The position numbers were made by a program, and so were the translations under genes. From Bacillota bacterium (lineage in GTDB: Bacteria > Bacillota > DSM-12270 > Thermacetogeniales > Thermacetogeniaceae), in assembly GCA_029907475.1 (NCBI GenBank), contig JARYLU010000015.1:1-64000 (forward strand): a stretch of 64,000 nt of DNA, written 5' to 3'. Shown here one piece after another: positions 1 to 64,000 of the stretch. Position 1 is the stretch's first letter; each line of letters starts with the position of its first letter. Under the pieces are notes generated by a model that saw nothing but the letters and a program-made list of their open reading frames with translations, was not told where the DNA came from and did not search any database.

Positions 1-1
1 C

Positions 2-112
2 CAGAGGCTCCTGGAAGAACACCTGGCTCTGGCAGAGAAGCACTTTCCGGACGAGGCAGCTCTGGAAGTATACCTCGGAAAGCGCGGTATTACGTTGGAA
101 AAAAGCGGTTAG
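2..112 (+). CDS. 3' end of an unidentified gene cut by the window edge
   Basis: Reading frame 2 is open from the window edge to a TAG at 110-112 and gives 36 residues rich in Leu, Glu and Ala, ending ...RGITLEKSG. The composition looks like a helical protein C-terminus. The family cannot be recognised from so short a piece. It overlaps the end of the antisense transposase remnant by about 20 bases, so the stop may have been created or moved by the insertion. Confidence 0.4.
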   Translation, partial: QRLLEEHLALAEKHFPDEAALEVYLGKRGITLEKSG

Positions 113-497
113 GGAATTTAGGGGTTTTCTTCTTCATGGTCTCTTGATTTAATCGCTTGCGGAAGTAGACCATCAGCGAGGGATCGAAGGGCGGTTCGAT
201 CTGGTATTTCTCCAGGCCGATGAAGTATTGGAGATAGGGGTTTTCGGTGATCTGTTCCACTGTCTCCCTATCGGTGAAACCGCAACGTTCTTTGATGATC
301 AGGGAACCCAGAGCCATACGCAAAGGCTTGGCTACGGTACCCAGATTAGATGGGAAGAGATCGGCATAGTCCTTTTCGATTCTCTCCCAAGGGATCATCC
401 TTGAAAGTTTCACCCAGCGGTTATTGGCATCGAGTTTTCCCTCAAACGGGAGGACGAAGTCTTCTATGACCATCTGACCAGTGGGACGTCGGTACAT
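90..497 (-). pseudogene. Truncated IS5/IS1182-type transposase (DUF772 N-terminal domain)
   Basis: The frame from ATG 497 (ribosome site GGAGGAGC just upstream) encodes about 135 residues. It begins MYRRPTGQM and continues with motifs typical of the DUF772 N-terminal region of IS5/IS1182-group transposases, such as PLRMALGSLIIKERCGFTDR and FDPSLMVYFRKR. Full-length members have roughly 400-500 residues with a DDE catalytic domain. Here the frame ends soon after the N-terminal domain, so no catalytic residues remain and the element is dead. The open frame extends upstream to 575, but the sequence before MYRR does not resemble the family and lacks a ribosome site. Confidence 0.75.
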
Positions 498-809
498 TTT
501 GCTCCTCCAAGTGCAAGCTTTTTGCGTGTTAATGCCTGTTTTCCTTGGATTAATATTCGACAAAAGTACCGTCAATCCCTTGTTACGACTGGATTTTTTG
601 GTTATTCAGCAGACCCTAATTAAGGTATGTTGTGGTACGTCACCTCTTTGTCTCCGCAAAGCCTTGATTTTTGGGATATTTAGTGTGATTAAGTGTCAAA
701 GTTGGGTTTAAGTAAAAAGGGCAAATTGTCGGTTTTAAAATTGAAATTCGAAAAATAAATGAGCAATTTAAAGAAAATGAAAGAGTGAACGAATAGGAGG
801 TAGAATTTA
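498..809. other. Accessory intergenic stretch without a supported gene
   Basis: About 310 bases separate the transposase remnant from the lipoprotein gene. The sequence becomes strongly AT-rich after about 690. I see no convincing coding frame, tRNA or terminator. The segment near 670-715 may hold an insertion-sequence end, but no inverted-repeat pair could be matched. Confidence 0.4.
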
Positions 810-1430
810 ATGTATAGACTAGTTTTTATCATCTTAACCTTAGTAATAGTAAAAGGGCTGTTTGGATGCGGTTTTCCTTTTAAAAATGATATAGATTTAA
901 GCGATAGTAAAAGCAGCACAAATAAATTAGATGTCGGTAATACAGTAAGTGATTCATCGAACTATGAAAGAGATATTATTGATTTAATTAAAAAGTATCT
1001 AGAAAGAGATTTCGGGGCTGATGATTTAACTATTAAAGAGATAAGTAACCATGATAATTCTTCTTTTGTGATATTCCTTATAAAAAAGGGTAATACATTA
1101 TATGAAGGATTAGCGTATATTGAAAAAGACCATGAGTTTTATAAATTAAACGATATTGACATAGCTGAAGTTGATTTAAATGTACCATTTACAAAACATA
1201 CTCTTGGTGTATTATTGAAAGATGGTAGAGATTGCATGATAATGGGTGGTTATATTAATAATAAAAATATTAAAGAAATACATATTGAATATAAAAATAA
1301 TACTACTAATGTGATAAAAATCGGAAAAAATCAAAACACATACATGGATTATATAATAGGTCAATCAGACTATGTTAAAGAAATAATTGGATTTAAAGAA
1401 AATTATGAGGTGATTTATTCCTACAATTAG
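810..1430 (+). CDS. Small putative lipoprotein, AT-rich, unknown function
   Basis: ATG 810 follows the ribosome site AGGAGG at about 797. The 206-residue product opens with a short charged stretch and a hydrophobic helix (residues 4-18), then Leu-Phe-Gly-Cys, a plausible lipobox with Cys20 as the acylated residue, suggesting an envelope lipoprotein. The rest is hydrophilic, rich in Lys, Asn and Ile, with no domain I recognise. Codon use is far more AT-rich than the neighbouring genes and the gene lies between two transposase remnants, so it was probably acquired horizontally. A secreted non-lipidated protein is the alternative. Confidence 0.6.
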   Translation: MYRLVFIILTLVIVKGLFGCGFPFKNDIDLSDSKSSTNKLDVGNTVSDSSNYERDIIDLIKKYLERDFGADDLTIKEISNHDNSSFVIFLIKKGNTLYEGLAYIEKDHEFYKLNDIDIAEVDLNVPFTKHTLGVLLKDGRDCMIMGGYINNKNIKEIHIEYKNNTTNVIKIGKNQNTYMDYIIGQSDYVKEIIGFKENYEVIYSYN

Positions 1431-1569
1431 CAATTAGGTGTACAGTTAAGCTCATAATTGATACATCTGTAAGCGGTAAATTAAAAGGGATGGTCAAGTC
1501 CCAATTTTCCTGTAAAAACTCTTAGCAACCGCTACCCTGTATGAATCCAGGTTTAGACCTATATGATGT

Positions 1570-1827
1570 TCACGAGGTAATCAGGGATTGTTGCTGCTCC
1601 GTATTTGCAATGACAGCAGCATCGCCCGAAGTAGCCTTGGTACCGTAAAGCCGGCATTTGATCTCTCTTGTTTTTGTCAGAAGGGCCGGAGTCATGCGCA
1701 CCCCCCGCCAGGACTGGCTGGCAGCCATCAGGGTGCGAAGAACAATCGGCAGACAGGACCCCTCGTTGGGGAACCTCCCGATCACCTTGGTGCGCCTGCG
1801 TCCTTCTTCGATAAAATTTTTGTGTGT
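1570..1827 (-). pseudogene. C-terminal fragment of an IS256-family (mutator-type) transposase
   Basis: On the minus strand the frame reads FIEEGRRRTKVIGRFPNEG and then SWRGVRMTP, which matches the conserved C-terminal end of mutator-type transposases (RRRTKVI.RFP...SWRGV.MTP). Only about 80 residues are open, and an in-frame stop lies immediately upstream near 1828. The catalytic DDE domain of the roughly 400-residue parent is absent. The region 1431-1569 next to it holds no gene I can support and may be the rest of the insertion-sequence end. Confidence 0.6.
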
Positions 1828-1902
1828 TGCCGCTTAAACCTTGTCAGACAGGCTTTTCTCTAATCATGCGTCGGTTCTGTCAACCGGCCCGGTTCGCGCT
1901 TG

Positions 1903-3471
1903 CTAAGAGATGGGGATCGAGCTGATAAAATTTTCATCGACGTAAAGGAGAACGACCCCGGTACCATAAGTATAAATGGGGATTTTATGTTCCCCCGCCT
2001 CCATCTCCCGGTGATAGGCAGTGCGCGTTCCGGCGTCATCTTGTACCTCCAGGCGTACTGTTGACTGCTGGAAGAGGCGTACCGTAATTACCGTTTTTCT
2101 TTCCGGAGAGGCTACCTGGTTTACGGACAGCTTAATGAGAGATCCCCGCGGGTGACGGGTATTTGGTGGGGGAATAGTATCTACAACAACACCTCCCTGG
2201 GTGTTTCCTGCAACGCGGAACCCCGCCTCCTGCAATTCCTTTGTTGCCTCCGCGACCGGCCACCCCTTGACATCAGGGATCAAGGCAAGGCGAGAGCCCA
2301 AACTGATGGTGAGAAAAACGGGAAAGCCTTTAAGGAACCTGCTACCGGCCGGCGGCCACTGGGCGATAACTTTTCCGGCCTCTAAGTTTTCGTCGTGAAT
2401 CTGACGCCAGGGGCGGGCGGACAGCTTGGCCTCGGCCAGCTCCCGGGATGCATCTTCAAGCGGCAGCCCCTGAAGCGGGGGGACGCGGACACCGGCTGCA
2501 AAATACAAGCTGAAAAGCACAAATGCCAAACAGAGAAAGGCGGCTCCCGTTAGGAAAAGAGGCCGGGGCAGGAGTCGGGAATGCGGCAAAGAAGGCTTTG
2601 CAGAAGGCGCCTTCCCGGAAAGCGGCAGGATCTGGGTGCTCTCCTCCTCCCCGCTTTCAAAGAAGGGCTTCAGGGCTTGGGCAAAAGAAAGAGCACTGGG
2701 AAAACGCCCTGCAGGGTCTTTTGCAAGGGCCTTCTGCACGACTGCAGCCAGCAAGGGCGGAACCGCCGGGTTGACTTCATTTGCCGGAACCGGCTCCTCA
2801 TGAAGGTGCTTGTCGGCAATCTCTGCGGGGGAGGACCCCGTGAACGGGGTTTTTCCCGTCAGGAGTTCGTAAAGGACAATTCCGGCACTGTAAATATCTG
2901 TTTGGAAGCAGGCTTCTTCACCTTGAATTCTTTCCGGGGCGAGATAAGGGATCGAGCCGATCAATCGCCCCGTTTTGGTAATCAGGGAGGAATCGTGAAT
3001 ATTTTCGGCCAGACCGAAATCGGCTACTTTAACTTGATTTGTCGCGTTTACTAAAATGTTATGCGGTTTAATGTCCCGGTGAATAATCCCCTGCCTGTGA
3101 GCCTCGGCCAGAGCCGAACAAACCTGGGAGACAAGGTTTGTTGCGCGTTTCGGAGGCAAGGTGCCTTCTCTGTGGAGTAAAGACCTCAGGCTTTCACCTG
3201 GAAAATATTCCATTACGAGCAGGTAATGGTCCCCTTCTTTTACCAGGTCGTAAATCGAAATGATATTTGGGTGGGAGAGCGCGGCCGCCGCCCGGGCCTC
3301 TTGCCATAAATGTTCACGAAAGATTTCGTTTTCTGCAAGGTGGGGGTGAAGGACTTTAATCGCAACGGTTCTGTTCAATAATCTGCAACGCGCCCGGTAG
3401 ACGGTACCGATTCCTCCCCGTCCAATTTCCTCTTCAATTTCATAACGGTTTGCCAGTAAGAAAGAGTCCAT
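1903..3471 (-). CDS. Ser/Thr protein kinase with PASTA domains (PrkC/PknB/Stk1 type)
   Basis: The 522-residue product is a membrane eukaryotic-like kinase. The cytoplasmic kinase domain (about 10-270) shows the glycine loop GRGGIGTVY, Lys39 for ATP, the catalytic loop HRDIKPHN with Asp133, the metal-binding DFG at 151-153 and an APE motif. A single membrane helix lies near 300-328. Two PASTA-like repeats follow outside, fewer than the three or more of Bacillus PrkC, then a beta-rich tail of about 60 residues. PASTA modules sense muropeptides or lipid II in this family. ATG 3471 has GAGGGAG upstream. The usual PP2C phosphatase partner is not adjacent, so the gene stands alone, divergent from pflB. 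Confidence 0.92.
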   Translation of the reverse strand: MDSFLLANRYEIEEEIGRGGIGTVYRARCRLLNRTVAIKVLHPHLAENEIFREHLWQEARAAAALSHPNIISIYDLVKEGDHYLLVMEYFPGESLRSLLHREGTLPPKRATNLVSQVCSALAEAHRQGIIHRDIKPHNILVNATNQVKVADFGLAENIHDSSLITKTGRLIGSIPYLAPERIQGEEACFQTDIYSAGIVLYELLTGKTPFTGSSPAEIADKHLHEEPVPANEVNPAVPPLLAAVVQKALAKDPAGRFPSALSFAQALKPFFESGEEESTQILPLSGKAPSAKPSLPHSRLLPRPLFLTGAAFLCLAFVLFSLYFAAGVRVPPLQGLPLEDASRELAEAKLSARPWRQIHDENLEAGKVIAQWPPAGSRFLKGFPVFLTISLGSRLALIPDVKGWPVAEATKELQEAGFRVAGNTQGGVVVDTIPPPNTRHPRGSLIKLSVNQVASPERKTVITVRLFQQSTVRLEVQDDAGTRTAYHREMEAGEHKIPIYTYGTGVVLLYVDENFISSIPIS

Positions 3472-3576
3472 GTTTATTTGCTCCCTCTTAAGCTGTTAGG
3501 GATTCTTTTTTTATCTTAACAGGGAGGGGAAAATACGGCAACAGGGGAACTGATAAAATCCCTTACGGTTAGAGAA

Positions 3577-3607
3577 GAACGGGTGTGCCGACCCGTGTGC
3601 CTTTTTT
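3577..3607 (+). terminator. Hairpin plus T6 in the pflB upstream region
   Basis: ACGGGT (579-584), loop GTGCCG and ACCCGT (591-596) form a hairpin followed after GTGCC by T6 at 602-607. There is no plus-strand gene upstream to terminate, so it may be a leader attenuator of pflB or the 3' end of a short transcript. Confidence 0.4.
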
Positions 3608-3687
3608 AATTAAGAAACGAGGACCGGGTAACCGGGTAACGTATTGAAGAGCTCCCTCCCGGATAAGCTAAGCACGGGGTGTTTTTT

Positions 3688-5940
3688 ATGGTAGTAACTT
3701 TAGAGAAAGATTATTACCGGCATTTTCAAGGTACCACCTGGCGCCAGCAAATAGATGTCCGGGATTTTATTTTAAATAACGTCAGGCCCTATCACGGTGA
3801 TGGCTCTTTTCTGGCCGGACCTACGGCGCGCACCAAAAAGCTTTGGGAAAAATGCCGGGAACTTCTCGCCGAGGAACACCGGCGGGGTGGTGTTTACAAA
3901 ATCGATCCCCATACGGTGGCAACCATTACCGCCTTTCCACCAGGTTACATTGACCGCGACCTGGAAATAATCGTGGGACTTCAAACTGACGAGCCTCTTA
4001 AAAGGGCCGTGAACCCGTTTGGGGGGATCCGCATGGCCGATACCGCTTGCCGGGAGTACGGCGAGGAACTCGATCCAAAGCTCAAAGAGATCTTTATGAA
4101 ATACCGGGTAACTCACAACGACGGTGTTTTCATGGTTTACACCCCGGAAATGCGGCGGTTACGTCGTTTTGGGATCATTACGGGGTTGCCCGACGCTTAC
4201 GGGCGCGGCCGGATTATCGGTGACTACCGGCGCGTTCCCTTATACGGTGTTGACCGTCTGATTGCGGCCAAGGAAGAGGATTTGAACCACCCTCATCTCC
4301 TGGACATTAACGAAGAGACCATCAGGCTCCGGGAGGAAGTAAGACAGCAGATCAACTCCCTGCACGATTTGAAGCAGATGGCAGCTAGCTACGGCTTTGA
4401 TATCAGCCGCCCCGCGGCAAACGCGCGGGAGGCAATCCAGTGGTTATATTTTGCTTATCTTGCGGCAATCAAGCAACAGAATGGAGCGGCCATGTCCCTG
4501 GGCCGGGTAAGCGCCTTTCTCGATATTTACCTGTCAAGGGATCTGGATGAGGGTGCCCTGACCGAGGAGGGAGCCCAGGAACTGATTGATGATTTTATAA
4601 TCAAACTCCGGATGACGCGGCACCTGCGCACCAGGGAGTACGATGAGCTTTTTGCCGGGGATCCCAACTGGGTTACCGAAGCAATCGGGGGGATGGCCCT
4701 GGACGGCCGGACACTGGTCACAAAAACCTCCTTCCGGGTGCTCCAGAGCCTGTACAACATGGGGCCCGCTCCGGAACCTAATTTGACAATCCTCTGGGCT
4801 CAGAATCTTCCCCGGGGTTGGAAGGAGTTTTGCACCAGGTTATCCATCGAAACTTCATCCCTCCAGTACGAAAATGATGATTTAATGCGGCCCCCATTCG
4901 GTGATGATTACGGGATTGCCTGCTGCGTTTCCGCAATGCGGTTAGGGAAACAGATGCAGTTTTTCGGCGCAAGGTCTAATTTGCCCAAATGCCTTTTACT
5001 GACGTTAAATGGGGGCCGGGAAGAATTCAGCGGGGAAAAGCTTGCTCCTGCTTTTTACCAGGCGCAGCCCGGGGTGCCCTTGAAATTCGAAGAGGTGTGG
5101 CCGGCCTTCCAGAAGATGGTCGGGTGGCTGACGGAGAAATATGTGGATACCATGAACGTGATCCACTATATGCATGACAAGTACGCTTATGAAAGCCTGC
5201 AGCTGGCCCTCCACGATACCTTGGTTGAACGCCTGATGGCCTTTGGTCTCGCCGGCCTTTCCGTTGTCGCCGATTCTTTGAGTGCGATCAAGTACGCCCA
5301 GGTGAAGCCTGTTTTTGATCCTGACCGGGGTTTGATTGTGGGGTTTGAAATTAAAGGGGATTTTCCCAAGTACGGAAATAACGACGACCGGGTAGATGAA
5401 CTGGCCGTTACTATTGTCAGGCTGTTTGACCAGGAATTGAAAAAACACCCCGCTTACCGGGATGCAAAACATACCCTTTCGCTGCTAACAATTACCAGCA
5501 ACGTGGTTTACGGTAAAAAGACCGGAAGCACTCCCGATGGAAGAAGGGCCGGGGAGCCCTTTGCGCCCGGGGCGAACCCTATGCACGGGCGGGACACAAA
5601 GGGGGCTGTTGCCGCCCTGAGTTCTGTCGCGAAGATCCCTTATGACCACGCCCGGGACGGTCTTTCCTATACCTTTTCCGTTTCTCCCGGGGCGCTCGGA
5701 CGCAACCTTGAGGGGCGCATCCGGAATTTGGTGGCCCTGCTGGACGGTTATTTTGCAAAAGGCGGTCACCACATAAATGTGAACGTTTTTGACCGGGAAC
5801 TCTTAATTGCTGCTATGCATAACCCGGAAAAGTATCCCCAGTTAACGATCCGGGTCTCCGGTTACGCTGTAAATTTCGTGAAACTGACCAGGGAGCAGCA
5901 GGAAGAGGTAATCAAAAGAACAATCTTCGACCGGGAATAA
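3688..5940 (+). CDS. pflB: Pyruvate formate-lyase (formate C-acetyltransferase)
   Basis: The gene encodes a glycyl-radical enzyme of about 750 residues converting pyruvate and CoA to acetyl-CoA and formate in the anaerobic cytoplasm. The adjacent catalytic pair Cys412-Cys413 ([11 protein letters not shown]) is present and distinguishes true PFL from other glycyl-radical enzymes, which have a single Cys. The radical site is Gly725 in RVSGYAVNF. Length and motifs match the E. coli enzyme closely. ATG 3688 is preferred because GGGGTG lies about 9 bases upstream; a GTG at 3679 is also in frame. The activating enzyme follows directly. In syntrophs and acetogens it can supply formate or assimilate acetyl-CoA plus formate. 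Confidence 0.96.
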
Positions 5941-5969
5941 GTTCTTCATGAAAAGCGGGATGGTTGACC

Positions 5970-6692
5970 ATGATCGGATATCTTCATTCTGTCGAAACCT
6001 TCGGAACAGTTGATAACGGAGGGATTCGCTTTGTCCTCTTCCTGCAGGGATGCGCTCTGCGCTGCCGTTTCTGCCACAATCCGGATACCTGGCTCACCCG
6101 GGGGCAACCCGTTACAGTAGCAGAAATCGTCGACCAGTTAAAAGAATATAAAACTTTTTTCGACCTTTCAGGAGGAGGCCTGACCGTTTCCGGCGGCGAA
6201 CCTCTCCTCCAACACCGTTTTGTTAAAGAGCTTTTTATTCAAGCGGCTGAATTGGGAATTCACCGCGCCCTTGATACTGCCGGTTTCTGCCGCCACGGAA
6301 ACCTTCTGGAGGTCCTTCCCCACACAGACCTTGTACTTTTTTCGATTAAGGTCGTGGATCCGGAAAAACACCGGCAACTGACCGGGGCGGGAAATCAAGA
6401 AATTTTGGAAAATTTGACCCTTGCTGTAAAGGCTTCTGTCGATCTTGTTCTCCGCTACGTTCTTATTCCTGCCCTCAACGATTCCGATGAAGATGCCTCA
6501 GACCTTGCCGATCTGGTGAAATCTTTTGAGAAGACCGTTCCCGTTGAGGTTCTTCCATACCATAAGATGGGTGTTGCCAAATGGGAACAATTAGGTTTAC
6601 ACGATCCTCTTGCTCAAGTTCCTCCTGCCACCCGCGAACAGGTTGCCGCCTTCCAAAATAAGCTCCGCAGGCTTGGGCTTCGGCTTCACTAA
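5970..6692 (+). CDS. pflA: Pyruvate formate-lyase activating enzyme (radical SAM)
   Basis: The roughly 240-residue protein carries the radical SAM motif CALRCRFC (CX3CX2C), which binds the [4Fe-4S] cluster that cleaves S-adenosylmethionine and abstracts hydrogen from the PFL glycine. A GGE-type SAM-binding motif (SGGEPLL) follows. It lacks the extra ferredoxin-like cluster insert of activases for other glycyl-radical enzymes, fitting a true PflA. It lies about 30 bases after pflB and is probably cotranscribed. ATG 5970 is chosen over the in-frame TTG 5964. Confidence 0.94.
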   Translation: MIGYLHSVETFGTVDNGGIRFVLFLQGCALRCRFCHNPDTWLTRGQPVTVAEIVDQLKEYKTFFDLSGGGLTVSGGEPLLQHRFVKELFIQAAELGIHRALDTAGFCRHGNLLEVLPHTDLVLFSIKVVDPEKHRQLTGAGNQEILENLTLAVKASVDLVLRYVLIPALNDSDEDASDLADLVKSFEKTVPVEVLPYHKMGVAKWEQLGLHDPLAQVPPATREQVAAFQNKLRRLGLRLH

Positions 6693-6919
6693 CCCCTGAA
6701 TTACCGTTCGCCTACCAGCACCCTGATCCCTCGTGCGTTTGTACAGGGTAGTTACACGCCCAGCTCTGTCACTTTTCTCTGTTTATCTTTTAGGGTTTCT
6801 TCAGCTGTGGTAAGATATAGAAGAGGCTTTCCGGGGTGAGCTGTACCTTGAGGAAAAAGATAAAGTGAGGGAGCGTTAGGTTTTTATTTTTAGGCTTTTT
6901 GAGGAGTTTCGAGAAAGGT

Positions 6920-7714
6920 ATGGTAAAAGCGCGTAACGGTGATTTTATTAAATTTCTGGGGACGGGCGGCGCCCGCGTTGTTGTGGCAAAGCAGGTACGC
7001 GCCTCTGCCGGAGCCTGGCTTTGTCTGGAAGGCGTTAATTTACACTTAGATCCGGGGCCGGGAGCTTTGGTAAAATGCTGGGGAAGCAGGCCTGCTTTGG
7101 ATCCTGTACTCCTTGACGGGATTATTTTAACGCACCGGCACCTTGATCACGCCGGGGACTTAAATGCCCTTACCGAGGCGATGACCGGAGCTGGGCTGAA
7201 AAGGCGGGGTAGCGTTTTTCTGCCCGGGGACGCCCTCCGCGAAGAACCTGTTTTATTCCGGTATCTCTGGCCGCTTCTTGAGCACTTAGAAGCATTAGAA
7301 ACGGGAAGGAGATACCAGATCAAAAACCTCGTTTTTACTACTCCAGTGCGACACATTCATTCCGTGGAGACTTACGGTCTGGTCTTTTTTCTTCCGTGGG
7401 GAAAAATTGCCTGGATCTCCGATACCCTGTATTTTCCCGAGTTAGCCGATTACTACCGGAGCGAACTCCTGATCCTCAATGTGCCTCGTCTCAAACCTCG
7501 CAACCTGGATGAAATCCAGCACCTTTCCCTTTCCGACGCCAGCCTTTTAATTCGCGAAATTAAGCCAAAGGTAGCAGTTTTAACACATTTCGGGATGACC
7601 ATGTTGCGCGCAAAACCCTGGGTTCTTGCCGCTCAGCTCAGCGATGAAACCGGAGTGCAAGTGGTTGCGGCCCAGGACGGGATGACTCTTCCCCTGCCTG
7701 ATCTATGCCGGTAG
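6920..7714 (+). CDS. MBL-fold metallo-hydrolase
   Basis: About 264 residues with the metallo-beta-lactamase fold. The metal-binding signature THRHLDHAGD is clear, followed by further ligand histidines (VRHIHS, SDTLYF, LTHFGM). The arrangement resembles the RNase Z/PhnP-like group, which hydrolyses phosphodiesters. The N-terminal FLGTGGAR also fits that group. The substrate cannot be assigned. ATG 6920 is chosen because GAGAAAGG precedes it; an in-frame TTG at 6899 is possible. The 227 bases before it hold no gene, and only a weak promoter-like TAAGAT near 6812. Confidence 0.8.
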   Translation: MVKARNGDFIKFLGTGGARVVVAKQVRASAGAWLCLEGVNLHLDPGPGALVKCWGSRPALDPVLLDGIILTHRHLDHAGDLNALTEAMTGAGLKRRGSVFLPGDALREEPVLFRYLWPLLEHLEALETGRRYQIKNLVFTTPVRHIHSVETYGLVFFLPWGKIAWISDTLYFPELADYYRSELLILNVPRLKPRNLDEIQHLSLSDASLLIREIKPKVAVLTHFGMTMLRAKPWVLAAQLSDETGVQVVAAQDGMTLPLPDLCR

Positions 7715-7935
7715 CTCTCTTGCTCCCTGATCCGGGTTCTGCCGGCATTTCTCACTTTCTGGGATGCGTCATGCAGTACAGCAGCATACGCTTAGCCTTT
7801 CAGGGTGAGGTTGGGCAGGAAGTCCTAAAAAAAACCGGGAAAATTAAACAAATTGATTCTATAGTATGGTAAAATAATGATGAAAAATGTAATCAAAAAT
7901 AAAATTTTTTCGAAATAAAACAGGAGATGAACGGA

Positions 7936-9009
7936 TTGCCGGAAACCTCTTTTCCCATAGGGAAACGCCTCCTCCTCCTGGCCTTCTTATTTTTCCTTGC
8001 CCTGACCATTTTTTCGCTCCAGGTAGTTACGTATTTCGGTCTTGCTCCGGTTAAGGAAGTAGTTTTAGAAGTTACGAAACCAAAACAGGTCAGCGCGGTT
8101 CCTAAAACAGGTTATCCTGTGTTGAACAGCATCCCGGTTCTGGAAAAACCAGAAACCAAACCTTTAATACCCCAGGCGATACAACCGGCCGTAGGATCCT
8201 CTTTACCGGAGGTTGACCCTGTTGAAGAACCTCCATCAACCAAAGATCCTTTTCCTCAGCAAATTCCTGCAGGGAATGGAATTCCCGGAGTCTTGCGAAG
8301 CGTTCCCTGCTCCAGTAAAAAGGTTGCACTTACTTTTGATGATGGCCCTTTTCAGGATTTGAGTCCGGCATATCTCAAGGTGCTCCAGGAACACGAGGTC
8401 CGTGCCACTTTTTTTCCGATCGGGCGCCATATTCGACGAGCCCTGGGAATGGTCAGTCTCATTGCCCAGCACGGCCACGAAATTGGCAACCATACCTTTA
8501 ACCACTTTAATTTAACCCGGATTTCTCTTGAGAGTGCGGAGCAGGAGCTTTTAATGACTGCCGAACTTATTGAACAGGAGGTAGGGTATAAAACTCGTTT
8601 TTTCAGGCCACCGGGCGGAAACTTGAACCAAGCACTGGTAAAGATGGCCAGCGACATGGGGATGCAAACTGTACTCTGGAATATCGACCCCCAGGACTGG
8701 GGACCCGTTAAAAAACCAGAGCAACTTGTCGAACACATCTTAGCCCGTGTGCAACCCGGCTCAATCGTGCTCCTGCATGAAGGAAAACCTCAAACCTTAG
8801 CGGCTTTGCCGCCGCTGATTACAGAACTAAAGGAGCGCGGTTGGCAGTTTGTAACCCTTTCAGAACTCTGCGCGGGCAACGAAGCGCCTCAATTACCGGC
8901 ACAACAACCAGCACAGTCTTCTGACCCTCCTTCCACAGGAGCCCCTTTACCCGCACAAAATGTTCCTTTTGACACTCCACCCTTTGCCGTTTCACCACCC
9001 CGGATCTGA
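7936..9009 (+). CDS. Polysaccharide deacetylase (NodB domain, membrane-anchored)
   Basis: The protein of about 357 residues has an N-terminal signal anchor (roughly 12-32), a proline- and glutamate-rich spacer, and a NodB-type deacetylase domain (about 125-310). Metal and catalytic motifs are visible: TFDDGPF with the catalytic Asp pair, HTFNHF (HX3H zinc ligands) and RPPGGN. A Pro/Ala/Gln-rich tail of about 45 residues follows. It probably removes acetyl groups from peptidoglycan or spore-cortex sugars outside the membrane. TTG 7936 sits 9 bases after AGGAG; the in-frame ATG 7927 abuts that site too closely to use it. Confidence 0.88.
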   Translation: MPETSFPIGKRLLLLAFLFFLALTIFSLQVVTYFGLAPVKEVVLEVTKPKQVSAVPKTGYPVLNSIPVLEKPETKPLIPQAIQPAVGSSLPEVDPVEEPPSTKDPFPQQIPAGNGIPGVLRSVPCSSKKVALTFDDGPFQDLSPAYLKVLQEHEVRATFFPIGRHIRRALGMVSLIAQHGHEIGNHTFNHFNLTRISLESAEQELLMTAELIEQEVGYKTRFFRPPGGNLNQALVKMASDMGMQTVLWNIDPQDWGPVKKPEQLVEHILARVQPGSIVLLHEGKPQTLAALPPLITELKERGWQFVTLSELCAGNEAPQLPAQQPAQSSDPPSTGAPLPAQNVPFDTPPFAVSPPRI

Positions 9010-9044
9010 ATTACTGCCTTTTTAAACCTTTCCCGGGCATAGGC

Positions 9045-9073
9045 TTGACATTAAGTGGTAAGGGGCGTATAAT
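9045..9073 (+). promoter_or_regulatory. Consensus sigma-A promoter
   Basis: TTGACA (9045-9050), a 17-base spacer and TATAAT (9068-9073) form a perfect match. It should drive the regulator at 9188 and possibly the radical SAM gene downstream. Confidence 0.85.
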
Positions 9074-9157
9074 GCCTATAATAGTATTAGGAGAATGAGA
9101 AGTTGACAAGATAAATTTAGAATAAATTTGAGAGAGGAAGTATTTTTTAGGCAAATA

Positions 9158-9174
9158 TTTTGGTTTTTTGGGTT
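9158..9174 (+). repeat. 17-bp repeat copy 1, in front of the HTH gene
   Basis: TTTTGGTTTTTTGGGTT lies 14 bases before the TTG start of the HTH gene. An identical copy occurs at 9923-9939 upstream of the radical SAM gene. It may be an operator or an RNA signal shared by the two genes. Confidence 0.5.
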
Positions 9175-9187
9175 TGGAGGGCCTTAA

Positions 9188-9904
9188 TTGCTACTTACAG
9201 ACCGGCAAAGAGAGTTCTTATCGCACATCTTCGATCATTATTTAAAACATAAGAGTCCTGTTCATTATACTGCCGTTGCGCAGTGGCTGGGGGTGAGCAA
9301 ATGGACTGCTTATGATATGTTGAAGCGCCTCGGTCAAGATGGTTATCTGGCTCCTCATTATGCGGTAAACGAAAAGGGGAACCCGGGTCGATCTCTTTTA
9401 TTCTACGTTCCAACACCCAAATTGGCGCGCCTGTTGGGGCGGGGTGAGGAGCACCAGCAGGAAAATTGGCTTGCGTGGAAAAAGAGGATTCTCGCCTCTC
9501 TTGAAAAGTTGAGAGAAGCTGGTAGCCATAAGGGAAACGCTCTGGTTGACGAACTGACTGCCTTACTTCCAGAGGCTGAGGGTCCGACGATGTACTGCGC
9601 CTGTTTGCTGGCCGTTTTTGTTGCCTATTTAAAGACGGTTAACGAGCAGGGAATGAGGTTGGTGCGGCAGGTGATGAACTTAATTACAAAGCCGGATCAA
9701 CGCCTTTCTCTGTTATCGGGAACGATTGTGGGGATTGTTTCTAAAGATTCGCAGGATTCTCAAGCTGCCGAACCTCCGGGGGAGAAAGAAGGAGGTATGG
9801 CCGGGTTTATTGACAAGTTTCACCAGTATCTCGCCCGCATTGATCTGAAGCAGCACCGTTTACTCGCTACCTTTCTTGACGACTTGCTCCAGGCAGTTTG
9901 CTGA
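9188..9904 (+). CDS. Winged-helix transcriptional regulator, partner of radical SAM gene
   Basis: The 238-residue product has an N-terminal helix-turn-helix (about 1-65, with SVHY-like VHYTAVAQWLGVSKWTAYDM and a wing segment KGNPGRSLLFYV), as in Lrp- or MarR-like winged helices. The C-terminal 150 residues are helical and not assignable to a ligand domain I know. TTG 9188 follows GGAGGG. It lies behind a consensus promoter and about 100 bases before a radical SAM gene, and both genes have the same 17-bp sequence in front. I infer that it controls itself and the radical SAM enzyme. Confidence 0.75.
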   Translation: MLLTDRQREFLSHIFDHYLKHKSPVHYTAVAQWLGVSKWTAYDMLKRLGQDGYLAPHYAVNEKGNPGRSLLFYVPTPKLARLLGRGEEHQQENWLAWKKRILASLEKLREAGSHKGNALVDELTALLPEAEGPTMYCACLLAVFVAYLKTVNEQGMRLVRQVMNLITKPDQRLSLLSGTIVGIVSKDSQDSQAAEPPGEKEGGMAGFIDKFHQYLARIDLKQHRLLATFLDDLLQAVC

Positions 9905-9922
9905 TTATTTTTTTCCGAAATT

Positions 9923-9939
9923 TTTTGGTTTTTTGGGTT
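9923..9939 (+). repeat. 17-bp repeat copy 2, in front of the radical SAM gene
   Basis: This copy is identical to the sequence at 9158-9174. It lies between the stop of the HTH gene and the radical SAM start and is followed at 9938 by TTGACC, a possible -35 element. Confidence 0.5.
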
Positions 9940-10005
9940 GACCAGGTATTATCTGGTTTTAGAATGGGTATCTTAATTTAAGTAAATTTTTTGGGGGTGA
10001 AATGA

Positions 10006-11421
10006 ATGAGGGGCGAAGGAAGAGGAGCTTTGCGTTTGAATTTGGATTTTGCTAAACGTTACGTAGGCGAAAAGGTTCTCCAGCAAATTTTAAACTACCT
10101 GGGAGGCGATCCCTCTACAAACATTCCCCGGTTTCTTCAGCTATTAGAATTAATAACTCGCGATCCCAATCATCGTGAACAAGTTCGACAAGTGAAAGAG
10201 GCTTACGGGCAGGATCCTGTCATCAGGACGTACCTCAATAAACTGTTTACCGAAATCGAGCCGGGTGTCCGGAACAGGCTGGCGTGCAACTTGATTGTAA
10301 ATAGCCTTTTGCTTGCTCCGGCGCGGCGCAAGCAGGTTGAAGAGGAAGAAGAGATCCATGTTCCCTTCACGATTTTAATCGATCCTACAAGTGCCTGCAA
10401 TCTTAAGTGTGCCGGTTGCTGGGCTGGTGAGTACGCGAAGCGCGATCAGCTTGAGCCTGCTTTGTTTGACCGGATCTTACAAGAGGCTAAAGAACTTGGT
10501 ATTTTTTCGATTGTAATGTCCGGAGGGGAACCGTTTATGTACCCCCACTTTTTCGAAATTGCCGAAAAGCACAACGACATGGCTTTTATGGTTTATACGA
10601 ACGGCACCAAAATTGATGACGAAGCGGCAGACCGGCTCCAGGCCCTCGGAAACATTTCCCCCGCCATTAGCCTTGAGGGCTGGGAAGAGAGAACCGATGA
10701 ACGCCGCGGAAGCGGAGTATTTCGCCGGATCATGTCCGGGATGGACCGCTTACGGGAGCGGGGGATTTTATTCGGCGCCTCCATTACCATCACCCGCCGT
10801 AATGTAGATGAGGTAACAAGTGACGAATTTATTGATTTCTTAATTGATAAAGGCGTCAAATACATTTGGACCTTCCATTACATTCCCATCGGGCGGGAAC
10901 CCGACCTGGATCTGATGATTTTACCCGAACAGAGGGGTTACCTGGTAGACCGCATTATTCACCTGCGAACCCATAAACCCATTCAGATTATCGATTTTTG
11001 GAACGACGGAGAGCTCACCCAGGGTTGTATTGCCGGAGGAAGGAGCTATTTCCATATTACAGCAAGGGGAGACGTCGAACCCTGTGCCTTTGTTCATTTT
11101 GCAGTTGACAACATCCGCGCAAAAAGCTTAAAAGATGTTCTGCGTTCCCCCCTCTTTACGGCCTACCAGAAGCGGCAGCCCTTTGCCGAGAACCTGCTCC
11201 GGCCGTGCCCGGTGATTGACGTTCCCGAGGCGCTCAGGGCGATTGTTGCGGAGAGCGGGGCTTATCCGACTCACCCGGGAGCGGACACGGTTTTAAGCGG
11301 AACGATCGGGAACTTTTTAGACCAGCGCTCCGCTGATTGGAAGGCCGTATCCGATCGGATTTGGGAGCAACGCAAGGCGGAAAAAGAGGAAAAGAAACTG
11401 CCGCGGGTTGCGGCCAAATAA
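10006..11421 (+). CDS. Radical SAM protein with SPASM-like C-terminus
   Basis: The product is 471 residues long. A helical N-terminal region of about 120 residues precedes the radical SAM core, whose cluster motif is CNLKCAGC (CX3CX2C) near residue 130, followed by a GGEP SAM-binding motif. C-terminal cysteines in GCIAGG, VEPC and RPC suggest an auxiliary SPASM-type iron-sulfur cluster, as in enzymes modifying peptides or heme-like substrates. No precursor peptide gene is evident beside it, so the substrate is unknown. GGGGGTG precedes ATG 10006. The gene follows the winged-helix regulator. Confidence 0.85.
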   Translation: MRGEGRGALRLNLDFAKRYVGEKVLQQILNYLGGDPSTNIPRFLQLLELITRDPNHREQVRQVKEAYGQDPVIRTYLNKLFTEIEPGVRNRLACNLIVNSLLLAPARRKQVEEEEEIHVPFTILIDPTSACNLKCAGCWAGEYAKRDQLEPALFDRILQEAKELGIFSIVMSGGEPFMYPHFFEIAEKHNDMAFMVYTNGTKIDDEAADRLQALGNISPAISLEGWEERTDERRGSGVFRRIMSGMDRLRERGILFGASITITRRNVDEVTSDEFIDFLIDKGVKYIWTFHYIPIGREPDLDLMILPEQRGYLVDRIIHLRTHKPIQIIDFWNDGELTQGCIAGGRSYFHITARGDVEPCAFVHFAVDNIRAKSLKDVLRSPLFTAYQKRQPFAENLLRPCPVIDVPEALRAIVAESGAYPTHPGADTVLSGTIGNFLDQRSADWKAVSDRIWEQRKAEKEEKKLPRVAAK

Positions 11422-11430
11422 ACCCGCGGC
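11400..11430. terminator. Inverted repeat between convergent genes
   Basis: GCCGCGGGTT (11400-11409) pairs with AACCCGCGGC (11421-11430) across the radical SAM stop codon. On the minus strand it is followed by AGTTTCTTTT, so it suits termination of the leftward zinc-ribbon gene better than the rightward transcript. Confidence 0.5.
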
Positions 11431-11451
11431 CTTATGCTTGATCCGCCTTTG

Positions 11452-11703
11452 TTAAATAGTGTCGCGCCCGACGCTGTATGTAACGCTCTCGTCGCAGCTC
11501 GGGCACTGGAGAAAGTGAACACACCGATCATCTCCAGTGTAGGCGGTTCCATCTGAGTTTTGACCGCTTTCCTGTTCCTCGTAAGGACCATAGGGATCGC
11601 AGTAGCTTTCGACGCTACCGCAGTCTTCCATCGGGGCACCACAACTGGGGCATGCTTCGGAGAGCCATACTAGACCGTTACAGACGGGACATCCCGATTC
11701 CAC
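11452..11703 (-). CDS. Small zinc-ribbon protein, unknown function
   Basis: Eighty-three residues with three CXXC pairs: CPVC, CPSC and CPSC, the first two near the N-terminus and one at about 67-70. The middle is acidic and Tyr/Gly rich. This suggests one or two zinc ribbons. GTG 11703 has AAGGAGGT upstream at a good distance, which supports real expression. It is convergent with the radical SAM gene, and its start region overlaps the antisense dehydratase remnant. Function unknown. Confidence 0.7.
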   Translation of the reverse strand: MESGCPVCNGLVWLSEACPSCGAPMEDCGSVESYCDPYGPYEEQESGQNSDGTAYTGDDRCVHFLQCPSCDESVTYSVGRDTI

Positions 11704-11710
11704 TGGTTCC

Positions 11711-12464
11711 GACCTCCTTCAGCGGGATTTATTCTTATTTTGGGATGAGGAGTGGAGGCTTATTCACGGTTCTTCAAAAAAAAGGGGGCTGCTTGGTTGG
11801 GTATGCAGCTATACACCGGAAGAAATTATTCTCGCGCTGGGACTGGTTCCTTACCGGCTTTTCGGTCTGGAGGAGAACCGGACAGGAGCCTATCTTCCTG
11901 TTAATTTCTGCCCTTTAGCGCGCGCCTGCTTAAACGAAGGGGAAGAAAAATTAGGGACCACCCTGGGGGGAGTGGTTTTGACAACCTCCTGCCAGGCAGA
12001 CCGCGGAAAGGGAAAAATTCCGGCTCCTCTGGCTGCACTTAAAACCCTTTTATCAAGGAGAATTGATGGATTTTCTCGAAAAGGAATCCCGTGCCGTCCT
12101 CGCTTTTGAAGAAATGAGCCATGTTTACTGGCCTCCCTTGAACCCCGAAGGACCCTTCCGGGATCTGGCCCGGAAGGTGCTGGCTCATTTCGGCTACAAA
12201 CCGCTGGAAGCCCGGATTGAAACTATTGGGAAACTGGCAAAAAAATACCGTGTAGACGGGATTGTCCACTTTTCCCACTGGGGTTGCCGCCAGAGTGCCG
12301 GAGGCTCCCTGATGCTAAAAGACGGTTTGCAGCAAGCGGGCTGGCCGGTCCTGTTGCTGGACGGAGACTGCCTGGACGCCAGGAACGAGGCAACAGGCGG
12401 GATGCTCACGCGGGTCCAGGCTTTTTTGGAAATCTTGGAAGAGAGAAAAGCCTGTCCTGTTTAA
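11711..12464 (+). pseudogene. Broken 2-hydroxyacyl-CoA dehydratase-type subunit (HgdB/FldC/BcrB-like)
   Basis: Two fragments of one gene lie in different frames. The first (11711-12109) has no start codon and includes GWVCSYTPEEIILALG and FCPLARACL, typical of the N-terminal half of HgdB-family subunits, ending near VVLTTSCQADR. The second (from 12066 to 12464) has VDGIVHFSHWGCRQSAG and LLLDGDCLD, typical of the C-terminal half, where Cys binds the [4Fe-4S] cluster. The segment expected between them is missing and the frame changes near 12020-12070. The parent family reduces (R)-2-hydroxyacyl-CoA or benzoyl-CoA with ATP-activated electrons. The truncated activator follows, so the whole locus is decaying. 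Confidence 0.8.
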
Positions 12465-12489
12465 ACCAGCTTCACTTTTGAATTGAGGA

Positions 12490-12705
12490 ATGGGAGAAGA
12501 AGGCATGATTACTGCAGGAATTGATATCGGTTCTTTAACAACAGAAGCTGTTCTCCTTTGCGAAAAAGGTATTTTAGCCTACAGCATTGTGAATACCGGT
12601 TCCCAGGCGCGTCGCGCCGCTGAGCAGGCCTTCGAGGAAGTTTTAGAAAAAGCGAGCCCTTTCCCGGGCCGGTCCCCGACTGCGAACCGCGCAGAAAGGG
12701 AATAA
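12490..12705 (+). pseudogene. Truncated dehydratase activator ATPase (HgdC/BadF-type)
   Basis: The first roughly 50 residues (start ATG 12490 or 12505) match the ASKHA ATPase activators of 2-hydroxyacyl-CoA dehydratases: GIDIGSLTTEAVLL is the phosphate-1 loop. The family normally has about 260 residues with two Cys bridging a [4Fe-4S] cluster between monomers. Here the frame runs into unrelated sequence after ...EVLEKA and stops at 12705, so no cluster ligands remain. Confidence 0.75.
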
Positions 12706-12804
12706 TTGAAAAATAAGGGGGTAAAGATAAAGGTGCCCCTCGCGAGACGATCATAGAGGGTGAAATCATGATTTTTTAGCAAAATGATGAGAGGGAGGAT
12801 TTAA

Positions 12805-13032
12805 ATGGATGTGCTTCAGGTTTTAAAGGGTAATCTCTCGAGCGGAGTTGGGAACTTAAAGCAGGCCGTAGATTTGAGCATCGAACTTCGCGCCCTGGGA
12901 AAAGAAACGGAAAAAAGAGTTAATGAAGAGTGGCAGCAAGCCGTTGCCGAATTTATCCGACATGTTCAAAGTAAAAGCCAGGAGACAGGAAGGGATCTCT
13001 TTGCCGAAGTAGCCTTTCCTCAGATTGAATAA
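12805..13032 (+). CDS. Small helical protein, unknown function
   Basis: A 75-residue protein with ATG 12805 behind GAGGGAGGA. It is charged and predicted mostly helical, with no cysteines or membrane segment. I do not recognise the family. The strong ribosome site and clean start argue for a real gene. Confidence 0.5.
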   Translation: MDVLQVLKGNLSSGVGNLKQAVDLSIELRALGKETEKRVNEEWQQAVAEFIRHVQSKSQETGRDLFAEVAFPQIE

Positions 13033-13084
13033 CTGCGCCGGAAACCACCTTGCCTGATGAATGTTGAATACATTTTATTGACTG

Positions 13085-13113
13085 TTGACATTTCTTGTTC
13101 CGTAATTCATAAT
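13085..13113 (+). promoter_or_regulatory. Sigma-A promoter of the ANTAR regulator
   Basis: TTGACA (13085-13090), 17-base spacer, CATAAT (13108-13113). The transcript would start near 13120 and have a leader of about 145 bases. Confidence 0.75.
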
Positions 13114-13152
13114 AAAAAAGAAAAGAAGCTTTTATTATTTATTTCGCAAACG

Positions 13153-13231
13153 AACCCGACGGTGGGTTGATGAAGGGGCGAGGATGTCCTCAAAGGAGGC
13201 AGGTTAAGCCATCCTGAAGGAGGACTTTTTT
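13153..13231 (+). promoter_or_regulatory. Leader of the ANTAR gene: hexaloop hairpin and terminator
   Basis: AACCC (153-157), loop GACGGT and GGGTT (164-168) make a five-pair hexaloop hairpin. Its loop differs at only one base from the glnA1 leader loop AACGGT. A long hairpin closed by GTCCTC (186-191) and GAGGAC (220-225), with inner pairing AGGAGGC to GCC-A-TCCT, is followed by T6 (226-231): an intrinsic terminator 32 bases before the start codon. An alternative pairing AGGATG (181-186) to CATCCT (210-215) competes with it. I infer attenuation of the regulator gene. Unlike the glnA leaders, the hexaloop stem does not overlap the terminator stem, and loop position 1 is G, not A. Confidence 0.55.
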
Positions 13232-13263
13232 GTTACTCAGGGCGGGGGTAGAGGTGCCAGTGA

Positions 13264-13854
13264 ATGGAACAACTACGGGTTTTAATTGCGGTTGCCAGCG
13301 CGGATTCAAGAAAGAGCTTGAAGCAGTTGTTAATGAGAGGCGGTTATCACGTTCTTGCTGAAACAGATGATGGTTTTCAGGCACTGCGGCAGGCGCGAAG
13401 TTTAGACCCGGATCTTGTTCTTGCAGATGCAGATTTGCCCGGGATAAACGGACTCGAACTCGGAAGGGTTCTCTCGGAGGACAGGATCGCTCCCATCCTT
13501 CTGATTTCCCGGGAAACATTTCCCTTCACGCAGTTCGAACGGGAAAAAGGAAGGTTCATGTTTCCGGTCGGATATGTTACAAGGCCGTTAACCGAATATA
13601 ATCTTTTTCCGGCGATTGAAAGCATCCTAAGCTTCTCCAGGCATGTTCGGGATCTCGAGTCTGAAATCAAAAGTCTCCGGGAAAAAATCGAAACCCGGAA
13701 AATTGTAGAGCGGGCAAAGGGTATTTTGATGGAGCAATTGGGGATTTCCGAGGCCGAAGCTTACAGGAAGCTTCAAAAACAGAGCATGGACAGGTGTCTC
13801 CCCATGCGGAAGGTTGCCGAAGCAATCATCCTGGCTCAGGAGTTAAAACAATAA
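13264..13854 (+). CDS. ANTAR-domain response regulator (RNA-binding antiterminator)
   Basis: The 196-residue product has a receiver domain (about 4-120), a coiled linker and a C-terminal ANTAR domain (about 135-190: ERAKGILMEQLGISEAEAY and RKVAEAIIL). ANTAR proteins bind paired hexaloop RNA hairpins and prevent transcription termination. The receiver keeps an aspartate at the phosphorylation position (VLADADLPG), but the conserved Lys is Arg (VTRPL) and the N-terminal acidic pair is degenerate, so it may be a pseudo-receiver as in AmiR or NasR. It lies directly before glnA1. Candidate RNA targets occur in the leaders of glnA1 and glnA2, so control of nitrogen assimilation is strongly suggested. 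Confidence 0.9.
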   Translation: MEQLRVLIAVASADSRKSLKQLLMRGGYHVLAETDDGFQALRQARSLDPDLVLADADLPGINGLELGRVLSEDRIAPILLISRETFPFTQFEREKGRFMFPVGYVTRPLTEYNLFPAIESILSFSRHVRDLESEIKSLREKIETRKIVERAKGILMEQLGISEAEAYRKLQKQSMDRCLPMRKVAEAIILAQELKQ

Positions 13855-13869
13855 CAAGAGACTTGTGCG

Positions 13870-13974
13870 GGTAAACACCTACCGGTACAACGGTGTACCG
13901 GGGAAGGAGTAAAGGTGCTCAACAGAAACCGTAATGGTTGGCAGGTACCCTTTTCCTTTTCCGGTTTCTTTTTT
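13870..13974 (+). promoter_or_regulatory. ANTAR-type antitermination leader of glnA1
   Basis: Two abutting hexaloop hairpins are visible. P1 is GGTA-AACACC-TACC (13870-13883). P2 is CCGGTAC-AACGGT-GTACCGG (13882-13901), or GGTAC/GTACC without the shared CC. The P2 loop has A at position 1 and G at position 4, the ANTAR consensus; P1 has A1 but A4. The P2 3' strand (ACCGGGGAAGG, 13897-13907) can instead pair with CCTTTTCCGGT (13955-13965, two G-U) ahead of a T-rich run. A second terminator option, GAAACCG (925-931) with CGGTTTC (962-968), is followed directly by T6. Binding of the ANTAR protein to P1-P2 would favour read-through into glnA1. Confidence 0.7.
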
Positions 13975-14001
13975 AAGGCACTAAAAACAGGAGGGAACAA
14001 C

Positions 14002-15333
14002 ATGCTGATCCAAACAAAAGAGGATGTACTCGGGTTGGCCGAAGAATACGGCGTAAAGTTTATCAGGCTCCAGTTCACCGATATTATCGGTGTACTTAAA
14101 AATGTCGCGATTACCGTAGAACAGTTAAAGAAGGCCCTCTATGACGGGATTATGTTTGATGGTTCCTCAATCGAAGGTTTTGTCCGGATTGAAGAATCGG
14201 ATATGTATTTGGTTCCTGACCCAACCACCTTTAGCATTTTTCCCTGGCGCGGGCGCGAGAGTACCGTCGGGAGGCTGATTTGTGATGTATATAATCCCGA
14301 CGGGACACCCTTCGCCGGTTGTCCTCGAAATGCTCTAAAACGCGTCCTGGCCGAAGCCAGGGATCTGGGCTATACCATGTATGTCGGTCCTGAGGCTGAA
14401 TTTTTCCTCTTTCAAACCGATCAAGGGGATTGCCCCACTGTTTCTACCCACGATGAAGGGGGCTATTTCGATTTAAGTCCTGTTGATCGGGGTGAAGATA
14501 CGCGGCGGGATATTGTTTTAGCATTGAAGGAGATGGGGTTTGAGGTGGAGGCATCCCACCATGAGGTCGCGCCCGGTCAGCACGAAATCGACTTTAAATA
14601 CGATGATGCCCTGGCAACCGCAGACAAAGTTGTTACTTTTCGCTATGTCGTCCGGGCGATTGCCCAGCGGCACGGTTTGCACGCTACATTTATGCCCAAA
14701 CCGGTTTTTGGAATTAACGGTTCCGGGATGCATGTCCACCAATCTCTCTTTTCAAACGGAACCAATGCTTTTTTCGACCCGGAGCAACCCCTCCAGTTAA
14801 GCAGCACGGCGCTGTACTACCTGGGGGGCCTTTTATACCACGTACGAGCCTTAACCGCAATTACAAACCCTACGGTTAATTCATATAAAAGACTTGTACC
14901 GGGCTACGAAGCTCCGGTCTATATTGCCTGGTCCCCCCGGAACCGAAGCCCACTTGTACGGATTCCGCCCCGGCGGGGAAACGGAACGAGTATGGAATTG
15001 CGCAGCCCCGATCCCTCCTGCAATCCTTACCTCGCTTTTGCAGTAATTCTTAAGGCGGGTCTTGACGGCATAAAAAAGAGAATTGCACCTCCTTCACCGG
15101 TTTACCAGAATATTTACGAAATGTCGGAGGTTGAGCGAAAGGAGTTGGGAATCGGCTGCCTGCCCGGTAGTTTAGGGGAAGCACTGGATGAACTTCGCAG
15201 CAACGAAACCATCCAGGAGGCTTTAGGGCCCCATATTTACGAGAAATTCTTGGCTTCTAAAATTCTCGAGTGGAACGAATACCGTACCCAAGTACATCCC
15301 TGGGAAAGAGAACGGTATCTCTCCAGGTATTAA
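14002..15333 (+). CDS. glnA: Glutamine synthetase type I (first copy)
   Basis: The 443-residue enzyme makes glutamine from glutamate, ammonia and ATP in the cytoplasm. GS-I motifs are clear: [15 protein letters not shown], the metal-binding glutamates, [19 protein letters not shown] and the ATP-binding [12 protein letters not shown] region. Length fits the GSI-alpha group of Firmicutes. ATG 14002 is chosen because AGGAGG is 8 bases upstream; the open frame starts at 13915, but that part is the leader with terminator. The gene sits behind the ANTAR regulator and an antitermination leader. It is closely related to the copy at 16198. Confidence 0.96.
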
Positions 15334-15385
15334 GCGTTCACCCTATCCCCAATCGGGGATGTTTAATCTCATCCTCCAATTTCAG

Positions 15386-15422
15386 GCCGTCTCACTTTAC
15401 TTTAGGAGACGGCTCTTTTTTT
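15386..15422 (+). terminator. Intrinsic terminator after glnA1
   Basis: GCCGTCTC (15386-15393) pairs with GAGACGGC (15406-15413), followed by TCTTTTTTT. Confidence 0.9.
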
Positions 15423-15425
15423 AAA

Positions 15426-15454
15426 TTCACACTTTCTTTTCAGAAACATATAAT
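15426..15454 (+). promoter_or_regulatory. Sigma-A promoter of the ymaF-like gene
   Basis: TTCACA (15426-15431), 17-base spacer, TATAAT (15449-15454). Confidence 0.75.
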
Positions 15455-15515
15455 TAGGAAACCAGCTTGGTGTGAGATGTAATTCTAACTACATGTACAG
15501 GGAGGTTGAAATACG

Positions 15516-15857
15516 ATGAAAAATGAAACCGTCCAGTTTGAACATTTCTACCCGGGTCCCGGCCCGAATAACCATGTCCATGATTCTAGCGGTATAACCA
15601 CTTGCGAATTTGACCACTGCCACGGGCACCCGGGGGTTTCAGAGCATCCTGTTCCCACTCCCGAAGGCTCCCATATTCATACCGTACGGGGTTCCACTAC
15701 CTTCGTACATGGCCACAAGCACTTTTACGAAGGGAAATCCAGCCGGGCAATTCCTTTACCTGCAGGGTATCATACGCATTTTCTCGACTCTTCAACCGCT
15801 GTTGAAGAGGGTCATACACACCGGATTACTGTGTTTATGGCCCCGGTTCAAAGCTAA
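15516..15857 (+). CDS. YmaF-family histidine-rich protein
   Basis: A 113-residue protein with many histidines in repeated His-X-His elements (NHVHD, HIHT, HGHKH, YHTHF, EGHTHR), the signature of the YmaF family, whose function is unknown. The arrangement could bind transition metals. GGGAGG precedes ATG 15516. It is an independent unit between the two glnA copies, with its own promoter and a terminator on the upstream side. Confidence 0.8.
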   Translation: MKNETVQFEHFYPGPGPNNHVHDSSGITTCEFDHCHGHPGVSEHPVPTPEGSHIHTVRGSTTFVHGHKHFYEGKSSRAIPLPAGYHTHFLDSSTAVEEGHTHRITVFMAPVQS

Positions 15858-15861
15858 AATA

Positions 15862-15890
15862 TTGTATTCCACTGAGCTATATGGTATAAT
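15862..15890 (+). promoter_or_regulatory. Sigma-A promoter for the glnA2 leader RNA
   Basis: TTGTAT (15862-15867), 17-base spacer, TATAAT (15885-15890). Transcription should start around 15897, exactly at the first hexaloop hairpin. Confidence 0.8.
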
Positions 15891-15896
15891 TGCGCC

Positions 15897-15972
15897 CAAA
15901 GCAGGAGAGCTTTAAAAAAGGGGCAACGGCGTCCCGAGATCTCTTGGAGGAGGGGGCGCTTTATTCTTTTTT
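15897..15972 (+). promoter_or_regulatory. ANTAR-type antitermination leader of glnA2
   Basis: P1 is AAAGC-AGGAGA-GCTTT (15898-15913), a perfect five-pair stem with a hexaloop. A linker of six A follows, then P2 GGGGC-AACGGC-GTCCC (15920-15935), five pairs with one G-U. The P2 loop has A1 and G4. The 3' part of P2 is reused in the terminator: GCGTCCC (15929-15935) pairs with GGGGCGC (15953-15959), followed by TTTATTCTTTTTT. This is the published ANTAR target layout: two hexaloop stems, the second exclusive with a terminator. When not antiterminated, a short RNA of about 75 bases would be released. The AACGG loop core is shared with the glnA1 leader. Confidence 0.75.
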
Positions 15973-16010
15973 ACCGGATTCCCCTTCCGGTAAAGGAAGG
16001 GGAATCCGGT
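15973..16010 (+). other. Perfect 16-bp hairpin between leader terminator and glnA2
   Basis: ACCGGATTCCCCTTCC (15973-15988), loop GGTAAA and the exact complement (15995-16010). It lacks a following T-run, so it is not a standard terminator. It may be an RNA processing or stability element. The rest of the 340-base gap up to 16197 holds no gene I can see. Confidence 0.6.
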
Positions 16011-16197
16011 TTCACCAACGACCTTCGCTACTTTGCCAGGCTGAATTCAGGTGAACCCAGCCCTGACGCTCCTGTCTCCTGGCACTCCCCTCTTGCCTTT
16101 ACGGAATAAAGGGCGAGCAGCCCCTTTGGATTCCGGCCCCTTGCCTGCGTATAATCATTAATACCATTTTACAGATAATGTTAAGGAGGTAAAGCGA

Positions 16198-17526
16198 GTG
16201 GGGTTAACCGGCGATGATGTCCTGCGTCTTGTTCGCGAGCTTGACATTCAATTTGTCAGGCTCCAATTTGTAGACCTGCTCGGGGTTTTAAAAAATGTCT
16301 CAATTACTGTTGATCAGTTGGAGCGGGCCCTGGCAGGACAGGTTATGTTCGACGGGTCCTCTGTAGAGGGTTTTATGAGGATTGAAGAATCCGACATGTA
16401 CCTGCGTCCAGATCCCGAGACCTTTGCTATTTTTCCCTGGCGCCCGCGCGCGGGAGGAGTTGCTCGTTTAATCTGCGATATCTACCTTCCCGATGGCTCC
16501 CCGTTTCCGGGGTGTCCCCGGCAGGTCCTTAAACGGGTTTTGGCCGGGGCGGAGGCACTGGGTTATACGGTTCAGGTGGGACCGGAGGTCGAATTCTTTT
16601 TGTTCCACTTTCAAGAAGGTGGCCAGCCGAGTCTCAACACCCACGACCAGGCCGGCTACTTTGATCTCGCCCCGGTAGACCTCGGTGAAGATGCCCGCCG
16701 TGAGATCGTCTTAACTTTAAAGGAAATGGGGTATGCAATTGAAGCCAGTCACCACGAAGTGGCACCGGGCCAGCATGAAGTTGATCTTAAATATATTCCT
16801 GCCCTTGCTGCCGCAGACCTGATTACAACCTTTCGCCTTGTTGTTCGTACTGTTGCCTACCGCCACGGTCTACATGCCACATTCATGCCCAAGCCTTTTT
16901 CCGACCAGAACGGGTCCGGAATGCATCTCAACTTTTCTTTCTTTCGGGAGGGACAGAACTGCTTTTACGACCCTGCAAGTAAGTGGGAGTTGAGCGAGTT
17001 ATGCCTCTCTTTCATTGGAGGGCTTCTGACGCACGCGCCTGATTTTACTGTCTTAACCAATCCTACGGTCAACTCCTATAAGCGTCTTGTTCCGGGGTAC
17101 GAGGCGCCGGTTTACGTTGCGTGGGCTGTGGCTAACCGGAGCCCTTTGATCAGGATTCCCGTCGCGCGGGGACTTGACACGAGGGTAGAGCTGCGCAGCC
17201 CCGATCCTGCTTGCAACCCGTACCTGGCTCTTGCAGCCGTAATTGAGGCGGGTCTTGCAGGGGTTCGCGAGAAAATTCTTCCTTCGCCCCCCGTCGAGCA
17301 AAACCTTTATCTCCTGACACCAGAGCAGCGCGCTCAAATGAGGGTTAAAAATCTACCTGCCAACCTGGGCGAAGCGCTGGCTCTTTTCAAGGGAAGTACT
17401 TTTATCCGGGAAGTCGTTGGAGATCATATTTCCCGTAAATTAGTGGAACTCAAAGAGTGGGAGTGGGAGGCCTACCAGAAAGTAGTTCACAACTGGGAAA
17501 TTAAACAGTATCTGGCACGCTTTTAG
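16198..17526 (+). CDS. glnA: Glutamine synthetase type I (second copy)
   Basis: A 442-residue GS-I enzyme with the same motifs as the copy at 14002 ([50 protein letters not shown]) and clear similarity over the full length, so the two arose by duplication. GTG 16198 has AAGGAGG about 8 bases upstream. Its leader has its own promoter and an ANTAR-type antitermination signal, so the two copies may respond to the same regulator with different strength. Division of labour between them is not evident from sequence. Confidence 0.95.
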   Translation: MGLTGDDVLRLVRELDIQFVRLQFVDLLGVLKNVSITVDQLERALAGQVMFDGSSVEGFMRIEESDMYLRPDPETFAIFPWRPRAGGVARLICDIYLPDGSPFPGCPRQVLKRVLAGAEALGYTVQVGPEVEFFLFHFQEGGQPSLNTHDQAGYFDLAPVDLGEDARREIVLTLKEMGYAIEASHHEVAPGQHEVDLKYIPALAAADLITTFRLVVRTVAYRHGLHATFMPKPFSDQNGSGMHLNFSFFREGQNCFYDPASKWELSELCLSFIGGLLTHAPDFTVLTNPTVNSYKRLVPGYEAPVYVAWAVANRSPLIRIPVARGLDTRVELRSPDPACNPYLALAAVIEAGLAGVREKILPSPPVEQNLYLLTPEQRAQMRVKNLPANLGEALALFKGSTFIREVVGDHISRKLVELKEWEWEAYQKVVHNWEIKQYLARF

Positions 17527-17564
17527 GCGGGATCGAAGTACATTGTATTCATTTACTCGAATTA

Positions 17565-17593
17565 TTGAATTTCAAAGGGGTGGGTGTTATAAT
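17565..17593 (+). promoter_or_regulatory. Sigma-A promoter of the glutamate synthase / lipoyl operon
   Basis: TTGAAT (17565-17570), 17-base spacer, TATAAT (17588-17593). It lies before a run of about ten same-strand genes that are tightly packed or overlapping up to glnA3. Confidence 0.8.
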
Positions 17594-17659
17594 CCCATGT
17601 GAATCTTGGACGGGAAAATAAATCAGGTTTTGTGTTTACTTTTCGGGAGGCTTATAAAA

Positions 17660-18400
17660 TTGGTACACATTAATGCTCAAGGTATCCATTACCGGGAATT
17701 GAATGAGTTGATTAAAAGGAAAGCGGAGGAAGGAGTAAGGGAGTTTCAAATCGATAATGTTAATGGCCAGCGCTATATTGGAACGGGCCTGGCCTATTAC
17801 GATCTTAAGATCGTAATTAACGGGGTGCCGGGGAACGACCTCGCCTCGTTTTTAAACGGCCCCGAAATTGTTGTTTATGATAACGGGCAAGACGCCATTG
17901 GAAACACTATGAACGCCGGCCAGGTTACGGTACATGGTCATGCCGGAGATGTACTGGGTTACGGGATGCGGGGCGGGCGGCTTTTTATTAAGGGAAATGT
18001 TGGGTACCGGGTAGGTATTCACATGAAAGAATACAAGAGGCAAATTCCGGTTCTCATTGCAGGAGGGACCGCCGGAGACTTCCTGGGGGAATATATGGCC
18101 GGAGGTATGCTGGTTTTGCTGGGGCTTGACCGGAAGCCAGATACTCCCCTCGCAGGGGACTACCTGGGAACGGGAATGCACGGGGGAGTGATCTATTTAC
18201 GGGGAGAAGTTAATCCCGCAACATTAGGAAAAGAAGTGGCGATTTTTGATTTAGATGAAAGTGATTGGAAAGAATTAGGTCCCCACCTCCGGGATTTCTG
18301 CAACGCTTTTGAATGCGATTACGATGAGGTTTGCGCTTCAAAGTTCTGCAAGTTACTTCCTGTTTCCCACCGTCCTTATGGAAGACTTTATGCTTATTAA
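17660..18400 (+). CDS. Glutamate synthase GXGXG domain subunit (split GltB, domain 3)
   Basis: The roughly 246-residue protein consists of the right-handed beta-helix GXGXG domain found at the C-terminus of glutamate synthase large subunits and in FwdC. Repeats such as GNTMNAGQVTVHGHAGDVLGYGMRGG and AGDFLGEYMAGGMLVLLG show the pattern. In split (archaeal-type) glutamate synthases this domain is a separate polypeptide that shapes the ammonia tunnel between the amidotransferase and FMN domains. TTG 17660 has CGGGAGG 9 bases upstream; the open frame starts at 17606. It heads the operon that also encodes the other two parts (22998 and 24155). Confidence 0.88.
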   Translation: MVHINAQGIHYRELNELIKRKAEEGVREFQIDNVNGQRYIGTGLAYYDLKIVINGVPGNDLASFLNGPEIVVYDNGQDAIGNTMNAGQVTVHGHAGDVLGYGMRGGRLFIKGNVGYRVGIHMKEYKRQIPVLIAGGTAGDFLGEYMAGGMLVLLGLDRKPDTPLAGDYLGTGMHGGVIYLRGEVNPATLGKEVAIFDLDESDWKELGPHLRDFCNAFECDYDEVCASKFCKLLPVSHRPYGRLYAY

Positions 18401-18422
18401 TTCGTAAGGGGAGAGCAAAGGA

Positions 18423-19802
18423 GTGGACTACCAGGTTATTGTAATCGGCGCCGGACCGGGCGGATATCCCGCGGCCATTAGAGCGGCGCAGTTAGGCGCA
18501 CGCGTCTGTCTCATTGAAGCAGGACAGCCGGGGGGCACCTGCCTTAACCGGGGCTGTATTCCCACGAAAGCACTGGTAGCAAGTGCCTTGCTGATCAAAC
18601 AACTGCGAGGTGCCGGGGAGTTCGGGGTTGAAGCCAGTGAAGTTATTCTTAACCTTCAAAAAATAAAGGAGCGCCAACAGGGGATCGTTTCCCGTCTCCG
18701 TCAGGGGATTCGTTATCTTCTGGAGAAACATAAAATCGATTTTATTGAAGGCAAAGGCCGCCTGCTTGGCCAGGGCAGAGTCGAAGTCAGGCTGAACGGG
18801 GGACCGGCAAAAGTAATTACAGGAAACAAAATTATTATTGCTGCCGGTTCTGATCCAATGCTGCCCCCCGCTCTAAGTTACGACGGTGAAGTGGTTATTT
18901 CGAGCACGGAAATGCTGCAACTGGATGCTGTTCCCGAAAGCCTCCTAATTGCCGGGGGCGGTGTAATCGGTTGTGAATTTGCAGGGATTTATGCTGAATT
19001 TGGTGCCAGTGTAACCCTGGTAGAAGCCCAGCCTACGATTCTTCCCTTTGTAGAGGATGAGTTAGCCAGGAAGTTGCAGGGAGTGCTCCGGCAGCGGGGG
19101 ATTATCCTGCGAACGAAGACCAAAATTAAGGGGGTTAAAAGGGAAGGGGTCCGAGCCAAGGTGTACCTGGAAGACGGCACCGAAATAGATGCCGAAAAAG
19201 TGCTGGTGGCAGTGGGCCGCGTTCTCAACACCCGGGACCTGGGATTAGAAGAGTGCGGGGTAGCACTTGGGTCGCGGGGCGAGATTCTCGTTAACGAAAA
19301 AATGGAAACCTCAGTCCCGGGCATTTATGCGGCAGGAGATGTAACCGGAAAAGCACTGCTTGCCCATGTGGCAACATGCCAGGGCCTTGTTGCCGCGGCT
19401 AACGCTCTCGGGGAAAAGCAGGAAATGAATTACCGCGCGGTTCCCAACGCTATTTTTACTTTTCCGGAGATCGGGAGCGTAGGCCTTACTTCGCAAGAGG
19501 CGAAGGCTCGGGGAGTTCCCCTTAAGACAGGTAAATTTCCTTTCCTGGCCAACGGCAAAGCGTTGTGCGAGGGGGAGGCGGACGGTTTTGTAAAAGTCCT
19601 GGCGGAAGATGGAACGGGTCAGATTTTAGGTGTCCATATCATCGGCCCGCACGCCACTGAGTTGATTGCTGAGGGTACGCTTGCCGTGCGCTGGGGATTA
19701 ACCCTGGAACACTTTACGGAAACGATTCATGCTCATCCTACGCTGGCCGAGGCGCTGAAAGAGGCTGCCGAGGTTGCGGTGGGCCTGGGCCTGCATGTCT
19801 AG
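18423..19802 (+). CDS. lpdA: Dihydrolipoamide dehydrogenase
   Basis: The 459-residue flavoprotein disulfide reductase has the FAD loop GAGPGGYPAA, the redox disulfide Cys40-Cys45 (GGTCLNRGC), the NAD-binding GGGVIGCEFAG, and the active-site His-Glu region HAHPTLAEA that marks lipoamide dehydrogenases. It normally reoxidises dihydrolipoyl groups with NAD+, and the reaction is reversible. No 2-oxoacid dehydrogenase E1/E2 or glycine-cleavage genes are near. The operon instead supplies lipoate synthesis and a free lipoyl carrier, so that carrier is the likely partner. GTG 18423 follows AAAGGA, 22 bases after the GXGXG gene. Confidence 0.93.
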   Translation: MDYQVIVIGAGPGGYPAAIRAAQLGARVCLIEAGQPGGTCLNRGCIPTKALVASALLIKQLRGAGEFGVEASEVILNLQKIKERQQGIVSRLRQGIRYLLEKHKIDFIEGKGRLLGQGRVEVRLNGGPAKVITGNKIIIAAGSDPMLPPALSYDGEVVISSTEMLQLDAVPESLLIAGGGVIGCEFAGIYAEFGASVTLVEAQPTILPFVEDELARKLQGVLRQRGIILRTKTKIKGVKREGVRAKVYLEDGTEIDAEKVLVAVGRVLNTRDLGLEECGVALGSRGEILVNEKMETSVPGIYAAGDVTGKALLAHVATCQGLVAAANALGEKQEMNYRAVPNAIFTFPEIGSVGLTSQEAKARGVPLKTGKFPFLANGKALCEGEADGFVKVLAEDGTGQILGVHIIGPHATELIAEGTLAVRWGLTLEHFTETIHAHPTLAEALKEAAEVAVGLGLHV

Positions 19803-20523
19803 CCGGGGAAGGGTACTTGCCGTTCGCTGGTTAGGGCGGCGGGGCTACGAGCAGGTATACCTGCTTCAAAAGGAATTAGTCGAGGCAAGAATTCGCCAGG
19901 AGATTCCGGATACCTTAATACTGGTAGAGCATTTTCCCGTCTTTACGCTGGGAAGGGGTGCGCGAGACGAGCAGTTTCGCGTCCCGGTCCGGCAGATAGA
20001 GGCGCTGGGGCTTAAAATTATCCCGGTGGACCGGGGGGGTCAGGTGACGTACCACGGGCCGGGACAACTGGTTGGTTACCCGATTTTTGACCTCACCCGG
20101 CACCGCCAAGATTTGCACTGGACGCTCTGGGCACTGGAAGAGATTTTAATCCGCTTCTTAAAAGATTTCGGGATCGCGGGAGAAAGGCGCAAAGACTACC
20201 CCGGGGTCTGGGTGGGAGAAAAAAAGATTGCGGCAATCGGCATCGGGGTCCGGCGGTGGGTGACCTATCATGGATTTGCCTTAAATATTAACTCTGACCT
20301 GAACTATTTCCGGCTCATTTATCCTTGCGGAATTCGCGACCAGGGGGTAACTTCTCTTGCCGAAATTTTGGGAGAGAGGGTCGAGATCACCGGTGACCTC
20401 CTTGAGAAAGTTGTTTTTTATACCGGTGAAGTGTTTCAGCTTGAGGGGGAAATTCTTTCAGATGAACCCCGGATATCCGGAGTGGCTCAAGAAAAAATTC
20501 ATAAACAGTCCTCATGTAGATGA
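19795..20523 (+). CDS. lipB: Octanoyl-ACP:protein octanoyltransferase
   Basis: About 242 residues. LipB transfers octanoyl groups from acyl carrier protein to the lysine of lipoyl domains. Signatures are GGQVTYHGPGQLVGYP, the catalytic lysine in VGEKKIAAIG and the catalytic cysteine in YPCGIRDQGV. ATG 19795 overlaps the end of lpdA by 8 bases, indicating translational coupling. The C-terminal tail overlaps the start of lipA. It supplies the first step for lipoylation of the carrier encoded at 21369. Confidence 0.92.
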   Translation: MSSRGRVLAVRWLGRRGYEQVYLLQKELVEARIRQEIPDTLILVEHFPVFTLGRGARDEQFRVPVRQIEALGLKIIPVDRGGQVTYHGPGQLVGYPIFDLTRHRQDLHWTLWALEEILIRFLKDFGIAGERRKDYPGVWVGEKKIAAIGIGVRRWVTYHGFALNINSDLNYFRLIYPCGIRDQGVTSLAEILGERVEITGDLLEKVVFYTGEVFQLEGEILSDEPRISGVAQEKIHKQSSCR

Positions 20524-21340
20524 AATGAGGGCGCTCCTGCTAAAAACAAACGTCCGTACCATCTGTCAGGGAGCGCGCTGTCCCAACTTGAATGAATGCT
20601 TCAGCCGGCGAACCGCCACTTTTATGATCCTGGGCGGTCGCTGCACGCGAAGCTGTCGCTTCTGCGCCGTTGGCAGGGGAAACCCGGGAGCTGTCGATGC
20701 GGAAGAACCCTACCGGATTGCCGAGGCCGTGGCCGTGCTGGAACTGCGCCATGTGGTAATTACCTCAGTGACGCGGGATGACCTGGCGGATGGGGGAGCG
20801 GGCCAGTTTGCCCTGACAATTAAAGCAATTAAAAAGAAGGTAAAAGGTGCCACCGTTGAGGTGTTAACCCCCGATTTTCAGGGTTCACAGGCTGCCTTAG
20901 AAAAAGTACTGGCTGCGGAACCCGATGTTTTCAATCATAACGTCGAGACTGTCCCCCGCCTCTACCCGGAGATCAGGCCGGAGGCTTCGTATTTTCGAAG
21001 TTTATCTCTGCTCAAACGGGCCAGAGCAAGCAACAAAAACTTAGTCACGAAGTCGGGCTTGATGGTCGGTTTGGGAGAAACAAGGGAAGAGGTTTGGGCT
21101 CTACTGGGCGATTTAAAAGATGTCGGTTGTGATGTTGTTACTATCGGCCAGTACCTCCGCCCTTCCCCCCGGCAGGTTCCTGTCAAGGAATATGTCTTAC
21201 CTGAGGTCTTTTCGCTTTATCGTACGTGGGGGGCAAAGCAGGGGTTTCGGGCCGTGCAGGCAGGCCCTTTTATCCGGAGTTCCTATCGGGCTCGGGAAAC
21301 CTTCACCGCCTGTTTTACGGGTTCACGAAAGGATCTATAA
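20462..21340 (+). CDS. lipA: Lipoyl synthase (radical SAM)
   Basis: The 292-residue enzyme inserts two sulfurs into protein-bound octanoyl groups. Both clusters are visible: the auxiliary CX4CX5C (CQGARCPNLNEC) and the radical SAM CX3CX2C (CTRSCRFC). The C-terminal RSSYRARE provides the serine ligand of the auxiliary cluster. ATG 20462 gives the normal family length and overlaps lipB by about 60 bases; the longer open frame from 20357 is not homologous. Its place inside a glutamate synthase operon is unusual. Confidence 0.93.
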   Translation: MNPGYPEWLKKKFINSPHVDEMRALLLKTNVRTICQGARCPNLNECFSRRTATFMILGGRCTRSCRFCAVGRGNPGAVDAEEPYRIAEAVAVLELRHVVITSVTRDDLADGGAGQFALTIKAIKKKVKGATVEVLTPDFQGSQAALEKVLAAEPDVFNHNVETVPRLYPEIRPEASYFRSLSLLKRARASNKNLVTKSGLMVGLGETREEVWALLGDLKDVGCDVVTIGQYLRPSPRQVPVKEYVLPEVFSLYRTWGAKQGFRAVQAGPFIRSSYRARETFTACFTGSRKDL

Positions 21341-21368
21341 GGAAAACCAAAGGAGGTTACGCTTTCTT

Positions 21369-21602
21369 ATGGATGTTGCTTTACCTTTTCTTGCCGAAGG
21401 TGTTGATGAAGCTACAGTTTCCTACTGGAAAGTGGATGAAGGAGACCGGGTAGAGGAAGGGGATGACCTGGTGGAGATGTTCACCAGTAAAGCTGTTTTT
21501 AGCGTTCCCTCCCCTGGGTCCGGAATTGTTGAAGAGATTCTGGTGCGAGAGGGAGAGGTAGTTAAGGTGGGCCAGACTCTCTGCATTCTGAAAGAAGATT
21601 AG
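21369..21602 (+). CDS. Free-standing lipoyl-domain carrier protein
   Basis: A 77-residue protein that is only a lipoyl/biotinyl domain of the E2 type: beta strands around MFTSKAVFSV, with Lys41 as the expected lipoylation site, and the second half GSGIVEEILVREGEVVKVGQ typical of the fold. Ser-Lys-Ala at the hairpin is close to the Asp-Lys-Ala of E2 proteins and unlike the Met-Lys-Met of biotin carriers. No catalytic domain is attached. AAAGGAGGT lies about 10 bases before ATG 21369. It is flanked by its probable modification enzymes (lipB, lipA), a lipoamide dehydrogenase and an Hdr-type protein, so a diffusible dithiol carrier is inferred. Confidence 0.85.
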   Translation: MDVALPFLAEGVDEATVSYWKVDEGDRVEEGDDLVEMFTSKAVFSVPSPGSGIVEEILVREGEVVKVGQTLCILKED

Positions 21603-21633
21603 AAAAACTCAAGGAGCAAAGAGAGGAGAAACT

Positions 21634-22965
21634 ATGACTTCCCGCTACGCTGTTTTCTGGGGATGCCAGATTCCCGCCCGCTTACCTTTTTTTGAAAAGT
21701 CAACCCGCGTGGTACTGGAGCGCCTCGGGATCGAGCTGGTAGATTTACCCGGTTTTACTTGCTGCCCCGAAAAAACCTTAATCAAAAACTACCGGGAAGA
21801 GGTCTGGGTTTTAACCGCAGCACGTAACCTGGCTCTTGCGGAACAGGCAGGATTGCCGTTGTTGACACCTTGCAACGGCTGTTACAGTACACTGAAAACG
21901 GTTTTAGCCAAAATTAAGGATTCCGTGGCTTTACGCGAGCTGGTTACAAAACGTTTAGAGGCAATTGGGCTTGAATTCAAAGGAAGCGGGATCGTAAAGC
22001 ACCTGATCGAGATGCTTCACGACGATATAGGGCCCGCCAAGATCAAAATGACCGTACGTCGCCCGATGGAGGGATTGCGCATTGCGGTCCACTACGGTTG
22101 CCATATGCTGCGGCCCGGCTCCAAGCTTCGTTTTGACGATCCCCTGCACCCGGAAAAATATGATCTCCTCGTACGTGCCCTGGGGGCGGAATCTGTTGTG
22201 TATGATACGAAGATGCTCTGCTGCGGCAGCGGCCTGGGATTTGTGGGAGCGCAGGAGGAAGCTACGACCCTTTTGCGAAAAAAGCTTTTTGATCTGCAGG
22301 GAAAGTCGGACGCGCTTACTGTTGTCTGTCCCGCCTGTTTTATCCAGTACGACCAGCGCCAGTATATTCTCCAGCGTCAGGGAGAGGGGTTCCACATCCC
22401 CGTTTTAACTTACCCCGAGCTGCTTGGCCTGGCCCTGGAAATTCCGGGCGCTGAACTGGGGCTGCAGGAGCACCGGATCAGCCTGGCACCTTTTTTTGCG
22501 GCCTGGGACAGCCAGAGAGAGACGCTAGCCGCAATCAAGCCCCTCCTCGATCTCGCCGCTGTCAAACGCTGTTACGAGTGCGGTGCCTGCGTGGATGATT
22601 GCCCTGCCGCCCAGGCGAGCAGAGCTTTTCACCCACGCGAGTTAATCGGCAGTTTACTGGTGGGGAATCTGGCGGAACTGTTAAGGGAAAAGACCATCTG
22701 GCAGTGCTTGGAGTGTCATACCTGTTACGAGTTATGTCCCCAGAAGTTCGGGATGGAGCATGTTTTTACGACCTTGAAGCATCTTGCCCTGGCGCAGGGT
22801 TTGGCGCCACCGTCCTTAGAGGGGGGTGTAAAAGGTTTTCTGCAAGCCGGAAAGCTGGGTGCGGTTGATGAGAAAGGACGGCGAAAGTTGGGCCTGAACG
22901 CTCTTCCACCCGGGGGAGAGGCGGAACTCCAAAGGTTACTGGGCTTACCATTACAGGATCACTAA
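21634..22965 (+). CDS. HdrB-HdrC fusion, heterodisulfide-reductase-like iron-sulfur protein
   Basis: The 443-residue protein has two CCG cysteine-rich domains in the first 270 residues: Cys11, Cys43-Cys44 with CNGC, then HYGC, MLCCGSG and CPAC. In HdrB these bind noncubane [4Fe-4S] clusters that split disulfides. A ferredoxin-type HdrC part follows, with [12 protein letters not shown] and [12 protein letters not shown] holding two cubane clusters. The order HdrB-HdrC fits a soluble disulfide reductase module. ATG 21634 has GAGAGGAG. It lies directly after the lipoyl carrier and before the glutamate synthase amidotransferase gene. I infer disulfide/dithiol chemistry on the lipoyl carrier coupled to ferredoxin-like electron transfer. 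GlpC-like or succinate-linked roles are alternatives. Confidence 0.85.
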
Positions 22966-22997
22966 AGGAGAGCGAGCAATTGGGGGAGGAGTTTTTG

Positions 22998-24158
22998 ATG
23001 AAAAATTTTCCACGTATTCCCTCGGGATGTTCCATTGTCGGGATCTTCAACAAGCAGGCAAAGCGCTTCAGTGGAGCAGACATCCTGCGGGCAATCAGAG
23101 TGATGCACGACCGTTCCAATGGTCTCGGCGGAGGTTTTGCCGGTTACGGAATTTACCCTGAATATAAAGATTGCTATACCTTTCACCTCATGTACGAGGG
23201 AGAAGCGAGCCAGCACGAGACCGAACATTTCCTCGAAAAGCACTTTATCATCGAGCGGAGCGAACCAATTCCGACGCGGCCTCACCCGCGAATTAGCGAT
23301 GTCCCCATTCTCTGGCGTTACTTTTTACGGGTTAAGCCCCGGCGTGTGGAATCTTTTCGCGGAAGAGAGGGGACCGCATCCGCATCTTCCCCGCAGTTCT
23401 GTCAGGTTTTAGAAGAAACAACGGGAGAGCATTGTGATGAAAGAGACTTTGTCGTTGAACAGGTAATATTAATCAACCGTTGCATTAACGGTGCTTTTGT
23501 AGCCTCGAGCGGGAAGAACATGGGTGTTTTTAAAGGTGTTGGATACCCTGAAGACATCGGAGAGTTTTACCGGATTGAGGAGTACGAAGGGTACCTCTGG
23601 ACGGGCCACGGGCGTTTTCCTACAAATACTCCCGGCTGGTGGGGGGGTGCTCATCCCTTTACAATTCTCGACTGGTCGGTGGTACATAACGGAGAAATTT
23701 CTTCATACGGAATTAATAAACGTTATCTGGAGATGTTTGGCTACCACTGCACCCTCCAAACTGATACTGAAGTGATCGCCTATCTTTTTGATTTATTGCA
23801 CAGGAGGCACGGGTTGCCCCTTCAGGTTGCCTGCCTGGCGCTTGCGCCTCCCTTTTGGAAGGATCTCGACGGAAATGCCGGGGCAAAAGGGGAGCTTGCC
23901 GGGGCTTTGCGCCAGGTCTACGGTTCTGCCCTTTTGAACGGGCCTTTTAGTATTGTGGTTGGGTACACCGGGGGCGTGATCGGTTTAACTGACCGGATCA
24001 AATTGCGCCCTCTGGTCTGCGGTGAAAGGGACAATTTTTTATACCTGGCCAGTGAAGAATGTGCAATCCGGGAAGTGTGCCCGGCCCCGGACCGGGTTTG
24101 GGCGGTTAAGGCCGGGGAGCCGGTGATAGGACAACTGGAGGAAGGTGTTCAGCCATGA
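22998..24158 (+). CDS. Glutamate synthase amidotransferase subunit (split GltB, domain 1)
   Basis: About 386 residues of the class II glutamine amidotransferase fold, which releases ammonia from glutamine. The nucleophile is the Cys in SGCSIVGIF, about 11 residues from the start, so a short propeptide must be removed, as in GltB. Further family motifs are [15 protein letters not shown] and QTDTEV. ATG 22998 is preferred since GGGGGAGGAG lies just upstream; TTG 22980 is in frame. It overlaps the next gene by 4 bases (ATGA). It corresponds to the separate N-terminal domain of archaeal-type glutamate synthases. Confidence 0.92.
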
Positions 24159-25669
24159 CAAAAACCTTAATTCCAAATGAGTTCCTGGTAAAAATTGATC
24201 ACATCCGGTGCCGCCGGTGTAAGCGGTGTATCCTTAATTGCGGCTTTGGGGTGTTGAATTTCCAGGACCGGATCGTGGCAGATCACAGCAAGTGCGTAGC
24301 CTGCCACCGGTGCGCCACTTTTTGCCCCGAAGGAGCAATCTGGATCGAGCGGAACCCGCTCTGCTTTAAACCGAACGCACACTGGACCCCGGAGTCCATC
24401 AAGGCGATTTACAAGCAAGCAGAGACAGGCGGAGTCCTGCTGACCGGAATGGGAAACGATCGCCCCTATGTCAATTACTTCGATCATCTCGTCCTGGATG
24501 CCTGCCAGGTTACGAACCCATCGATCGACCCGCTGCGGGAGCCGATGGAACTGCGTACTTATTTGGGAAGCAAGCCGAACTCCTTGCAGGTTGAAACAGT
24601 TGAAACAAAAGAAGGTTCTTATGCGCTCGCGACGAGACTTTCTCCCCAAATTAAGCTCGAAACGCCGATCATCTTTGCCGGAATGTCGTTTGGCTCGATC
24701 AGTCTCCCTGCCCACAAAGCTCTCGCCAGGGCTGCACATCTTTCAGGAACGCTTATGAATACCGGAGAGGGTGGTTTACACCGCGAGCTTTATCCTTACA
24801 GCAGCAACATTATTGTACAGGTTGCCTCGGGAAGATTTGGCGTCAATCAGGAGTACCTGGACCGGGCTGCTGCGATTGAAATTAAAATTGGACAGGGAGC
24901 AAAACCGGGGATCGGCGGTCACCTTCCCGGGGAAAAAGTAAACCAGGAGGTTTCTCAAACCCGGATGATTCCTGCCGGAACAGATGCCCTTTCTCCCGCT
25001 CCGCATCATGACATATACTCTATTGAGGATCTTTCTCAGTTAATTTACGCTTTAAAAGAGGCAACTCGTTATACAAAACCTGTTGGTGTAAAAATTTCCG
25101 CTGTTCACAACGCGGCTGCGATTGCCAGCGGCATTGCCCGCGCCGGAGCGGATTTTGTGTACCTTGATGGGTTTCGAGGTGGTACTGGAGCGGCTCCCAC
25201 GATTATCCGGGACCATGTTGGAATCCCGATTGAAATGGCTATTGCTGCGGTGGATGACCGGCTGCGTCAGGAGGGAATTCGCAATCAGGTTTCTTTGATT
25301 GCAGCGGGGGGCTTCCGTCACAGCGGAGATGTGGCCAAGGCAATCGCCCTTGGTGCGGACATCGTGGCGATTGGCACGGCAGCCCTGATTGCAATGGGTT
25401 GCCGCCTCTGCCAGAAGTGCTACACGGGTAATTGTTCCTGGGGGATTGCTACCCAGCGGCCTGAACTGGTCCAGCGGCTCGATCCCGAAGAAGCTACGGA
25501 AAGATTGGTCAACCTGCTCCGGGGTTGGTCTTTGGAACTTAAAGAAATTCTGGGTGCGCTGGGCGTAAATGCCGTCGAAAGCCTGCGGGGGAGCCGGGAG
25601 CGCCTGCGGGGTATCGGTTTGAATCAAGTTGAGCTCGAAATTCTAGGGGTCAAACCGGCAGGTCGCTGA
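24155..25669 (+). CDS. Glutamate synthase FMN/ferredoxin subunit (split GltB, domain 2)
   Basis: The 504-residue core subunit starts with a two-cluster ferredoxin domain ([11 protein letters not shown] and [11 protein letters not shown] within the first 60 residues) and continues with the FMN-binding glutamate synthase barrel: [27 protein letters not shown], and the cluster cysteines [12 protein letters not shown]. It combines ammonia and 2-oxoglutarate to glutamate with electrons from iron-sulfur clusters. The archaeal-type enzyme often works with a separate GltD for NADPH; no GltD is present in this operon, so electrons must come from ferredoxin or the adjacent Lpd-lipoyl-Hdr proteins. Confidence 0.93.
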
Positions 25670-25697
25670 GAAAAGGAATTTCTTGGAGTCCCAGGGG

Positions 25698-25778
25698 GTG
25701 AGAAGTAAGTACCAAGATTGGTTTCAAAAAGTAGTTGCTGACTGGGCAAAACGATTAAAGAAAAAGAAGAAAAACTGA
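25698..25778 (+). CDS. Possible 26-residue basic peptide
   Basis: GTG 25698 follows GGAG at 25684 and opens a short frame, MRSKYQDWFQKVVADWAKRL, ending in a Lys-rich tail and TGA at 776-778. It could be an amphipathic cationic peptide. Its position between gltB2 and glnA3 resembles that of small glutamine synthetase regulators, but no homology is recognised and it may be chance. Confidence 0.35.
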   Translation: MRSKYQDWFQKVVADWAKRLKKKKKN

Positions 25779-25801
25779 CCTGGAATTGGAGGATGAGGTA
25801 A

Positions 25802-27232
25802 TTGTTTAAGAATTACGATGAGTTCAAAAAGTATTGTCTTGAAAATAACGTAAAAATGGTCGATTTTAAAATGATCGACCCAATTGGAAAATGGAGGCAC
25901 CTTACCATTCCTGTGGAGCGTTTCACACCCCGCACTCTTGAAGATGGCTTTGCCTTTGACGGATCGAGTTACGGCTACTTGCGCATCGAAAAAAGTGATA
26001 TGGTTTTTATTCCCGATTTAAGCACCGCCTTTATGGATCCTTTCTGGGAACTCCCTACAATCAGTATGATTGGGGACATTTTCTACTGTGGGGAGCCTCC
26101 GCGGCGTTTTGAGCAAGACCCGCGGGGAATTGCCAGGGCTGCCGAGGATTACATGCGGAAAACGGGCATTGCCGATCAAATGATGATCGGCCCCGAGTTC
26201 GAATTTTTTATTTTCAGTCACGTCAGTTACGAGAATTCTCCCCAGCGGGCTTTTTTCGAAATTGATTCGGATCAGGCGGATTGGAACATGGGAGACAATA
26301 CAGGTCGTAATCTGGGGTACAAGAACCCTCGTAAAGGCGGCTACCATATCCCTGCGCCCTGGGATGTGCTCCAGGACTTGAGAAGCGAAATATGTATCTT
26401 ATTAGAGGAAAGAGGGCTTTATGTAAAATACCATCACCATGAAGTGGGTGGTCCCGGCCAGGTAGAAATTGAGCCCGTGTTTGGCCCCATGCAACTGTGG
26501 GCCGATAAAACGATGCTTGCAAAATATATTATTAAAAACCTGGCAATCAAGCGAGGCTTGACGGCAACATTTATGCCCAAGCCAATCTTTGGTGAGGCGG
26601 GTTCGGGCATGCACATCCACATGTTTTTATTAAAGGATGGCCAGCCCATTTTTTATGACCCCAACGGTTATTCCGGGTTAAGTCAAACCGCCCACTACGC
26701 GATTGGTGGCGTTTTGAAGCATGCCCGCGCCCTGGCTGCCCTGACCAATCCCAGCACGAATTCCTATAAGCGGCTGGTACCTGGCTATGAGGCCCCGGTA
26801 AGTATCTGTTTTGCAACGGCAAACAGGAGTGCCGTCATCAGGATTCCTGCTTATGCTACACGTCCGGAAGAAAAACGATTCGAATTCCGCTGTCCTGACG
26901 CTACATGCAACCCTTACTTAGCTTACGCGGCGCTTTTAATGGCAGCCTTAGACGGGATCGAAAACAAGATTGATCCTGTTGCGGAAGGCTTCGGTCCCTA
27001 TGATGTAAATCTTTACAACCTCTCCGACGAAGAAAAGAAAAAAATCAAGGCTCTCCCCTACTCCCTTGAAGATGCCCTGGAAGCCCTCAAAGAGGATCAC
27101 GCCTTTTTATTGAAAGGGGATGTCTTTCCGAAGCCGTTAATTGAAATGTGGATCAACAACAAAGAGAAGGATGTTGCCCTGGTAAATCAGTTTCCTCATC
27201 CCCAGGAATTCTTCCTCTATTACGACCTTTAA
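25802..27232 (+). CDS. glnA: Glutamine synthetase, divergent third copy
   Basis: The 476-residue protein keeps GS-I motifs ([58 protein letters not shown]), but is longer and clearly more divergent than copies one and two, with an insertion near the middle (residues about 150-190). It is the last gene of the glutamate synthase/lipoyl operon and probably supplies glutamine to it. TTG 25802 has GGAGGATGAGG upstream. A gamma-glutamyl ligase with another amine cannot be excluded, but the operon context favours true glutamine synthetase. Confidence 0.9.
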   Translation: MFKNYDEFKKYCLENNVKMVDFKMIDPIGKWRHLTIPVERFTPRTLEDGFAFDGSSYGYLRIEKSDMVFIPDLSTAFMDPFWELPTISMIGDIFYCGEPPRRFEQDPRGIARAAEDYMRKTGIADQMMIGPEFEFFIFSHVSYENSPQRAFFEIDSDQADWNMGDNTGRNLGYKNPRKGGYHIPAPWDVLQDLRSEICILLEERGLYVKYHHHEVGGPGQVEIEPVFGPMQLWADKTMLAKYIIKNLAIKRGLTATFMPKPIFGEAGSGMHIHMFLLKDGQPIFYDPNGYSGLSQTAHYAIGGVLKHARALAALTNPSTNSYKRLVPGYEAPVSICFATANRSAVIRIPAYATRPEEKRFEFRCPDATCNPYLAYAALLMAALDGIENKIDPVAEGFGPYDVNLYNLSDEEKKKIKALPYSLEDALEALKEDHAFLLKGDVFPKPLIEMWINNKEKDVALVNQFPHPQEFFLYYDL

Positions 27233-27270
27233 TAAGTCAATTACTTAGATTAATCTGTCATATTTTTAAA

Positions 27271-27294
27271 AAGGTCCCAAACGGGACCTTTTTT
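27271..27294 (+). terminator. Intrinsic terminator ending the operon
   Basis: AAGGTCCC, loop AAAC, GGGACC and T6 (27289-27294). Confidence 0.92.
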
Positions 27295-27390
27295 AATTAG
27301 GAAAAAAGTCACGAAAGCAGCAGGATTTTTCCAATCTAAAACGAATTGTATTTGCAGTAATCCTATTAGTACAAAAAGAAATGGTATGGT

Positions 27391-28470
27391 GTGACGAAGG
27401 AATTGAAAAAAATAGAAAAACAAAAAATTCGGGTTCTTTGGAAAAGAGAGCTCTTCCAGACTCCATACATCAGATGCGGGGTATTGTTAATAAGCATCTT
27501 AGTCGTATGGGTCTTGAAACAGGGAAAACTTGGAAACGCGGGATTTGTTTCAGCGACCGTTGTGTTCGGGATTTTTACCCTGGTTACCTGGGCCGCGGCA
27601 CGCTACCGCTGGATTTCTCTTCGAATCGCAGTAATCTGGTGGTTGGTTGGCTTTAGCGCAGATACTTTTTACGCCGGATATCTTATTTATTTTACCGGGG
27701 GTACAGGTAGTCCCCTTGCCCCCCTCCTGGCAGCAAGCCTTCTCCGTGTCCTTGTCACATACCCTCATTTACCACTGTTTTACGTTATCTTTTTCGTTCA
27801 CTTTGTTGTTTACTTTCTGGCCTGCATGCGTTTAGGAGGTATTAGCGTGATTTTCCAGCTGGAATTTTGTCTCACTCTGTTTTTGCTCCTGGGGACCGGC
27901 TTGATAATTGCTTACATTATTAAGCATCAAGATGAAATCAGTCTTGCAAAAATAAAACTGGCCGGCGAGCGCGATGAATTCGAAATGCTGGCCCTTACCG
28001 ACGGGCTGACAGGGATTTATAACTACCGCTACTTTCAATACTGTTTGCTGGAGGAGATGAAAAGGGCTGAGCGATACGGGATTCCACTCTCCTTGCTAAT
28101 TTTTGATCTTGATTTTTTTAAGACATATAATGATACGTTTGGTCACCCGGCGGGGGACAGAGTGCTTAAAAAAGTGGCGGAAGTTTTACGCCGGCGTTTG
28201 CGCAGTAATGACATTTTATGCCGTTACGGTGGGGATGAATTTGTCGTAATTCTTGCAGGCACCGGGGCGAAGGACGCGGCTCAGGTTGCCGGAAATTTAA
28301 AAGAAGCGATTAAAAACTACCCGTTCCCCGGCCGGCAGTATTTACCGGGCGGTAAGCTTACGGTTTCCGTAGGAGTAGCCACCTACCCCGATGACGCCTT
28401 GAACCACATTGATCTAGTAGAACAGGCTGACCGCCGGCTTTACCAGGCAAAATCTCTGGAAAACTCCTAA
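27391..28470 (+). CDS. Membrane diguanylate cyclase
   Basis: The 359-residue protein has about six hydrophobic segments in its N-terminal 170 residues and a C-terminal GGDEF domain (about 195-355). The active-site motif is intact (RYGGDEF), and an I-site RSND lies five residues before it, so product inhibition by c-di-GMP is expected. The protein should make c-di-GMP from GTP at the membrane in response to an unknown signal. GTG 27391 is the only reasonable start. A terminator follows, and an HD-GYP phosphodiesterase gene is next on the same strand. Confidence 0.9.
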   Translation: MTKELKKIEKQKIRVLWKRELFQTPYIRCGVLLISILVVWVLKQGKLGNAGFVSATVVFGIFTLVTWAAARYRWISLRIAVIWWLVGFSADTFYAGYLIYFTGGTGSPLAPLLAASLLRVLVTYPHLPLFYVIFFVHFVVYFLACMRLGGISVIFQLEFCLTLFLLLGTGLIIAYIIKHQDEISLAKIKLAGERDEFEMLALTDGLTGIYNYRYFQYCLLEEMKRAERYGIPLSLLIFDLDFFKTYNDTFGHPAGDRVLKKVAEVLRRRLRSNDILCRYGGDEFVVILAGTGAKDAAQVAGNLKEAIKNYPFPGRQYLPGGKLTVSVGVATYPDDALNHIDLVEQADRRLYQAKSLENS

Positions 28471-28486
28471 ATCCTTAAACAAATTG

Positions 28487-28517
28487 CCTGTTTGTTCTTT
28501 ATGCAAGCAGGATTTTT
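28487..28517 (+). terminator. Intrinsic terminator after the cyclase gene
   Basis: CCTGTTTG (28487-28494) pairs with CAAGCAGG (28504-28511, one G-U), then ATTTTT. Confidence 0.75.
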
Positions 28518-28661
28518 GTCCTTGCCGTCGAAGTTTTTCCTAAATTATCGTAATGTTGCAAAAAATTCAAATTGAGTCTTGGTTTTATTTTCCTTCCTTT
28601 TTTTCAAGATGTTCCCGGAAGTGACATAAGCGTGGGGGGAAGCAAAAAAGGGGGGTAGTCT

Positions 28662-29756
28662 TTGCGTTTAGTAACGATTGAAAATGTGCAGCCCGGAATG
28701 CGGGTAGCACAACCGGTTTTTGACAGCAATGGCAATGTACTGGTCCAGCAGGGAATTACTCTATCAGAGAGGTATATTACGCGGCTTGCCTGGCGGGGGA
28801 TAACATCAATCTACGTTTGCAACGAAATTTTCCCAGATCTTGAGGTCCAGGATGTAATCCATGTTAAAACTCGCTTGCAGGCGGTCCGTACGGTAAAAAA
28901 ACTGATGTCTCAGGTGTCTGTTGGTGAATGTTTTTCTGACCATGAGGTAAAAGAAGTAATAGAAGATGTGGTCGATGAAATTCTCCACCGGGAAGATATC
29001 ATGATCAATCTCACAGACATCCGGGCCAAGCAGGACTATCATTTTGGTCACTCGGTAGGAGTCTGCGTCCTGAGTTTACTGGCTGGAGTGATTTTAGGGT
29101 TTGACCGTGAACGCTTAAAACGCTTGGGAGAGGCGGCAATCCTCCACGACGTGGGCAAAGTGTTTATCCCTTCAGAAATTCTAAACAAGCCGGGCTCGCT
29201 AACTGATACAGAGATGGCTGAAGTCAGGCGCCATACCTGGCTGGGGTTTCGCTCCCTTTACCAGTACTCTACCCTTGGCCCAGATCCTGCACAGGTGGCC
29301 TTAGCCCACCATGAAAGATACGATGGAAAGGGATATCCTTTAGGTCTGGCAGGCGATGAGATTCCGGAATTTGCGCGGATCGTCGCGCTGGCAGATGTTT
29401 TTGACGCCCTTGTCACCGACCGCGTCTACCGCAGACATTATTTACCTTACGAGGCCGTAGAAATTCTTACTGCAGAAACGGGAACCCATTACGATCCCGA
29501 AATTGCACGTGCCTTTCTTTATAACATTGCACCTTACCCGGTAGGATCCTGTGTTTCTTTGAATACAGGGGAGCTGGGTGTTGTCACCAAGGTTTTCCGG
29601 GGGTGGGGAATCCGCCCTACTTTAACAATTATCCGAGATGCTGAAGGTCGTCCCGTCAAGAATCCATATAAAATCGATTTGAGATTTGCTCCAACCGTTT
29701 TTATCGTAGCTCTGGTTCAAAATCAGATTACCGCCCAAAGGGTAGAGTTCGGATGA
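28662..29756 (+). CDS. HD-GYP domain phosphodiesterase
   Basis: A 364-residue soluble protein. The N-terminal 100 residues (DUF3391-like, starting with MRLVTIENVQPGMRVA) precede an HD-GYP domain at about 120-300. Catalytic signatures HDVGK and HHERYDGKGYP are intact, so c-di-GMP hydrolysis is expected. A C-terminal tail of about 60 residues is typical for the group. TTG 28662 follows AAAAGGGGGG. It probably balances the diguanylate cyclase just upstream. Confidence 0.9.
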   Translation: MRLVTIENVQPGMRVAQPVFDSNGNVLVQQGITLSERYITRLAWRGITSIYVCNEIFPDLEVQDVIHVKTRLQAVRTVKKLMSQVSVGECFSDHEVKEVIEDVVDEILHREDIMINLTDIRAKQDYHFGHSVGVCVLSLLAGVILGFDRERLKRLGEAAILHDVGKVFIPSEILNKPGSLTDTEMAEVRRHTWLGFRSLYQYSTLGPDPAQVALAHHERYDGKGYPLGLAGDEIPEFARIVALADVFDALVTDRVYRRHYLPYEAVEILTAETGTHYDPEIARAFLYNIAPYPVGSCVSLNTGELGVVTKVFRGWGIRPTLTIIRDAEGRPVKNPYKIDLRFAPTVFIVALVQNQITAQRVEFG

Positions 29757-29805
29757 AGTAAGGAGAGTTGTGAACCTCAATTCTAACTCTCTTCATCAAG
29801 AACTT

Positions 29806-29833
29806 AAAGCGGGAACGCCCGCTTTTATTTTTT
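29806..29833 (+). terminator. Intrinsic terminator after the HD-GYP gene
   Basis: AAAGCGGG, loop AACG, CCCGCTTT, then TATTTTTT. Confidence 0.9.
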
Positions 29834-29943
29834 AAAAATGGGCCAAAAAGGATGGATTGTAAAATTTATCTCTTTTTTAGGAGGAAAAATGTCCTAATTG
29901 TCGTATTATTTCTAAAAAAAGCGGTATACCGGGGGGGAATTTT

Positions 29944-31653
29944 ATGAAGGTTCGGTTACGTTGGAAACTGATGGTTCTTCTTTTAGGCGCGATTATCTTC
30001 TTCTCTGCAGGAGTAGGAACTTATGCGGTTAAGACGATGTATGACAAAGTAATTAAAGCTGCTCAGGAAAAATTGAAAGCCGATCTGGCCCTGGGCCGGG
30101 AATACCTGGAAGAACGGTATCCGGGCCCCTGGGCGGTGCGTGATGGGAAACTTTATAAAGGGGATACCCTGATGAATGAAAATTTTACGGCAGTGGATGC
30201 CATCGGTTCTTTGACCGGAGATACGGTAACCATTTTTCAGGGTGATACCCGTGTCGCCACTAATGTGATGAAAGAAGGAAAGCGAGCGATCGGGACGCAG
30301 GTTTCTCCAGAAGTTGCACAGGTTGTTCTGAAGGAGGGGCGGACCTTTATTGGAAAAGCCAACGTTGTTGGCACCTGGAACCAAACCGCTTACGAACCGA
30401 TTAAAGACCGGGAAGGTAAGATCGTCGGGATCTGGTATGTCGGAGTTCCGAACACAGTTTACGATCAAATGGCTTTTGAATTTGCCGGCAGTATGCTCCT
30501 GTTCGGACTGGGAGGAATACTGCTGGTAACGCTTATTTCCTGGTTTTTTGCCGGGTATATCTGCCGTCCGATTCAAAAACTGGCCGCGGTCATAGAGCAG
30601 GTACAGGAGGGAGACTTTACGGTGCGTGCCAATTTAACTTCTCAGGATGAGCTTGGGAACCTGGGGCGGCAGTTCGACCAGATGCTGGCACTCCTCAGCC
30701 AGATTCTCCAAAAAGTTGCAGACAGAGGGCGGGATTTGTTTAATTCAGCCCAGCAATTGAGCCAGGGTACGGAAGAGGCTGTGAAGGTTACGGAACAGAT
30801 TGCGGCCACCATTGAGCAGGTTGCCAGCGGAACCGATAACCAGGCAAGGAGTGTTGAAGAAACCTCAAGTCAAATCAAAGAGATGATTAAACAGGTTCAG
30901 CAGGTGGATCTTAGTTCACAGACTGTTTCTTCCGCTTCCGAGCAAGCCGGGAAAGCAGCAGAGGGCGGACGGGAAGCAATTGCCCGGGCGGTTATGCAGA
31001 TGCAGACCATTAATGAATCTGTAAATCTCTCGGCGCAAACGGTAAAGATTCTCGGACAAAGGTCCCAGGAAATCGGTCAAATTGTTTCGGTGATTACAGG
31101 AATAGCGGATCAGACAAACCTCCTTGCTTTAAACGCTGCCATTGAGGCTGCGAGGGCCGGCGAGCAGGGAAGGGGTTTTGCGGTGGTGGCAGAAGAAGTT
31201 CGCAAGCTGGCGGAACAGTCGGCAGAAGCAGCCAAACAAATTTCCGTCTTGATTAAAGAAATCCAGGGAGAAACCGAGAAAGCAGTCCAGGCGATGGAGG
31301 CGGGTACCGAAGAGGTTCGGCATGGGATTGAAGTAGTACAACAGGCAGGGGTCGCATTTCAGGAAATCAGCAGCGCTGTCAATAATGTGACAACACGTAT
31401 CACCCAAGTATTCCATGCAACCCGGGAAATGATCCAGAGTGCCAATCAGGCAGGGTCAGCTACCGAGAACATTGCTTCCATCTCTCAAGAAACGGCGGCC
31501 AGTGCCGAGGAAGTTGCAGCAGCAACCGAAGAACAAACTGCGACCATGGAGCAATTGGCGGCTTCAGCCGAATCTCTCCATGAAATTGCCAACCAGTTGC
31601 AGGAATTAACGGAGCGCTTTAAGTTGGATTCGCATCGCGAACAACCGGTTTGA
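29944..31653 (+). CDS. Methyl-accepting chemotaxis protein
   Basis: The 569-residue chemoreceptor has an N-terminal membrane helix (about 8-28), an extracytoplasmic single-Cache-like sensor (about 35-175) with WYVGVP near its end, a second membrane helix (about 180-205), a HAMP domain ([13 protein letters not shown]) and a long cytoplasmic signalling coiled coil. The hairpin tip reads [21 protein letters not shown], the universal CheW/CheA contact site. A ribosome site GGGGGGG lies before ATG 29944. The ligand is unknown. Confidence 0.93.
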
Positions 31654-31680
31654 TACTCCGGCCCGGAATTTGGGGCAATA

Positions 31681-31717
31681 ATTGAGGGAGGCGCTGTACG
31701 ACCTCCCTCAATATTTC
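31681..31717. terminator. Inverted repeat between convergent genes
   Basis: ATTGAGGGAGG (31681-31691) pairs with CCTCCCTCAAT (31702-31712), followed by ATTT. It probably serves both directions. Confidence 0.65.
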
Positions 31718-31744
31718 CGTTGTTGGGTTAAGGCGGATCATTGT

Positions 31745-32221
31745 TTAATGGGTTTTTACATCATGGGCTCCAAATTGGCGTAAAACGTTCGCGGCGTCGT
31801 CTAGTTTGGGGCCACTACTTTGGACTGCTACGAGAATCTTGCCGCGACGCACATCCTCTTCATAATGACGCCCTTCTTCTTCAGGGATCCCCCAATCAAT
31901 GAGGCCGCCTGCCAGTCCTCCTGTTGCGGCTCCCGATAGAAGCCCTGCAATTGGGCCCGCTGCCACAAGGGGACCAATTCCGGGAATTATCAGGGCTCCA
32001 GCTCCGGCAGCAAGTCCAGCCAGACCCCCTAGTACTCCGCCTGTTGTTATCCCTTCTACTGCTGTATCTGCCTCTCCTCCCATCCGGAGTCCTTCTTCAC
32101 CTTTTCCCTCGTCCCGCGCAAGGACCGAAATTTCTTTGTGAAAACCTTTGTTGCGGAGCTCTTGAACCGCTCTTTCCGCCTGGTCTCGCGTATCGAAGAC
32201 TCCCAGGACCACTTTTGCCAT
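31745..32221 (-). CDS. General stress protein 17M-like, glycine-zipper protein
   Basis: The 158-residue protein begins with a ferredoxin-like alpha/beta module (VVLGVFDTRDQAERAVQEL) as in the YflT/GSP17M heat-induced stress protein domain. A Gly/Ala-rich hydrophobic stretch (about 55-110) with repeated GG/GA spacing, a glycine-zipper likely to insert into membranes, follows. The C-terminus returns to the first module type (ILVAVQSSGPKLDDAANVLRQFGA). ATG 32221 has GGAGGG upstream. Function in stress is inferred from the family only. Confidence 0.75.
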   Translation of the reverse strand: MAKVVLGVFDTRDQAERAVQELRNKGFHKEISVLARDEGKGEEGLRMGGEADTAVEGITTGGVLGGLAGLAAGAGALIIPGIGPLVAAGPIAGLLSGAATGGLAGGLIDWGIPEEEGRHYEEDVRRGKILVAVQSSGPKLDDAANVLRQFGAHDVKTH

Positions 32222-32363
32222 TTGATAGTCCCTCCTGGCTTGAATTTTACTTTTTTCGCTCTTATTATTTAACGTCCCCCCTGAAATTATTCTTTTCTGT
32301 ATGAAAGAGTTTTATTTCGGGTAAAATGAGTTTAGTGCAAGAGGATAAAGGGAGGTGACCAGG

Positions 32364-32513
32364 ATGCCAGAAATTAAGTGTACGGTGACCGAGTGTACTT
32401 ATAACAGCGACGTTCAATGCGGGGCACCCATGATCCAGGTTGACCGCAACGGAGCCCCAAGCGCTGCCAATTCCGATCAAACCAAGTGTGAAACCTTTAA
32501 ACGGAAAAGCTAA
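32364..32513 (+). CDS. DUF1540 small cysteine protein
   Basis: A 49-residue protein starting MPEIKCTVTEC with the DUF1540 spacing of four cysteines (CX4C, then C and C) and the final TKCETF motif. The family is common in Clostridia and Bacilli, probably binds a metal, and has no known function. GGGAGGTGA lies just upstream of ATG 32364. Confidence 0.85.
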   Translation: MPEIKCTVTECTYNSDVQCGAPMIQVDRNGAPSAANSDQTKCETFKRKS

Positions 32514-32540
32514 TAGTAAGGGATTGAATTGTCGTCAGGG

Positions 32541-32572
32541 GAGCCGGTTCCAACCGGCTCTTTCTCTTGTTT
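32541..32572 (+). terminator. Intrinsic terminator after the DUF1540 gene
   Basis: GAGCCGGTT (32541-32549), two-base centre and AACCGGCTC (32552-32560), then TTTCTCTTGTTT. Confidence 0.85.
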
Positions 32573-32623
32573 GCGAGGTCTATTTCAGGTAAGATTTCAA
32601 GGGGAGAAAAGGGAGGGTCAGAA

Positions 32624-33121
32624 ATGATTCCCGTCATTTCAATCGTTGGATTTTCAAACACAGGAAAAACGCTGGTTATGAGAAGACTCATCGAGGGATT
32701 GAAAAAGCGGGGGTACCGTGTTGCGGCGATCAAGCACGCGGCCCACGGGTATGATCTTGATCATACCGGCAAGGACTCCTGGCATTACTGTCAGGCAGGA
32801 GCAGATCAGGTTGTTGTTTCAGGTCCCGAATCTTTAACGATCCACGTACGTCATCAGAAACAACCTACCTTAAAAGAAATCTGTAAAAGGATTAAAGGCG
32901 TTGATCTCATCCTCGCCGAGGGATTCAAAGGAGAACCCGGGCCCAAGATTGAGGTCTTTCGTAAGGATTTTTCCAAAACAAGACTTTTGCTGGGGGAGGA
33001 TCTGGTAGCAGTTGTTAGCGATCTTCCTTTTCACGAGCCTGTACCCTGCTTTTCTTTAGATGAAATAGAGGCGTTGACAGATTTTATCATCAAGCGCTTC
33101 TTGATTCTCCCTCAAGCATAA
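32624..33121 (+). CDS. mobB: Molybdopterin-guanine dinucleotide biosynthesis protein MobB
   Basis: A 165-residue GTP-binding protein with the P-loop GFSNTGKT and the family pattern IKHAAHGYDLDHTGKDSW, then LILAEGFKGEPGPKIEV. MobB assists attachment of the nucleotide to molybdenum cofactor for enzymes such as formate dehydrogenases. ATG 32624 is chosen because GGGAGG lies 9 bases upstream. No other molybdenum gene is nearby. The gas-vesicle set follows after about 80 bases with its own weak promoter, so a link is not implied. Confidence 0.9.
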   Translation: MIPVISIVGFSNTGKTLVMRRLIEGLKKRGYRVAAIKHAAHGYDLDHTGKDSWHYCQAGADQVVVSGPESLTIHVRHQKQPTLKEICKRIKGVDLILAEGFKGEPGPKIEVFRKDFSKTRLLLGEDLVAVVSDLPFHEPVPCFSLDEIEALTDFIIKRFLILPQA

Positions 33122-33144
33122 AAAATGCTTGCACCTCTTCTGTC

Positions 33145-33172
33145 TTCCCAACATAGGATAGTACAGTATAAA
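33145..33172 (+). promoter_or_regulatory. Possible promoter of the gas-vesicle set
   Basis: TTCCCA (33145-33150), 16-base spacer, TATAAA (33167-33172). It is a moderate match only. Confidence 0.4.
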
Positions 33173-33201
33173 TAAGCTTTTTCCCAGGGGAGGGAAGGGA
33201 G

Positions 33202-33579
33202 ATGAGTGCGTCCCTCAAACCTAACAGGGAATCCAGTTCTTCGCTGGCTGATGTAATTGAAGTTATCTTAGACAAGGGACTTGTAATTAACGCCGACATT
33301 GTCGTCTCTGTCGCCGGTGTGGAATTACTGGGAATCCAAATTCGTGCCGCCCTCGCTTCTTTCGAAACGGCAGCAAAATACGGCTTGGAACTACCTGCCG
33401 GCACCAATACAGAAACAGCTACCTGGCGGGAGGCCCAAGTGGAGAAAGAAATCTGTCCTGAGTGCGGTAAAAGGGTCAATCGAGAGGAGCTTTTATCGGA
33501 AGAGTGTCCCTGGTGTGGTTGGATAAGCGCTCGGGCTCGAAAGAAAAAGATCTCCCGTGCCCTTGAAATCCGGAATTAA
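33202..33579 (+). CDS. GvpA/GvpJ-type gas vesicle protein with C-terminal zinc ribbon
   Basis: The 125-residue protein has a GvpA-family domain at about 13-65 ([42 protein letters not shown]), very close to the amphipathic shell subunit GvpA. The C-terminal 45 residues carry two CXXC pairs (CPECG, CPWCGW) forming a zinc ribbon and end in a basic tail. That fusion is not part of normal GvpA. Nucleating or tip proteins (GvpJ, GvpM, GvpS) do have extended C-termini, so this may be a minor component. GGGAGGGAAGGGAG precedes ATG 33202. Confidence 0.8.
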
Positions 33580-33596
33580 GCGGGTAGGGTATTATC

Positions 33597-33839
33597 ATGA
33601 GGCCTTTAACAGACCGGAGTGCTACTTTGAACGACCTCCTGGAACGTTTGCTTGATAAGGGAGTTGTTTTGAATTTAGATATGGTGATTTGTGTTGCCGG
33701 GATACCCCTGATTGGAATTAAGCTGCGGGGTATAATTGCGGCTATAAGAACAATGATTGAGTATGGCATTATGGAAACATGGGATACTGAACTGAGGTCT
33801 CAGGCGAGGGGAAAGAACCGTAATGCCTGTTACGATTAA
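33597..33839 (+). CDS. Second GvpA/J/M-family gas vesicle protein
   Basis: An 80-residue protein with the GvpA fold pattern (LNDLLERLLDKGVVLNLDMV, VAGIPLIGIKLRGIIAA), more divergent than the gene before it and lacking the SSSSL start. It fits GvpJ/M/S-type minor proteins better than the main shell protein. It begins 17 bases after the previous gene and overlaps the start of gvpK by 17 bases, so the set is one operon. Confidence 0.8.
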   Translation: MRPLTDRSATLNDLLERLLDKGVVLNLDMVICVAGIPLIGIKLRGIIAAIRTMIEYGIMETWDTELRSQARGKNRNACYD

Positions 33840-34143
33840 TGAAGAAAGCCTGAAACAAGGTTTGCTCGGCCTACTGGTGGCTTTGATTGAAATTATTGCA
33901 GATGCACTTAAAATCGAGGCTTTTAAAAGAGTAGATAAAGGGCATTTATCCGAGGAAGAGATTGAACGTCTCGGACAGGCGATCTGGGATTTAGAAGTGG
34001 CCTTAGAAAAAATTAAAAAGGATAACGAGATCGAAAATGCAGTAAAGCAGGTACGGCATGGTCTTGACCAGCTCGTAGAAGATGTTCTTGATCGGATGGT
34101 TAACCCGGAGCGATGGGTTGAAGATCTTCAAGGCGGTGCCTAA
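33823..34143 (+). CDS. gvpK: Gas vesicle protein GvpK
   Basis: A 106-residue protein with the GvpK pattern LKQGLLGLLVALIEIIADALKIEAFKR-like N-terminal helix (residues 8-35) and LSEEEIERLG, GLDQLVEDVLDR at the C-terminal end. GvpK is an essential accessory in gas-vesicle assembly. It overlaps the preceding gvp gene, supporting cotranslation. Confidence 0.85.
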   Translation: MPVTINEESLKQGLLGLLVALIEIIADALKIEAFKRVDKGHLSEEEIERLGQAIWDLEVALEKIKKDNEIENAVKQVRHGLDQLVEDVLDRMVNPERWVEDLQGGA

Positions 34144-34222
34144 TTTTCGAGAGGTCTAAGACCGTTTTTGGTTTTAAGTCTTTCGTGAGCAGTTGATACG
34201 GGTTGGGAGGGGGTTAGATCTG

Positions 34223-35029
34223 GTGGAACATGGAAGTTCACCGTTTGGATGCTACATTTATTGTGTCGTACCTCAACTAACAAAGACTTCATTTGGTAAA
34301 ATCGGGATTGACGGCAACGAAGTGTATCCAGTTTGCTACCAGGATATTTGTGCAGTTGTTCACGCTTGCTTGCCTGTTCCTTATCAAGGGGATGATGAAA
34401 CAGTAAAAAGCTGGCTCCTGACGCACAGCGATGTCGTGGATCTCATCTGGAAAGAAAGCGGCACCATTCTTCCCATGACCTTTGATGTGATTGTGAAAGG
34501 GGATCAAACCTGTTCCGCCGAAGAAAATGTAAGACGCTGGCTGGCTGCCAATTATTACGACTTTAAGTTTAAGCTGGAGGAGTTTCGCGGCAAGGTAGAA
34601 CTGGGCATTAAAATTTTTTGGGACTCGTCTTTGATTACAGAGAATCTTCTCGCAACGAGTCCAAGGTTAACGGAATTACAGGAAGAAATTAAAAAAATGC
34701 CCCCAGGAAAGGCTTATTTTTATAAACATAAGCTGGATAAAATCCTGGAGGAAGAATTTGAAAAAAAAGCCGAAGAGGAATGTCAGCGTTATCTTAGAGC
34801 GATTCAAACCCACGTTGTAGATATTCATTACAATAAAATAAAAAAGGGAGAACACCCCAGAATGATTCTGAACTTATCTGTTTTAGCAAGCGCCGATCAA
34901 GTAGATGCTTTAGGTGAAGAGCTCGGAGCAATTGATACAGAGGAAGGAGTCCACGTAAGGTTTACGGGATCCTGGCCCCCCTACAGTTTTACAAATTACC
35001 TGGGCATTAAACAGAATGATGATCATTGA
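34223..35029 (+). CDS. Gas vesicle protein GvpF/GvpL
   Basis: About 268 residues of the GvpF/L family, which sits at the inner gas-vesicle interface and acts in assembly. Hallmarks are the N-terminal GCYIYCVV, the region GTILPMTFDVIVKG, and C-terminal GSWPPYSF. GTG 34223 has GGGAGGGGG 9 bases upstream; the open frame extends to 34193 without a better site. It ends the four-gene set. No gvpN, gvpG or gvpO lies in the window. It is convergent with the DUF1015 gene, with a 7-base overlap at the ends. Confidence 0.85.
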   Translation: MEHGSSPFGCYIYCVVPQLTKTSFGKIGIDGNEVYPVCYQDICAVVHACLPVPYQGDDETVKSWLLTHSDVVDLIWKESGTILPMTFDVIVKGDQTCSAEENVRRWLAANYYDFKFKLEEFRGKVELGIKIFWDSSLITENLLATSPRLTELQEEIKKMPPGKAYFYKHKLDKILEEEFEKKAEEECQRYLRAIQTHVVDIHYNKIKKGEHPRMILNLSVLASADQVDALGEELGAIDTEEGVHVRFTGSWPPYSFTNYLGIKQNDDH

Positions 35030-36321
35030 ACGGTTAGATCGTTTAAGATCAGGCCGGTGAGTAATTTAGGATAAAAATAAGTCGATTTTTGGGGCATTTT
35101 ATCTCCCGCTGCGGCAACTGCCGTTACCTGTTCGATCCTCGTAGGATTCAAGAAAAAGACCAACTGGCCTTCTTCCTCCAGGAATATCCTAACAGCTTCC
35201 TTTTCGTCGCGGGTATAAGTCAGGTTTTCCTGGTGAGACATTTTTTCAGGCCCAATTCCGAGTAACTCCTGAAATATCAGGATATGAAGCGCAGTTACGT
35301 CGAGGCTGCACCAGGCCGCAGACATGTGGGGAGCCAGGGTCTTGACTTTTCCGGGGTTTTTCACGATCAAAAGATAGGCGGCAGGTTCCCGCGTCGCCAT
35401 GATAAAAGCGGCCCTTCCTTCTTCTTGCTGTTTACTCAAGATCTGCTGGATTTGCTCGGGCGCGGGAAAGGCAATTTTTTGGACAAGAAAATCTTGTTCC
35501 AGTTGATCTTTAAAAAGAGGCAAATCGAGTTCTCTTAAATTACGGACAATTCTGTGTGTGGGAAGGATCACCAGACCAGGATCCCGGGTGTTAACAAGAT
35601 ACATGAGAATGTATGCTGCACCCGGGTATTTTTCTTTTGTTGCCTCGTAAAAAGCAAGGGCTGTTTCGTAACGGTGGTGACCATCTGCAATATAGAGTAC
35701 CTTGTCGGCAAGGGATGCGGTGACATTTTCGTGAATTTCCCCTTTGGTGAGCACCCAAACCCGGTGTCTTTCTCCAACTTCGTCAGTTAATTCGATTTCG
35801 GGAGTTATTTTTTTTACTTTCTCGAATTCTTCTTCCAATTGCACCGCGGGGTCTTCATAAAGAGCAAAAACGGGGCTAAAATTAGCCTGACATGTATGCA
35901 TCAGGGCCAGCCGGTCCGCCTTCGGTTTGGCCAGCGTTTCTTCGTGAGGGCGGATCGCTCCGCTTTGATAATCCTCTAACTGCACCCGGGCAAAGAAGCC
36001 GGTTCGCCGGTATGTTTGCCCGGCCACTGAAAACTCCTGTTCGTAGAGGTAAATTGCGTCCTCTGCCTCCTGCACGAGGATCCCTTCCGCCAGCCAGTTC
36101 CGGTAATCACGCGCCGCCCTGAGGTAACGGTTATCCGCTTCGTTGTCGGTTGGAAACTGATAGCCCAGTTCAAGGCGGATCATGTTGAAGGGGTGTCTTT
36201 CATAATACTTCTTTTGGGCCGCCGAATCGATGACATCATATGGAGGTGTTACTACTGCTGCCGGATCGCCAATTTTCGCCAGGTTGTAGCGAACTCCCCG
36301 AAATGGAATCACTTTGGCCAT
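35023..36321 (-). CDS. DUF1015 family protein
   Basis: The 432-residue protein matches the DUF1015 family throughout: VIPFRGVRYN, VVTPPYDVI, IYLYEQEF, YIADGHHRYETAL and AAWCSLDVTALH. The conserved HHRYET and Arg/Asp residues suggest an enzyme, but no reaction is established. In several bacteria the family lies with serine biosynthesis genes, which is not the case here. ATG 36321 has GGAGAGGAG upstream. Confidence 0.9.
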   Translation of the reverse strand: MAKVIPFRGVRYNLAKIGDPAAVVTPPYDVIDSAAQKKYYERHPFNMIRLELGYQFPTDNEADNRYLRAARDYRNWLAEGILVQEAEDAIYLYEQEFSVAGQTYRRTGFFARVQLEDYQSGAIRPHEETLAKPKADRLALMHTCQANFSPVFALYEDPAVQLEEEFEKVKKITPEIELTDEVGERHRVWVLTKGEIHENVTASLADKVLYIADGHHRYETALAFYEATKEKYPGAAYILMYLVNTRDPGLVILPTHRIVRNLRELDLPLFKDQLEQDFLVQKIAFPAPEQIQQILSKQQEEGRAAFIMATREPAAYLLIVKNPGKVKTLAPHMSAAWCSLDVTALHILIFQELLGIGPEKMSHQENLTYTRDEKEAVRIFLEEEGQLVFFLNPTRIEQVTAVAAAGDKMPQKSTYFYPKLLTGLILNDLTVQ

Positions 36322-36464
36322 TTATTTTCTCCTCTCCTTTACTCGTTTTATTTTATTACGTTTCCTGAGGGATGACAAGTTCCTGTATTGAAAACACCTA
36401 AATTTCATGTTTTAATTCAAGTGTAAGCTTGATGGCCGACCTTTTCGGGTGAGGAGAAATTACG

Positions 36465-37226
36465 TTGCTGGTTGACTACCACATTCACGTTCTGGGTCAC
36501 CGGGGCGGATGTTACACTCAAGAACTTTTAGAAGAGTATTTTGCTGCTGCCCAGGCGCAGGGAATTTTCGAGATCGGCTTAGCCGATCACGATGAATACG
36601 TGACAGGCCTGGATCAAAAAACCATCGAGGAGGCATTAGCTCCTTTTCCTCGTTTAAATGTCAGGCTGGGACTGGAGATTAGCTACTGGCCGGGGCGAGA
36701 GAAGGAAATAGAGGCTCTCGCGTACCGCCTTGACTTCGACTACTTAATCGGTTCCGTCCACCATATTAACAACTGGATGTTTGATCACCCCGCCTTTAAA
36801 GCCGCTTATTCAGAGTGGGATTTTACCCGCCTGTATCAAACTTATTTCGAAATAATTGAAAAACTTGCGTTATGCGGGTGTTTTGATGTTGTCGGGCACT
36901 TCGATCTTATTAAAATTTTTGGTTACCGGCCCGCGGGGGATATTATTTTCCTTGCATTACCGGCCCTCATGGCTATCAGGGAAGCCGGTCTTACAGTTGA
37001 AGTAAATACCGCCGGACTCTACAAGCCGTGCGGTGAAATTTATCCAGCGGAGGGTTTACTGGCGAAATGCTATGATTTGAATATTCCTGTAACGCTGGGG
37101 TCGGATGCTCACAATTCCTGTGAGGTCGGGCGCGACCTGGCCCGCGCCAGGGACCTTCTCTACCGGATCGGTTACCGGAAGCTTGCGACTTTTTCCCGGC
37201 GCAGGCGGTTTCTTAATCATTTGTAA
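36465..37226 (+). CDS. PHP-domain histidinol-phosphatase-like hydrolase
   Basis: A 253-residue metal-dependent phosphoesterase of the HisJ type. PHP motifs visible are DYHIHVLGH, LADHDEY, LGLEISY, IGSVHHI, GHFDLIK and LGSDAHN, enough for a trinuclear metal site. It may hydrolyse histidinol phosphate, but no his genes are nearby, so the substrate is open. TTG 36465 follows GAGGAG. Confidence 0.85.
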   Translation: MLVDYHIHVLGHRGGCYTQELLEEYFAAAQAQGIFEIGLADHDEYVTGLDQKTIEEALAPFPRLNVRLGLEISYWPGREKEIEALAYRLDFDYLIGSVHHINNWMFDHPAFKAAYSEWDFTRLYQTYFEIIEKLALCGCFDVVGHFDLIKIFGYRPAGDIIFLALPALMAIREAGLTVEVNTAGLYKPCGEIYPAEGLLAKCYDLNIPVTLGSDAHNSCEVGRDLARARDLLYRIGYRKLATFSRRRRFLNHL

Positions 37227-37289
37227 AGAGTGCCTTCAAGTAGAGTGGGGACATTTAATTTTTAGTAAATTGCCAAAGGTGGGAGAGGG

Positions 37290-37757
37290 ATGGGAAAGTT
37301 TGAACAACGGCTCAAAGAGCTTGGAATCGAAATTCCGGCGGCGCCCTTACCGCGGGCGAGCTATGTTCCGGCGATAAAAGTAAATAATTTCATCCAAACG
37401 GCAGGCCAGCTTCCTCTCCTGGAGGGAAAGCTTATGTACCAGGGAAAGGTGGGAAAGGACTTAACGGTTGAAGAAGGGGCGGCGGCGGCGCGTTTATGTT
37501 GTCTGAATTGTCTCGCCGCAATCCGAAATCTCTTGGGAAACCTTGATTTTCTTGAGCAAATTGTCATGGTGAGGGGTTTTGTCAACAGTGCACCAGGGTT
37601 TTCTGAGCAAGCCCTTGTTTTGGATGGTGCTTCGCAGCTTCTTAAGGAGATTTTCGGGAGTTCCGGAAACCATGCTCGCCTTGCGGTCGGTGTAAGTGAA
37701 TTGCCGCATGGGGCTGCCGTAGAATTAGAGCTCCTTGCTATGCTAACACTCCCATGA
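37290..37757 (+). CDS. RidA/YjgF-family protein
   Basis: A 155-residue protein of the longer Rid subfamily (FIQTAGQLPLLEGKLMYQGKVG, ARLAVGVSELPHGAAVELE). Classical RidA uses an Arg to hydrolyse reactive enamine/imine intermediates; the Arg in HARLAVG matches that position. ATG 37290 has GGGAGAGGG upstream. It overlaps the next gene by 4 bases (ATGA). Confidence 0.88.
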   Translation: MGKFEQRLKELGIEIPAAPLPRASYVPAIKVNNFIQTAGQLPLLEGKLMYQGKVGKDLTVEEGAAAARLCCLNCLAAIRNLLGNLDFLEQIVMVRGFVNSAPGFSEQALVLDGASQLLKEIFGSSGNHARLAVGVSELPHGAAVELELLAMLTLP

Positions 37758-38428
37758 ACCTGCTGCTTATTTTTACGACAGCTTATCTGGTTGCTTTTTC
37801 CGGCGCTCTCATGCCAGGCCCCATGCTTACCGTAACGATCAAGGAAAGTATTCAACGCGGCGGCCGGGCTGGATTTCTGATTGTAGGGGGACACGGTTTT
37901 GCCGAAATTTTGTTGCTGGGGTTGTTTTTCTTAGGTTTAAACCGCCTGCTTCAGACCGGGTGGATCTCTGCCGTCGTGGGGATAGGAGGGGGAATGGTCC
38001 TCCTTTTCATGGGTTTTGATGTCTTGCGCGGCGCGCTCGCCGCCAAAATTAATTTAGATCTTGAGAATCAAGGTGCTTTCAGGCACGAGGACCAAAAATA
38101 TGCCGGTTCTGACCTGCGGCCCTTTATTGAGGGAATTATTGTCAGTGTAGCGAATCCTACCTGGATCTTGTGGTGGTTTTCAATTGGTGTTTTATACGTA
38201 ACTCAGGCATCACGGTACGGTTGGTTGGGATTAAGTGCTTTTTATTCGGGCCATATCCTGGCGGATTTAAGCTGGTTCGTTTTTGTCGCCTATATGATTG
38301 CGACAGGGAGGAAATTTTTAAGCCCCGGGATCTACAGGGGGATCTTAGCCTCCTGCGGCGCTTTTTTGGCGCTTTTAGCGGTATTTTTTATCTATCAGGG
38401 AGTTCGGGCGACCTTGACTCTTTTGTGA
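37754..38428 (+). CDS. LysE/RhtB-family amino acid exporter
   Basis: A 224-residue protein with six hydrophobic segments. The family signature appears at the start (GALMPGPMLTVTIKESIQRG) with the Pro-Gly-Pro of LysE transporters. It probably exports an amino acid or related metabolite across the membrane. It is translationally coupled to the RidA-type gene, which suggests amino acid detoxification as the shared theme, an inference only. Confidence 0.85.
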   Translation: MNLLLIFTTAYLVAFSGALMPGPMLTVTIKESIQRGGRAGFLIVGGHGFAEILLLGLFFLGLNRLLQTGWISAVVGIGGGMVLLFMGFDVLRGALAAKINLDLENQGAFRHEDQKYAGSDLRPFIEGIIVSVANPTWILWWFSIGVLYVTQASRYGWLGLSAFYSGHILADLSWFVFVAYMIATGRKFLSPGIYRGILASCGAFLALLAVFFIYQGVRATLTLL

Positions 38429-38573
38429 AACGTTCGGCAAATCTTATCCGAACCTCTCTCCGAGTGGCTTGAGATGACAGAAGAAATGTTTGGCACCAGG
38501 GAGGAGTAGCAGGTATCTCCCTTGAAAATGTGGAATTCTTCATAAAGTGAATTTGGGGAGGGGGGAGCTCCTG

Positions 38574-40994
38574 ATGAAGACTGTAATCATGGCAGGGGGT
38601 AAAGGAATCAGATTGCGACCTTTGACCTGTAATAAGCCCAAACCTTTACTTCCTGTTCTGAACAAACCTTTAATGGAGCATTTGCTACAGCACCTTGCGA
38701 ACCAGGGTTTTTCCGAAATTGCCGTAACCCTTCAGTATTTGCCTGAATTAATTAAGGCTCGTTTTGGTGAGGGGCAGCTTTTCGGTTTAAGGCTTTACTA
38801 CTTTGAAGAAATTTCCCCTCTTGGTACCGCAGGCGGAATTAAAAACGCAGAAAGTTTTTTGGATGAGACCTTTCTTGTTATCCCCGGAGATAATTTAGTA
38901 GATTTCGATTTCCAGAGGGCCTTTGAATTTCACCGGGAGCGGGGTGCCCTGGCAACTTTGATTTTAACCCGAAACGCGGGAAACAGCCCGGGCCCCGGTG
39001 TTGTTGTAGATCAGGATGGGCTGGTTTTGGATTTAGGCGTTTCTCAGCTTGCGGATCAAGAAAAAATTGCCCCTAATTTTATCAGCACGGGAATTTATAT
39101 TTTTCAACCCGAAGTGCTTCAGTATTTTCCCCGCGAAGCGATTTTTGACCTTCAGGCCGATTTACTTCCCTTTCTCCTGCGGGAAAAGCGGCCTGTATAT
39201 GGTTTTTCGGTTGAGGGTTACTGGTGTGACATCGGCGATCTTTTTCAGTACCGCCAGGTCAACAAGGATTTTTTGACCGGCAGGGTAAAGCTGCCGGTTA
39301 CCGGTCGTCAGGTTCTTCGCGGCGTGTGGACAGGGGAAAACGTCGAAATTCACCCTACGGCGGATTTAAAGGCACCGGTTTATCTCGGCAATAACTGTTA
39401 TCTAGAACAAAATGTACGTTTGAATGGTTGCTGTGTGATCGGAAACAACACAACCATTAAATCTGATGCTTTGCTGCAAGATACAATTGTGTGGAATAAC
39501 GTATACCTTGATCAGGGAATTCAACTTAAAGGCGCAACAATTGCCGACCACGTCCGGATAAAATCCCGAGCGGTGGTATCCGAGGACACGGTAATTGGCT
39601 ACGACTCAGTGATCGGTCAGCGCAGCGTGATCCAATCCGGTGTCAAGATTTGGCCCAGTAAAGTAATTGAAGATAATGTAAGCGTGCATTCCTCTCTTGT
39701 TTGGGGCCAGCGGATTGGCAAAAGCCTTTTTGGTCTTTTTGGAATTAAAGGACTTATGAACGTGGAGATCACAGCGGACTTCGCGGCAAAACTGGCAGCG
39801 GCGTATGGCTCAAGTTTAAGGGTGGGGGCAAGGGTAGTTTTAGGGGCCGACGGCCACCAGTTTTCTCAAATTCTCAAGCGTGTTTTTGCAGCAGGTCTTG
39901 TAGGGACCGGGGCCCGGGTCATGGACCTTGGCCAGGTTACTACTCCGATCACGCGGTATGCCGTTAAAAGTTTAGGAACAGACGGAGGTGTTCACATTCG
40001 GCAGGGCCGTCCCGTACCAACAAATGAAGTTGTAATTGAATTTTTCGACCACAACGGAATTAACGTTGACCGCAGCATGGAAAGGAAAATCGAAAATACT
40101 TTTCGACAGGAGGATTTCCACCGGGCCGGATTAGACCAGTTAGGCGAGATTACTTTCTATCCACAACTACCGGAGGCGTACCAGCAGGCTCTTTTGCGCC
40201 TTGTAGATGTTGACCTGGTCCTGCGCCGCCGTTTTAAAATCGTTGTTGCATACGAAGACCCTGCGCTGGCGATGCTTGTTACACCTCTTCTAGAAAAGTT
40301 AGGGTGCCAGGTAGTCGCACTCCGCCGGCTGCTGAGCAGTCAGGAGGGAGACGTGGCCGAGGCTGTCTTAAAATTTCAGGCCCATCTTGGGGTGAACCTG
40401 GATAGCAATGCCGAGGTACTCACTCTTGTTACAGAAGAAGGAAAAATAGTAAGTGACGAACTTTTACTGGCCTTAGTGACAATGATTTATTTAAAGGGCG
40501 AAAAGGCGGCAACTCTTGGGATCCCCGTAACGGCACCGGATATTCTGGAGCAGCTTGCAGGAGAAAGCGAAGGGCAGGTCGTACGCACGAAGGTTAGCCC
40601 CAGGGCGCTCATGGAGGCTACAAGTGGAGCCTTTCAACCCCTCTTCGATGCCGTGTATTTATTAGTCCGGATTCTTGATTTCCTCGCCCGGAAAAGTTCT
40701 ACCCTATCAGAAGTGGTAAAATCGATTCCTCCCTTCCATATTCACAAGGAATCTGTATTTTGTCCCTGGGAAGAAAAGGGAAAGGTGATGCGCAGGCTCA
40801 CCGAGGAAGTTAGGGAAAAGCGGGCCGAAATGATTGATGGCGTGAAGGTTTTCCACGAGTACGGCTGGACCGCTGTCCTGCCGGATGCCGACGAACCCGT
40901 CTGCAGGGTGATTGCAGAAGCGCAGTCCCAGAAGCTGGCGGAAGAACTGGCTGCGAGCTACGTCCTTAAAATTAAACAGATTCTGGACTTTTGA
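38574..40994 (+). CDS. Sugar-phosphate nucleotidyltransferase / phosphomannomutase-like fusion
   Basis: About 806 residues. Residues 1-235 form a nucleotidyltransferase (MAGGKGIRLRPLT signature, KPLLPVLNKP, VIPGDN, WCDIGD). Next is a left-handed beta-helix of hexapeptide repeats (about 245-365), then a phosphomannomutase-like region to the end. The catalytic TASHNP-type serine loop is replaced (GGVHIRQGRPVPTNEV), so mutase activity is doubtful. This degenerate form recurs in clostridial and cyanobacterial homologues annotated as mannose-1-phosphate guanylyltransferase. ATG 38574 has GGGGAGGGGGGAG upstream. It is coupled to the GH15 gene, suggesting polysaccharide or compatible-solute metabolism. 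Confidence 0.88.
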   Translation: MKTVIMAGGKGIRLRPLTCNKPKPLLPVLNKPLMEHLLQHLANQGFSEIAVTLQYLPELIKARFGEGQLFGLRLYYFEEISPLGTAGGIKNAESFLDETFLVIPGDNLVDFDFQRAFEFHRERGALATLILTRNAGNSPGPGVVVDQDGLVLDLGVSQLADQEKIAPNFISTGIYIFQPEVLQYFPREAIFDLQADLLPFLLREKRPVYGFSVEGYWCDIGDLFQYRQVNKDFLTGRVKLPVTGRQVLRGVWTGENVEIHPTADLKAPVYLGNNCYLEQNVRLNGCCVIGNNTTIKSDALLQDTIVWNNVYLDQGIQLKGATIADHVRIKSRAVVSEDTVIGYDSVIGQRSVIQSGVKIWPSKVIEDNVSVHSSLVWGQRIGKSLFGLFGIKGLMNVEITADFAAKLAAAYGSSLRVGARVVLGADGHQFSQILKRVFAAGLVGTGARVMDLGQVTTPITRYAVKSLGTDGGVHIRQGRPVPTNEVVIEFFDHNGINVDRSMERKIENTFRQEDFHRAGLDQLGEITFYPQLPEAYQQALLRLVDVDLVLRRRFKIVVAYEDPALAMLVTPLLEKLGCQVVALRRLLSSQEGDVAEAVLKFQAHLGVNLDSNAEVLTLVTEEGKIVSDELLLALVTMIYLKGEKAATLGIPVTAPDILEQLAGESEGQVVRTKVSPRALMEATSGAFQPLFDAVYLLVRILDFLARKSSTLSEVVKSIPPFHIHKESVFCPWEEKGKVMRRLTEEVREKRAEMIDGVKVFHEYGWTAVLPDADEPVCRVIAEAQSQKLAEELAASYVLKIKQILDF

Positions 40995-41032
40995 AATCTC
41001 AACAACGCGGCGCGAAATCAAAAAAAAGGGGG

Positions 41033-43021
41033 ATGGCGGTGCCGCGGGAATTGGTTTTGGGCAACGGGAGTATTCTCGTTAATTTTGATGGAAATTTAAA
41101 TATGCGGGATTTTTATTATCCCTATGTGGGAGAGCTAAATCATATTGGGGGAAGCAAGAACAGTATCGGAATTTGGTCTGGGGGACAGTTTTCCTGGCTC
41201 GATGAAACGAGTTGGAGCCGCCGCCTGGCTTATAAACCGGACTGCCTGATCACCAACGTAACGGCAAAAAACGATGAGATGGGGCTTGCCCTCGTGATGA
41301 ACAGTACGGTTCATTACAGCGACAACATTTATTTAACAAAGGTGTCAGTCCACAATCTCCGGAAGGAAGACCGGGAGGTCCGGATCTTTTTTACGCACGA
41401 TTTTTCCATCGATGAAACCGATGTTGGGGATACTGCCGTCTATAACCCGACACTTAATGCCGTTTATCATTACAAAAGAAACCGGTATTTTCTGGTTAAC
41501 GGATGTACTAAAAGTGGGGGAATTTACCAGTACGCCACTGGGACGAAGCGTTTTCAGGGTGCGGAGGGAACCTGGCGGGATGCTGAAGACGGGGTATTGG
41601 AAGGAAATCCCATTGCCCAGGGTTCGGTGGACAGCACCGTCAGTTTTCGCCTGTTACTTCCTCCAAGAGGGGAACAGGTATTATATTACTGGATTGTCGT
41701 GGGAAACAACTTTACCGATGTCAGGGATTTAAATACGTATGTGCTCGAACAAACTCCTCCTGTGATCTTTGAAAAAGCTGAAACTTACTGGCAGCGTTGG
41801 GTGAACAAACACACCTTTAACTTTGGCAACCTGACTCCGGAAATCATCGAGCTTTTCAAGCGGAGTTTGCTGATCATGAGAACTCAAATTGACCGGCGGG
41901 GAGCCATTGTAGCCGCGACCGACTCCGACATTCTGCAATTTAACCGGGACCATTATTGTTACGTTTGGCCCCGCGACGGGGCGCTGGTTGCGCTGGCATT
42001 AATTAAGGCGGGTTACCCTGAGCTTACAGAGAACTTTTTTCTCTTTTGCCAGCACGGGCTCACAGAAGAAGGATATTTGCTACATAAATATAATCCGGAC
42101 GGGACCCCCGGTTCGAGCTGGCACCCCTGGATTTGCGGAAACAAACCTCAACTCCCCATCCAGGAAGACGAAACAGCGCTGGTACTTTTTGCTCTCTGGG
42201 AATACTACCAAAAGGTTCGCGATCTTGATTTCATCCAAAACCTTTACAGAAATCTAGTCCTTCCCGCCGCTGATTTTTTAGTTAAATATTTTTATCCGGA
42301 ATTGAATTTACCGATTGAAAGTTACGATTTATGGGAGGAAAGGCGAGGAATCTTTACTTTTACGGCTGCTGCTGTTTATGGAGGACTGATGGCTGCAGCC
42401 AATTTTGCCCGCCTTTTTGCTGATAGCAACAAAACCGATGAATACGAAAAGGCCGCACAGCAGTTACGCAAAGGAATGATCGAACACTTCTACGATGATT
42501 CGTTGGGCCGTTTTATCAGAGGGGTTTATCTAGATCAGGAAGGAAATCTCCAGCGAGATCTCACACTGGAAAGCAGCATGTTTGGTCTTTTTGCCTTTGG
42601 TGCCTTTGAACCTATGGACCCAAAGGTAATTTCCACGATGCAGGCGATTGAAGCCGGTCTCAGGATTAAAACAGAAGTAGGGGGAATTGCCCGCTATACT
42701 GACGATCATTATTTTCAGAAATCGCGGGATATTGAAAATGTCCCCGGAAACCCCTGGATCATTTGCACCCTCTGGTTGACTGAATGGTACATTGCTTGCG
42801 CGACAGCCCCGGAACATTTAAAGCGCCCCTTTCAGATTCTCCAGTGGGTTAGCCGCCACGCTTTGAAGACGGGGATTTTACCCGAACAACTCCACCCGTA
42901 TACAGGTGAACCTGTTTCGGTTGCCCCTCTTACGTGGGCACACAGTACCTTTGTGTTGGCGGTTCTGAAATATTTAGAAAAATTTCACCAGCTTGGCTGG
43001 TACCATCAATTAGAGTGGTAA
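41033..43021 (+). CDS. Glycoside hydrolase family 15 (glucoamylase-like)
   Basis: The product of about 662 residues has the bacterial/archaeal GH15 arrangement: an N-terminal beta-sandwich (LVLGNGSILVNFD... to about 280) and an alpha/alpha-barrel (YVWPRDGALVALALIKAGY, QEDETALVLFALWEYY, LTWAHSTFVLAVL). The glutamate in the EDE segment and the late catalytic Glu (GILPEQLHP) fit glucan 1,4-alpha-glucosidases. No signal peptide, so intracellular. The frame is open from TTG 40991, overlapping the upstream stop; ATG 41033 or GTG 41039 follow a GGGGG site and are more likely starts. Confidence 0.88.
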   Translation: MAVPRELVLGNGSILVNFDGNLNMRDFYYPYVGELNHIGGSKNSIGIWSGGQFSWLDETSWSRRLAYKPDCLITNVTAKNDEMGLALVMNSTVHYSDNIYLTKVSVHNLRKEDREVRIFFTHDFSIDETDVGDTAVYNPTLNAVYHYKRNRYFLVNGCTKSGGIYQYATGTKRFQGAEGTWRDAEDGVLEGNPIAQGSVDSTVSFRLLLPPRGEQVLYYWIVVGNNFTDVRDLNTYVLEQTPPVIFEKAETYWQRWVNKHTFNFGNLTPEIIELFKRSLLIMRTQIDRRGAIVAATDSDILQFNRDHYCYVWPRDGALVALALIKAGYPELTENFFLFCQHGLTEEGYLLHKYNPDGTPGSSWHPWICGNKPQLPIQEDETALVLFALWEYYQKVRDLDFIQNLYRNLVLPAADFLVKYFYPELNLPIESYDLWEERRGIFTFTAAAVYGGLMAAANFARLFADSNKTDEYEKAAQQLRKGMIEHFYDDSLGRFIRGVYLDQEGNLQRDLTLESSMFGLFAFGAFEPMDPKVISTMQAIEAGLRIKTEVGGIARYTDDHYFQKSRDIENVPGNPWIICTLWLTEWYIACATAPEHLKRPFQILQWVSRHALKTGILPEQLHPYTGEPVSVAPLTWAHSTFVLAVLKYLEKFHQLGWYHQLEW

Positions 43022-43080
43022 CTATACCCCTGCCCCTGGAAGGGTAAAGACCATTAGAAATAAAGGGAAGGAGGGCGAAT

Positions 43081-43893
43081 GTGGATCAAGCCCACATCCA
43101 TCTTGACGAGTTTGCAAGACTGAAAACATTCTTTCATGACTTTGACCCCCGGGTCAAGCTGGTGAGTTGTCTCATTTTTGTTGTGATTGTAGTATCTCTC
43201 AATACTTTTGCAGGGCTTGGGCTGGCTCTTTTCTTGATAAGCTTATTTATTTTGGGTGCCCGTTTGCCGGTAGGGCGGATTTTTAAAAGGCTGGGCTTTA
43301 TTATTCCCCTGGTCCTGATGTTTGCCGTTTTTTTGCCCTTAATTCGACCCGGTACTCCTTTATTTCAATTAAAGCTCAGTTTTACCACACTGACCTTTAC
43401 GTGGGAAGGACTGCAAGCGAGCGCGATCTTTTTGCTTCGTTTCTTGTGCGGCGCTCTTCTGTTGATTCTTGTTACTTTCACTACACCTTTCCACGTTTTA
43501 CTCCGTTCCCTGAGAGACTTAAGAATTCCTCAAATTTTCACGCAACTCATCCAATTTACGCTGCGGTATTTCTTTGTTTTATACGATGAGGTAATCCGGA
43601 TGCAAAGGGCACGCCGCTCCCGTAATTTCCGGCCGGCGCGGTCTTTATGGAGCCACCACACTATCACCACACTGGGAGGATTACTGGGGGTACTCTTTAT
43701 CCGTTCTTTTGAGCGGGGGGAAAGGGTCTATCACGCCATGCTGGCACGCGGTTTCCAGGGGGAGGTCAGGACCCTTGATAGTTTAGAGGCCCGTCCGAAA
43801 GATTTCCTCTTGGGCGCGGTTATCTTATTAATAGGTATCTTAACCCTGATTATTGACCAGGGAGGGTGGTTATGGCTGTACTTATCGAAGTAG
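43081..43893 (+). CDS. cbiQ: Energy-coupling factor transporter membrane protein (CbiQ-type)
   Basis: A 270-residue membrane protein with five or six hydrophobic segments and the two cytoplasmic Ala-Arg-Gly-type motifs of ECF T-components (RARRSRNF, MLARGFQGE). The N-terminal HIHLDEFARLKTFFHDFDPRVK is typical of CbiQ, the cobalt/nickel transporter subunit. The substrate-binding CbiM/N proteins are not beside it. GGGAAGGAGGG precedes GTG 43081. It overlaps the ATPase gene. Confidence 0.88.
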   Translation: MDQAHIHLDEFARLKTFFHDFDPRVKLVSCLIFVVIVVSLNTFAGLGLALFLISLFILGARLPVGRIFKRLGFIIPLVLMFAVFLPLIRPGTPLFQLKLSFTTLTFTWEGLQASAIFLLRFLCGALLLILVTFTTPFHVLLRSLRDLRIPQIFTQLIQFTLRYFFVLYDEVIRMQRARRSRNFRPARSLWSHHTITTLGGLLGVLFIRSFERGERVYHAMLARGFQGEVRTLDSLEARPKDFLLGAVILLIGILTLIIDQGGWLWLYLSK

Positions 43894-44726
43894 AAGACTT
43901 ACAGTTCCGGTACCACGATGGGACCTCTGCTCTACGGGGTATTTCGTTAAAGATTAACCAGGGGGAAAAAGTTGCAATTTTAGGGCCTAATGGAGCAGGG
44001 AAGTCCACTTTGCTCCTTCACTTAAACGGGATTTATCATGCCCAGCAGGGAGTGGTCCGGGTAGCAGGCGAGAAAATCACCCGCGCTAACGAAAACTGGG
44101 TGCGCGGGAAGGTGGGTCTTGTATTTCAGGATCCTGACGATCAGGTGTTTTCGCCTACCGTCTGGGATGATGTTGCTTTTGGTCCTTTAAACCAGGGGCT
44201 GGATCGAAACACAATCGAGAAGCGTGTCATGGAAGCCCTTCAAGCTGTTGGAATGTGGGATTTACGCTCCAAGGCCCCCCACCATTTGAGTTACGGCCAA
44301 AAAAAGCGTGTCGCGATCGCGGGAATCCTCGCCATGAATCCCGAGATTATTATCCTTGATGAACCTACCGCTTTTCTTGATCCTGCAGGGCAGAAAGCGC
44401 TTTTTGAGATTTTAGAAAGGCTTCATTCAAACGGGAAGACGATCATTACCGCGACCCATGACGTGGACCTTGCAGCCGAATGGGCTACTTCAGTAATTTT
44501 TCTTAAAGATGGAAAATTACTGGCCCAAGGTGATACCGGCCTTTTAGTCCGGGATTCCCTGGTCCAGGCGGCAGGTTTAAGATTTCCTCTTGTGAGCCAG
44601 GTATTCCAGCGGGTTTCTGCCCTGGTTGTCCGCCCTCTCCCCAGGACGGTAGCGGAGGGAGCACATTTAATAACCCATTTGATCGGAGCGAAAGAAAAAA
44701 CGCGCGGATTTAACATAATTTCTTAA
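43872..44726 (+). CDS. cbiO: ECF transporter ATP-binding protein (CbiO-type)
   Basis: An ABC ATPase of about 284 residues with Walker A GPNGAGKST, Q-loop VFQDPDDQVFSPTVWDD, signature LSYGQKKRVAIAG, Walker B IIILDEPTAFLDP and H-switch ATHD. It powers the adjacent CbiQ. The C-terminal 50 residues lie outside the ABC fold. ATG 43872, 6 bases after GGGAGG, is better than GTG 43866. Confidence 0.92.
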   Translation: MAVLIEVEDLQFRYHDGTSALRGISLKINQGEKVAILGPNGAGKSTLLLHLNGIYHAQQGVVRVAGEKITRANENWVRGKVGLVFQDPDDQVFSPTVWDDVAFGPLNQGLDRNTIEKRVMEALQAVGMWDLRSKAPHHLSYGQKKRVAIAGILAMNPEIIILDEPTAFLDPAGQKALFEILERLHSNGKTIITATHDVDLAAEWATSVIFLKDGKLLAQGDTGLLVRDSLVQAAGLRFPLVSQVFQRVSALVVRPLPRTVAEGAHLITHLIGAKEKTRGFNIIS

Positions 44727-44749
44727 GGTGACTTTTCGGGTAGGTTTTC

Positions 44750-44778
44750 TTGACACCCCAGGGCTCCCTTGGTATAAT
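44750..44778 (+). promoter_or_regulatory. Consensus sigma-A promoter of the polyamine genes
   Basis: TTGACA (44750-44755), 17-base spacer, TATAAT (44773-44778): a perfect match. Confidence 0.9.
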
Positions 44779-44819
44779 CTGTCTAGTTTGCATTCATGAT
44801 TTAGAGGAAGGGTCAGAGG

Positions 44820-45278
44820 ATGTTGCCAGTACCAACTCGTTATACCCTGGTTGCTGCGGCTGCGGAGGGGAAACAAGAGCTGAATGCTTTTGACCAGGCG
44901 CTTCTCAAGGCTGGTGTTGGAAATGTAAATTTACTTCGCGTAAGCAGTATTTTGCCTCCAGGCACCGGATTTACCCCGGCGTTGGTTATACCTCCCGGTT
45001 CCCTGGTTCCGATTGCTTACGGTTCTCTGGTAAGCGAGGAGAAGGATGCGCTAATTGCTGCCGCTGTTGCCGTAGGAGTTGGGGTTAAAGATTTCGGGGT
45101 CATTATGGAGTTTGCCGGTTACTGCGGGAAAAAGGATGCTGAGGCGCGGGTAGAAGAGATGGTTGAAGAGGCTTTTGCATACCGCGGGATGAAGCTCCAC
45201 GAAATTAAAGTGATCGGAGTCGAACACAGAGTTATTCGTTGTGGGTGCGTTTTTGCAGGCGTCCCTCTCTGGTACTAG
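44820..45278 (+). CDS. pdaD: Pyruvoyl-dependent arginine decarboxylase
   Basis: A 152-residue proenzyme. The self-cleavage site lies in LLRVSSILPPG, where the second Ser becomes the pyruvoyl group that decarboxylates arginine to agmatine. Other family motifs are GSLVPIAYG and GVIMEFAGYC. The next genes encode spermidine synthase and agmatinase, making a compact polyamine pathway behind a consensus promoter. ATG 44820 follows GAGGAAGGG. Confidence 0.92.
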   Translation: MLPVPTRYTLVAAAAEGKQELNAFDQALLKAGVGNVNLLRVSSILPPGTGFTPALVIPPGSLVPIAYGSLVSEEKDALIAAAVAVGVGVKDFGVIMEFAGYCGKKDAEARVEEMVEEAFAYRGMKLHEIKVIGVEHRVIRCGCVFAGVPLWY

Positions 45279-45383
45279 TTTTTTAAACTTTTTAGCCCGG
45301 GGAACAATTAAGCGTTAAAAGGATGAGGATTAATCCAAAATAAAACGAGTTTTAACTGAAATAAGGAGCGCGAAAAGTCAGCA

Positions 45384-46226
45384 ATGGAATTGTGGTTTAC
45401 CGAAAGGCAAAAACCCGGTGTCGGAATCACGTGCAAAGTGCGACGTACCCTTCACCGCGAAATTACACCTTTTCAGGAAATCGCCGTCCTGGATACCGAG
45501 CAATTTGGGCGGATGCTGGTTCTTGACGGAATGATCCAAACGACGATTTTTGATGAGTTCGTTTACCACGAAATGTTAGCCCATGTTCCCCTCTATACTC
45601 ATCCCGCGCCCAGAGATATTCTCATTATTGGAGGTGGAGATGGGGGGACGGCGCGGGAAGTTTTGCGCCACTCCCAGGTAGAAAAAATTACCCTCGTCGA
45701 GATCGATCGCCGGGTTGTGGAAATATGTTGCCATTTCTTGCCGGAGCTGGCCTGCTCTTTCGACCACCCCAAGGTTGAGGTATATTTTGAAGACGGCGTA
45801 GAGTATGTTCGGAAAAAGAAAGCGAGTTATGACGTTATTTTGGTGGATTCTCCAGAACCTGTAGGCCAGGCCGCCCGCTTGTTCAGTTCGGATTTTTACG
45901 AGGCTATTTACCAGGCTCTCCGGCCAGATGGTCTTTTCGTTGCCCAAACAGAATCGCCATTTTTTAATGATGATTTAATTACTCAAGTCTACCGGGAGAT
46001 CCATCGCATTTTTCCGGTTGCAAAGCTTTATTTAGCCGTTGTACCTACCTATCCGAGTGGACTTTGGAGTTTTATGCTGGGGTCTAAAAGGTTTGACCCT
46101 GAAGCGATTTCCAGGAACTATGCTTTTTCTCAAATATTCCGCTATTATACTCCTGAAATTCACCAGGCTGCTTTTAAATTGCCGCATTTTGTCAAGACCC
46201 TTCTCCCTCAGGGGGTAAAATCTTGA
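45384..46226 (+). CDS. speE: Spermidine synthase (polyamine aminopropyltransferase)
   Basis: The 280-residue enzyme transfers aminopropyl from decarboxylated SAM to putrescine or agmatine. Motifs: LVLDGMIQTT, the SAM-binding IIGGGDGGTAREVLRH, LVEIDRRVV and the catalytic aspartate in LVDSPEPVG. It stands between pdaD and speB and overlaps speB by 4 bases. With agmatine made by pdaD it could make aminopropylagmatine, as in thermophiles, but sequence alone does not settle the acceptor. Confidence 0.93.
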   Translation: MELWFTERQKPGVGITCKVRRTLHREITPFQEIAVLDTEQFGRMLVLDGMIQTTIFDEFVYHEMLAHVPLYTHPAPRDILIIGGGDGGTAREVLRHSQVEKITLVEIDRRVVEICCHFLPELACSFDHPKVEVYFEDGVEYVRKKKASYDVILVDSPEPVGQAARLFSSDFYEAIYQALRPDGLFVAQTESPFFNDDLITQVYREIHRIFPVAKLYLAVVPTYPSGLWSFMLGSKRFDPEAISRNYAFSQIFRYYTPEIHQAAFKLPHFVKTLLPQGVKS

Positions 46227-47095
46227 AATTGTTCAACCTCTGCACACGGGGAATCTACTTTCTTGGAGCTCAGGATTCTTACGAAAAGGCGAAAATTGTT
46301 TTGATCGGAATACCCCTTGAACTGACGGCTAGCTTTCGCCCGGGTGCCCGCGATGGGCCTCAGGCGATTCGCAGTGCTTCCCAGGGGCTGGAAGCTTATA
46401 GTCCTTATCTTAACCGGGAACTTGGTGAGTGCAATTTTTACGATGGGGGCGATTTGGTTTTACCGTTCGGTAATCTTGGAATCTCTTTCAAAAGGATCGA
46501 GCAAATTTGCCGCGTCCTCGTAGAGGATGACAAGCTCCCTTTCTTCTTGGGCGGCGAACACCTTCTTAGTTTCCCGGTTATTAAGGTCCTCGCAGAGTTT
46601 TATCCAAATCTTGCCGTTTTACATTTCGACGCCCATGCCGATCTTCGTGATGATTACCTTGGTGAAAATTATTCCCATGCTACAGTGATCAGAAGGATTT
46701 GTGAGGTAGTAGGGAGCCAGGCTGTTTTTCAGTTCGGAATTCGCTCGGGGACAAAAGAAGAGTTTATTTACGGCCGTTCTTTTACTAATTTCTATCCATT
46801 TACCTTGAGCGAAGCCCTGGAGGCCTGTCGTCCCCACTTAACAGGGCGCCCTCTTTACGTGACACTGGACATTGATTTAGTCGATCCGGCTTACGCACCG
46901 GGCACCGGTACTCCTGAACCGGGAGGATTCACGCCCCAGGAAGCTTTTTATATTTTCGACATCCTTCAGGGCCTTCACGTGGTTGGCTGCGATTTTGTTG
47001 AATTGGCACCACCTTATGATCCCAGCGGAATTACCTCTTTGCTTGCTGCAAAATTAGTTCGAGAAGGGCTACTGGCATTCTCTCGCAATCTTTAA
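46223..47095 (+). CDS. speB: Agmatinase (ureohydrolase)
   Basis: The 290-residue protein has the Mn2-binding motifs of the arginase/agmatinase family: GGEHLLSFP, HFDAHADLRDDY and LDIDLVDPAYAPGTGTPEPGG. It converts agmatine to putrescine and urea, or acts on aminopropylagmatine. TTG 46223 overlaps the speE stop. Context with pdaD and speE makes agmatinase much more likely than arginase or formiminoglutamase. Confidence 0.92.
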   Translation: MKLFNLCTRGIYFLGAQDSYEKAKIVLIGIPLELTASFRPGARDGPQAIRSASQGLEAYSPYLNRELGECNFYDGGDLVLPFGNLGISFKRIEQICRVLVEDDKLPFFLGGEHLLSFPVIKVLAEFYPNLAVLHFDAHADLRDDYLGENYSHATVIRRICEVVGSQAVFQFGIRSGTKEEFIYGRSFTNFYPFTLSEALEACRPHLTGRPLYVTLDIDLVDPAYAPGTGTPEPGGFTPQEAFYIFDILQGLHVVGCDFVELAPPYDPSGITSLLAAKLVREGLLAFSRNL

Positions 47096-47220
47096 GCGTC
47101 CAGCTAAATGATCCCTGCAGGAAAAACGCTTTTTCGAGAGAATTAGGATCAAGATGGTTGATGAAAGCGCAGGTCGAGGATGAATCTTTTTGAAAAGGGA
47201 TAAAAAGGGGGATTCCAAGG

Positions 47221-47451
47221 ATGTGTGAATGTTGTACGCCAAAAGAGCATCTGGGGCATCTTCATCTGAACGGAGTTGCAGAAAAAGGGTGGGATGACCT
47301 CAACGAAATCTTGCAAGGACTGCCCGGTGTTTTTCGGGCCGTACCTGCAGATCATGGCGATGCCGAAGCAGTGATTCTCTTTGACAACCGCGTGATTTCT
47401 GCCGAACGCTTGAAAAGCACGCTGAATGATAGGGGATTTCAGGCTTTGTAA
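47221..47451 (+). CDS. Small HMA-like protein
   Basis: A 76-residue protein with an N-terminal CECC cluster and a His-rich stretch (HLGHLHLNG), followed by a ferredoxin-like beta-alpha-beta pattern (AVPADHGDAEAVILFD, LKSTLNDRGFQAL) resembling heavy-metal-associated domains, though the normal CXXC is displaced to the start. A metal chaperone or sensor is possible. AGGGGG lies before ATG 47221 at a moderate distance. Confidence 0.6.
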   Translation: MCECCTPKEHLGHLHLNGVAEKGWDDLNEILQGLPGVFRAVPADHGDAEAVILFDNRVISAERLKSTLNDRGFQAL

Positions 47452-47478
47452 TTGTTTCTCAGGCCTGGCTCACCTGTG

Positions 47479-47507
47479 TTGACTTGAGAAAAAAGGGATG
47501 CTATAAT
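47479..47507 (+). promoter_or_regulatory. Sigma-A promoter of the tRNA cluster
   Basis: TTGACT (47479-47484), 17-base spacer, TATAAT (47502-47507). Confidence 0.85.
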
Positions 47508-47552
47508 AAAACTGCTCTTGAGCAGAGGGTTGCGAAAGAGCGTGGGATTAAC

Positions 47553-47628
47553 GGGCGATTAGCTCAGCTGGGAGAGCACCTGCCTTACAAGCAGGGGGTC
47601 GGCAGTTCGAGCCTGTCATCGCCCACCA
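47553..47628 (+). tRNA. tRNA-Val (anticodon TAC)
   Basis: The acceptor GGGCGAT pairs with ATCGCCC. The anticodon loop CTTACAA shows TAC. GTTCGAG T-loop and an encoded CCA at 47626-47628. First of six tandem tRNA genes. Confidence 0.96.
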
Positions 47629-47664
47629 TTAGAGCATGGTGGCCGGCAGATGCCGGAAAACCGC

Positions 47665-47741
47665 GGAGCTGTAGTGTAGTGGTTTAACACGCCGGCCTGT
47701 CAAGCCGGAGATCGCGGGTTCGAGTCCCGTCAGCTCCGCCA
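47665..47741 (+). tRNA. tRNA-Asp (anticodon GTC)
   Basis: The acceptor GGAGCTG pairs with CAGCTCC, discriminator G, encoded CCA. Anticodon loop CTGTCAA. Confidence 0.96.
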
Positions 47742-47779
47742 TTACTGAAATATAAAGTAAAATATAAAGTAAAGGTTGT

Positions 47780-47855
<76 letters not shown>

Positions 47856-47869
47856 TTTGAGAACTATGG

Positions 47870-47944
47870 GCGGAAGTAGCTCAGTGGTAGAGCATCGCCT
47901 TGCCAAGGCGAGGGCCGCGGGTTCAAATCCCGTCTTCCGCTCCA
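47870..47944 (+). tRNA. tRNA-Gly (anticodon GCC)
   Basis: The acceptor GCGGAAG pairs with CTTCCGC, discriminator T, encoded CCA. Anticodon loop TTGCCAA. Confidence 0.96.
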
Positions 47945-47964
47945 TTTTTATAAAAGTTTTACGA

Positions 47965-48039
47965 GGGCAAGTGGCGAAGGGGTAACGCTGCGGACTGCAA
48001 ATCCGCCATGCGCCGGTTCGAATCCGGCCTTGCCCTCCA
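47965..48039 (+). tRNA. tRNA-Cys (anticodon GCA)
   Basis: The acceptor GGGCAAG pairs with CTTGCCC, discriminator T, encoded CCA. Anticodon loop CTGCAAA. Confidence 0.96.
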
Positions 48040-48114
48040 TTTTTCTGTTTTCAATTCCTTTTGTTTAAATCCCGATTCCCAGATAATTTTGCTCATGGGA
48101 AGGCGGGATGACTT

Positions 48115-48203
48115 GCCGGGGTGGCGGAACTGGCAGACGCACGGGACTTAAAATCCCGGGGACCGGCAGGTCCGTGCGGGTTCGAGTCCCGCCCCCGGCA
48201 CCA
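48115..48203 (+). tRNA. tRNA-Leu (anticodon TAA)
   Basis: The acceptor GCCGGGG pairs with CCCCGGC. It has a long variable arm (class II), anticodon loop CTTAAAA and encoded CCA. Last of the cluster. Confidence 0.96.
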
Positions 48204-48295
48204 AAAACCTTGATGTCATGCGGCAATATGCTATCTCTTCAATTAAAGAGGATGGCGAGACGTCCTGCAGGGGAATCCCGGATCCCCTTTAAACA

Positions 48296-48327
48296 AGCAC
48301 TGCGTTTGAGGCAGTGTTTTTCTTTTT
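48296..48327 (+). terminator. Intrinsic terminator after the tRNA cluster
   Basis: CACTGC (48298-48303), loop, GCAGTG (48311-48316), then TTTTTCTTTTT. Confidence 0.9.
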
Positions 48328-48443
48328 GAATGCGCCCGGCAGGAAAATGGTGCATCCTGGCGAATAGTGCAGAAAATAGCAAGTTCCTGGAATTAGCAAT
48401 TTGATAGAGAAAAGAACTGACGGAAGGAGGTGCGTAAAAAACA

Positions 48444-48977
48444 ATGGCGAGAAAGAAAAAGAGGGGAATTGCTAATAACAATGTTAATGGCAACGGCGCC
48501 CAGGACTACCGCTACAAAGAGGTCAGGCGGAAAAATAACCCTGCAGTGGGGCTGGCCCTGTACGATAAAGCGGAGCGCGCTGCAACCCGCTACTCCTACG
48601 ATCCTCATCTTGATCCCCAGTTGATCTGGGCAGGAAAAACGGAGCGCACCTCCTTTGAGGTGGATGTCGTTTCCCTGCACATCCACGAGCGGATCTCCGC
48701 AAGGGTCATCGTCCGGGCCCTGAAAAAGCCGGGATACATCCAGCCTTCGCTTTTTGCCGACCCGGCTCTTCCGCTGGAGCAGGAAATAGATTTTTACCGG
48801 CACGAGGTAGATTGGGCCAACCGCCTTGTTTTGGGGGACAGCCTTCTGGTGATGAATTCCCTTTTGGTGCGGGAAGGTATGGCCGGCAAGGTTCAGATGA
48901 TTTACATTGACCCCCCTTACGGAATAAAATACGCCTCCAACTTTCAACCGGCCTCTAAAGAGATGGCGGGAAAATGA
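48444..48977 (+). pseudogene. Truncated type III DNA methyltransferase (Mod) gene
   Basis: The 177-residue frame matches the N-terminal part of adenine-specific Mod subunits: LVLGDSLLVMNSL, then the catalytic motif IV YIDPPYGIKYASNFQP, and stops soon after. Full Mod proteins have roughly 600-900 residues with a target-recognition region and the SAM-binding FXGXG motif, all missing here. AAGGAGG precedes ATG 48444, so a short protein may still be made. It is followed directly by pieces of the Res subunit, so one deletion removed the centre of the locus. Confidence 0.8.
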
Positions 48978-48996
48978 TTACCGGGGGGCTACGCCG

Positions 48997-49805
48997 GTGA
49001 CCAGGGAGCTTTTGCGCTACTGGACCAAAGGCGAGCGGGAGTATCCCCTTTTTTTCTGCCAGCGGGAGGCGGCAGAAACCATCATCTGGCTTGTGGAGGC
49101 ACCTCCTGCCGAAAGGGGATAGTTATCCCCCAGGATTTGCCTGACGATCCAGAAAGCCTGGTAAAAGGCTACCTGCCGCTTAAACGCTACGCCTGCAAGA
49201 TGGCCACCGGCAGCGGCAAAACCGTAGCGATGGCCATGCTCATCGCCTGGTCGGTGCTCAACAAGATTGCCTACCGCAACGATAAGCGCTTTTCTGATGC
49301 GGTTTTGGTGGTCTGCCCGAACCTTACGGTAAAGGAGCGCCTGCCCATCATTGAGCGCTACCGTTCCATGGGTTCCACCGGGGAAGTCTTGTTCCGCACC
49401 AAACGCCAGTGCTTTGGCACCACCAAGAGCCACATCAGCCACGTAGTGGCTGACAGCCCGGTCTGGGAACATTCAGTGGCTTACCAGCTGGAGCGGTTGC
49501 TTTGCGTGTACGCCTACGCCAAAAACGATCACCTGGATTTCGTCATCCCGTATCAATATGAAGGGATTAGCCACGATTACCGGCCGGATTTTCTGGTGCG
49601 GTTAAAAAGGGTGGATGGCTCTGAGCTGAGGCTGATTTTAGAAGTCAAGGGCTTCGAGACCGAAAAGGACAGGGCCAAGGAGGTAGCCGCCCGGCGCTGG
49701 GTGAAAGCTGTCAATCATGATGGGCAGTTCGGGAAGTGGGCTTATTTGATCTGCAAGGAACCGGCAAGTCTGAAAGAGGAACTCTCAAATCTGCTGCCTG
49801 GTTGA
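48997..49805 (+). pseudogene. Broken type III restriction (Res) helicase-nuclease gene
   Basis: A first piece from GTG 48997 to TAG 49122 (LLRYWTKGEREYPLFFCQRE) is the N-terminal helicase region. The reading continues in another frame (IVIPQDLPDDPESLV), so a one-base shift sits in or near the G-run at 49115-49118. The second piece holds Walker A MATGSGKTVAMAM and VVCPNLTVKERL. It then jumps to the C-terminal nuclease segment (HDYRPDFLVRL, LILEVKGFE) without the intervening helicase motifs. The Res parent is about 900 or more residues. The enzyme is inactive through both frameshift and internal deletion. Confidence 0.8.
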
Positions 49806-49879
49806 ACGAAACCTTTCCCCTTGAACCTGAAACTGTTTCCAACTTAAAAACTCCACCCTCACGGGAATCAGGATTTTAT

Positions 49880-50026
49880 TTATTTTCTGGGTGCCATCAC
49901 TTTTTTATCACTGATTCCGCACAATTTCATTTCCTTGATATCTTTGACGTCCAGCCCCTGGGAGCGAAGAAGGGCCAGAGTGGAGGGGAAGATGTTCTCG
50001 TCAGCCAGGTAGCGGAGCCCGCTCAA
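49880..50026 (-). pseudogene. Truncated DUF5615 PIN-like toxin
   Basis: TTG 50026 overlaps the stop of the upstream DUF433 gene. The 48-residue product starts LSGLRYLADENIFPSTLALL, the typical beginning of DUF5615 PIN-like proteins (RFLADENIP...), including the first acidic residue. Family members have about 110 residues; this one stops after ISDKKVMAPRK, losing the remaining PIN acidic residues. It is probably inactive. Confidence 0.65.
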
Positions 50027-50262
50027 GGGCCGGTGGCCTCCTGGGGGAGGGGCTGCGTCTGTTCGGCGGCGAGCCAGGCGGCGTAGGCAAGGCTTTGCCT
50101 GATGTCTTCCTCCTCCAGCTCAGGGTAGGCCTTGAGAACGGCCCGGGTGTCCATGCCTGAGGCCAGGAGCCTCAGGACGAAGGCCACTGTGATCCGCATG
50201 CCGCGGATAGTGGGCTGCCCCATGCAGACTTCAGGATCGATCTTGATACGGTCGAGCTTCAC
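50023..50262 (-). CDS. DUF433 family antitoxin-like protein
   Basis: A 79-residue protein with the DUF433 pattern: RIKIDPEVCMGQPTIRGMRITV and LKAYPELEEEDIRQSLAYAAWLA. DUF433 proteins are small helix-turn-helix-like partners usually encoded just before a PIN-like DUF5615 toxin, which is the case here though the toxin is cut short. GTG 50262 has AAGGAG upstream. Confidence 0.85.
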   Translation of the reverse strand: MKLDRIKIDPEVCMGQPTIRGMRITVAFVLRLLASGMDTRAVLKAYPELEEEDIRQSLAYAAWLAAEQTQPLPQEATGP

Positions 50263-50526
50263 CGGAGAAGTCTCCTTCCGGTTCTCTCAGTTCTCCGCCG
50301 CGCCGGAGCCTTAAAGGCTCCCGGGCTCCGGCGGGTCGGGTTCCCCAGTGGTTACATTATACCACGCCGGTAGGCAGCCTGACCAGGGCGCTGCTGGAGA
50401 TTCGACAGTTTCTGCACAATTTGGGGCCGCGGCACCAACTTCTTTGCCCTGTGCAGGAAAAGCGTCCCCGGTAATGAAATTAAGTCTTAACGCGAGACTG
50501 TGCGAATTGGGGGTATTTGAAAGGAA

Positions 50527-51699
50527 GTGTCTCAAGGAAGCGAAATTCAGGAAGAAAATGTCCACGATGCCTTAAAAAAACTGTACAACTCCTTCGACGA
50601 GATCCTCGCCCGCCTCACCGAGCGCGAGCAGCAACTGCGAACCGACCTCGAAGACTTAAAAGAAAGGGAGGCGGCCCTCAGTGCCTCCTATGCGCAGGAG
50701 TACATGCGGAGGGAACGGCTCCAGGAGATCGTCAAGCTCACCGAGATCCTCCACAACATGACCAGTGAAGAGGAGATCTGCAAAGCAGCCGCGAGGTTTC
50801 TTCACAAAATATATCCCAACACAGCAGTGCGCTTGCTCTGCGCTTCGAGTAGCAGGACAAAGATGGCAGTGGCAGGGAGGTCTGGGGGCCACGGTGTTGT
50901 TCCCGAAACCTGCTGCATCGCGCCTCTCGAGTGCCTGGCTGTGAGAATGAGCAAGCCGGTGGTTAGCTTCACCCGCGAGGAAGGGATCTTCTGCCGCCTG
51001 CTGGGTTCTTGTGAAGAAGCCTTAGGTCACATCTGCATACCCCTGTTCTCCGAAGGAACCGCCTTCGGATGCCTGAGTTTGATCATCACGCAACTCGAGG
51101 GGTCCGTTTTGGATTCAGAAGAGATCGAGATCATCAGCCTCTTTGCTCACCATGTGGGGCTTGCCGTCAGCAACAGGCGCCTGCTCAGGTTCGCCGTGAG
51201 GGAATCCTTCACGGACCAGCTCACAGGACTCCCCAACCGCCGCTACGCCATGGAGATGCTGAACAGGGAAGTGGAGCGCGCTGCGCGCTACGGCGGGAAC
51301 TTCTGTGTGGTTATAGTGGACATCGACAACTTTAAAGTCGTCAACGACACCTACGGACACAACGAAGGGGACCGCGTCCTGATTCTGCTTGCCGAGACGG
51401 CGCGGCGCTGCCTCAGGAAAACCGACATCGCGGCGAGGTTCGGGGGAGAAGAGTTCCTTTTCATTTTCCCCGAGACCACGCTGGAAGGCTGCCTGAAAGT
51501 TGTGGAACGCTTCCGGGCAAGCTTCTGCGAAGCCACCATGTCGGGCATTCTGAAAGCCGGCGGGATTACGGTAAGCGCAGGAGTAGCCCGGTACCCTGAA
51601 GACGGAAGGACCTCACTCGCGCTTCTGGAGGTCGCCGACCGCTGCCTTTACATGGCTAAAGCGAACGGGCGCGACCGGGCCGTCTGGTCGGACGCCTGA
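50527..51699 (+). CDS. GAF-GGDEF diguanylate cyclase
   Basis: The 390-residue soluble protein has an N-terminal coiled coil (about 15-65), a GAF-type sensor (about 75-220) and a GGDEF domain (about 225-385) with intact GGEEF and an I-site RKTD five residues upstream. It should synthesise c-di-GMP when the GAF ligand is bound. GTG 50527 has AAAGGA upstream. Base composition and codon use are much more GC-rich than the genes before 48 kb, as for the whole stretch to 55.2 kb. Confidence 0.9.
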   Translation: MSQGSEIQEENVHDALKKLYNSFDEILARLTEREQQLRTDLEDLKEREAALSASYAQEYMRRERLQEIVKLTEILHNMTSEEEICKAAARFLHKIYPNTAVRLLCASSSRTKMAVAGRSGGHGVVPETCCIAPLECLAVRMSKPVVSFTREEGIFCRLLGSCEEALGHICIPLFSEGTAFGCLSLIITQLEGSVLDSEEIEIISLFAHHVGLAVSNRRLLRFAVRESFTDQLTGLPNRRYAMEMLNREVERAARYGGNFCVVIVDIDNFKVVNDTYGHNEGDRVLILLAETARRCLRKTDIAARFGGEEFLFIFPETTLEGCLKVVERFRASFCEATMSGILKAGGITVSAGVARYPEDGRTSLALLEVADRCLYMAKANGRDRAVWSDA

Positions 51700-51706
51700 A
51701 GCCGGG

Positions 51707-52486
51707 TTAAGCTTGAGTTGCCTTCGAGAGATCGGCTCTGGCGCGCTCGAGGAGCTCCTCGCCATCCTGGCCGTGCTCAGGAAAAGCGGCAGGGGCAAAC
51801 TTCCAGGCTGCTCCTCTGTCTGCCGTCGCGATCCAGCTCTCGAGCTTCTGCATGACCACCTGCGCGCCGTTGAGGTCGGTCACCGGAAGCACAGCGACCA
51901 GGGACTTCTTGCTGAGCGGGAGCACGGCGTCGATCGTGCGCAGCTGCCTCTGGGCCTGCTCTGCCAGTTCCCTTACATCAGCGCCGGGCCCTCCTTCCCG
52001 GCGCCCCAGCACGATCGTCAGAGGAGTGCTCCCGCGCCGGGCGCGGTTGATCTCGAGCCTCATGACCTCGTAGAACCTCTCAAGGGGGGTTTTCTCCTCC
52101 TGCCCTTCCCTCCGGCCCGGACCGATGAGCTTCCTCACCCTCTGCATAAGCTGCTCTTGCTCGAAGGGCTTGCAGAGGTATTCCACCGCCCCGAGCCGGA
52201 TTGCCTCCCTTACCGCGGAGGAGGTGGAGCTCACGGTGAGCATCATTACCGGCACGTAGGCGTACTCCGGGAGGCCTTTGAGGGCCTCCAGGGTGCGGAG
52301 CCCGTCCATGCCGGGAAGATGGATGTCCATGATGATCAGGTCGAACGGCCTCTGGCGCAGCCTTATTTTCGCGAGCACTTCCTCCCCGCTCGCGAGTTCT
52401 GTCACTGCGTATCCTTCCTCCTCCAGCACCCTCTTCACCATGAGCCTGGTGAGGGAGGAGTCCTCAACAACAAGGATCTCCTTCAT
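51707..52486 (-). CDS. Response regulator with degenerate GGDEF-like output
   Basis: A 259-residue protein. The receiver domain (1-120) has the acidic pair VVEDSS, the phosphoacceptor Asp in LIIMDIHLPGMDG and Lys in YLCKPF. The C-terminal half (about 135-255) resembles a shrunken GGDEF domain (RFYEVMRLEINRARRGSTPL, DAVLPLS) but has no GGDEF or GGEEF motif, so it cannot make c-di-GMP. It may bind a partner or nucleotide. No histidine kinase is adjacent; its stop is 8 bases past the convergent cyclase gene stop. Confidence 0.85.
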   Translation of the reverse strand: MKEILVVEDSSLTRLMVKRVLEEEGYAVTELASGEEVLAKIRLRQRPFDLIIMDIHLPGMDGLRTLEALKGLPEYAYVPVMMLTVSSTSSAVREAIRLGAVEYLCKPFEQEQLMQRVRKLIGPGRREGQEEKTPLERFYEVMRLEINRARRGSTPLTIVLGRREGGPGADVRELAEQAQRQLRTIDAVLPLSKKSLVAVLPVTDLNGAQVVMQKLESWIATADRGAAWKFAPAAFPEHGQDGEELLERARADLSKATQA

Positions 52487-53036
52487 TGCAAGCTTTCACC
52501 TCGCGTGAATCATCCCTTTGCTTTCCATCCTTTGCCGGCAGTTTAACGGGAAATTGAAGCGTTGGCCTCGACATCCGCTTTACCGAACAAGGCCCTGCGA
52601 GGCTTGCTGTCCGGCAGGGCACGGGGCGCGGCAGAAGCCGGGGCGGCTTTAACAAAGGCCGGGGTAAATTGCCTCAAGGCTTGTTGTCTCCACCAGTCTC
52701 GCTTTTTTGTCGTAAAAGAAGATTCGGCGGAAGGAAGGAAAATCCTGCTTCTTTAAGCAAGAAAAAGGAAAGGGCCGCAAAAACCACCGGTTACTTCACC
52801 GTTGCTCTTGCTGAGCATTAGGATGACGCTCTCCCGCTGCCGCCTTCCGCCCGGCCAGGGCCGCCGGGTCCGCCAGGTGCTCGCGGGTGAGAGGAAAAAC
52901 GGCCTTCGCAGCGAATGAAACCAGTAGCGTCTGCGCGCTCGCAAGAGAGCCTTCTTTTACGAGAAAGGGTGGTGAAGCTTTGCGTTTGGGATTCGGCTTC
53001 AGATTCGACTTTCGGGGTGTTCCTCAGAAGACTGAA
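52487..53036. other. GC-rich intergenic region without a supported gene
   Basis: About 550 bases between the divergent response regulator and the sensor gene. Frames exist but have unnatural composition. Frame 52915-53175 runs through the G tract and encodes seven glycines. I see no riboswitch I can name. The region ends in the 21-base G tract. Confidence 0.4.
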
Positions 53037-53057
53037 GGGGGGGGGGGGGGGGGGGGG
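53037..53057 (+). repeat. Homopolymeric tract of 21 G at a gene start
   Basis: Positions 53037-53057 are all G, and the last G begins the GTG start codon of the following sensor gene. Such tracts slip during replication and underlie phase variation in other bacteria. The assembled length may be uncertain. Confidence 0.85.
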
Positions 53058-55167
53058 TGATCCGCTCAAGCGAGCCCGGGAAGATGCGTCTGGGCCTTTG
53101 GTTGACGCTCTTCTCTGTGGTTGTTTTCCTGACCCTTATCTTCCTCAGTATGAGGCAGGTGATCAAGGGACTTGACAAGATGCACGTCCAGGTCCAGAAG
53201 ATCGTGGCGGCAAGCGACCTCTACACCCACCTCATCGCCCAGTCCTACGCCATCAGAGGCTATATGCTCTACCAGGATGTCCCTTACCTGGAAGAGTTCC
53301 GCTCCTGGTCCCGCAGCAACGAGAGAGAGATAGAGGAACTGCTGAAGATCGTCCGCCCCGCACGGAAGCCCCTGGTCAGGGGAGTCCTGGAGCGGCATGT
53401 AAAGTACGTGGAAATGTGTGAAGAGGAAATCATTCCCAGGGTGCAGAAGGGGGACGTTGAGGGCGCCGCCCGGATCGCCTGGGAGAGCGGGGCCGTGGCC
53501 CTCCTGCGGGAGATGCTGGACGCCACGGACAGGCTCCGGGAGATGCGGATCACAGATACCCACGCCCTTGTGGATCATACCGTGCGCCAGGCTCGCCGCG
53601 CCCTGGTGTGGGGCTGCGGAAGCGGGCTTCTGGGGCTCCTCGTTGTCCTGGGCGGGGGGACCTTCATGGTCAGGAGAATGGTGATGGAGGGCCTGGTCTA
53701 CAGGTTGATGCTTCTGAACATCACCAGTGCGGTCGCCGTCCTCAGGCGCAACGGTCTGGTCCACTACGTCAACCCTGCAGCCGAGAACCTCTTCAGCCTG
53801 GAGTCGAAAAAGGTGGCGGGGAAACCCTTTCTCTCGGTTTTTGCCGGTCGTATGGAGGCGAGGGGAGATTCCCGCGCTCTCCCGGTCCAGGAGTCCCTGG
53901 CATCGGGCAATCCTTTTAGCGCGGAGATCGACTATACTGCCCCTGACGGCAGGAAGCTGGCCTTCCTCGTGGACTGCCTGCCGCTCCTGGAGGAGGGGGG
54001 AGGAGCCACGGGGCGGTTCTCATTTTCCGGGACATCACGGAACTCCGGAGGAGAGAGGAGGAGCTTAAGGATCTGGCCGTGCGGGACGGCCTTACCCTCC
54101 TCTTCAACCACACCTACGTCACCCAGGCCCTTGAGCGCGAAGCCAGATGCGCCCTCGAGAAGGGGAGGAGTCTGGCGTTCATGATGGTTGACATGGACAA
54201 CTTCAAGAGCTACAACGACCGGTTCGGGCACCCCCAGGGGGACGACGTGCTCCGGAGGCTGGCGCGTCTCCTCGAGGAAAACGTGCGGAGCACAGACATC
54301 GTCGGCCGCTACGGCGGGGACGAGTTTGCCGTGATTCTTCCAGGGGCAGGCCCGGAAGAATCGATCGAGATCGCCGAGAGGCTGCGTGGCGCGGTGGCCG
54401 CTCACCCCTTCCCCTACCGGGAGTTCATGCCGGGCGGGAGGGTGACCGTTTCCGTAGGGGTGGCCTGCCTCCCTGATGACGGCACTACTGCCGCCGAGCT
54501 GATCAAGCACGCCGATGAGGCCATGTACAGCGCCAAGCGCGTGTCCAAAGACAGGGTCGAGGTCTACCAGTCGGTGGTCAAAGAACTCGAGGCTGACTGG
54601 CCGGAGGAGCGCGCCCTGATCCACCACATCTCGATGTTCCTTGCTGCTGTCAATGCCTGGGACTTGTATACCTACGGCCATTCCGAGCGGGTGACCCGCT
54701 ACGCCGTGGCCCTTGCCCGGGGTTTGGGTCTTGATGCCGAAGAGACGAAAAAGATCAAATTAGCCGCCTTCCTGCACGACGTGGGGAAGGTGGAGATACC
54801 GGCATCACTTCTCAACAAGCCGGGACTGCTTGACCCCGAGGAGCGCGAAGCGCTCAAGCGCCACCCCCTGGTCGGCACCGAAATCGTGGGGCAGATCAAG
54901 GCTCTGGAGGATGTCGTCCCTGTTGTGCGCTACCACCACGAGCGCTGGGACGGCAAAGGTTACCCTGCCGCCCTGGCGGGAGAGGAGATCCCCCTCGGGG
55001 CGAGGATCATCGCCCTGGCCGATGCCTTTGATGCCATGACTTCTGACCGGCCCTACCGCCGGGCGAAGTCCTCCCCGGAGGCGCTGGCCGAGATCGAGAG
55101 AGAAGCCGGGTACCAGTTCGACCCGCGCCTCGCCGGGGTCTTCGTGCGCCTGTTTCGCAGTGTTTGA
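53057..55167 (+). pseudogene. Membrane sensor PAS-GGDEF-HD-GYP protein with a frameshift
   Basis: Two overlapping frames belong to one gene of about 700 residues. The first (53057 to about 53990) encodes a membrane helix (about 12-35), a four-helix-bundle sensor, a second helix (about 185-205) and a PAS domain (NITSAVAVLRRNGLVHYVNPAAENLF). The second frame, beginning around 54020 with AVLIFRDITELRRREEEL, gives a GGDEF domain with RYGGDEF and I-site RSTD, and an HD-GYP domain with HDVGKVEIP and HHERWDGKGYP. The break lies in the G-rich run 53993-54026. It may be a true mutation, programmed slippage or a sequencing error. If repaired, it is a bifunctional c-di-GMP enzyme. Confidence 0.85.
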
Positions 55168-55390
55168 CCTGACCGGCCGCGATTTTGTCCTGCCTCAACC
55201 ACGAAAAGCTGCTGGCTATCGAAAGAGCCGAGAGATACCACTCGGAAATGAGATACCAAACCCTTTAACATTCTTTCCAGAAGAGGCATATTTTGTTAAG
55301 GGATATTAGTTGCAAATCAGGTATTACCCCAGGGAGTCGAAGTGAAAGGGTTGCCGGGGGTTTTCGCATAATGTTGGGAGGTGAAGGTTG

Positions 55391-56086
55391 ATGCTGATCG
55401 TTATTGATCCCGGGCACGGGGGGAAAGACCCGGGCTCTGTTTCCCTGAAAGGAGATTTAGAGAAGGATCAGGTTTTGCGAATTGCTACCCTTCTTAAGGG
55501 CTTGGAACCTGGTTTTAAGGATATGATCAAGTTTTATTTGACCCGAACCGGGGACTGGGAATTGAGTCTGGAGGCAAGGGCAAGCCTGGCGAACCGTCTA
55601 CAGGCTGATTATTTTATTTCCCTGCATCAAAATTCGGATCCTTCACAAAAAGGAAGGGGAATCGAAGTATATGCTCTGGCACCAGGTGGTGAAGGGGAGC
55701 AATTGGGCAGAGCAATTCTCAATAAGATGATCAGCCGGACCGGTCTTGTAAACAGGGGGTTAAAGTTTGCGGGGTTCGCCGTTTTGCGCTTGACCGCGAT
55801 GCCGGCGGTTTTGTGCGAATGTGGTTTCTTGGGAACCCCGGAAGAAGCCCCCGTAGTGACCAGTTATCATTTCCAACAGGAGGTAGCAATGGCAATTTGT
55901 GAGGGTATAGCCGAATACCTGCGGCTTCCGTTTCATCCCCCACCTATAGCGAGCTGGAACCCCGAGGCCGAAATTGAAAAGCTGCGCCAGGCAGGGCTAA
56001 TTTTCTCTCCTCGTAAACCCGATGAGCCTCTCAATTGGGGAGAGTTCGCAACGGTGATTAACCGTCTGCTTGAACGCGGGACGTAG
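55391..56086 (+). CDS. N-acetylmuramoyl-L-alanine amidase (Amidase_3)
   Basis: About 231 residues. Zinc-amidase motifs: IDPGHGGKDPGS with the first His, SLEARASLAN, FISLHQNSD with the second His and the catalytic Glu in LCECGFLG. No signal peptide, so it may be exported by another route, released on mother-cell lysis, or be of phage type. The last 45 residues are a short tail unlike SPOR or SH3 domains. ATG 55391, behind GGGAGGTGAAG, is preferred over TTG 55388. GC content returns to that of the main chromosome here. Confidence 0.9.
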   Translation: MLIVIDPGHGGKDPGSVSLKGDLEKDQVLRIATLLKGLEPGFKDMIKFYLTRTGDWELSLEARASLANRLQADYFISLHQNSDPSQKGRGIEVYALAPGGEGEQLGRAILNKMISRTGLVNRGLKFAGFAVLRLTAMPAVLCECGFLGTPEEAPVVTSYHFQQEVAMAICEGIAEYLRLPFHPPPIASWNPEAEIEKLRQAGLIFSPRKPDEPLNWGEFATVINRLLERGT

Positions 56087-56183
56087 GGACGGGGTAATTT
56101 TTTTCGATCCGGGGAGGATATGAAGGAGCAGGAAATTTACTCAGAGAGGCCAAATTAGAAAAGTACAGGAGGGCTCTCTTTTT

Positions 56184-57323
56184 ATGAAACAAAGGATTTG
56201 CGTCATCGGAGGCGGTCCCGCAGGTTTGGCGGCGGCTTTAGAAGGAGCAAGACTTGGGCTGAAGGTTGACCTTTACGAACGAAACCGGATTGGAGAGCAT
56301 ATCCGGTGTGCGGAGGGATTTATTGATACCTTGCGTTTGTTGGGTCAACCTGAGGCCGGAGTGCGATTTAGGGTTGACGAAGCGTTGCTTCAAGTTATCA
56401 GTGAATTCCGGGTCAACTGTAAAAAAGTAGGTTTCTGGATGATTAATCGGGCAGAGTGGCAGCGTTTTTTAGGGGAAAAGGCTCGCGTCGCAGGAGTTAA
56501 CATTCACGAAAAGACAGGAATTACGAAAGAGGCTTTTGAGGAGTTACGGAAAGATTACCGGTGGGTTATTGACGCCAGCGGTGCTCCTCCAATTAGTTCG
56601 CTTCACTACGGATTTCGAGATTATTACCGCCGGCATAGCGCAATTACAGCCCAATACGTAGTTGAGGGAGACTTTTCCCGGCTGGGGAAACGGCTTAAAT
56701 TTGTGCTTTTTCCAAATTATTCAGGATATTATTGGATTTTTCCCAAAGGCGCTGATGTTCAGGGCAGGGTAACCGCGAATGTGGGAATCGGCCGGTTTCA
56801 GTGGAAAGAAAAGATAGAAGGGGCACAGAAAGTTTCCTTGTGGGAAGAACTTGGCCGGGTCTTAGCAAGGGAACGCATCCAGGGAAAAATCCTCAGGCGT
56901 TACGGGGGAATCATCCCGGTTAGACTGCGCGAGCAGCTTCAATACGAAAATGTGCTGCTGGTGGGGGATGCCGCCGGGTGCGCGTCTCCTCTGCACGGAG
57001 GCGGGATCGATACCGCTTTTCTTACCGGCCGCCAGGCGGCAAGGTGGATCGCATTACAAGAAAATGCAGTCCCGGGTAAGGATTTTTCCGAAGACGTCTG
57101 GCGCCTTTTAGCCCCAAAGCTTAAGGTTGAGCAGCGCTTGTGCGAACTCTGGTCCCGCCTGGATCTCAATGCTTTAGATGATTTGGCCTGTTTCATTTGT
57201 CGGGACTACCGGCAAATCAAAGGGATGGTTCTGTTCCGTCACTTTTGGAGCTTACTCCGGTACCTGGGGACCGGAATCCGTTTTTGGTCCGGATTAACCC
57301 AGGGTAACTGGGCAAAATTTTAA
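56184..57323 (+). CDS. FAD-dependent oxidoreductase, geranylgeranyl-reductase-like
   Basis: The 379-residue protein has the dinucleotide motif VIGGGPAGLAAAL, a second FAD motif VLLVGDAAGCASPLHGGGID, and a CAEG motif after the first domain. These features match the geranylgeranyl reductase/FixC-like flavoprotein family that reduces isoprenoid double bonds or takes electrons for quinone reduction. The substrate cannot be assigned. ATG 56184 has AGGAGGG upstream. It ends in a 4-base convergent overlap with the L,D-transpeptidase gene. Confidence 0.82.
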   Translation: MKQRICVIGGGPAGLAAALEGARLGLKVDLYERNRIGEHIRCAEGFIDTLRLLGQPEAGVRFRVDEALLQVISEFRVNCKKVGFWMINRAEWQRFLGEKARVAGVNIHEKTGITKEAFEELRKDYRWVIDASGAPPISSLHYGFRDYYRRHSAITAQYVVEGDFSRLGKRLKFVLFPNYSGYYWIFPKGADVQGRVTANVGIGRFQWKEKIEGAQKVSLWEELGRVLARERIQGKILRRYGGIIPVRLREQLQYENVLLVGDAAGCASPLHGGGIDTAFLTGRQAARWIALQENAVPGKDFSEDVWRLLAPKLKVEQRLCELWSRLDLNALDDLACFICRDYRQIKGMVLFRHFWSLLRYLGTGIRFWSGLTQGNWAKF

Positions 57324-58315
57324 GCTTCGGGGTCGGGTGGAACAGCAATCCCCCCTTTCTCTTGCAGCAAACGATAAGTTGCCTCATCGACTGTTCCGGT
57401 AACGGCCAATCCGGCGCTTGCTTGAAAGTACCGGACGGCCAAGGCGGTTAAACTGTTGTAGCGACCATCACAAAGGGATGGATAAAACCCCAACTTTCTT
57501 AAAGATAACTGGACATAAACCACGTCCGGACCAAAACAATCCCCGCTCAGGGGGCGGCGCCAGATCTTGGTTGTCCAATGGGGTGGACCGCTGATCTTAA
57601 CTGGGGTATTGAGCTGGACCCAGTCGAAAACCTGGAGCACGTCCTCATTAAACATCCTGACACACCCTGCCGAGGCGGCGGTCCCGATGGTCCAGGGTTT
57701 ATTTGTTCCGTGAATCCCGTATATACCCCACGGGACGTTTAGCCCGAGCCAACGGACACCAAAGCCATCTCCCCAATCATACCCCTTGTGAATAATTTTC
57801 CAGTCCCCGACCGGGGTAGGAGTTTTTGGTTTGCCGACGGCGACTGGGAACTGGCGAAACACTTTTTGGTCTACCAGAACCGTTAAAGTGCGCTTTTCGG
57901 TATCGATTAGGATAGTCACATTTTCCTTCGGGGGGGGTGGGGGTAATGTGTTTACAGGTCTCTCGTAGCCCTGCGCCAGGCTAACCCAGGTCAGGAAGTT
58001 TACTTTCCCTGCAAGAGGAAGCCGGTTTGCTTTTTGATAAGCGCGTACCGCTGCTGCGGTACGGGGACCGTAGATCCCGTCACAGGGGCCGGGATCGAAC
58101 CCCAACTCCGTCAAGCGCTTTTGGAGCTCGAAAACATCGTCCCCTTGAAGATACGGTCTTGTTAGCGATAACTCTCGCTCTGTATCACCACACTGAAAAC
58201 TACTCCGGGCAAATGATGCCCGGGGGAACGGGGCCGTCCCCAGCCAAACGACCGTGCCCAAAATAACGACTGTTAGGAAAAATTGTTTGAAAAACTGTTT
58301 CCAGTGGGGTACCAT
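57320..58315 (-). CDS. L,D-transpeptidase with two peptidoglycan-binding domains
   Basis: A 331-residue exported enzyme: signal peptide or anchor (about 8-32), peptidoglycan-binding domain (about 48-110), YkuD catalytic domain (about 125-250) with GIHGTNKPWTIG and the catalytic Cys in SAGCVRMFNEDV, then a second peptidoglycan-binding repeat at the C-terminus. It forms 3-3 cross-links or attaches proteins in the cell wall or spore cortex. GTG/ATG at 58315 gives the expected signal. Confidence 0.92.
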   Translation of the reverse strand: MVPHWKQFFKQFFLTVVILGTVVWLGTAPFPRASFARSSFQCGDTERELSLTRPYLQGDDVFELQKRLTELGFDPGPCDGIYGPRTAAAVRAYQKANRLPLAGKVNFLTWVSLAQGYERPVNTLPPPPPKENVTILIDTEKRTLTVLVDQKVFRQFPVAVGKPKTPTPVGDWKIIHKGYDWGDGFGVRWLGLNVPWGIYGIHGTNKPWTIGTAASAGCVRMFNEDVLQVFDWVQLNTPVKISGPPHWTTKIWRRPLSGDCFGPDVVYVQLSLRKLGFYPSLCDGRYNSLTALAVRYFQASAGLAVTGTVDEATYRLLQEKGGIAVPPDPEA

Positions 58316-58416
58316 AAATTGCCAACCCCCTTTTTTAATTTTTTAATTTTTATTTCACCCGCGCACAACCCTTTATTTTCGTCCTTCTAATGGTGCCGCA
58401 TGAGCGGCATGAAGTT

Positions 58417-59370
58417 CTAAACAGAAAAGAGTTGACAGACTTCAGGCGGTTTCTGAACCATTTTTTTAAAAACCGGGTGGCGAAGCCTGAGCTCAGGCGT
58501 CCATTCTTGAAACTCAATCTCGACAACAACTTGCGGCAGGACCCATACGGCTTCTGTTTGGAGCCGGGGTAGGGGTGTAAAGGGGCACCGGTTTGTACGT
58601 AAAGAATCAAGGATGGAAAGAAGTTGTGTTTTTTCCCTTACCGGTCCCGTTCCCACGCGACCGAGATAATGTAATTTATTTTCAGAAAAAGCTCCTACAA
58701 GGAGTGTATTTAAAATTCGGTGCTTTAAAAGATATCCACCAATGACTGCCAACTGGTGCCGGCGCGCCTTGATTTTAAGCCAATACCTGCTTTTTTTCCC
58801 AATCAAATACGGAGCATCCTGTTCTTTGGCGACTATTCCTTCGAGCTCCTCTTTTTTCACGGCATCAAAAAGAGATTTTCCGTTTTTGTTAAAAACCGGG
58901 GAAAGGGAGCAAAAGGGCCCGGTTTTGAAGATTTCTGTGAGAAATTTCTTCCGCTCGACAAGGGGCTTATCTACAAGCTCCGTTCCGTTGAGATAGAGGA
59001 TATCGAAAATAATATAAAGTGCCGGCAGTGTTTGGACTAGAGAAGCAATTCCCCTGGGAGAGCTGGCTAGACAGCGTTTCATCAGAAGCGGAAAACTGGG
59101 CTTCTGATCTGCCAGAACGATAACTTCGCCGTCGAGGATCGCCTCTTGTGCTTGAATGTAGTAAGGGAGATCCCCCAGTTCCGGAAATAAATCGGTTCTT
59201 TCCTGAAGGTGGCGGTTCTGGAGACGTACCCCTTTATGGTTAATGAAACTTAACACCCGCATTCCGTCCCATTTAATTTCGAAAAGATGTTGAGGCGAAT
59301 CAAAGGGTTCGGAGTGCCATTGGGGTTCCATGGGTTTGAGTTGGCCGACAGACCACTTCAATTTTTCCAC
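58417..59370 (-). CDS. ATP-dependent DNA ligase, LigD-ligase-domain type
   Basis: The 317-residue protein has the adenylation motif I EIKWDGMR with the AMP-accepting Lys, LDGEVIV, LEGIVAKEQ and YWLKIKARR (motif V), followed by a short OB-fold domain. It resembles the ligase module of LigD, which seals breaks in bacterial end joining. No Ku, polymerase or nuclease module is encoded nearby. ATG 59370 has GAGGTGG upstream. Confidence 0.9.
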   Translation of the reverse strand: MEKLKWSVGQLKPMEPQWHSEPFDSPQHLFEIKWDGMRVLSFINHKGVRLQNRHLQERTDLFPELGDLPYYIQAQEAILDGEVIVLADQKPSFPLLMKRCLASSPRGIASLVQTLPALYIIFDILYLNGTELVDKPLVERKKFLTEIFKTGPFCSLSPVFNKNGKSLFDAVKKEELEGIVAKEQDAPYLIGKKSRYWLKIKARRHQLAVIGGYLLKHRILNTLLVGAFSENKLHYLGRVGTGPVREKTQLLSILDSLRTNRCPFTPLPRLQTEAVWVLPQVVVEIEFQEWTPELRLRHPVFKKMVQKPPEVCQLFSV

Positions 59371-59422
59371 CTCGTTTTTTTATTATTCCCCGTGAATTCT
59401 CACTTAACCTTATTTCAAACAA

Positions 59423-59451
59423 TTGACGCGGGATTGTCCAGGTGCTAGAAT
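59423..59451 (+). promoter_or_regulatory. Sigma-A promoter of the K+ uptake operon
   Basis: TTGACG (59423-59428), 17-base spacer, TAGAAT (59446-59451). Confidence 0.8.
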
Positions 59452-59499
59452 ACGCGGGAGAATAAAGGTTTTTTTGTTTTTTTCGAATGGAGGATTGAA

Positions 59500-60144
59500 A
59501 TGCATGTTATCATTGTGGGCTCTGGACGTTTAGGGTCGCTGTTGGCCCAGATTTTGTCGACAGAGGGGCACGACGTGGTTGTCATTGACCGGGAAAGCAG
59601 CGCTTTTGCGCGCCTGGGGTCCGGTTTTAACGGGACGACTCTGGCTGGAACAGGAATCGATATTGACGTTTTGCGCAAGGCGGGTATTGAAACTGCAGAT
59701 GGACTGGCTGCGGTGACTACCGATGACAGCACCAATGTGATGGCGGCCCAGGTAGCCAAGGAACTATTTCGGGTTCCGAAGGTAATTGCACGGATTTATG
59801 ATCCCGAACGGGAACAAATTTACCACGAGTTCGGCCTCGAAACAGTATCTCCAATTACTCTCGCGGCAAGTCAGATCAGGTACGCTTTCGGCGCGAAAGA
59901 GTTTCGGCACCGCTTCTCGCCGAGTGAAGACCTCGAACTCATTGAATTCGAGGTTCCTCCTCACTGTTTGGGCAAGACGGTTAAAGATCTGGAAGTCACG
60001 GGCCGTTTTCGCGTTGCGGGAATCCTCCGCCACGGGGAAGGTATTATTCCCCAGGAGAGTTTCATTTTAGAAGCCGGCGATACAGTGTTGGGGTTGGCGG
60101 CCCGCAATCACATACCGAAGCTCCGGGCGAAGTTGCATCTTTAA
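59500..60144 (+). CDS. Potassium uptake regulator, TrkA/KtrA-type (first)
   Basis: A 214-residue RCK protein. The N-terminal Rossmann domain has GSGRLGSLLAQ and an acidic VVVIDRE for nucleotide binding; a C-terminal RCK_C domain (about 135-214) follows. It gates the membrane subunit encoded at 61011 in response to NAD(H) or ATP/ADP. GGAGG precedes ATG 59500. Eighteen bases separate it from a second RCK gene, an arrangement of paired Trk regulators common in Clostridia. Confidence 0.92.
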   Translation: MHVIIVGSGRLGSLLAQILSTEGHDVVVIDRESSAFARLGSGFNGTTLAGTGIDIDVLRKAGIETADGLAAVTTDDSTNVMAAQVAKELFRVPKVIARIYDPEREQIYHEFGLETVSPITLAASQIRYAFGAKEFRHRFSPSEDLELIEFEVPPHCLGKTVKDLEVTGRFRVAGILRHGEGIIPQESFILEAGDTVLGLAARNHIPKLRAKLHL

Positions 60145-60161
60145 GCAGGGGGAAGGCCAAC

Positions 60162-60893
60162 ATGAAAGTGTTAGTGGCTGGAGGAGGTAAGGTAGGGTAC
60201 TACCTTGTGAAAACCCTTCTGGATGAAGGCCATGAAGTTTCACTGGTGGAACGGGATGAAGGAATCTGTCAGAATATTGCTTCAGAACTGGATGTGCTGG
60301 TTATTAACGGCGACGCGACGAGCCTGGATATCCTCGCGGATGCGGGGATTCAAGATGCCGATGTCATTGCTGCAGTAACGGGAAAGGATGAAGTTAACCT
60401 CGTCATCTGCCAGCTGGCGAGGCGCAAATTCGGTGTCCCCCGGACCGTGGCGCGGGTCAACAACCCGAAAAACCAGAGGGCTCTGGAATTGCTGGGCGTA
60501 GACGTTGCCGTGAGCAGCACTGCGGTGATCGCCCACTTCATCGAGGAGAGCCTGGCGCGCTGGCACTGGAAAACTCTCTTGACCTTCCACCGGGGTAACA
60601 TGCACATTGTGGAGGTTGAACTGGATCCTCATTCCCCGTCTGTGGGAAAAAAGGTGGAAGAACTCGAACTCCCACATGATTGTGTTTTGGTAACAGTAAT
60701 ACGGGGGCATGATGTACTGATTCCCAGGGGCAGTACTTCGCTTCAGGTGGGTGATGAAATTTTGGCGGTAACCCGCTCCGATACCCAGTTTGAGCTTGTT
60801 GAAAAACTTACCGGCAAAAAGCCGCATGGTCTTTTGCGTAAAGAATTAAACCGGATGGGGGCAGTCTTGCGTGGCAGAAAACCAGTCCGCTAA
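60162..60893 (+). CDS. Potassium uptake regulator, TrkA/KtrA-type (second)
   Basis: A 243-residue RCK protein with GGGKVGYYLVKTLLDEGHEV and the RCK_N motif INGDATSLDILADAGI, then a C-terminal RCK_C domain and a basic tail of about 25 residues. It differs clearly from the preceding paralogue, so they probably form heteromers or serve different ligands. GGGGGAAGG precedes ATG 60162. The stop at 60893 lies within the start of a small membrane protein gene. Confidence 0.92.
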   Translation: MKVLVAGGGKVGYYLVKTLLDEGHEVSLVERDEGICQNIASELDVLVINGDATSLDILADAGIQDADVIAAVTGKDEVNLVICQLARRKFGVPRTVARVNNPKNQRALELLGVDVAVSSTAVIAHFIEESLARWHWKTLLTFHRGNMHIVEVELDPHSPSVGKKVEELELPHDCVLVTVIRGHDVLIPRGSTSLQVGDEILAVTRSDTQFELVEKLTGKKPHGLLRKELNRMGAVLRGRKPVR

Positions 60894-61014
60894 AAGGGCC
60901 AGGGGAGTCTTTTCTCCTTTTAACATTTTCATTGGGATTTTAACCGAATTGGGAGGGGTTGCCCTCCTGGTAGGGTTCGGTTTGTTGATCAGCTGGCTGG
61001 TGAAGGGCTTGTGA
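60871..61014 (+). CDS. 47-residue single-span membrane protein in the K+ operon
   Basis: GTG 60871 lies inside the end of the second trkA and opens MAENQSAKRARGVFSPFNIF, followed by a hydrophobic helix (about 19-43, LGGVALLVGFGLLISWLV) and KGL. The stop TGA overlaps the GTG of the TrkH gene by 4 bases, and the frame bridges the gap exactly. A basic N-terminus and one membrane helix suggest a small subunit of the transporter. I do not recognise a named family. Confidence 0.6.
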   Translation: MAENQSAKRARGVFSPFNIFIGILTELGGVALLVGFGLLISWLVKGL

Positions 61015-62519
61015 GGTTCCGGCGTTTGAAACTGGATTTTCAGGTGATTATTTATTACACAGCCCGGATTCTTATGGGACTGGCAGCGCTCATGGTAATT
61101 CCGCTCATCACGGCTTTGTTTTTTCAGGAGTGGAACATTGCGCTGGACTTCCTGATCGGCATTTTTTTGTCTTTAATTACAGCATACACGCTCACCCTGA
61201 TTACATCCTCGGAGGCTTACAAATCAAAACTTTCCTGGGTTGATGGCCTAGTAGCAGTTACCGTGGCCTGGCTGCTCGGGATGATCCTTGCTGCTGTACC
61301 GTACTATTTAAGCGGTTTTTACGGTTCTTTTCTCGATGCAACCTTTGATGTGATGAGCGGCTTAACCACCACCGGTTTGGTGCTGATTCAAGATCTTGAT
61401 CACGTACCTTACGGAATTAACATGTGGCGACACCTCCTCAGCTTTCTTGGCGGGCAGGGAATGGTCGTCCTCGCCCTTACCTTTCTTTTTCGCGACATTT
61501 CTGGAGCTTTTAAACTGTATGTAGGGGAAGCGAAAGATGAGCAGCTTCTTCCCAACGCAAAAAATACGGCGCGGGTGATCTGGTTCATCAGCATTATTTA
61601 CCTGCTCATCGGCACCTTTATCTTCTGGGTAGCCGGGTTGTACATAGGATTATCGCCGCTCAGGTCCTTCTTCCACGGTTTGTGGGTTTTTATGGCGGCC
61701 TGGAGCACAGGGGGCTTCGCGCCCCAAAGCCAGAATATTCTATATTACCACAGCACCCTCTACGAACTGGTGACTGTTTTATTTTTTACCGTGGGGTCGT
61801 TTAACTTTGCCCTCCACTATACAATCTGGCGGGCAAACAGACGAGAAATCTTCCGGAATCTGGAGGTCATTTCTTTCTTTATTACCGTTAATCTTCTTTT
61901 TTCCTTCACCGCCGGGGGATTGGCTCAGTCAGATGTTTATACCAGTTTTTGGGACATCTTTCGCAAGGGGTACTATCATCTTATTTCCGGCCATACAACA
62001 ACAGGGTTTATGACGGTTTATGCTTCTCAATTCCAGGGGTGGAGCGACCTCGCTCTTTTAGGTTTAATTATTTCCATGCTTTTTGGGGCGAGTGCCTGTT
62101 CTACGGCGGGTGGTTTTAAGGCCCTCCGGATCGGGATTATCTGGCATACCTTAATCCGAGAGGTTAAACGGGTGATCAACCCTGAGCGGGCCGTAGTAAC
62201 CGAGAAGTTTCATCACTTGCGGGATGTTATCCTGGAGGAGCGACACATGCGAAGCGCCCTCCTGGTTGTTATTCTTTATATCACTACGTTTACGATTACC
62301 ACCGTGGCAAGTGTTGCCTCCGGCTACCCCCTGATACACTCCATGTTTGAGGCTGCTTCTGCAACCGGAAACGTGGGCCTGAGCATCGGGGTTGTCGCGC
62401 CTTCGATGCCCGGCTTGCTCAAAGTCCTTTACATTTTGGTGATGTGGGTGGGACGCCTAGAATTTATGGCAGTTCTGGCAGGAGTGGCCTTTATTATTGA
62501 GACTTTAAGGAGGAAGTAA
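61011..62519 (+). CDS. Potassium uptake membrane subunit TrkH/KtrB
   Basis: The 502-residue protein has ten or more membrane segments and four pore-loop motifs of the SKT family, visible as SGLTTTGL, WSTGGFAP, SGHTTTGF and SATGNVGLS. These glycines line the K+ filter. It works with the RCK proteins upstream. GTG 61011 overlaps the small membrane gene by 4 bases, and the stop overlaps the next ATG (TAATG). Confidence 0.94.
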   Translation: MRFRRLKLDFQVIIYYTARILMGLAALMVIPLITALFFQEWNIALDFLIGIFLSLITAYTLTLITSSEAYKSKLSWVDGLVAVTVAWLLGMILAAVPYYLSGFYGSFLDATFDVMSGLTTTGLVLIQDLDHVPYGINMWRHLLSFLGGQGMVVLALTFLFRDISGAFKLYVGEAKDEQLLPNAKNTARVIWFISIIYLLIGTFIFWVAGLYIGLSPLRSFFHGLWVFMAAWSTGGFAPQSQNILYYHSTLYELVTVLFFTVGSFNFALHYTIWRANRREIFRNLEVISFFITVNLLFSFTAGGLAQSDVYTSFWDIFRKGYYHLISGHTTTGFMTVYASQFQGWSDLALLGLIISMLFGASACSTAGGFKALRIGIIWHTLIREVKRVINPERAVVTEKFHHLRDVILEERHMRSALLVVILYITTFTITTVASVASGYPLIHSMFEAASATGNVGLSIGVVAPSMPGLLKVLYILVMWVGRLEFMAVLAGVAFIIETLRRK

Positions 62520-63028
62520 TGAAGCGCCTGATCAAGCTGACGATTGGATTTGTTTTTATGTGCTACTTTACTGGATGGATTACGCATCCGCGTTTGGTTT
62601 TGGCCGCACCTGTCTCAAGTACCGACCTCCTTGGCTATGGAAGCAAGTACCAGGGTAAACTTATTAAATTTGAAGGGGAAGTGGTCGGAGATCTGATGAA
62701 ACGCGGCGAATATACCTGGGTACCCGTCAGCGATGGCCTCAATACGATAGGTATTTGGGCGCCTTCATCATATGCAGAAAAGATTAAATATACGGGAAGT
62801 TACCGTTACCGGGGGGACATGGTAGTAATATCCGGTATCTTCCACGAGACTTGCCCTCAACATGGAGGGGAATTAGACATTCACGCAAAGAGTCTCGAGA
62901 TTAAGCAGCGAGGTTACCGGATTTCTTACCCTTTGAACCGGTTTCGTATTTTTTGTGCCGGAATCCTTGGTTTTTTCAGCTTGATTCTTTTTTTGGCAAA
63001 CCGTTTCAGGGCGAGAAACCTTTCCTGA
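62519..63028 (+). CDS. Exported membrane-anchored protein, OB-fold-like, unknown function
   Basis: A 169-residue protein with a signal peptide (hydrophobic 5-25, cleavage after VLAA), a central beta-rich domain (KYQGKLIKFEGEVVGDLMKRGEYTW to IHAKSLEI) resembling OB-fold proteins, and a C-terminal membrane helix (about 142-160) with basic end. It is translationally coupled to the TrkH gene, so a role in the transporter or cell-surface salt response is possible. No function is known to me. Confidence 0.7.
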   Translation: MKRLIKLTIGFVFMCYFTGWITHPRLVLAAPVSSTDLLGYGSKYQGKLIKFEGEVVGDLMKRGEYTWVPVSDGLNTIGIWAPSSYAEKIKYTGSYRYRGDMVVISGIFHETCPQHGGELDIHAKSLEIKQRGYRISYPLNRFRIFCAGILGFFSLILFLANRFRARNLS

Positions 63029-63067
63029 AAATAAAATCAATAAAGCTGGGGTTCTTTGAGGATCTTC

Positions 63068-63096
63068 TTGATCAGTTATGTTTTTTAGGATATAAT
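63068..63096 (+). promoter_or_regulatory. Sigma-A promoter of tRNA-Val
   Basis: TTGATC (63068-63073), 17-base spacer, TATAAT (63091-63096). Confidence 0.85.
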
Positions 63097-63134
63097 TAAG
63101 CGGACGGTAAGTGAATTTAAACATAATATTCTGC

Positions 63135-63209
63135 GGGCGCGTAGCTCAGTGGGAGAGCACCTCCTTGACGCGGAGGGGGCCGCAGGTTCAATCCCTGCCG
63201 CGCCCACCA
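63135..63209 (+). tRNA. tRNA-Val (anticodon GAC)
   Basis: The acceptor GGGCGCG pairs with CGCGCCC. Anticodon loop TTGACGC shows GAC. Encoded CCA at 63207-63209. Accessory DNA follows, so the tRNA may be an integration site. Confidence 0.93.
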
Positions 63210-63324
63210 TTAGTTTTTCCTTTAATTTCAAGGTTTTTTTGCCATGTGTAAGTACAAAATGTGTTTTTTCTGACGCTATGCTTTATGCCCGGAAGCCATA
63301 TATATTCTAGATACTCCGCGACAC

Positions 63325-63518
63325 TCATGCATATCGCATTGGCTCTGCTTGCATTTCTATTTTTTTGCTTTCAAGTATGTCAGCTATTTTCTGGGCTTCT
63401 TCTTCGCTGTGAGCGGTTTCGTAATGAAAAACCTTTTTCCTTGGCGATCCCTCCCTATGTAAACCGCAATAGTATAAGAATTCTTATTCTTACCACGCTG
63501 TCGGATTTAAGCCATCAT
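63325..63518 (-). pseudogene. N-terminal remnant of a tyrosine recombinase (integrase)
   Basis: Directly after the excisionase-like gene the minus strand reads ATG-ATG-GCT, then an in-frame TAA, then IRQRGKNSYTIAVYIGRDRQ, the arm-DNA-binding start of phage-type integrases. Past the A/T-run near 63440 the homology continues in another frame (HYETAHSEEEAQKIADIL) to TGA at 63325. One stop and one frameshift in about 60 codons, with no catalytic domain, mean a dead integrase. Confidence 0.6.
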
Positions 63519-63519
63519 T

Positions 63520-63747
63520 TTACCCCCTCTCGTAAGGGGCAGGCAGTGGAAATTTCTTCACCACCTGTACATTTTCCTGCTCTTGCAGAATCTTTCTAAG
63601 TGCATCTTCGGAAATGCGCCAGTGATGCTTTGAAAGTTTAATAGCTTTGAGTCTTCGAGTATATATCAACTCGTAGACGAAACTCCGGCTGCACCGGAGA
63701 ATACCCGCAACTTCCCTTATTGTCAGCAATGTGGATGTAGTGGTCAT
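63520..63747 (-). CDS. Excisionase/AlpA-type helix-turn-helix protein
   Basis: A 75-residue protein from ATG 63747: LLTIREVAGILRCSRSFVYELI is the MerR-like helix-turn-helix of the excisionase-type DNA-binding family, followed by the wing (KLSKHHWRISEDALRKIL). Such proteins act as recombination directionality factors or small regulators. The frame is open to 63822, but the added part is unlike the family; GGGAGGAGG lies about 20 bases upstream, farther than ideal. The adjacent integrase remnant and tRNA-Val point to a decayed integrated element. Confidence 0.75.
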   Translation of the reverse strand: MTTTSTLLTIREVAGILRCSRSFVYELIYTRRLKAIKLSKHHWRISEDALRKILQEQENVQVVKKFPLPAPYERG

Positions 63748-63822
63748 AAATTGAACGTAATAAAATCTTCCTCCTCCCTTATATATTTCAAAAATAAAAA
63801 TAAATAGTGTGTAAATAAGCAA

Positions 63823-64000
63823 TGCGTAGTAGCCACAAGGCTGTGGACTAAAAAAATGCTGTTCTAACGACGTACCAGGAGCGGGCTACGCTTTTTCCCT
63901 CCCGGCATACGGCGCCCCATACGCTGCTTGGCGCTCACTGTTGCGCCTGGCCTCGGCCCGGGCGAATACGCATGGTCTCTGCCACGCACCCGGATCTCAC
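63823..64000. other. End of window, no supported gene
   Basis: AT-rich to about 63860, then GC-rich to the edge. No convincing coding frame, repeat or RNA is seen. Confidence 0.3.

What the first reader, a model, noticed from the sequence alone, without database searches (positions are those of the whole stretch)
15862..15972. Textbook ANTAR antitermination target in the glnA2 leader with its own promoter
TTGTAT-N17-TATAAT places the start at about 15897. P1 AAAGC-AGGAGA-GCTTT, an A6 linker and P2 GGGGC-AACGGC-GTCCC are consecutive hexaloop hairpins. P2's 3' strand is shared with the terminator stem GCGTCCC/GGGGCGC plus T-run. A1 in both loops and G4 in P2 fit the known ANTAR RNA consensus. 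An ANTAR protein is encoded 2 kb upstream.
Basis: partly seen in the sequence, partly recalled or inferred. Interest (0 to 1): 0.75.

Follow-up and report, generated by a model that had tools for sequence, protein, structure and literature searches.

The report
ANTAR-controlled attenuator before second glutamine synthetase
A short RNA switch just ahead of a glutamine synthetase gene most likely stops transcription unless the ANTAR protein encoded 2 kb upstream grips one of its hairpin loops; switches of this kind have been known since 2012, but here it is one of three in a probably self-regulating nitrogen locus and one of its two hairpins is off-consensus.

Summary
The sequence is as described: TTGTAT-N17-TATAAT (15862-15890), P1 15898-15913, an A6 linker, P2 15920-15935, a terminator stem 15929-15935/15953-15959, and a T-run. 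The core reading holds. P2 (C-AACGGC-G loop) is identical in a sister species, with the same promoter hexamers and a terminator about 40 bases before glnA2. Another genus keeps both P2 and terminator pairing through a G-C to A-U change, in a homologous leader before gltB3. The genome has one ANTAR protein. A covariance model trained without this genus gives its three best hits in 3.0 Mb inside 2.8 kb of this locus: this leader, the ANTAR gene's own leader, and the glnA1 leader; the finding mentions only the first. 'Textbook' does not hold: P1's loop (AGGAGA) lacks G4, is only a 3-bp hairpin in the sister species, and was not found in the other genus. The regulator's receiver lacks its acidic pair, so EutV-style phosphorylation is doubtful. 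In this species 226 bases, a 16-bp hairpin and a possible second promoter separate terminator and glnA2. ANTAR leaders before glutamine/glutamate synthase genes were already predicted in Desulfotomaculum. New member of a known kind, moderate interest. Binding and read-through are untested.

The parts
13085..13113 (+). promoter of the ANTAR gene, TTGACA-N17-CATAAT
   Evidence: 11 of 12 consensus positions; both hexamers recognisable in L032, L033-36, L039
13153..13168 (+). P1 hairpin of the ANTAR-gene leader, AACCC-GACGGT-GGGTT
   Evidence: relatives have AACGGC, AAGGGC or AAAGGC loops
13175..13190 (+). P2 hairpin of the ANTAR-gene leader, GGGGC-GAGGAT-GTCCT
   Evidence: R2 hit 19.0 bits
13186..13231 (+). 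terminator of the ANTAR-gene leader, GTCCTC...GAGGAC TTTTTT, sharing the 3' strand of P2
   Evidence: counterparts in L032-L039
13264..13854 (+). ANTAR regulator with degenerate receiver domain (196 aa)
   Evidence: Pfam Response_reg + ANTAR; only ANTAR protein in the genome; acidic pair missing
13870..13883 (+). P1 of the glnA1 leader, GGTA-AACACC-TACC (loop lacks G4)
13884..13899 (+). P2 of the glnA1 leader, GGTAC-AACGGT-GTACC
   Evidence: R2 hit 18.5 bits
13897..13975 (+). terminator of the glnA1 leader, ACCGGGGAAGG...CCTTTTCCGGT + T-run, sharing the 3' strand of P2
14002..15333 (+). glnA1, glutamine synthetase
   Evidence: Pfam Gln-synt_C 2e-140
15862..15890 (+). promoter of the glnA2 leader, TTGTAT-N17-TATAAT
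   Evidence: weak -35
15898..15913 (+). P1 hairpin, AAAGC-AGGAGA-GCTTT; A1 present, G4 absent; not conserved
15920..15935 (+). P2 antiterminator hairpin, GGGGC-AACGGC-GTCCC
   Evidence: R2 hit 19.5 bits, best in the genome
15929..15972 (+). intrinsic terminator: 15929-15935 pairs with 15953-15959, then T-run
   Evidence: both pairings kept in L032-L035
15973..16010 (+). perfect 16-bp hairpin after the terminator, short UUU tail; species-specific, role unknown
   Evidence: fold -33.5 kcal/mol, z -6.8; no other copy in the genome
16126..16155 (+). possible second glnA2 promoter, TTGGAT-N18-TATAAT, downstream of the attenuator
   Evidence: read; not tested; no counterpart in G001
16198..17526 (+). 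glnA2, glutamine synthetase, followed by gltB3 (17606-18400)
   Evidence: Pfam Gln-synt_C 1e-128, GXGXG 4.6e-32

Best explanation
This is an ANTAR-controlled transcription attenuator of the glnA2-gltB3 operon. Transcription starts near 15897 and P1 and P2 fold as RNA emerges. With no active ANTAR protein, the 3' strand of P2 is taken over by the more stable terminator and RNA of about 70-76 nt is released. When the ANTAR protein (13264-13854) is active it holds the P2 hexaloop (A1, flipped-out G4), keeps the terminator from forming, and RNAP runs into glnA2. The same protein most likely also controls its own gene (leader 13153-13231) and glnA1 (13870-13975), which makes a compact, self-regulating GS/GOGAT locus. 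Shown here: the sequences, the two alternative pairings, their conservation, the single ANTAR gene and the concentration of sites at its locus. Inferred: binding, direction of control, nitrogen as the signal. P1 is off-consensus, so it may recruit weakly or be dispensable here. The degenerate receiver suggests activation by a partner protein or metabolite rather than by phosphorylation.
For: Only one ANTAR protein in the 3.0-Mb genome, 2 kb upstream. Hold-out model R2, trained on other genera only, ranks the glnA2 (19.5 bits), ANTAR-gene (19.0) and glnA1 (18.5) leaders as the three best hits of the whole genome; the two next hits inspected lie inside genes. Sister species G001 has the same promoter hexamers, identical P2 and an overlapping terminator about 40 nt before glnA2, although ymaF is absent upstream. 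Genus g3 has a homologous leader before gltB3 with P2 GGAGC/GTTCC and a terminator 3' strand changed to match. P2 pairs: 93.3% of cells paired, changes on both sides in 6 cells; 0 of 500 shuffles reach the paired percentage or the covariation score, and every slid register is worse. Loop G4 and the closing C-G pair are invariant in 16 P2s. Model R1 hits at E<=0.05 fall in 15 of 35 ANTAR-bearing and 0 of 26 ANTAR-lacking genomes.
Against: P1 lacks G4 and is not conserved, while in eutP both loops were needed (PMC3369931). Each R2 hit alone is weak (E 0.4-0.7 per genome); the strength lies in their co-location. In this species 226 nt, a very stable hairpin and a possible second promoter lie between the terminator and glnA2, so read-through may not be the only supply of glnA2 mRNA. 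No expression or binding data. Rfam has no matching family.
Confidence: 0.85

Rival explanations
1. The 15897-15972 RNA is a stand-alone ANTAR decoy (like EutX/Rli55) that titrates the single ANTAR protein, while glnA2 is transcribed from its own promoter at about 16126-16155.
For: Own promoter and terminator make a discrete ~75-nt RNA; 226 nt, a second hairpin and a possible second promoter lie before glnA2. Decoy ANTAR-binding RNAs exist (EutX/Rli55 named in PMC8934654).
Against: In G001 the same leader sits about 40 nt before glnA2 without a second promoter, and in genus g3 the homologous leader precedes gltB3: the link to the downstream operon is kept while the upstream gene changes.
Confidence: 0.06
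2. A sub-variant of the best explanation: only P2 works. P1 is a relic, and one ANTAR dimer on P2 suffices, so this is a single-hexaloop attenuator.
For: P2 and terminator are conserved, P1 is not; the EutV-RNA structure led its authors to redefine the minimal target as one hexaloop (PMC8934654).
Against: P1 was required in vivo for eutP (PMC3369931); a P1 with A1 is still present here and ANTAR-gene leaders of relatives keep canonical P1 loops.
Confidence: 0.3
3. A plain terminator of ymaF (which ends at 15857 with none of its own), with hexaloops by chance.
For: ymaF ends 5 nt before the promoter; fold energy alone is not unusual.
Against: Promoter hexamers lie between ymaF and the stem; P2 loop and both pairings are conserved where ymaF is absent; three such leaders lie beside the only ANTAR gene.
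Confidence: 0.04

Closest known systems
EutV-controlled dual-hexaloop leaders, Enterococcus faecalis eut operon (PMC3369931, PMC8934654)
   Same: Short leader, hexaloop hairpins with A1/G4, P2 sharing its 3' strand with an intrinsic terminator, REC+ANTAR regulator
   Different: P1 loop here lacks G4 and is not conserved; the regulator's receiver lacks the acidic pair; the target is glnA2-gltB3, not ethanolamine genes
Predicted ANTAR regulons of Desulfotomaculum reducens and D. acetoxidans (PMC3369931, Fig. 9)
   Same: ANTAR target RNAs predicted before glutamate/glutamine synthase and other nitrogen genes in a Gram-positive anaerobe
   Different: D. acetoxidans was predicted to have at least 13 sites in six units; here the three best sites all lie in one 2.8-kb stretch, including the regulator's own leader
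NasT/NasR and AmiR antitermination (PMC3795266, PMC7496416)
   Same: ANTAR output on RNA leaders of nitrogen genes; control by partner or ligand rather than phosphorylation is a precedent for a degenerate receiver
   Different: No NasS- or AmiC-like partner identified; the neighbour is glutamine synthetase
EutX/Rli55 decoy RNAs
   Same: Small RNA with ANTAR-binding hairpins and its own terminator
   Different: No riboswitch found, and conserved linkage to glnA2/gltB3

Membership tests
ANTAR antitermination leader (single-hexaloop target, PMC8934654) | Hexaloop hairpin with A1 and G4 | tested here: met
   P2 AACGGC; G4 invariant in 16 P2s, position 1 A in 12 and G in 4
ANTAR antitermination leader (single-hexaloop target, PMC8934654) | Hairpin overlaps and excludes an intrinsic terminator | tested here: met
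   15929-15935 shared; both pairings kept in relatives
ANTAR antitermination leader (single-hexaloop target, PMC8934654) | ANTAR protein encoded in the same genome | tested here: met
   One, 2 kb upstream
ANTAR antitermination leader (single-hexaloop target, PMC8934654) | Protein binds the hairpin and prevents termination | not testable with these tools
   Needs gel shift and read-through assay
Textbook dual-hexaloop consensus (PMC3369931) | Two consecutive hexaloop hairpins with a linker of a few nt | tested here: met
   P1, 6-nt linker, P2 in the window; P1 weak in G001 and not found in g3
Textbook dual-hexaloop consensus (PMC3369931) | A1 and G4 in both loops | tested here: not met
   P1 loop AGGAGA has A at position 4
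EutV-type phosphorylation-activated regulator | Receiver with acidic pair, phospho-acceptor Asp and Lys | tested here: not met
   Acidic pair replaced (RVLIAVAS), Lys is Arg; Asp kept in the window protein but Glu in L033, L035, L036, L039
EutX/Rli55-type decoy RNA | Independent RNA not linked to the downstream gene | tested here: not met
   Linkage to glnA2 or gltB3 kept in four other genomes

The most novel reading that the evidence does not exclude
glnA-linked ANTAR proteins with degenerate receivers are not response regulators in the usual sense. They may read glutamine through contact with their neighbour, (feedback-inhibited) glutamine synthetase, as GlnR/TnrA do in Bacillus, and pass the signal to RNA leaders of glnA1, glnA2 and their own gene. 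That would be a GS-to-RNA nitrogen circuit.
Probability: 0.18. Interest if true: 0.68.

Novelty: new member of a known kind. Interest (0 to 1): 0.36.

Why it matters
It extends ANTAR antitermination to a compact, probably self-regulating GS/GOGAT locus with a single regulator and three leaders. That is a simple natural system for asking whether both hexaloops are needed (P1 is already off-consensus here) and how an ANTAR protein with a degenerate receiver senses nitrogen.

Tried and rejected
Rfam, gathering and permissive: nothing relevant at the leader. Whole-genome hits below the three leaders: those inspected lay inside or antisense to genes, so I treat them as chance. Long hairpin 15973-16010 as a repeat or mobile element: only one copy in the genome. 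A conserved 3'-UTR motif behind glnA1 in other genera: the g3 hits look antisense to a coding gene; only G000, G001 and G006 share it exactly. Named relatives by GlnA2 search gave only 53-64% identical glutamine synthetases and were not used. Model R1 contains one mistyped base (row L032_ANTAR) and was trained partly on the window; R2 was built to avoid both. Linkers in both models were trimmed by hand to six letters. The GlnA1 query was translated in a wrong frame and its rows there are not used.

Full report
OBSERVATION. The finished 76-nt RNA folds into P1 plus the terminator (-24.3 kcal/mol), while the chain ending at 15936-15942 folds into P1+P2 (-11.8), as an attenuator needs. Energies alone are ordinary (z -1.0). 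The specific layout (P1 loop beginning with A, P2 loop AANGGY, terminator sharing P2's 3' strand) occurs twice in the window against 0.018 per shuffled window, a pattern chosen after seeing the sequence.

SURROUNDINGS. The locus reads: ANTAR gene (13264-13854), glnA1 (14002-15333), ymaF (15516-15857), leader, glnA2 (16198-17526), gltB3 (17606-18400). The ANTAR protein is the only one in the genome. Scanning showed two more leaders of the same design that the finding does not mention. One is ahead of the ANTAR gene (P1 AACCC-GACGGT-GGGTT, P2 GGGGC-GAGGAT-GTCCT, terminator GTCCTC...GAGGAC T6). The other is ahead of glnA1 (P2 GGTAC-AACGGT-GTACC, long terminator). The ANTAR-gene leader recurs in other genera of the family, with canonical AACGGC/AAGGGC/AAAGGC P1 loops in several, under a conserved TTGAC-type promoter, so autoregulation is likely.

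CONSERVATION OF THE GLNA2 LEADER. The sister species G001 has TTGTAT-N17-TATAAT with a different spacer sequence, the identical P2, and a terminator ending about 40 nt before glnA2. In genus g3 a homologous leader (GGTATAATCACGCCCAAG...) stands before gltB3. Its P2 is GGAGC-AAYGGC-GTTCC and its terminator 3' strand is altered to keep pairing with the changed shared strand. Thus three strands change together and both alternative structures survive. Over 16 P2s (15 distinct), 93.3% of pair cells are standard, six cells change on both sides, no shuffle reaches the paired percentage or the covariation score, and slid registers fail. Loop G4 and the closing C-G are invariant. P1 behaves differently: AGGAGA in the window (no G4), GCT-GAAAAC-AGC in G001, none found in g3.

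WHOLE-GENOME TEST. Model R2, trained on other genera only, gives as its three best hits in 3.0 Mb the glnA2, ANTAR-gene and glnA1 leaders (19.5, 19.0, 18.5 bits). Each alone is weak (E 0.4-0.7), but by simple proportion the chance that the other two also fall in the same 2.8 kb is about one in a million. R1 (partly trained on these sites and holding one mistyped base) has hits at E<=0.05 in 15 of 35 ANTAR-bearing and 0 of 26 ANTAR-lacking relatives (P 4.6e-5; 8 of 27 against 0 of 26, P 0.0025, without the training genomes; some of these hits may be chance hits inside genes, and one held-out genome is a near copy of a training one).

THE REGULATOR. The ANTAR domain keeps the invariant RK...AKG and M175 (aligned with the EutV methionine described as sitting in the loop). 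Its receiver lacks the acidic pair and has Arg for Lys. In several close relatives the phospho-acceptor is Glu. In one search the ANTAR gene lies within about 400 nt of a glnA homologue in most of the 20 regions fetched. Phosphorylation as in EutV is therefore doubtful; a protein partner, possibly GS itself, is a hypothesis only.

MECHANISM. Default termination at 15960-15972; ANTAR bound to P2 allows read-through into glnA2-gltB3. Shown: sequence, alternative pairing, conservation, co-location. Inferred: binding, sign and signal. In this species a 16-bp hairpin (15973-16010) and a possible TTGGAT-N18-TATAAT promoter (16126-16155) lie between attenuator and gene and are absent in G001, so part of glnA2 expression may bypass the switch.

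COMPARISON. Ramesh et al. 2012 (PMC3369931) established the mechanism and predicted such RNAs before glutamate/glutamine synthase and other nitrogen genes, Desulfotomaculum included. The 2022 structure paper (PMC8934654) reduced the minimal target to one hexaloop. By the latter definition the leader is a member as far as sequence can show; by the strict 2012 dual-loop consensus it is not, because P1 lacks G4. I therefore call it a new member of a known kind, not textbook.

Noticed in passing
13153-13231: The ANTAR gene has its own P1/P2/terminator leader, conserved across the family, so the regulator is probably autoregulated by antitermination; its P2 loop starts with G rather than A in this species and three relatives.
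   Followed up: yes
13870-13975: glnA1 has an ANTAR-type leader too (P2 AACGGT); in G001 it is fully canonical (P1 AAAGGC, P2 AACGGT).
   Followed up: yes
13264-13854: Receiver domain of the glnA-linked ANTAR protein lacks the acidic pair; phospho-acceptor Asp is Glu in several relatives: a pseudo-receiver lineage next to glutamine synthetase.
   Followed up: partly
15365-15381: AATCTCATCCTCCAATT in the glnA1 3' UTR just before its terminator is identical in G001 and G006; it holds CCUCC (anti-Shine-Dalgarno). Candidate glnA 3'-UTR-derived small RNA, reminiscent of E. coli GlnZ (PMC9731577).
   Followed up: partly
15973-16010: Perfect 16-bp hairpin right after the attenuator's T-run, present only once in the genome and absent in the sister species; no clear role.
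   Followed up: partly
15902-15908 with 15940-15946: P1 loop strand CAGGAGA is complementary to UCUCUUG in the terminator loop; an intermediate fold (-16.9 kcal/mol) encloses P2 before the terminator completes. Not seen in G001, may be chance.
   Followed up: no
L036:5700-5850, L033:6540-6760: A TTGTATTCA-like element (or its reverse complement GAATACAT) stands near the promoters of ANTAR, glnA2 and gltB3 in several genomes; possibly an operator rather than only a -35 box.
   Followed up: no
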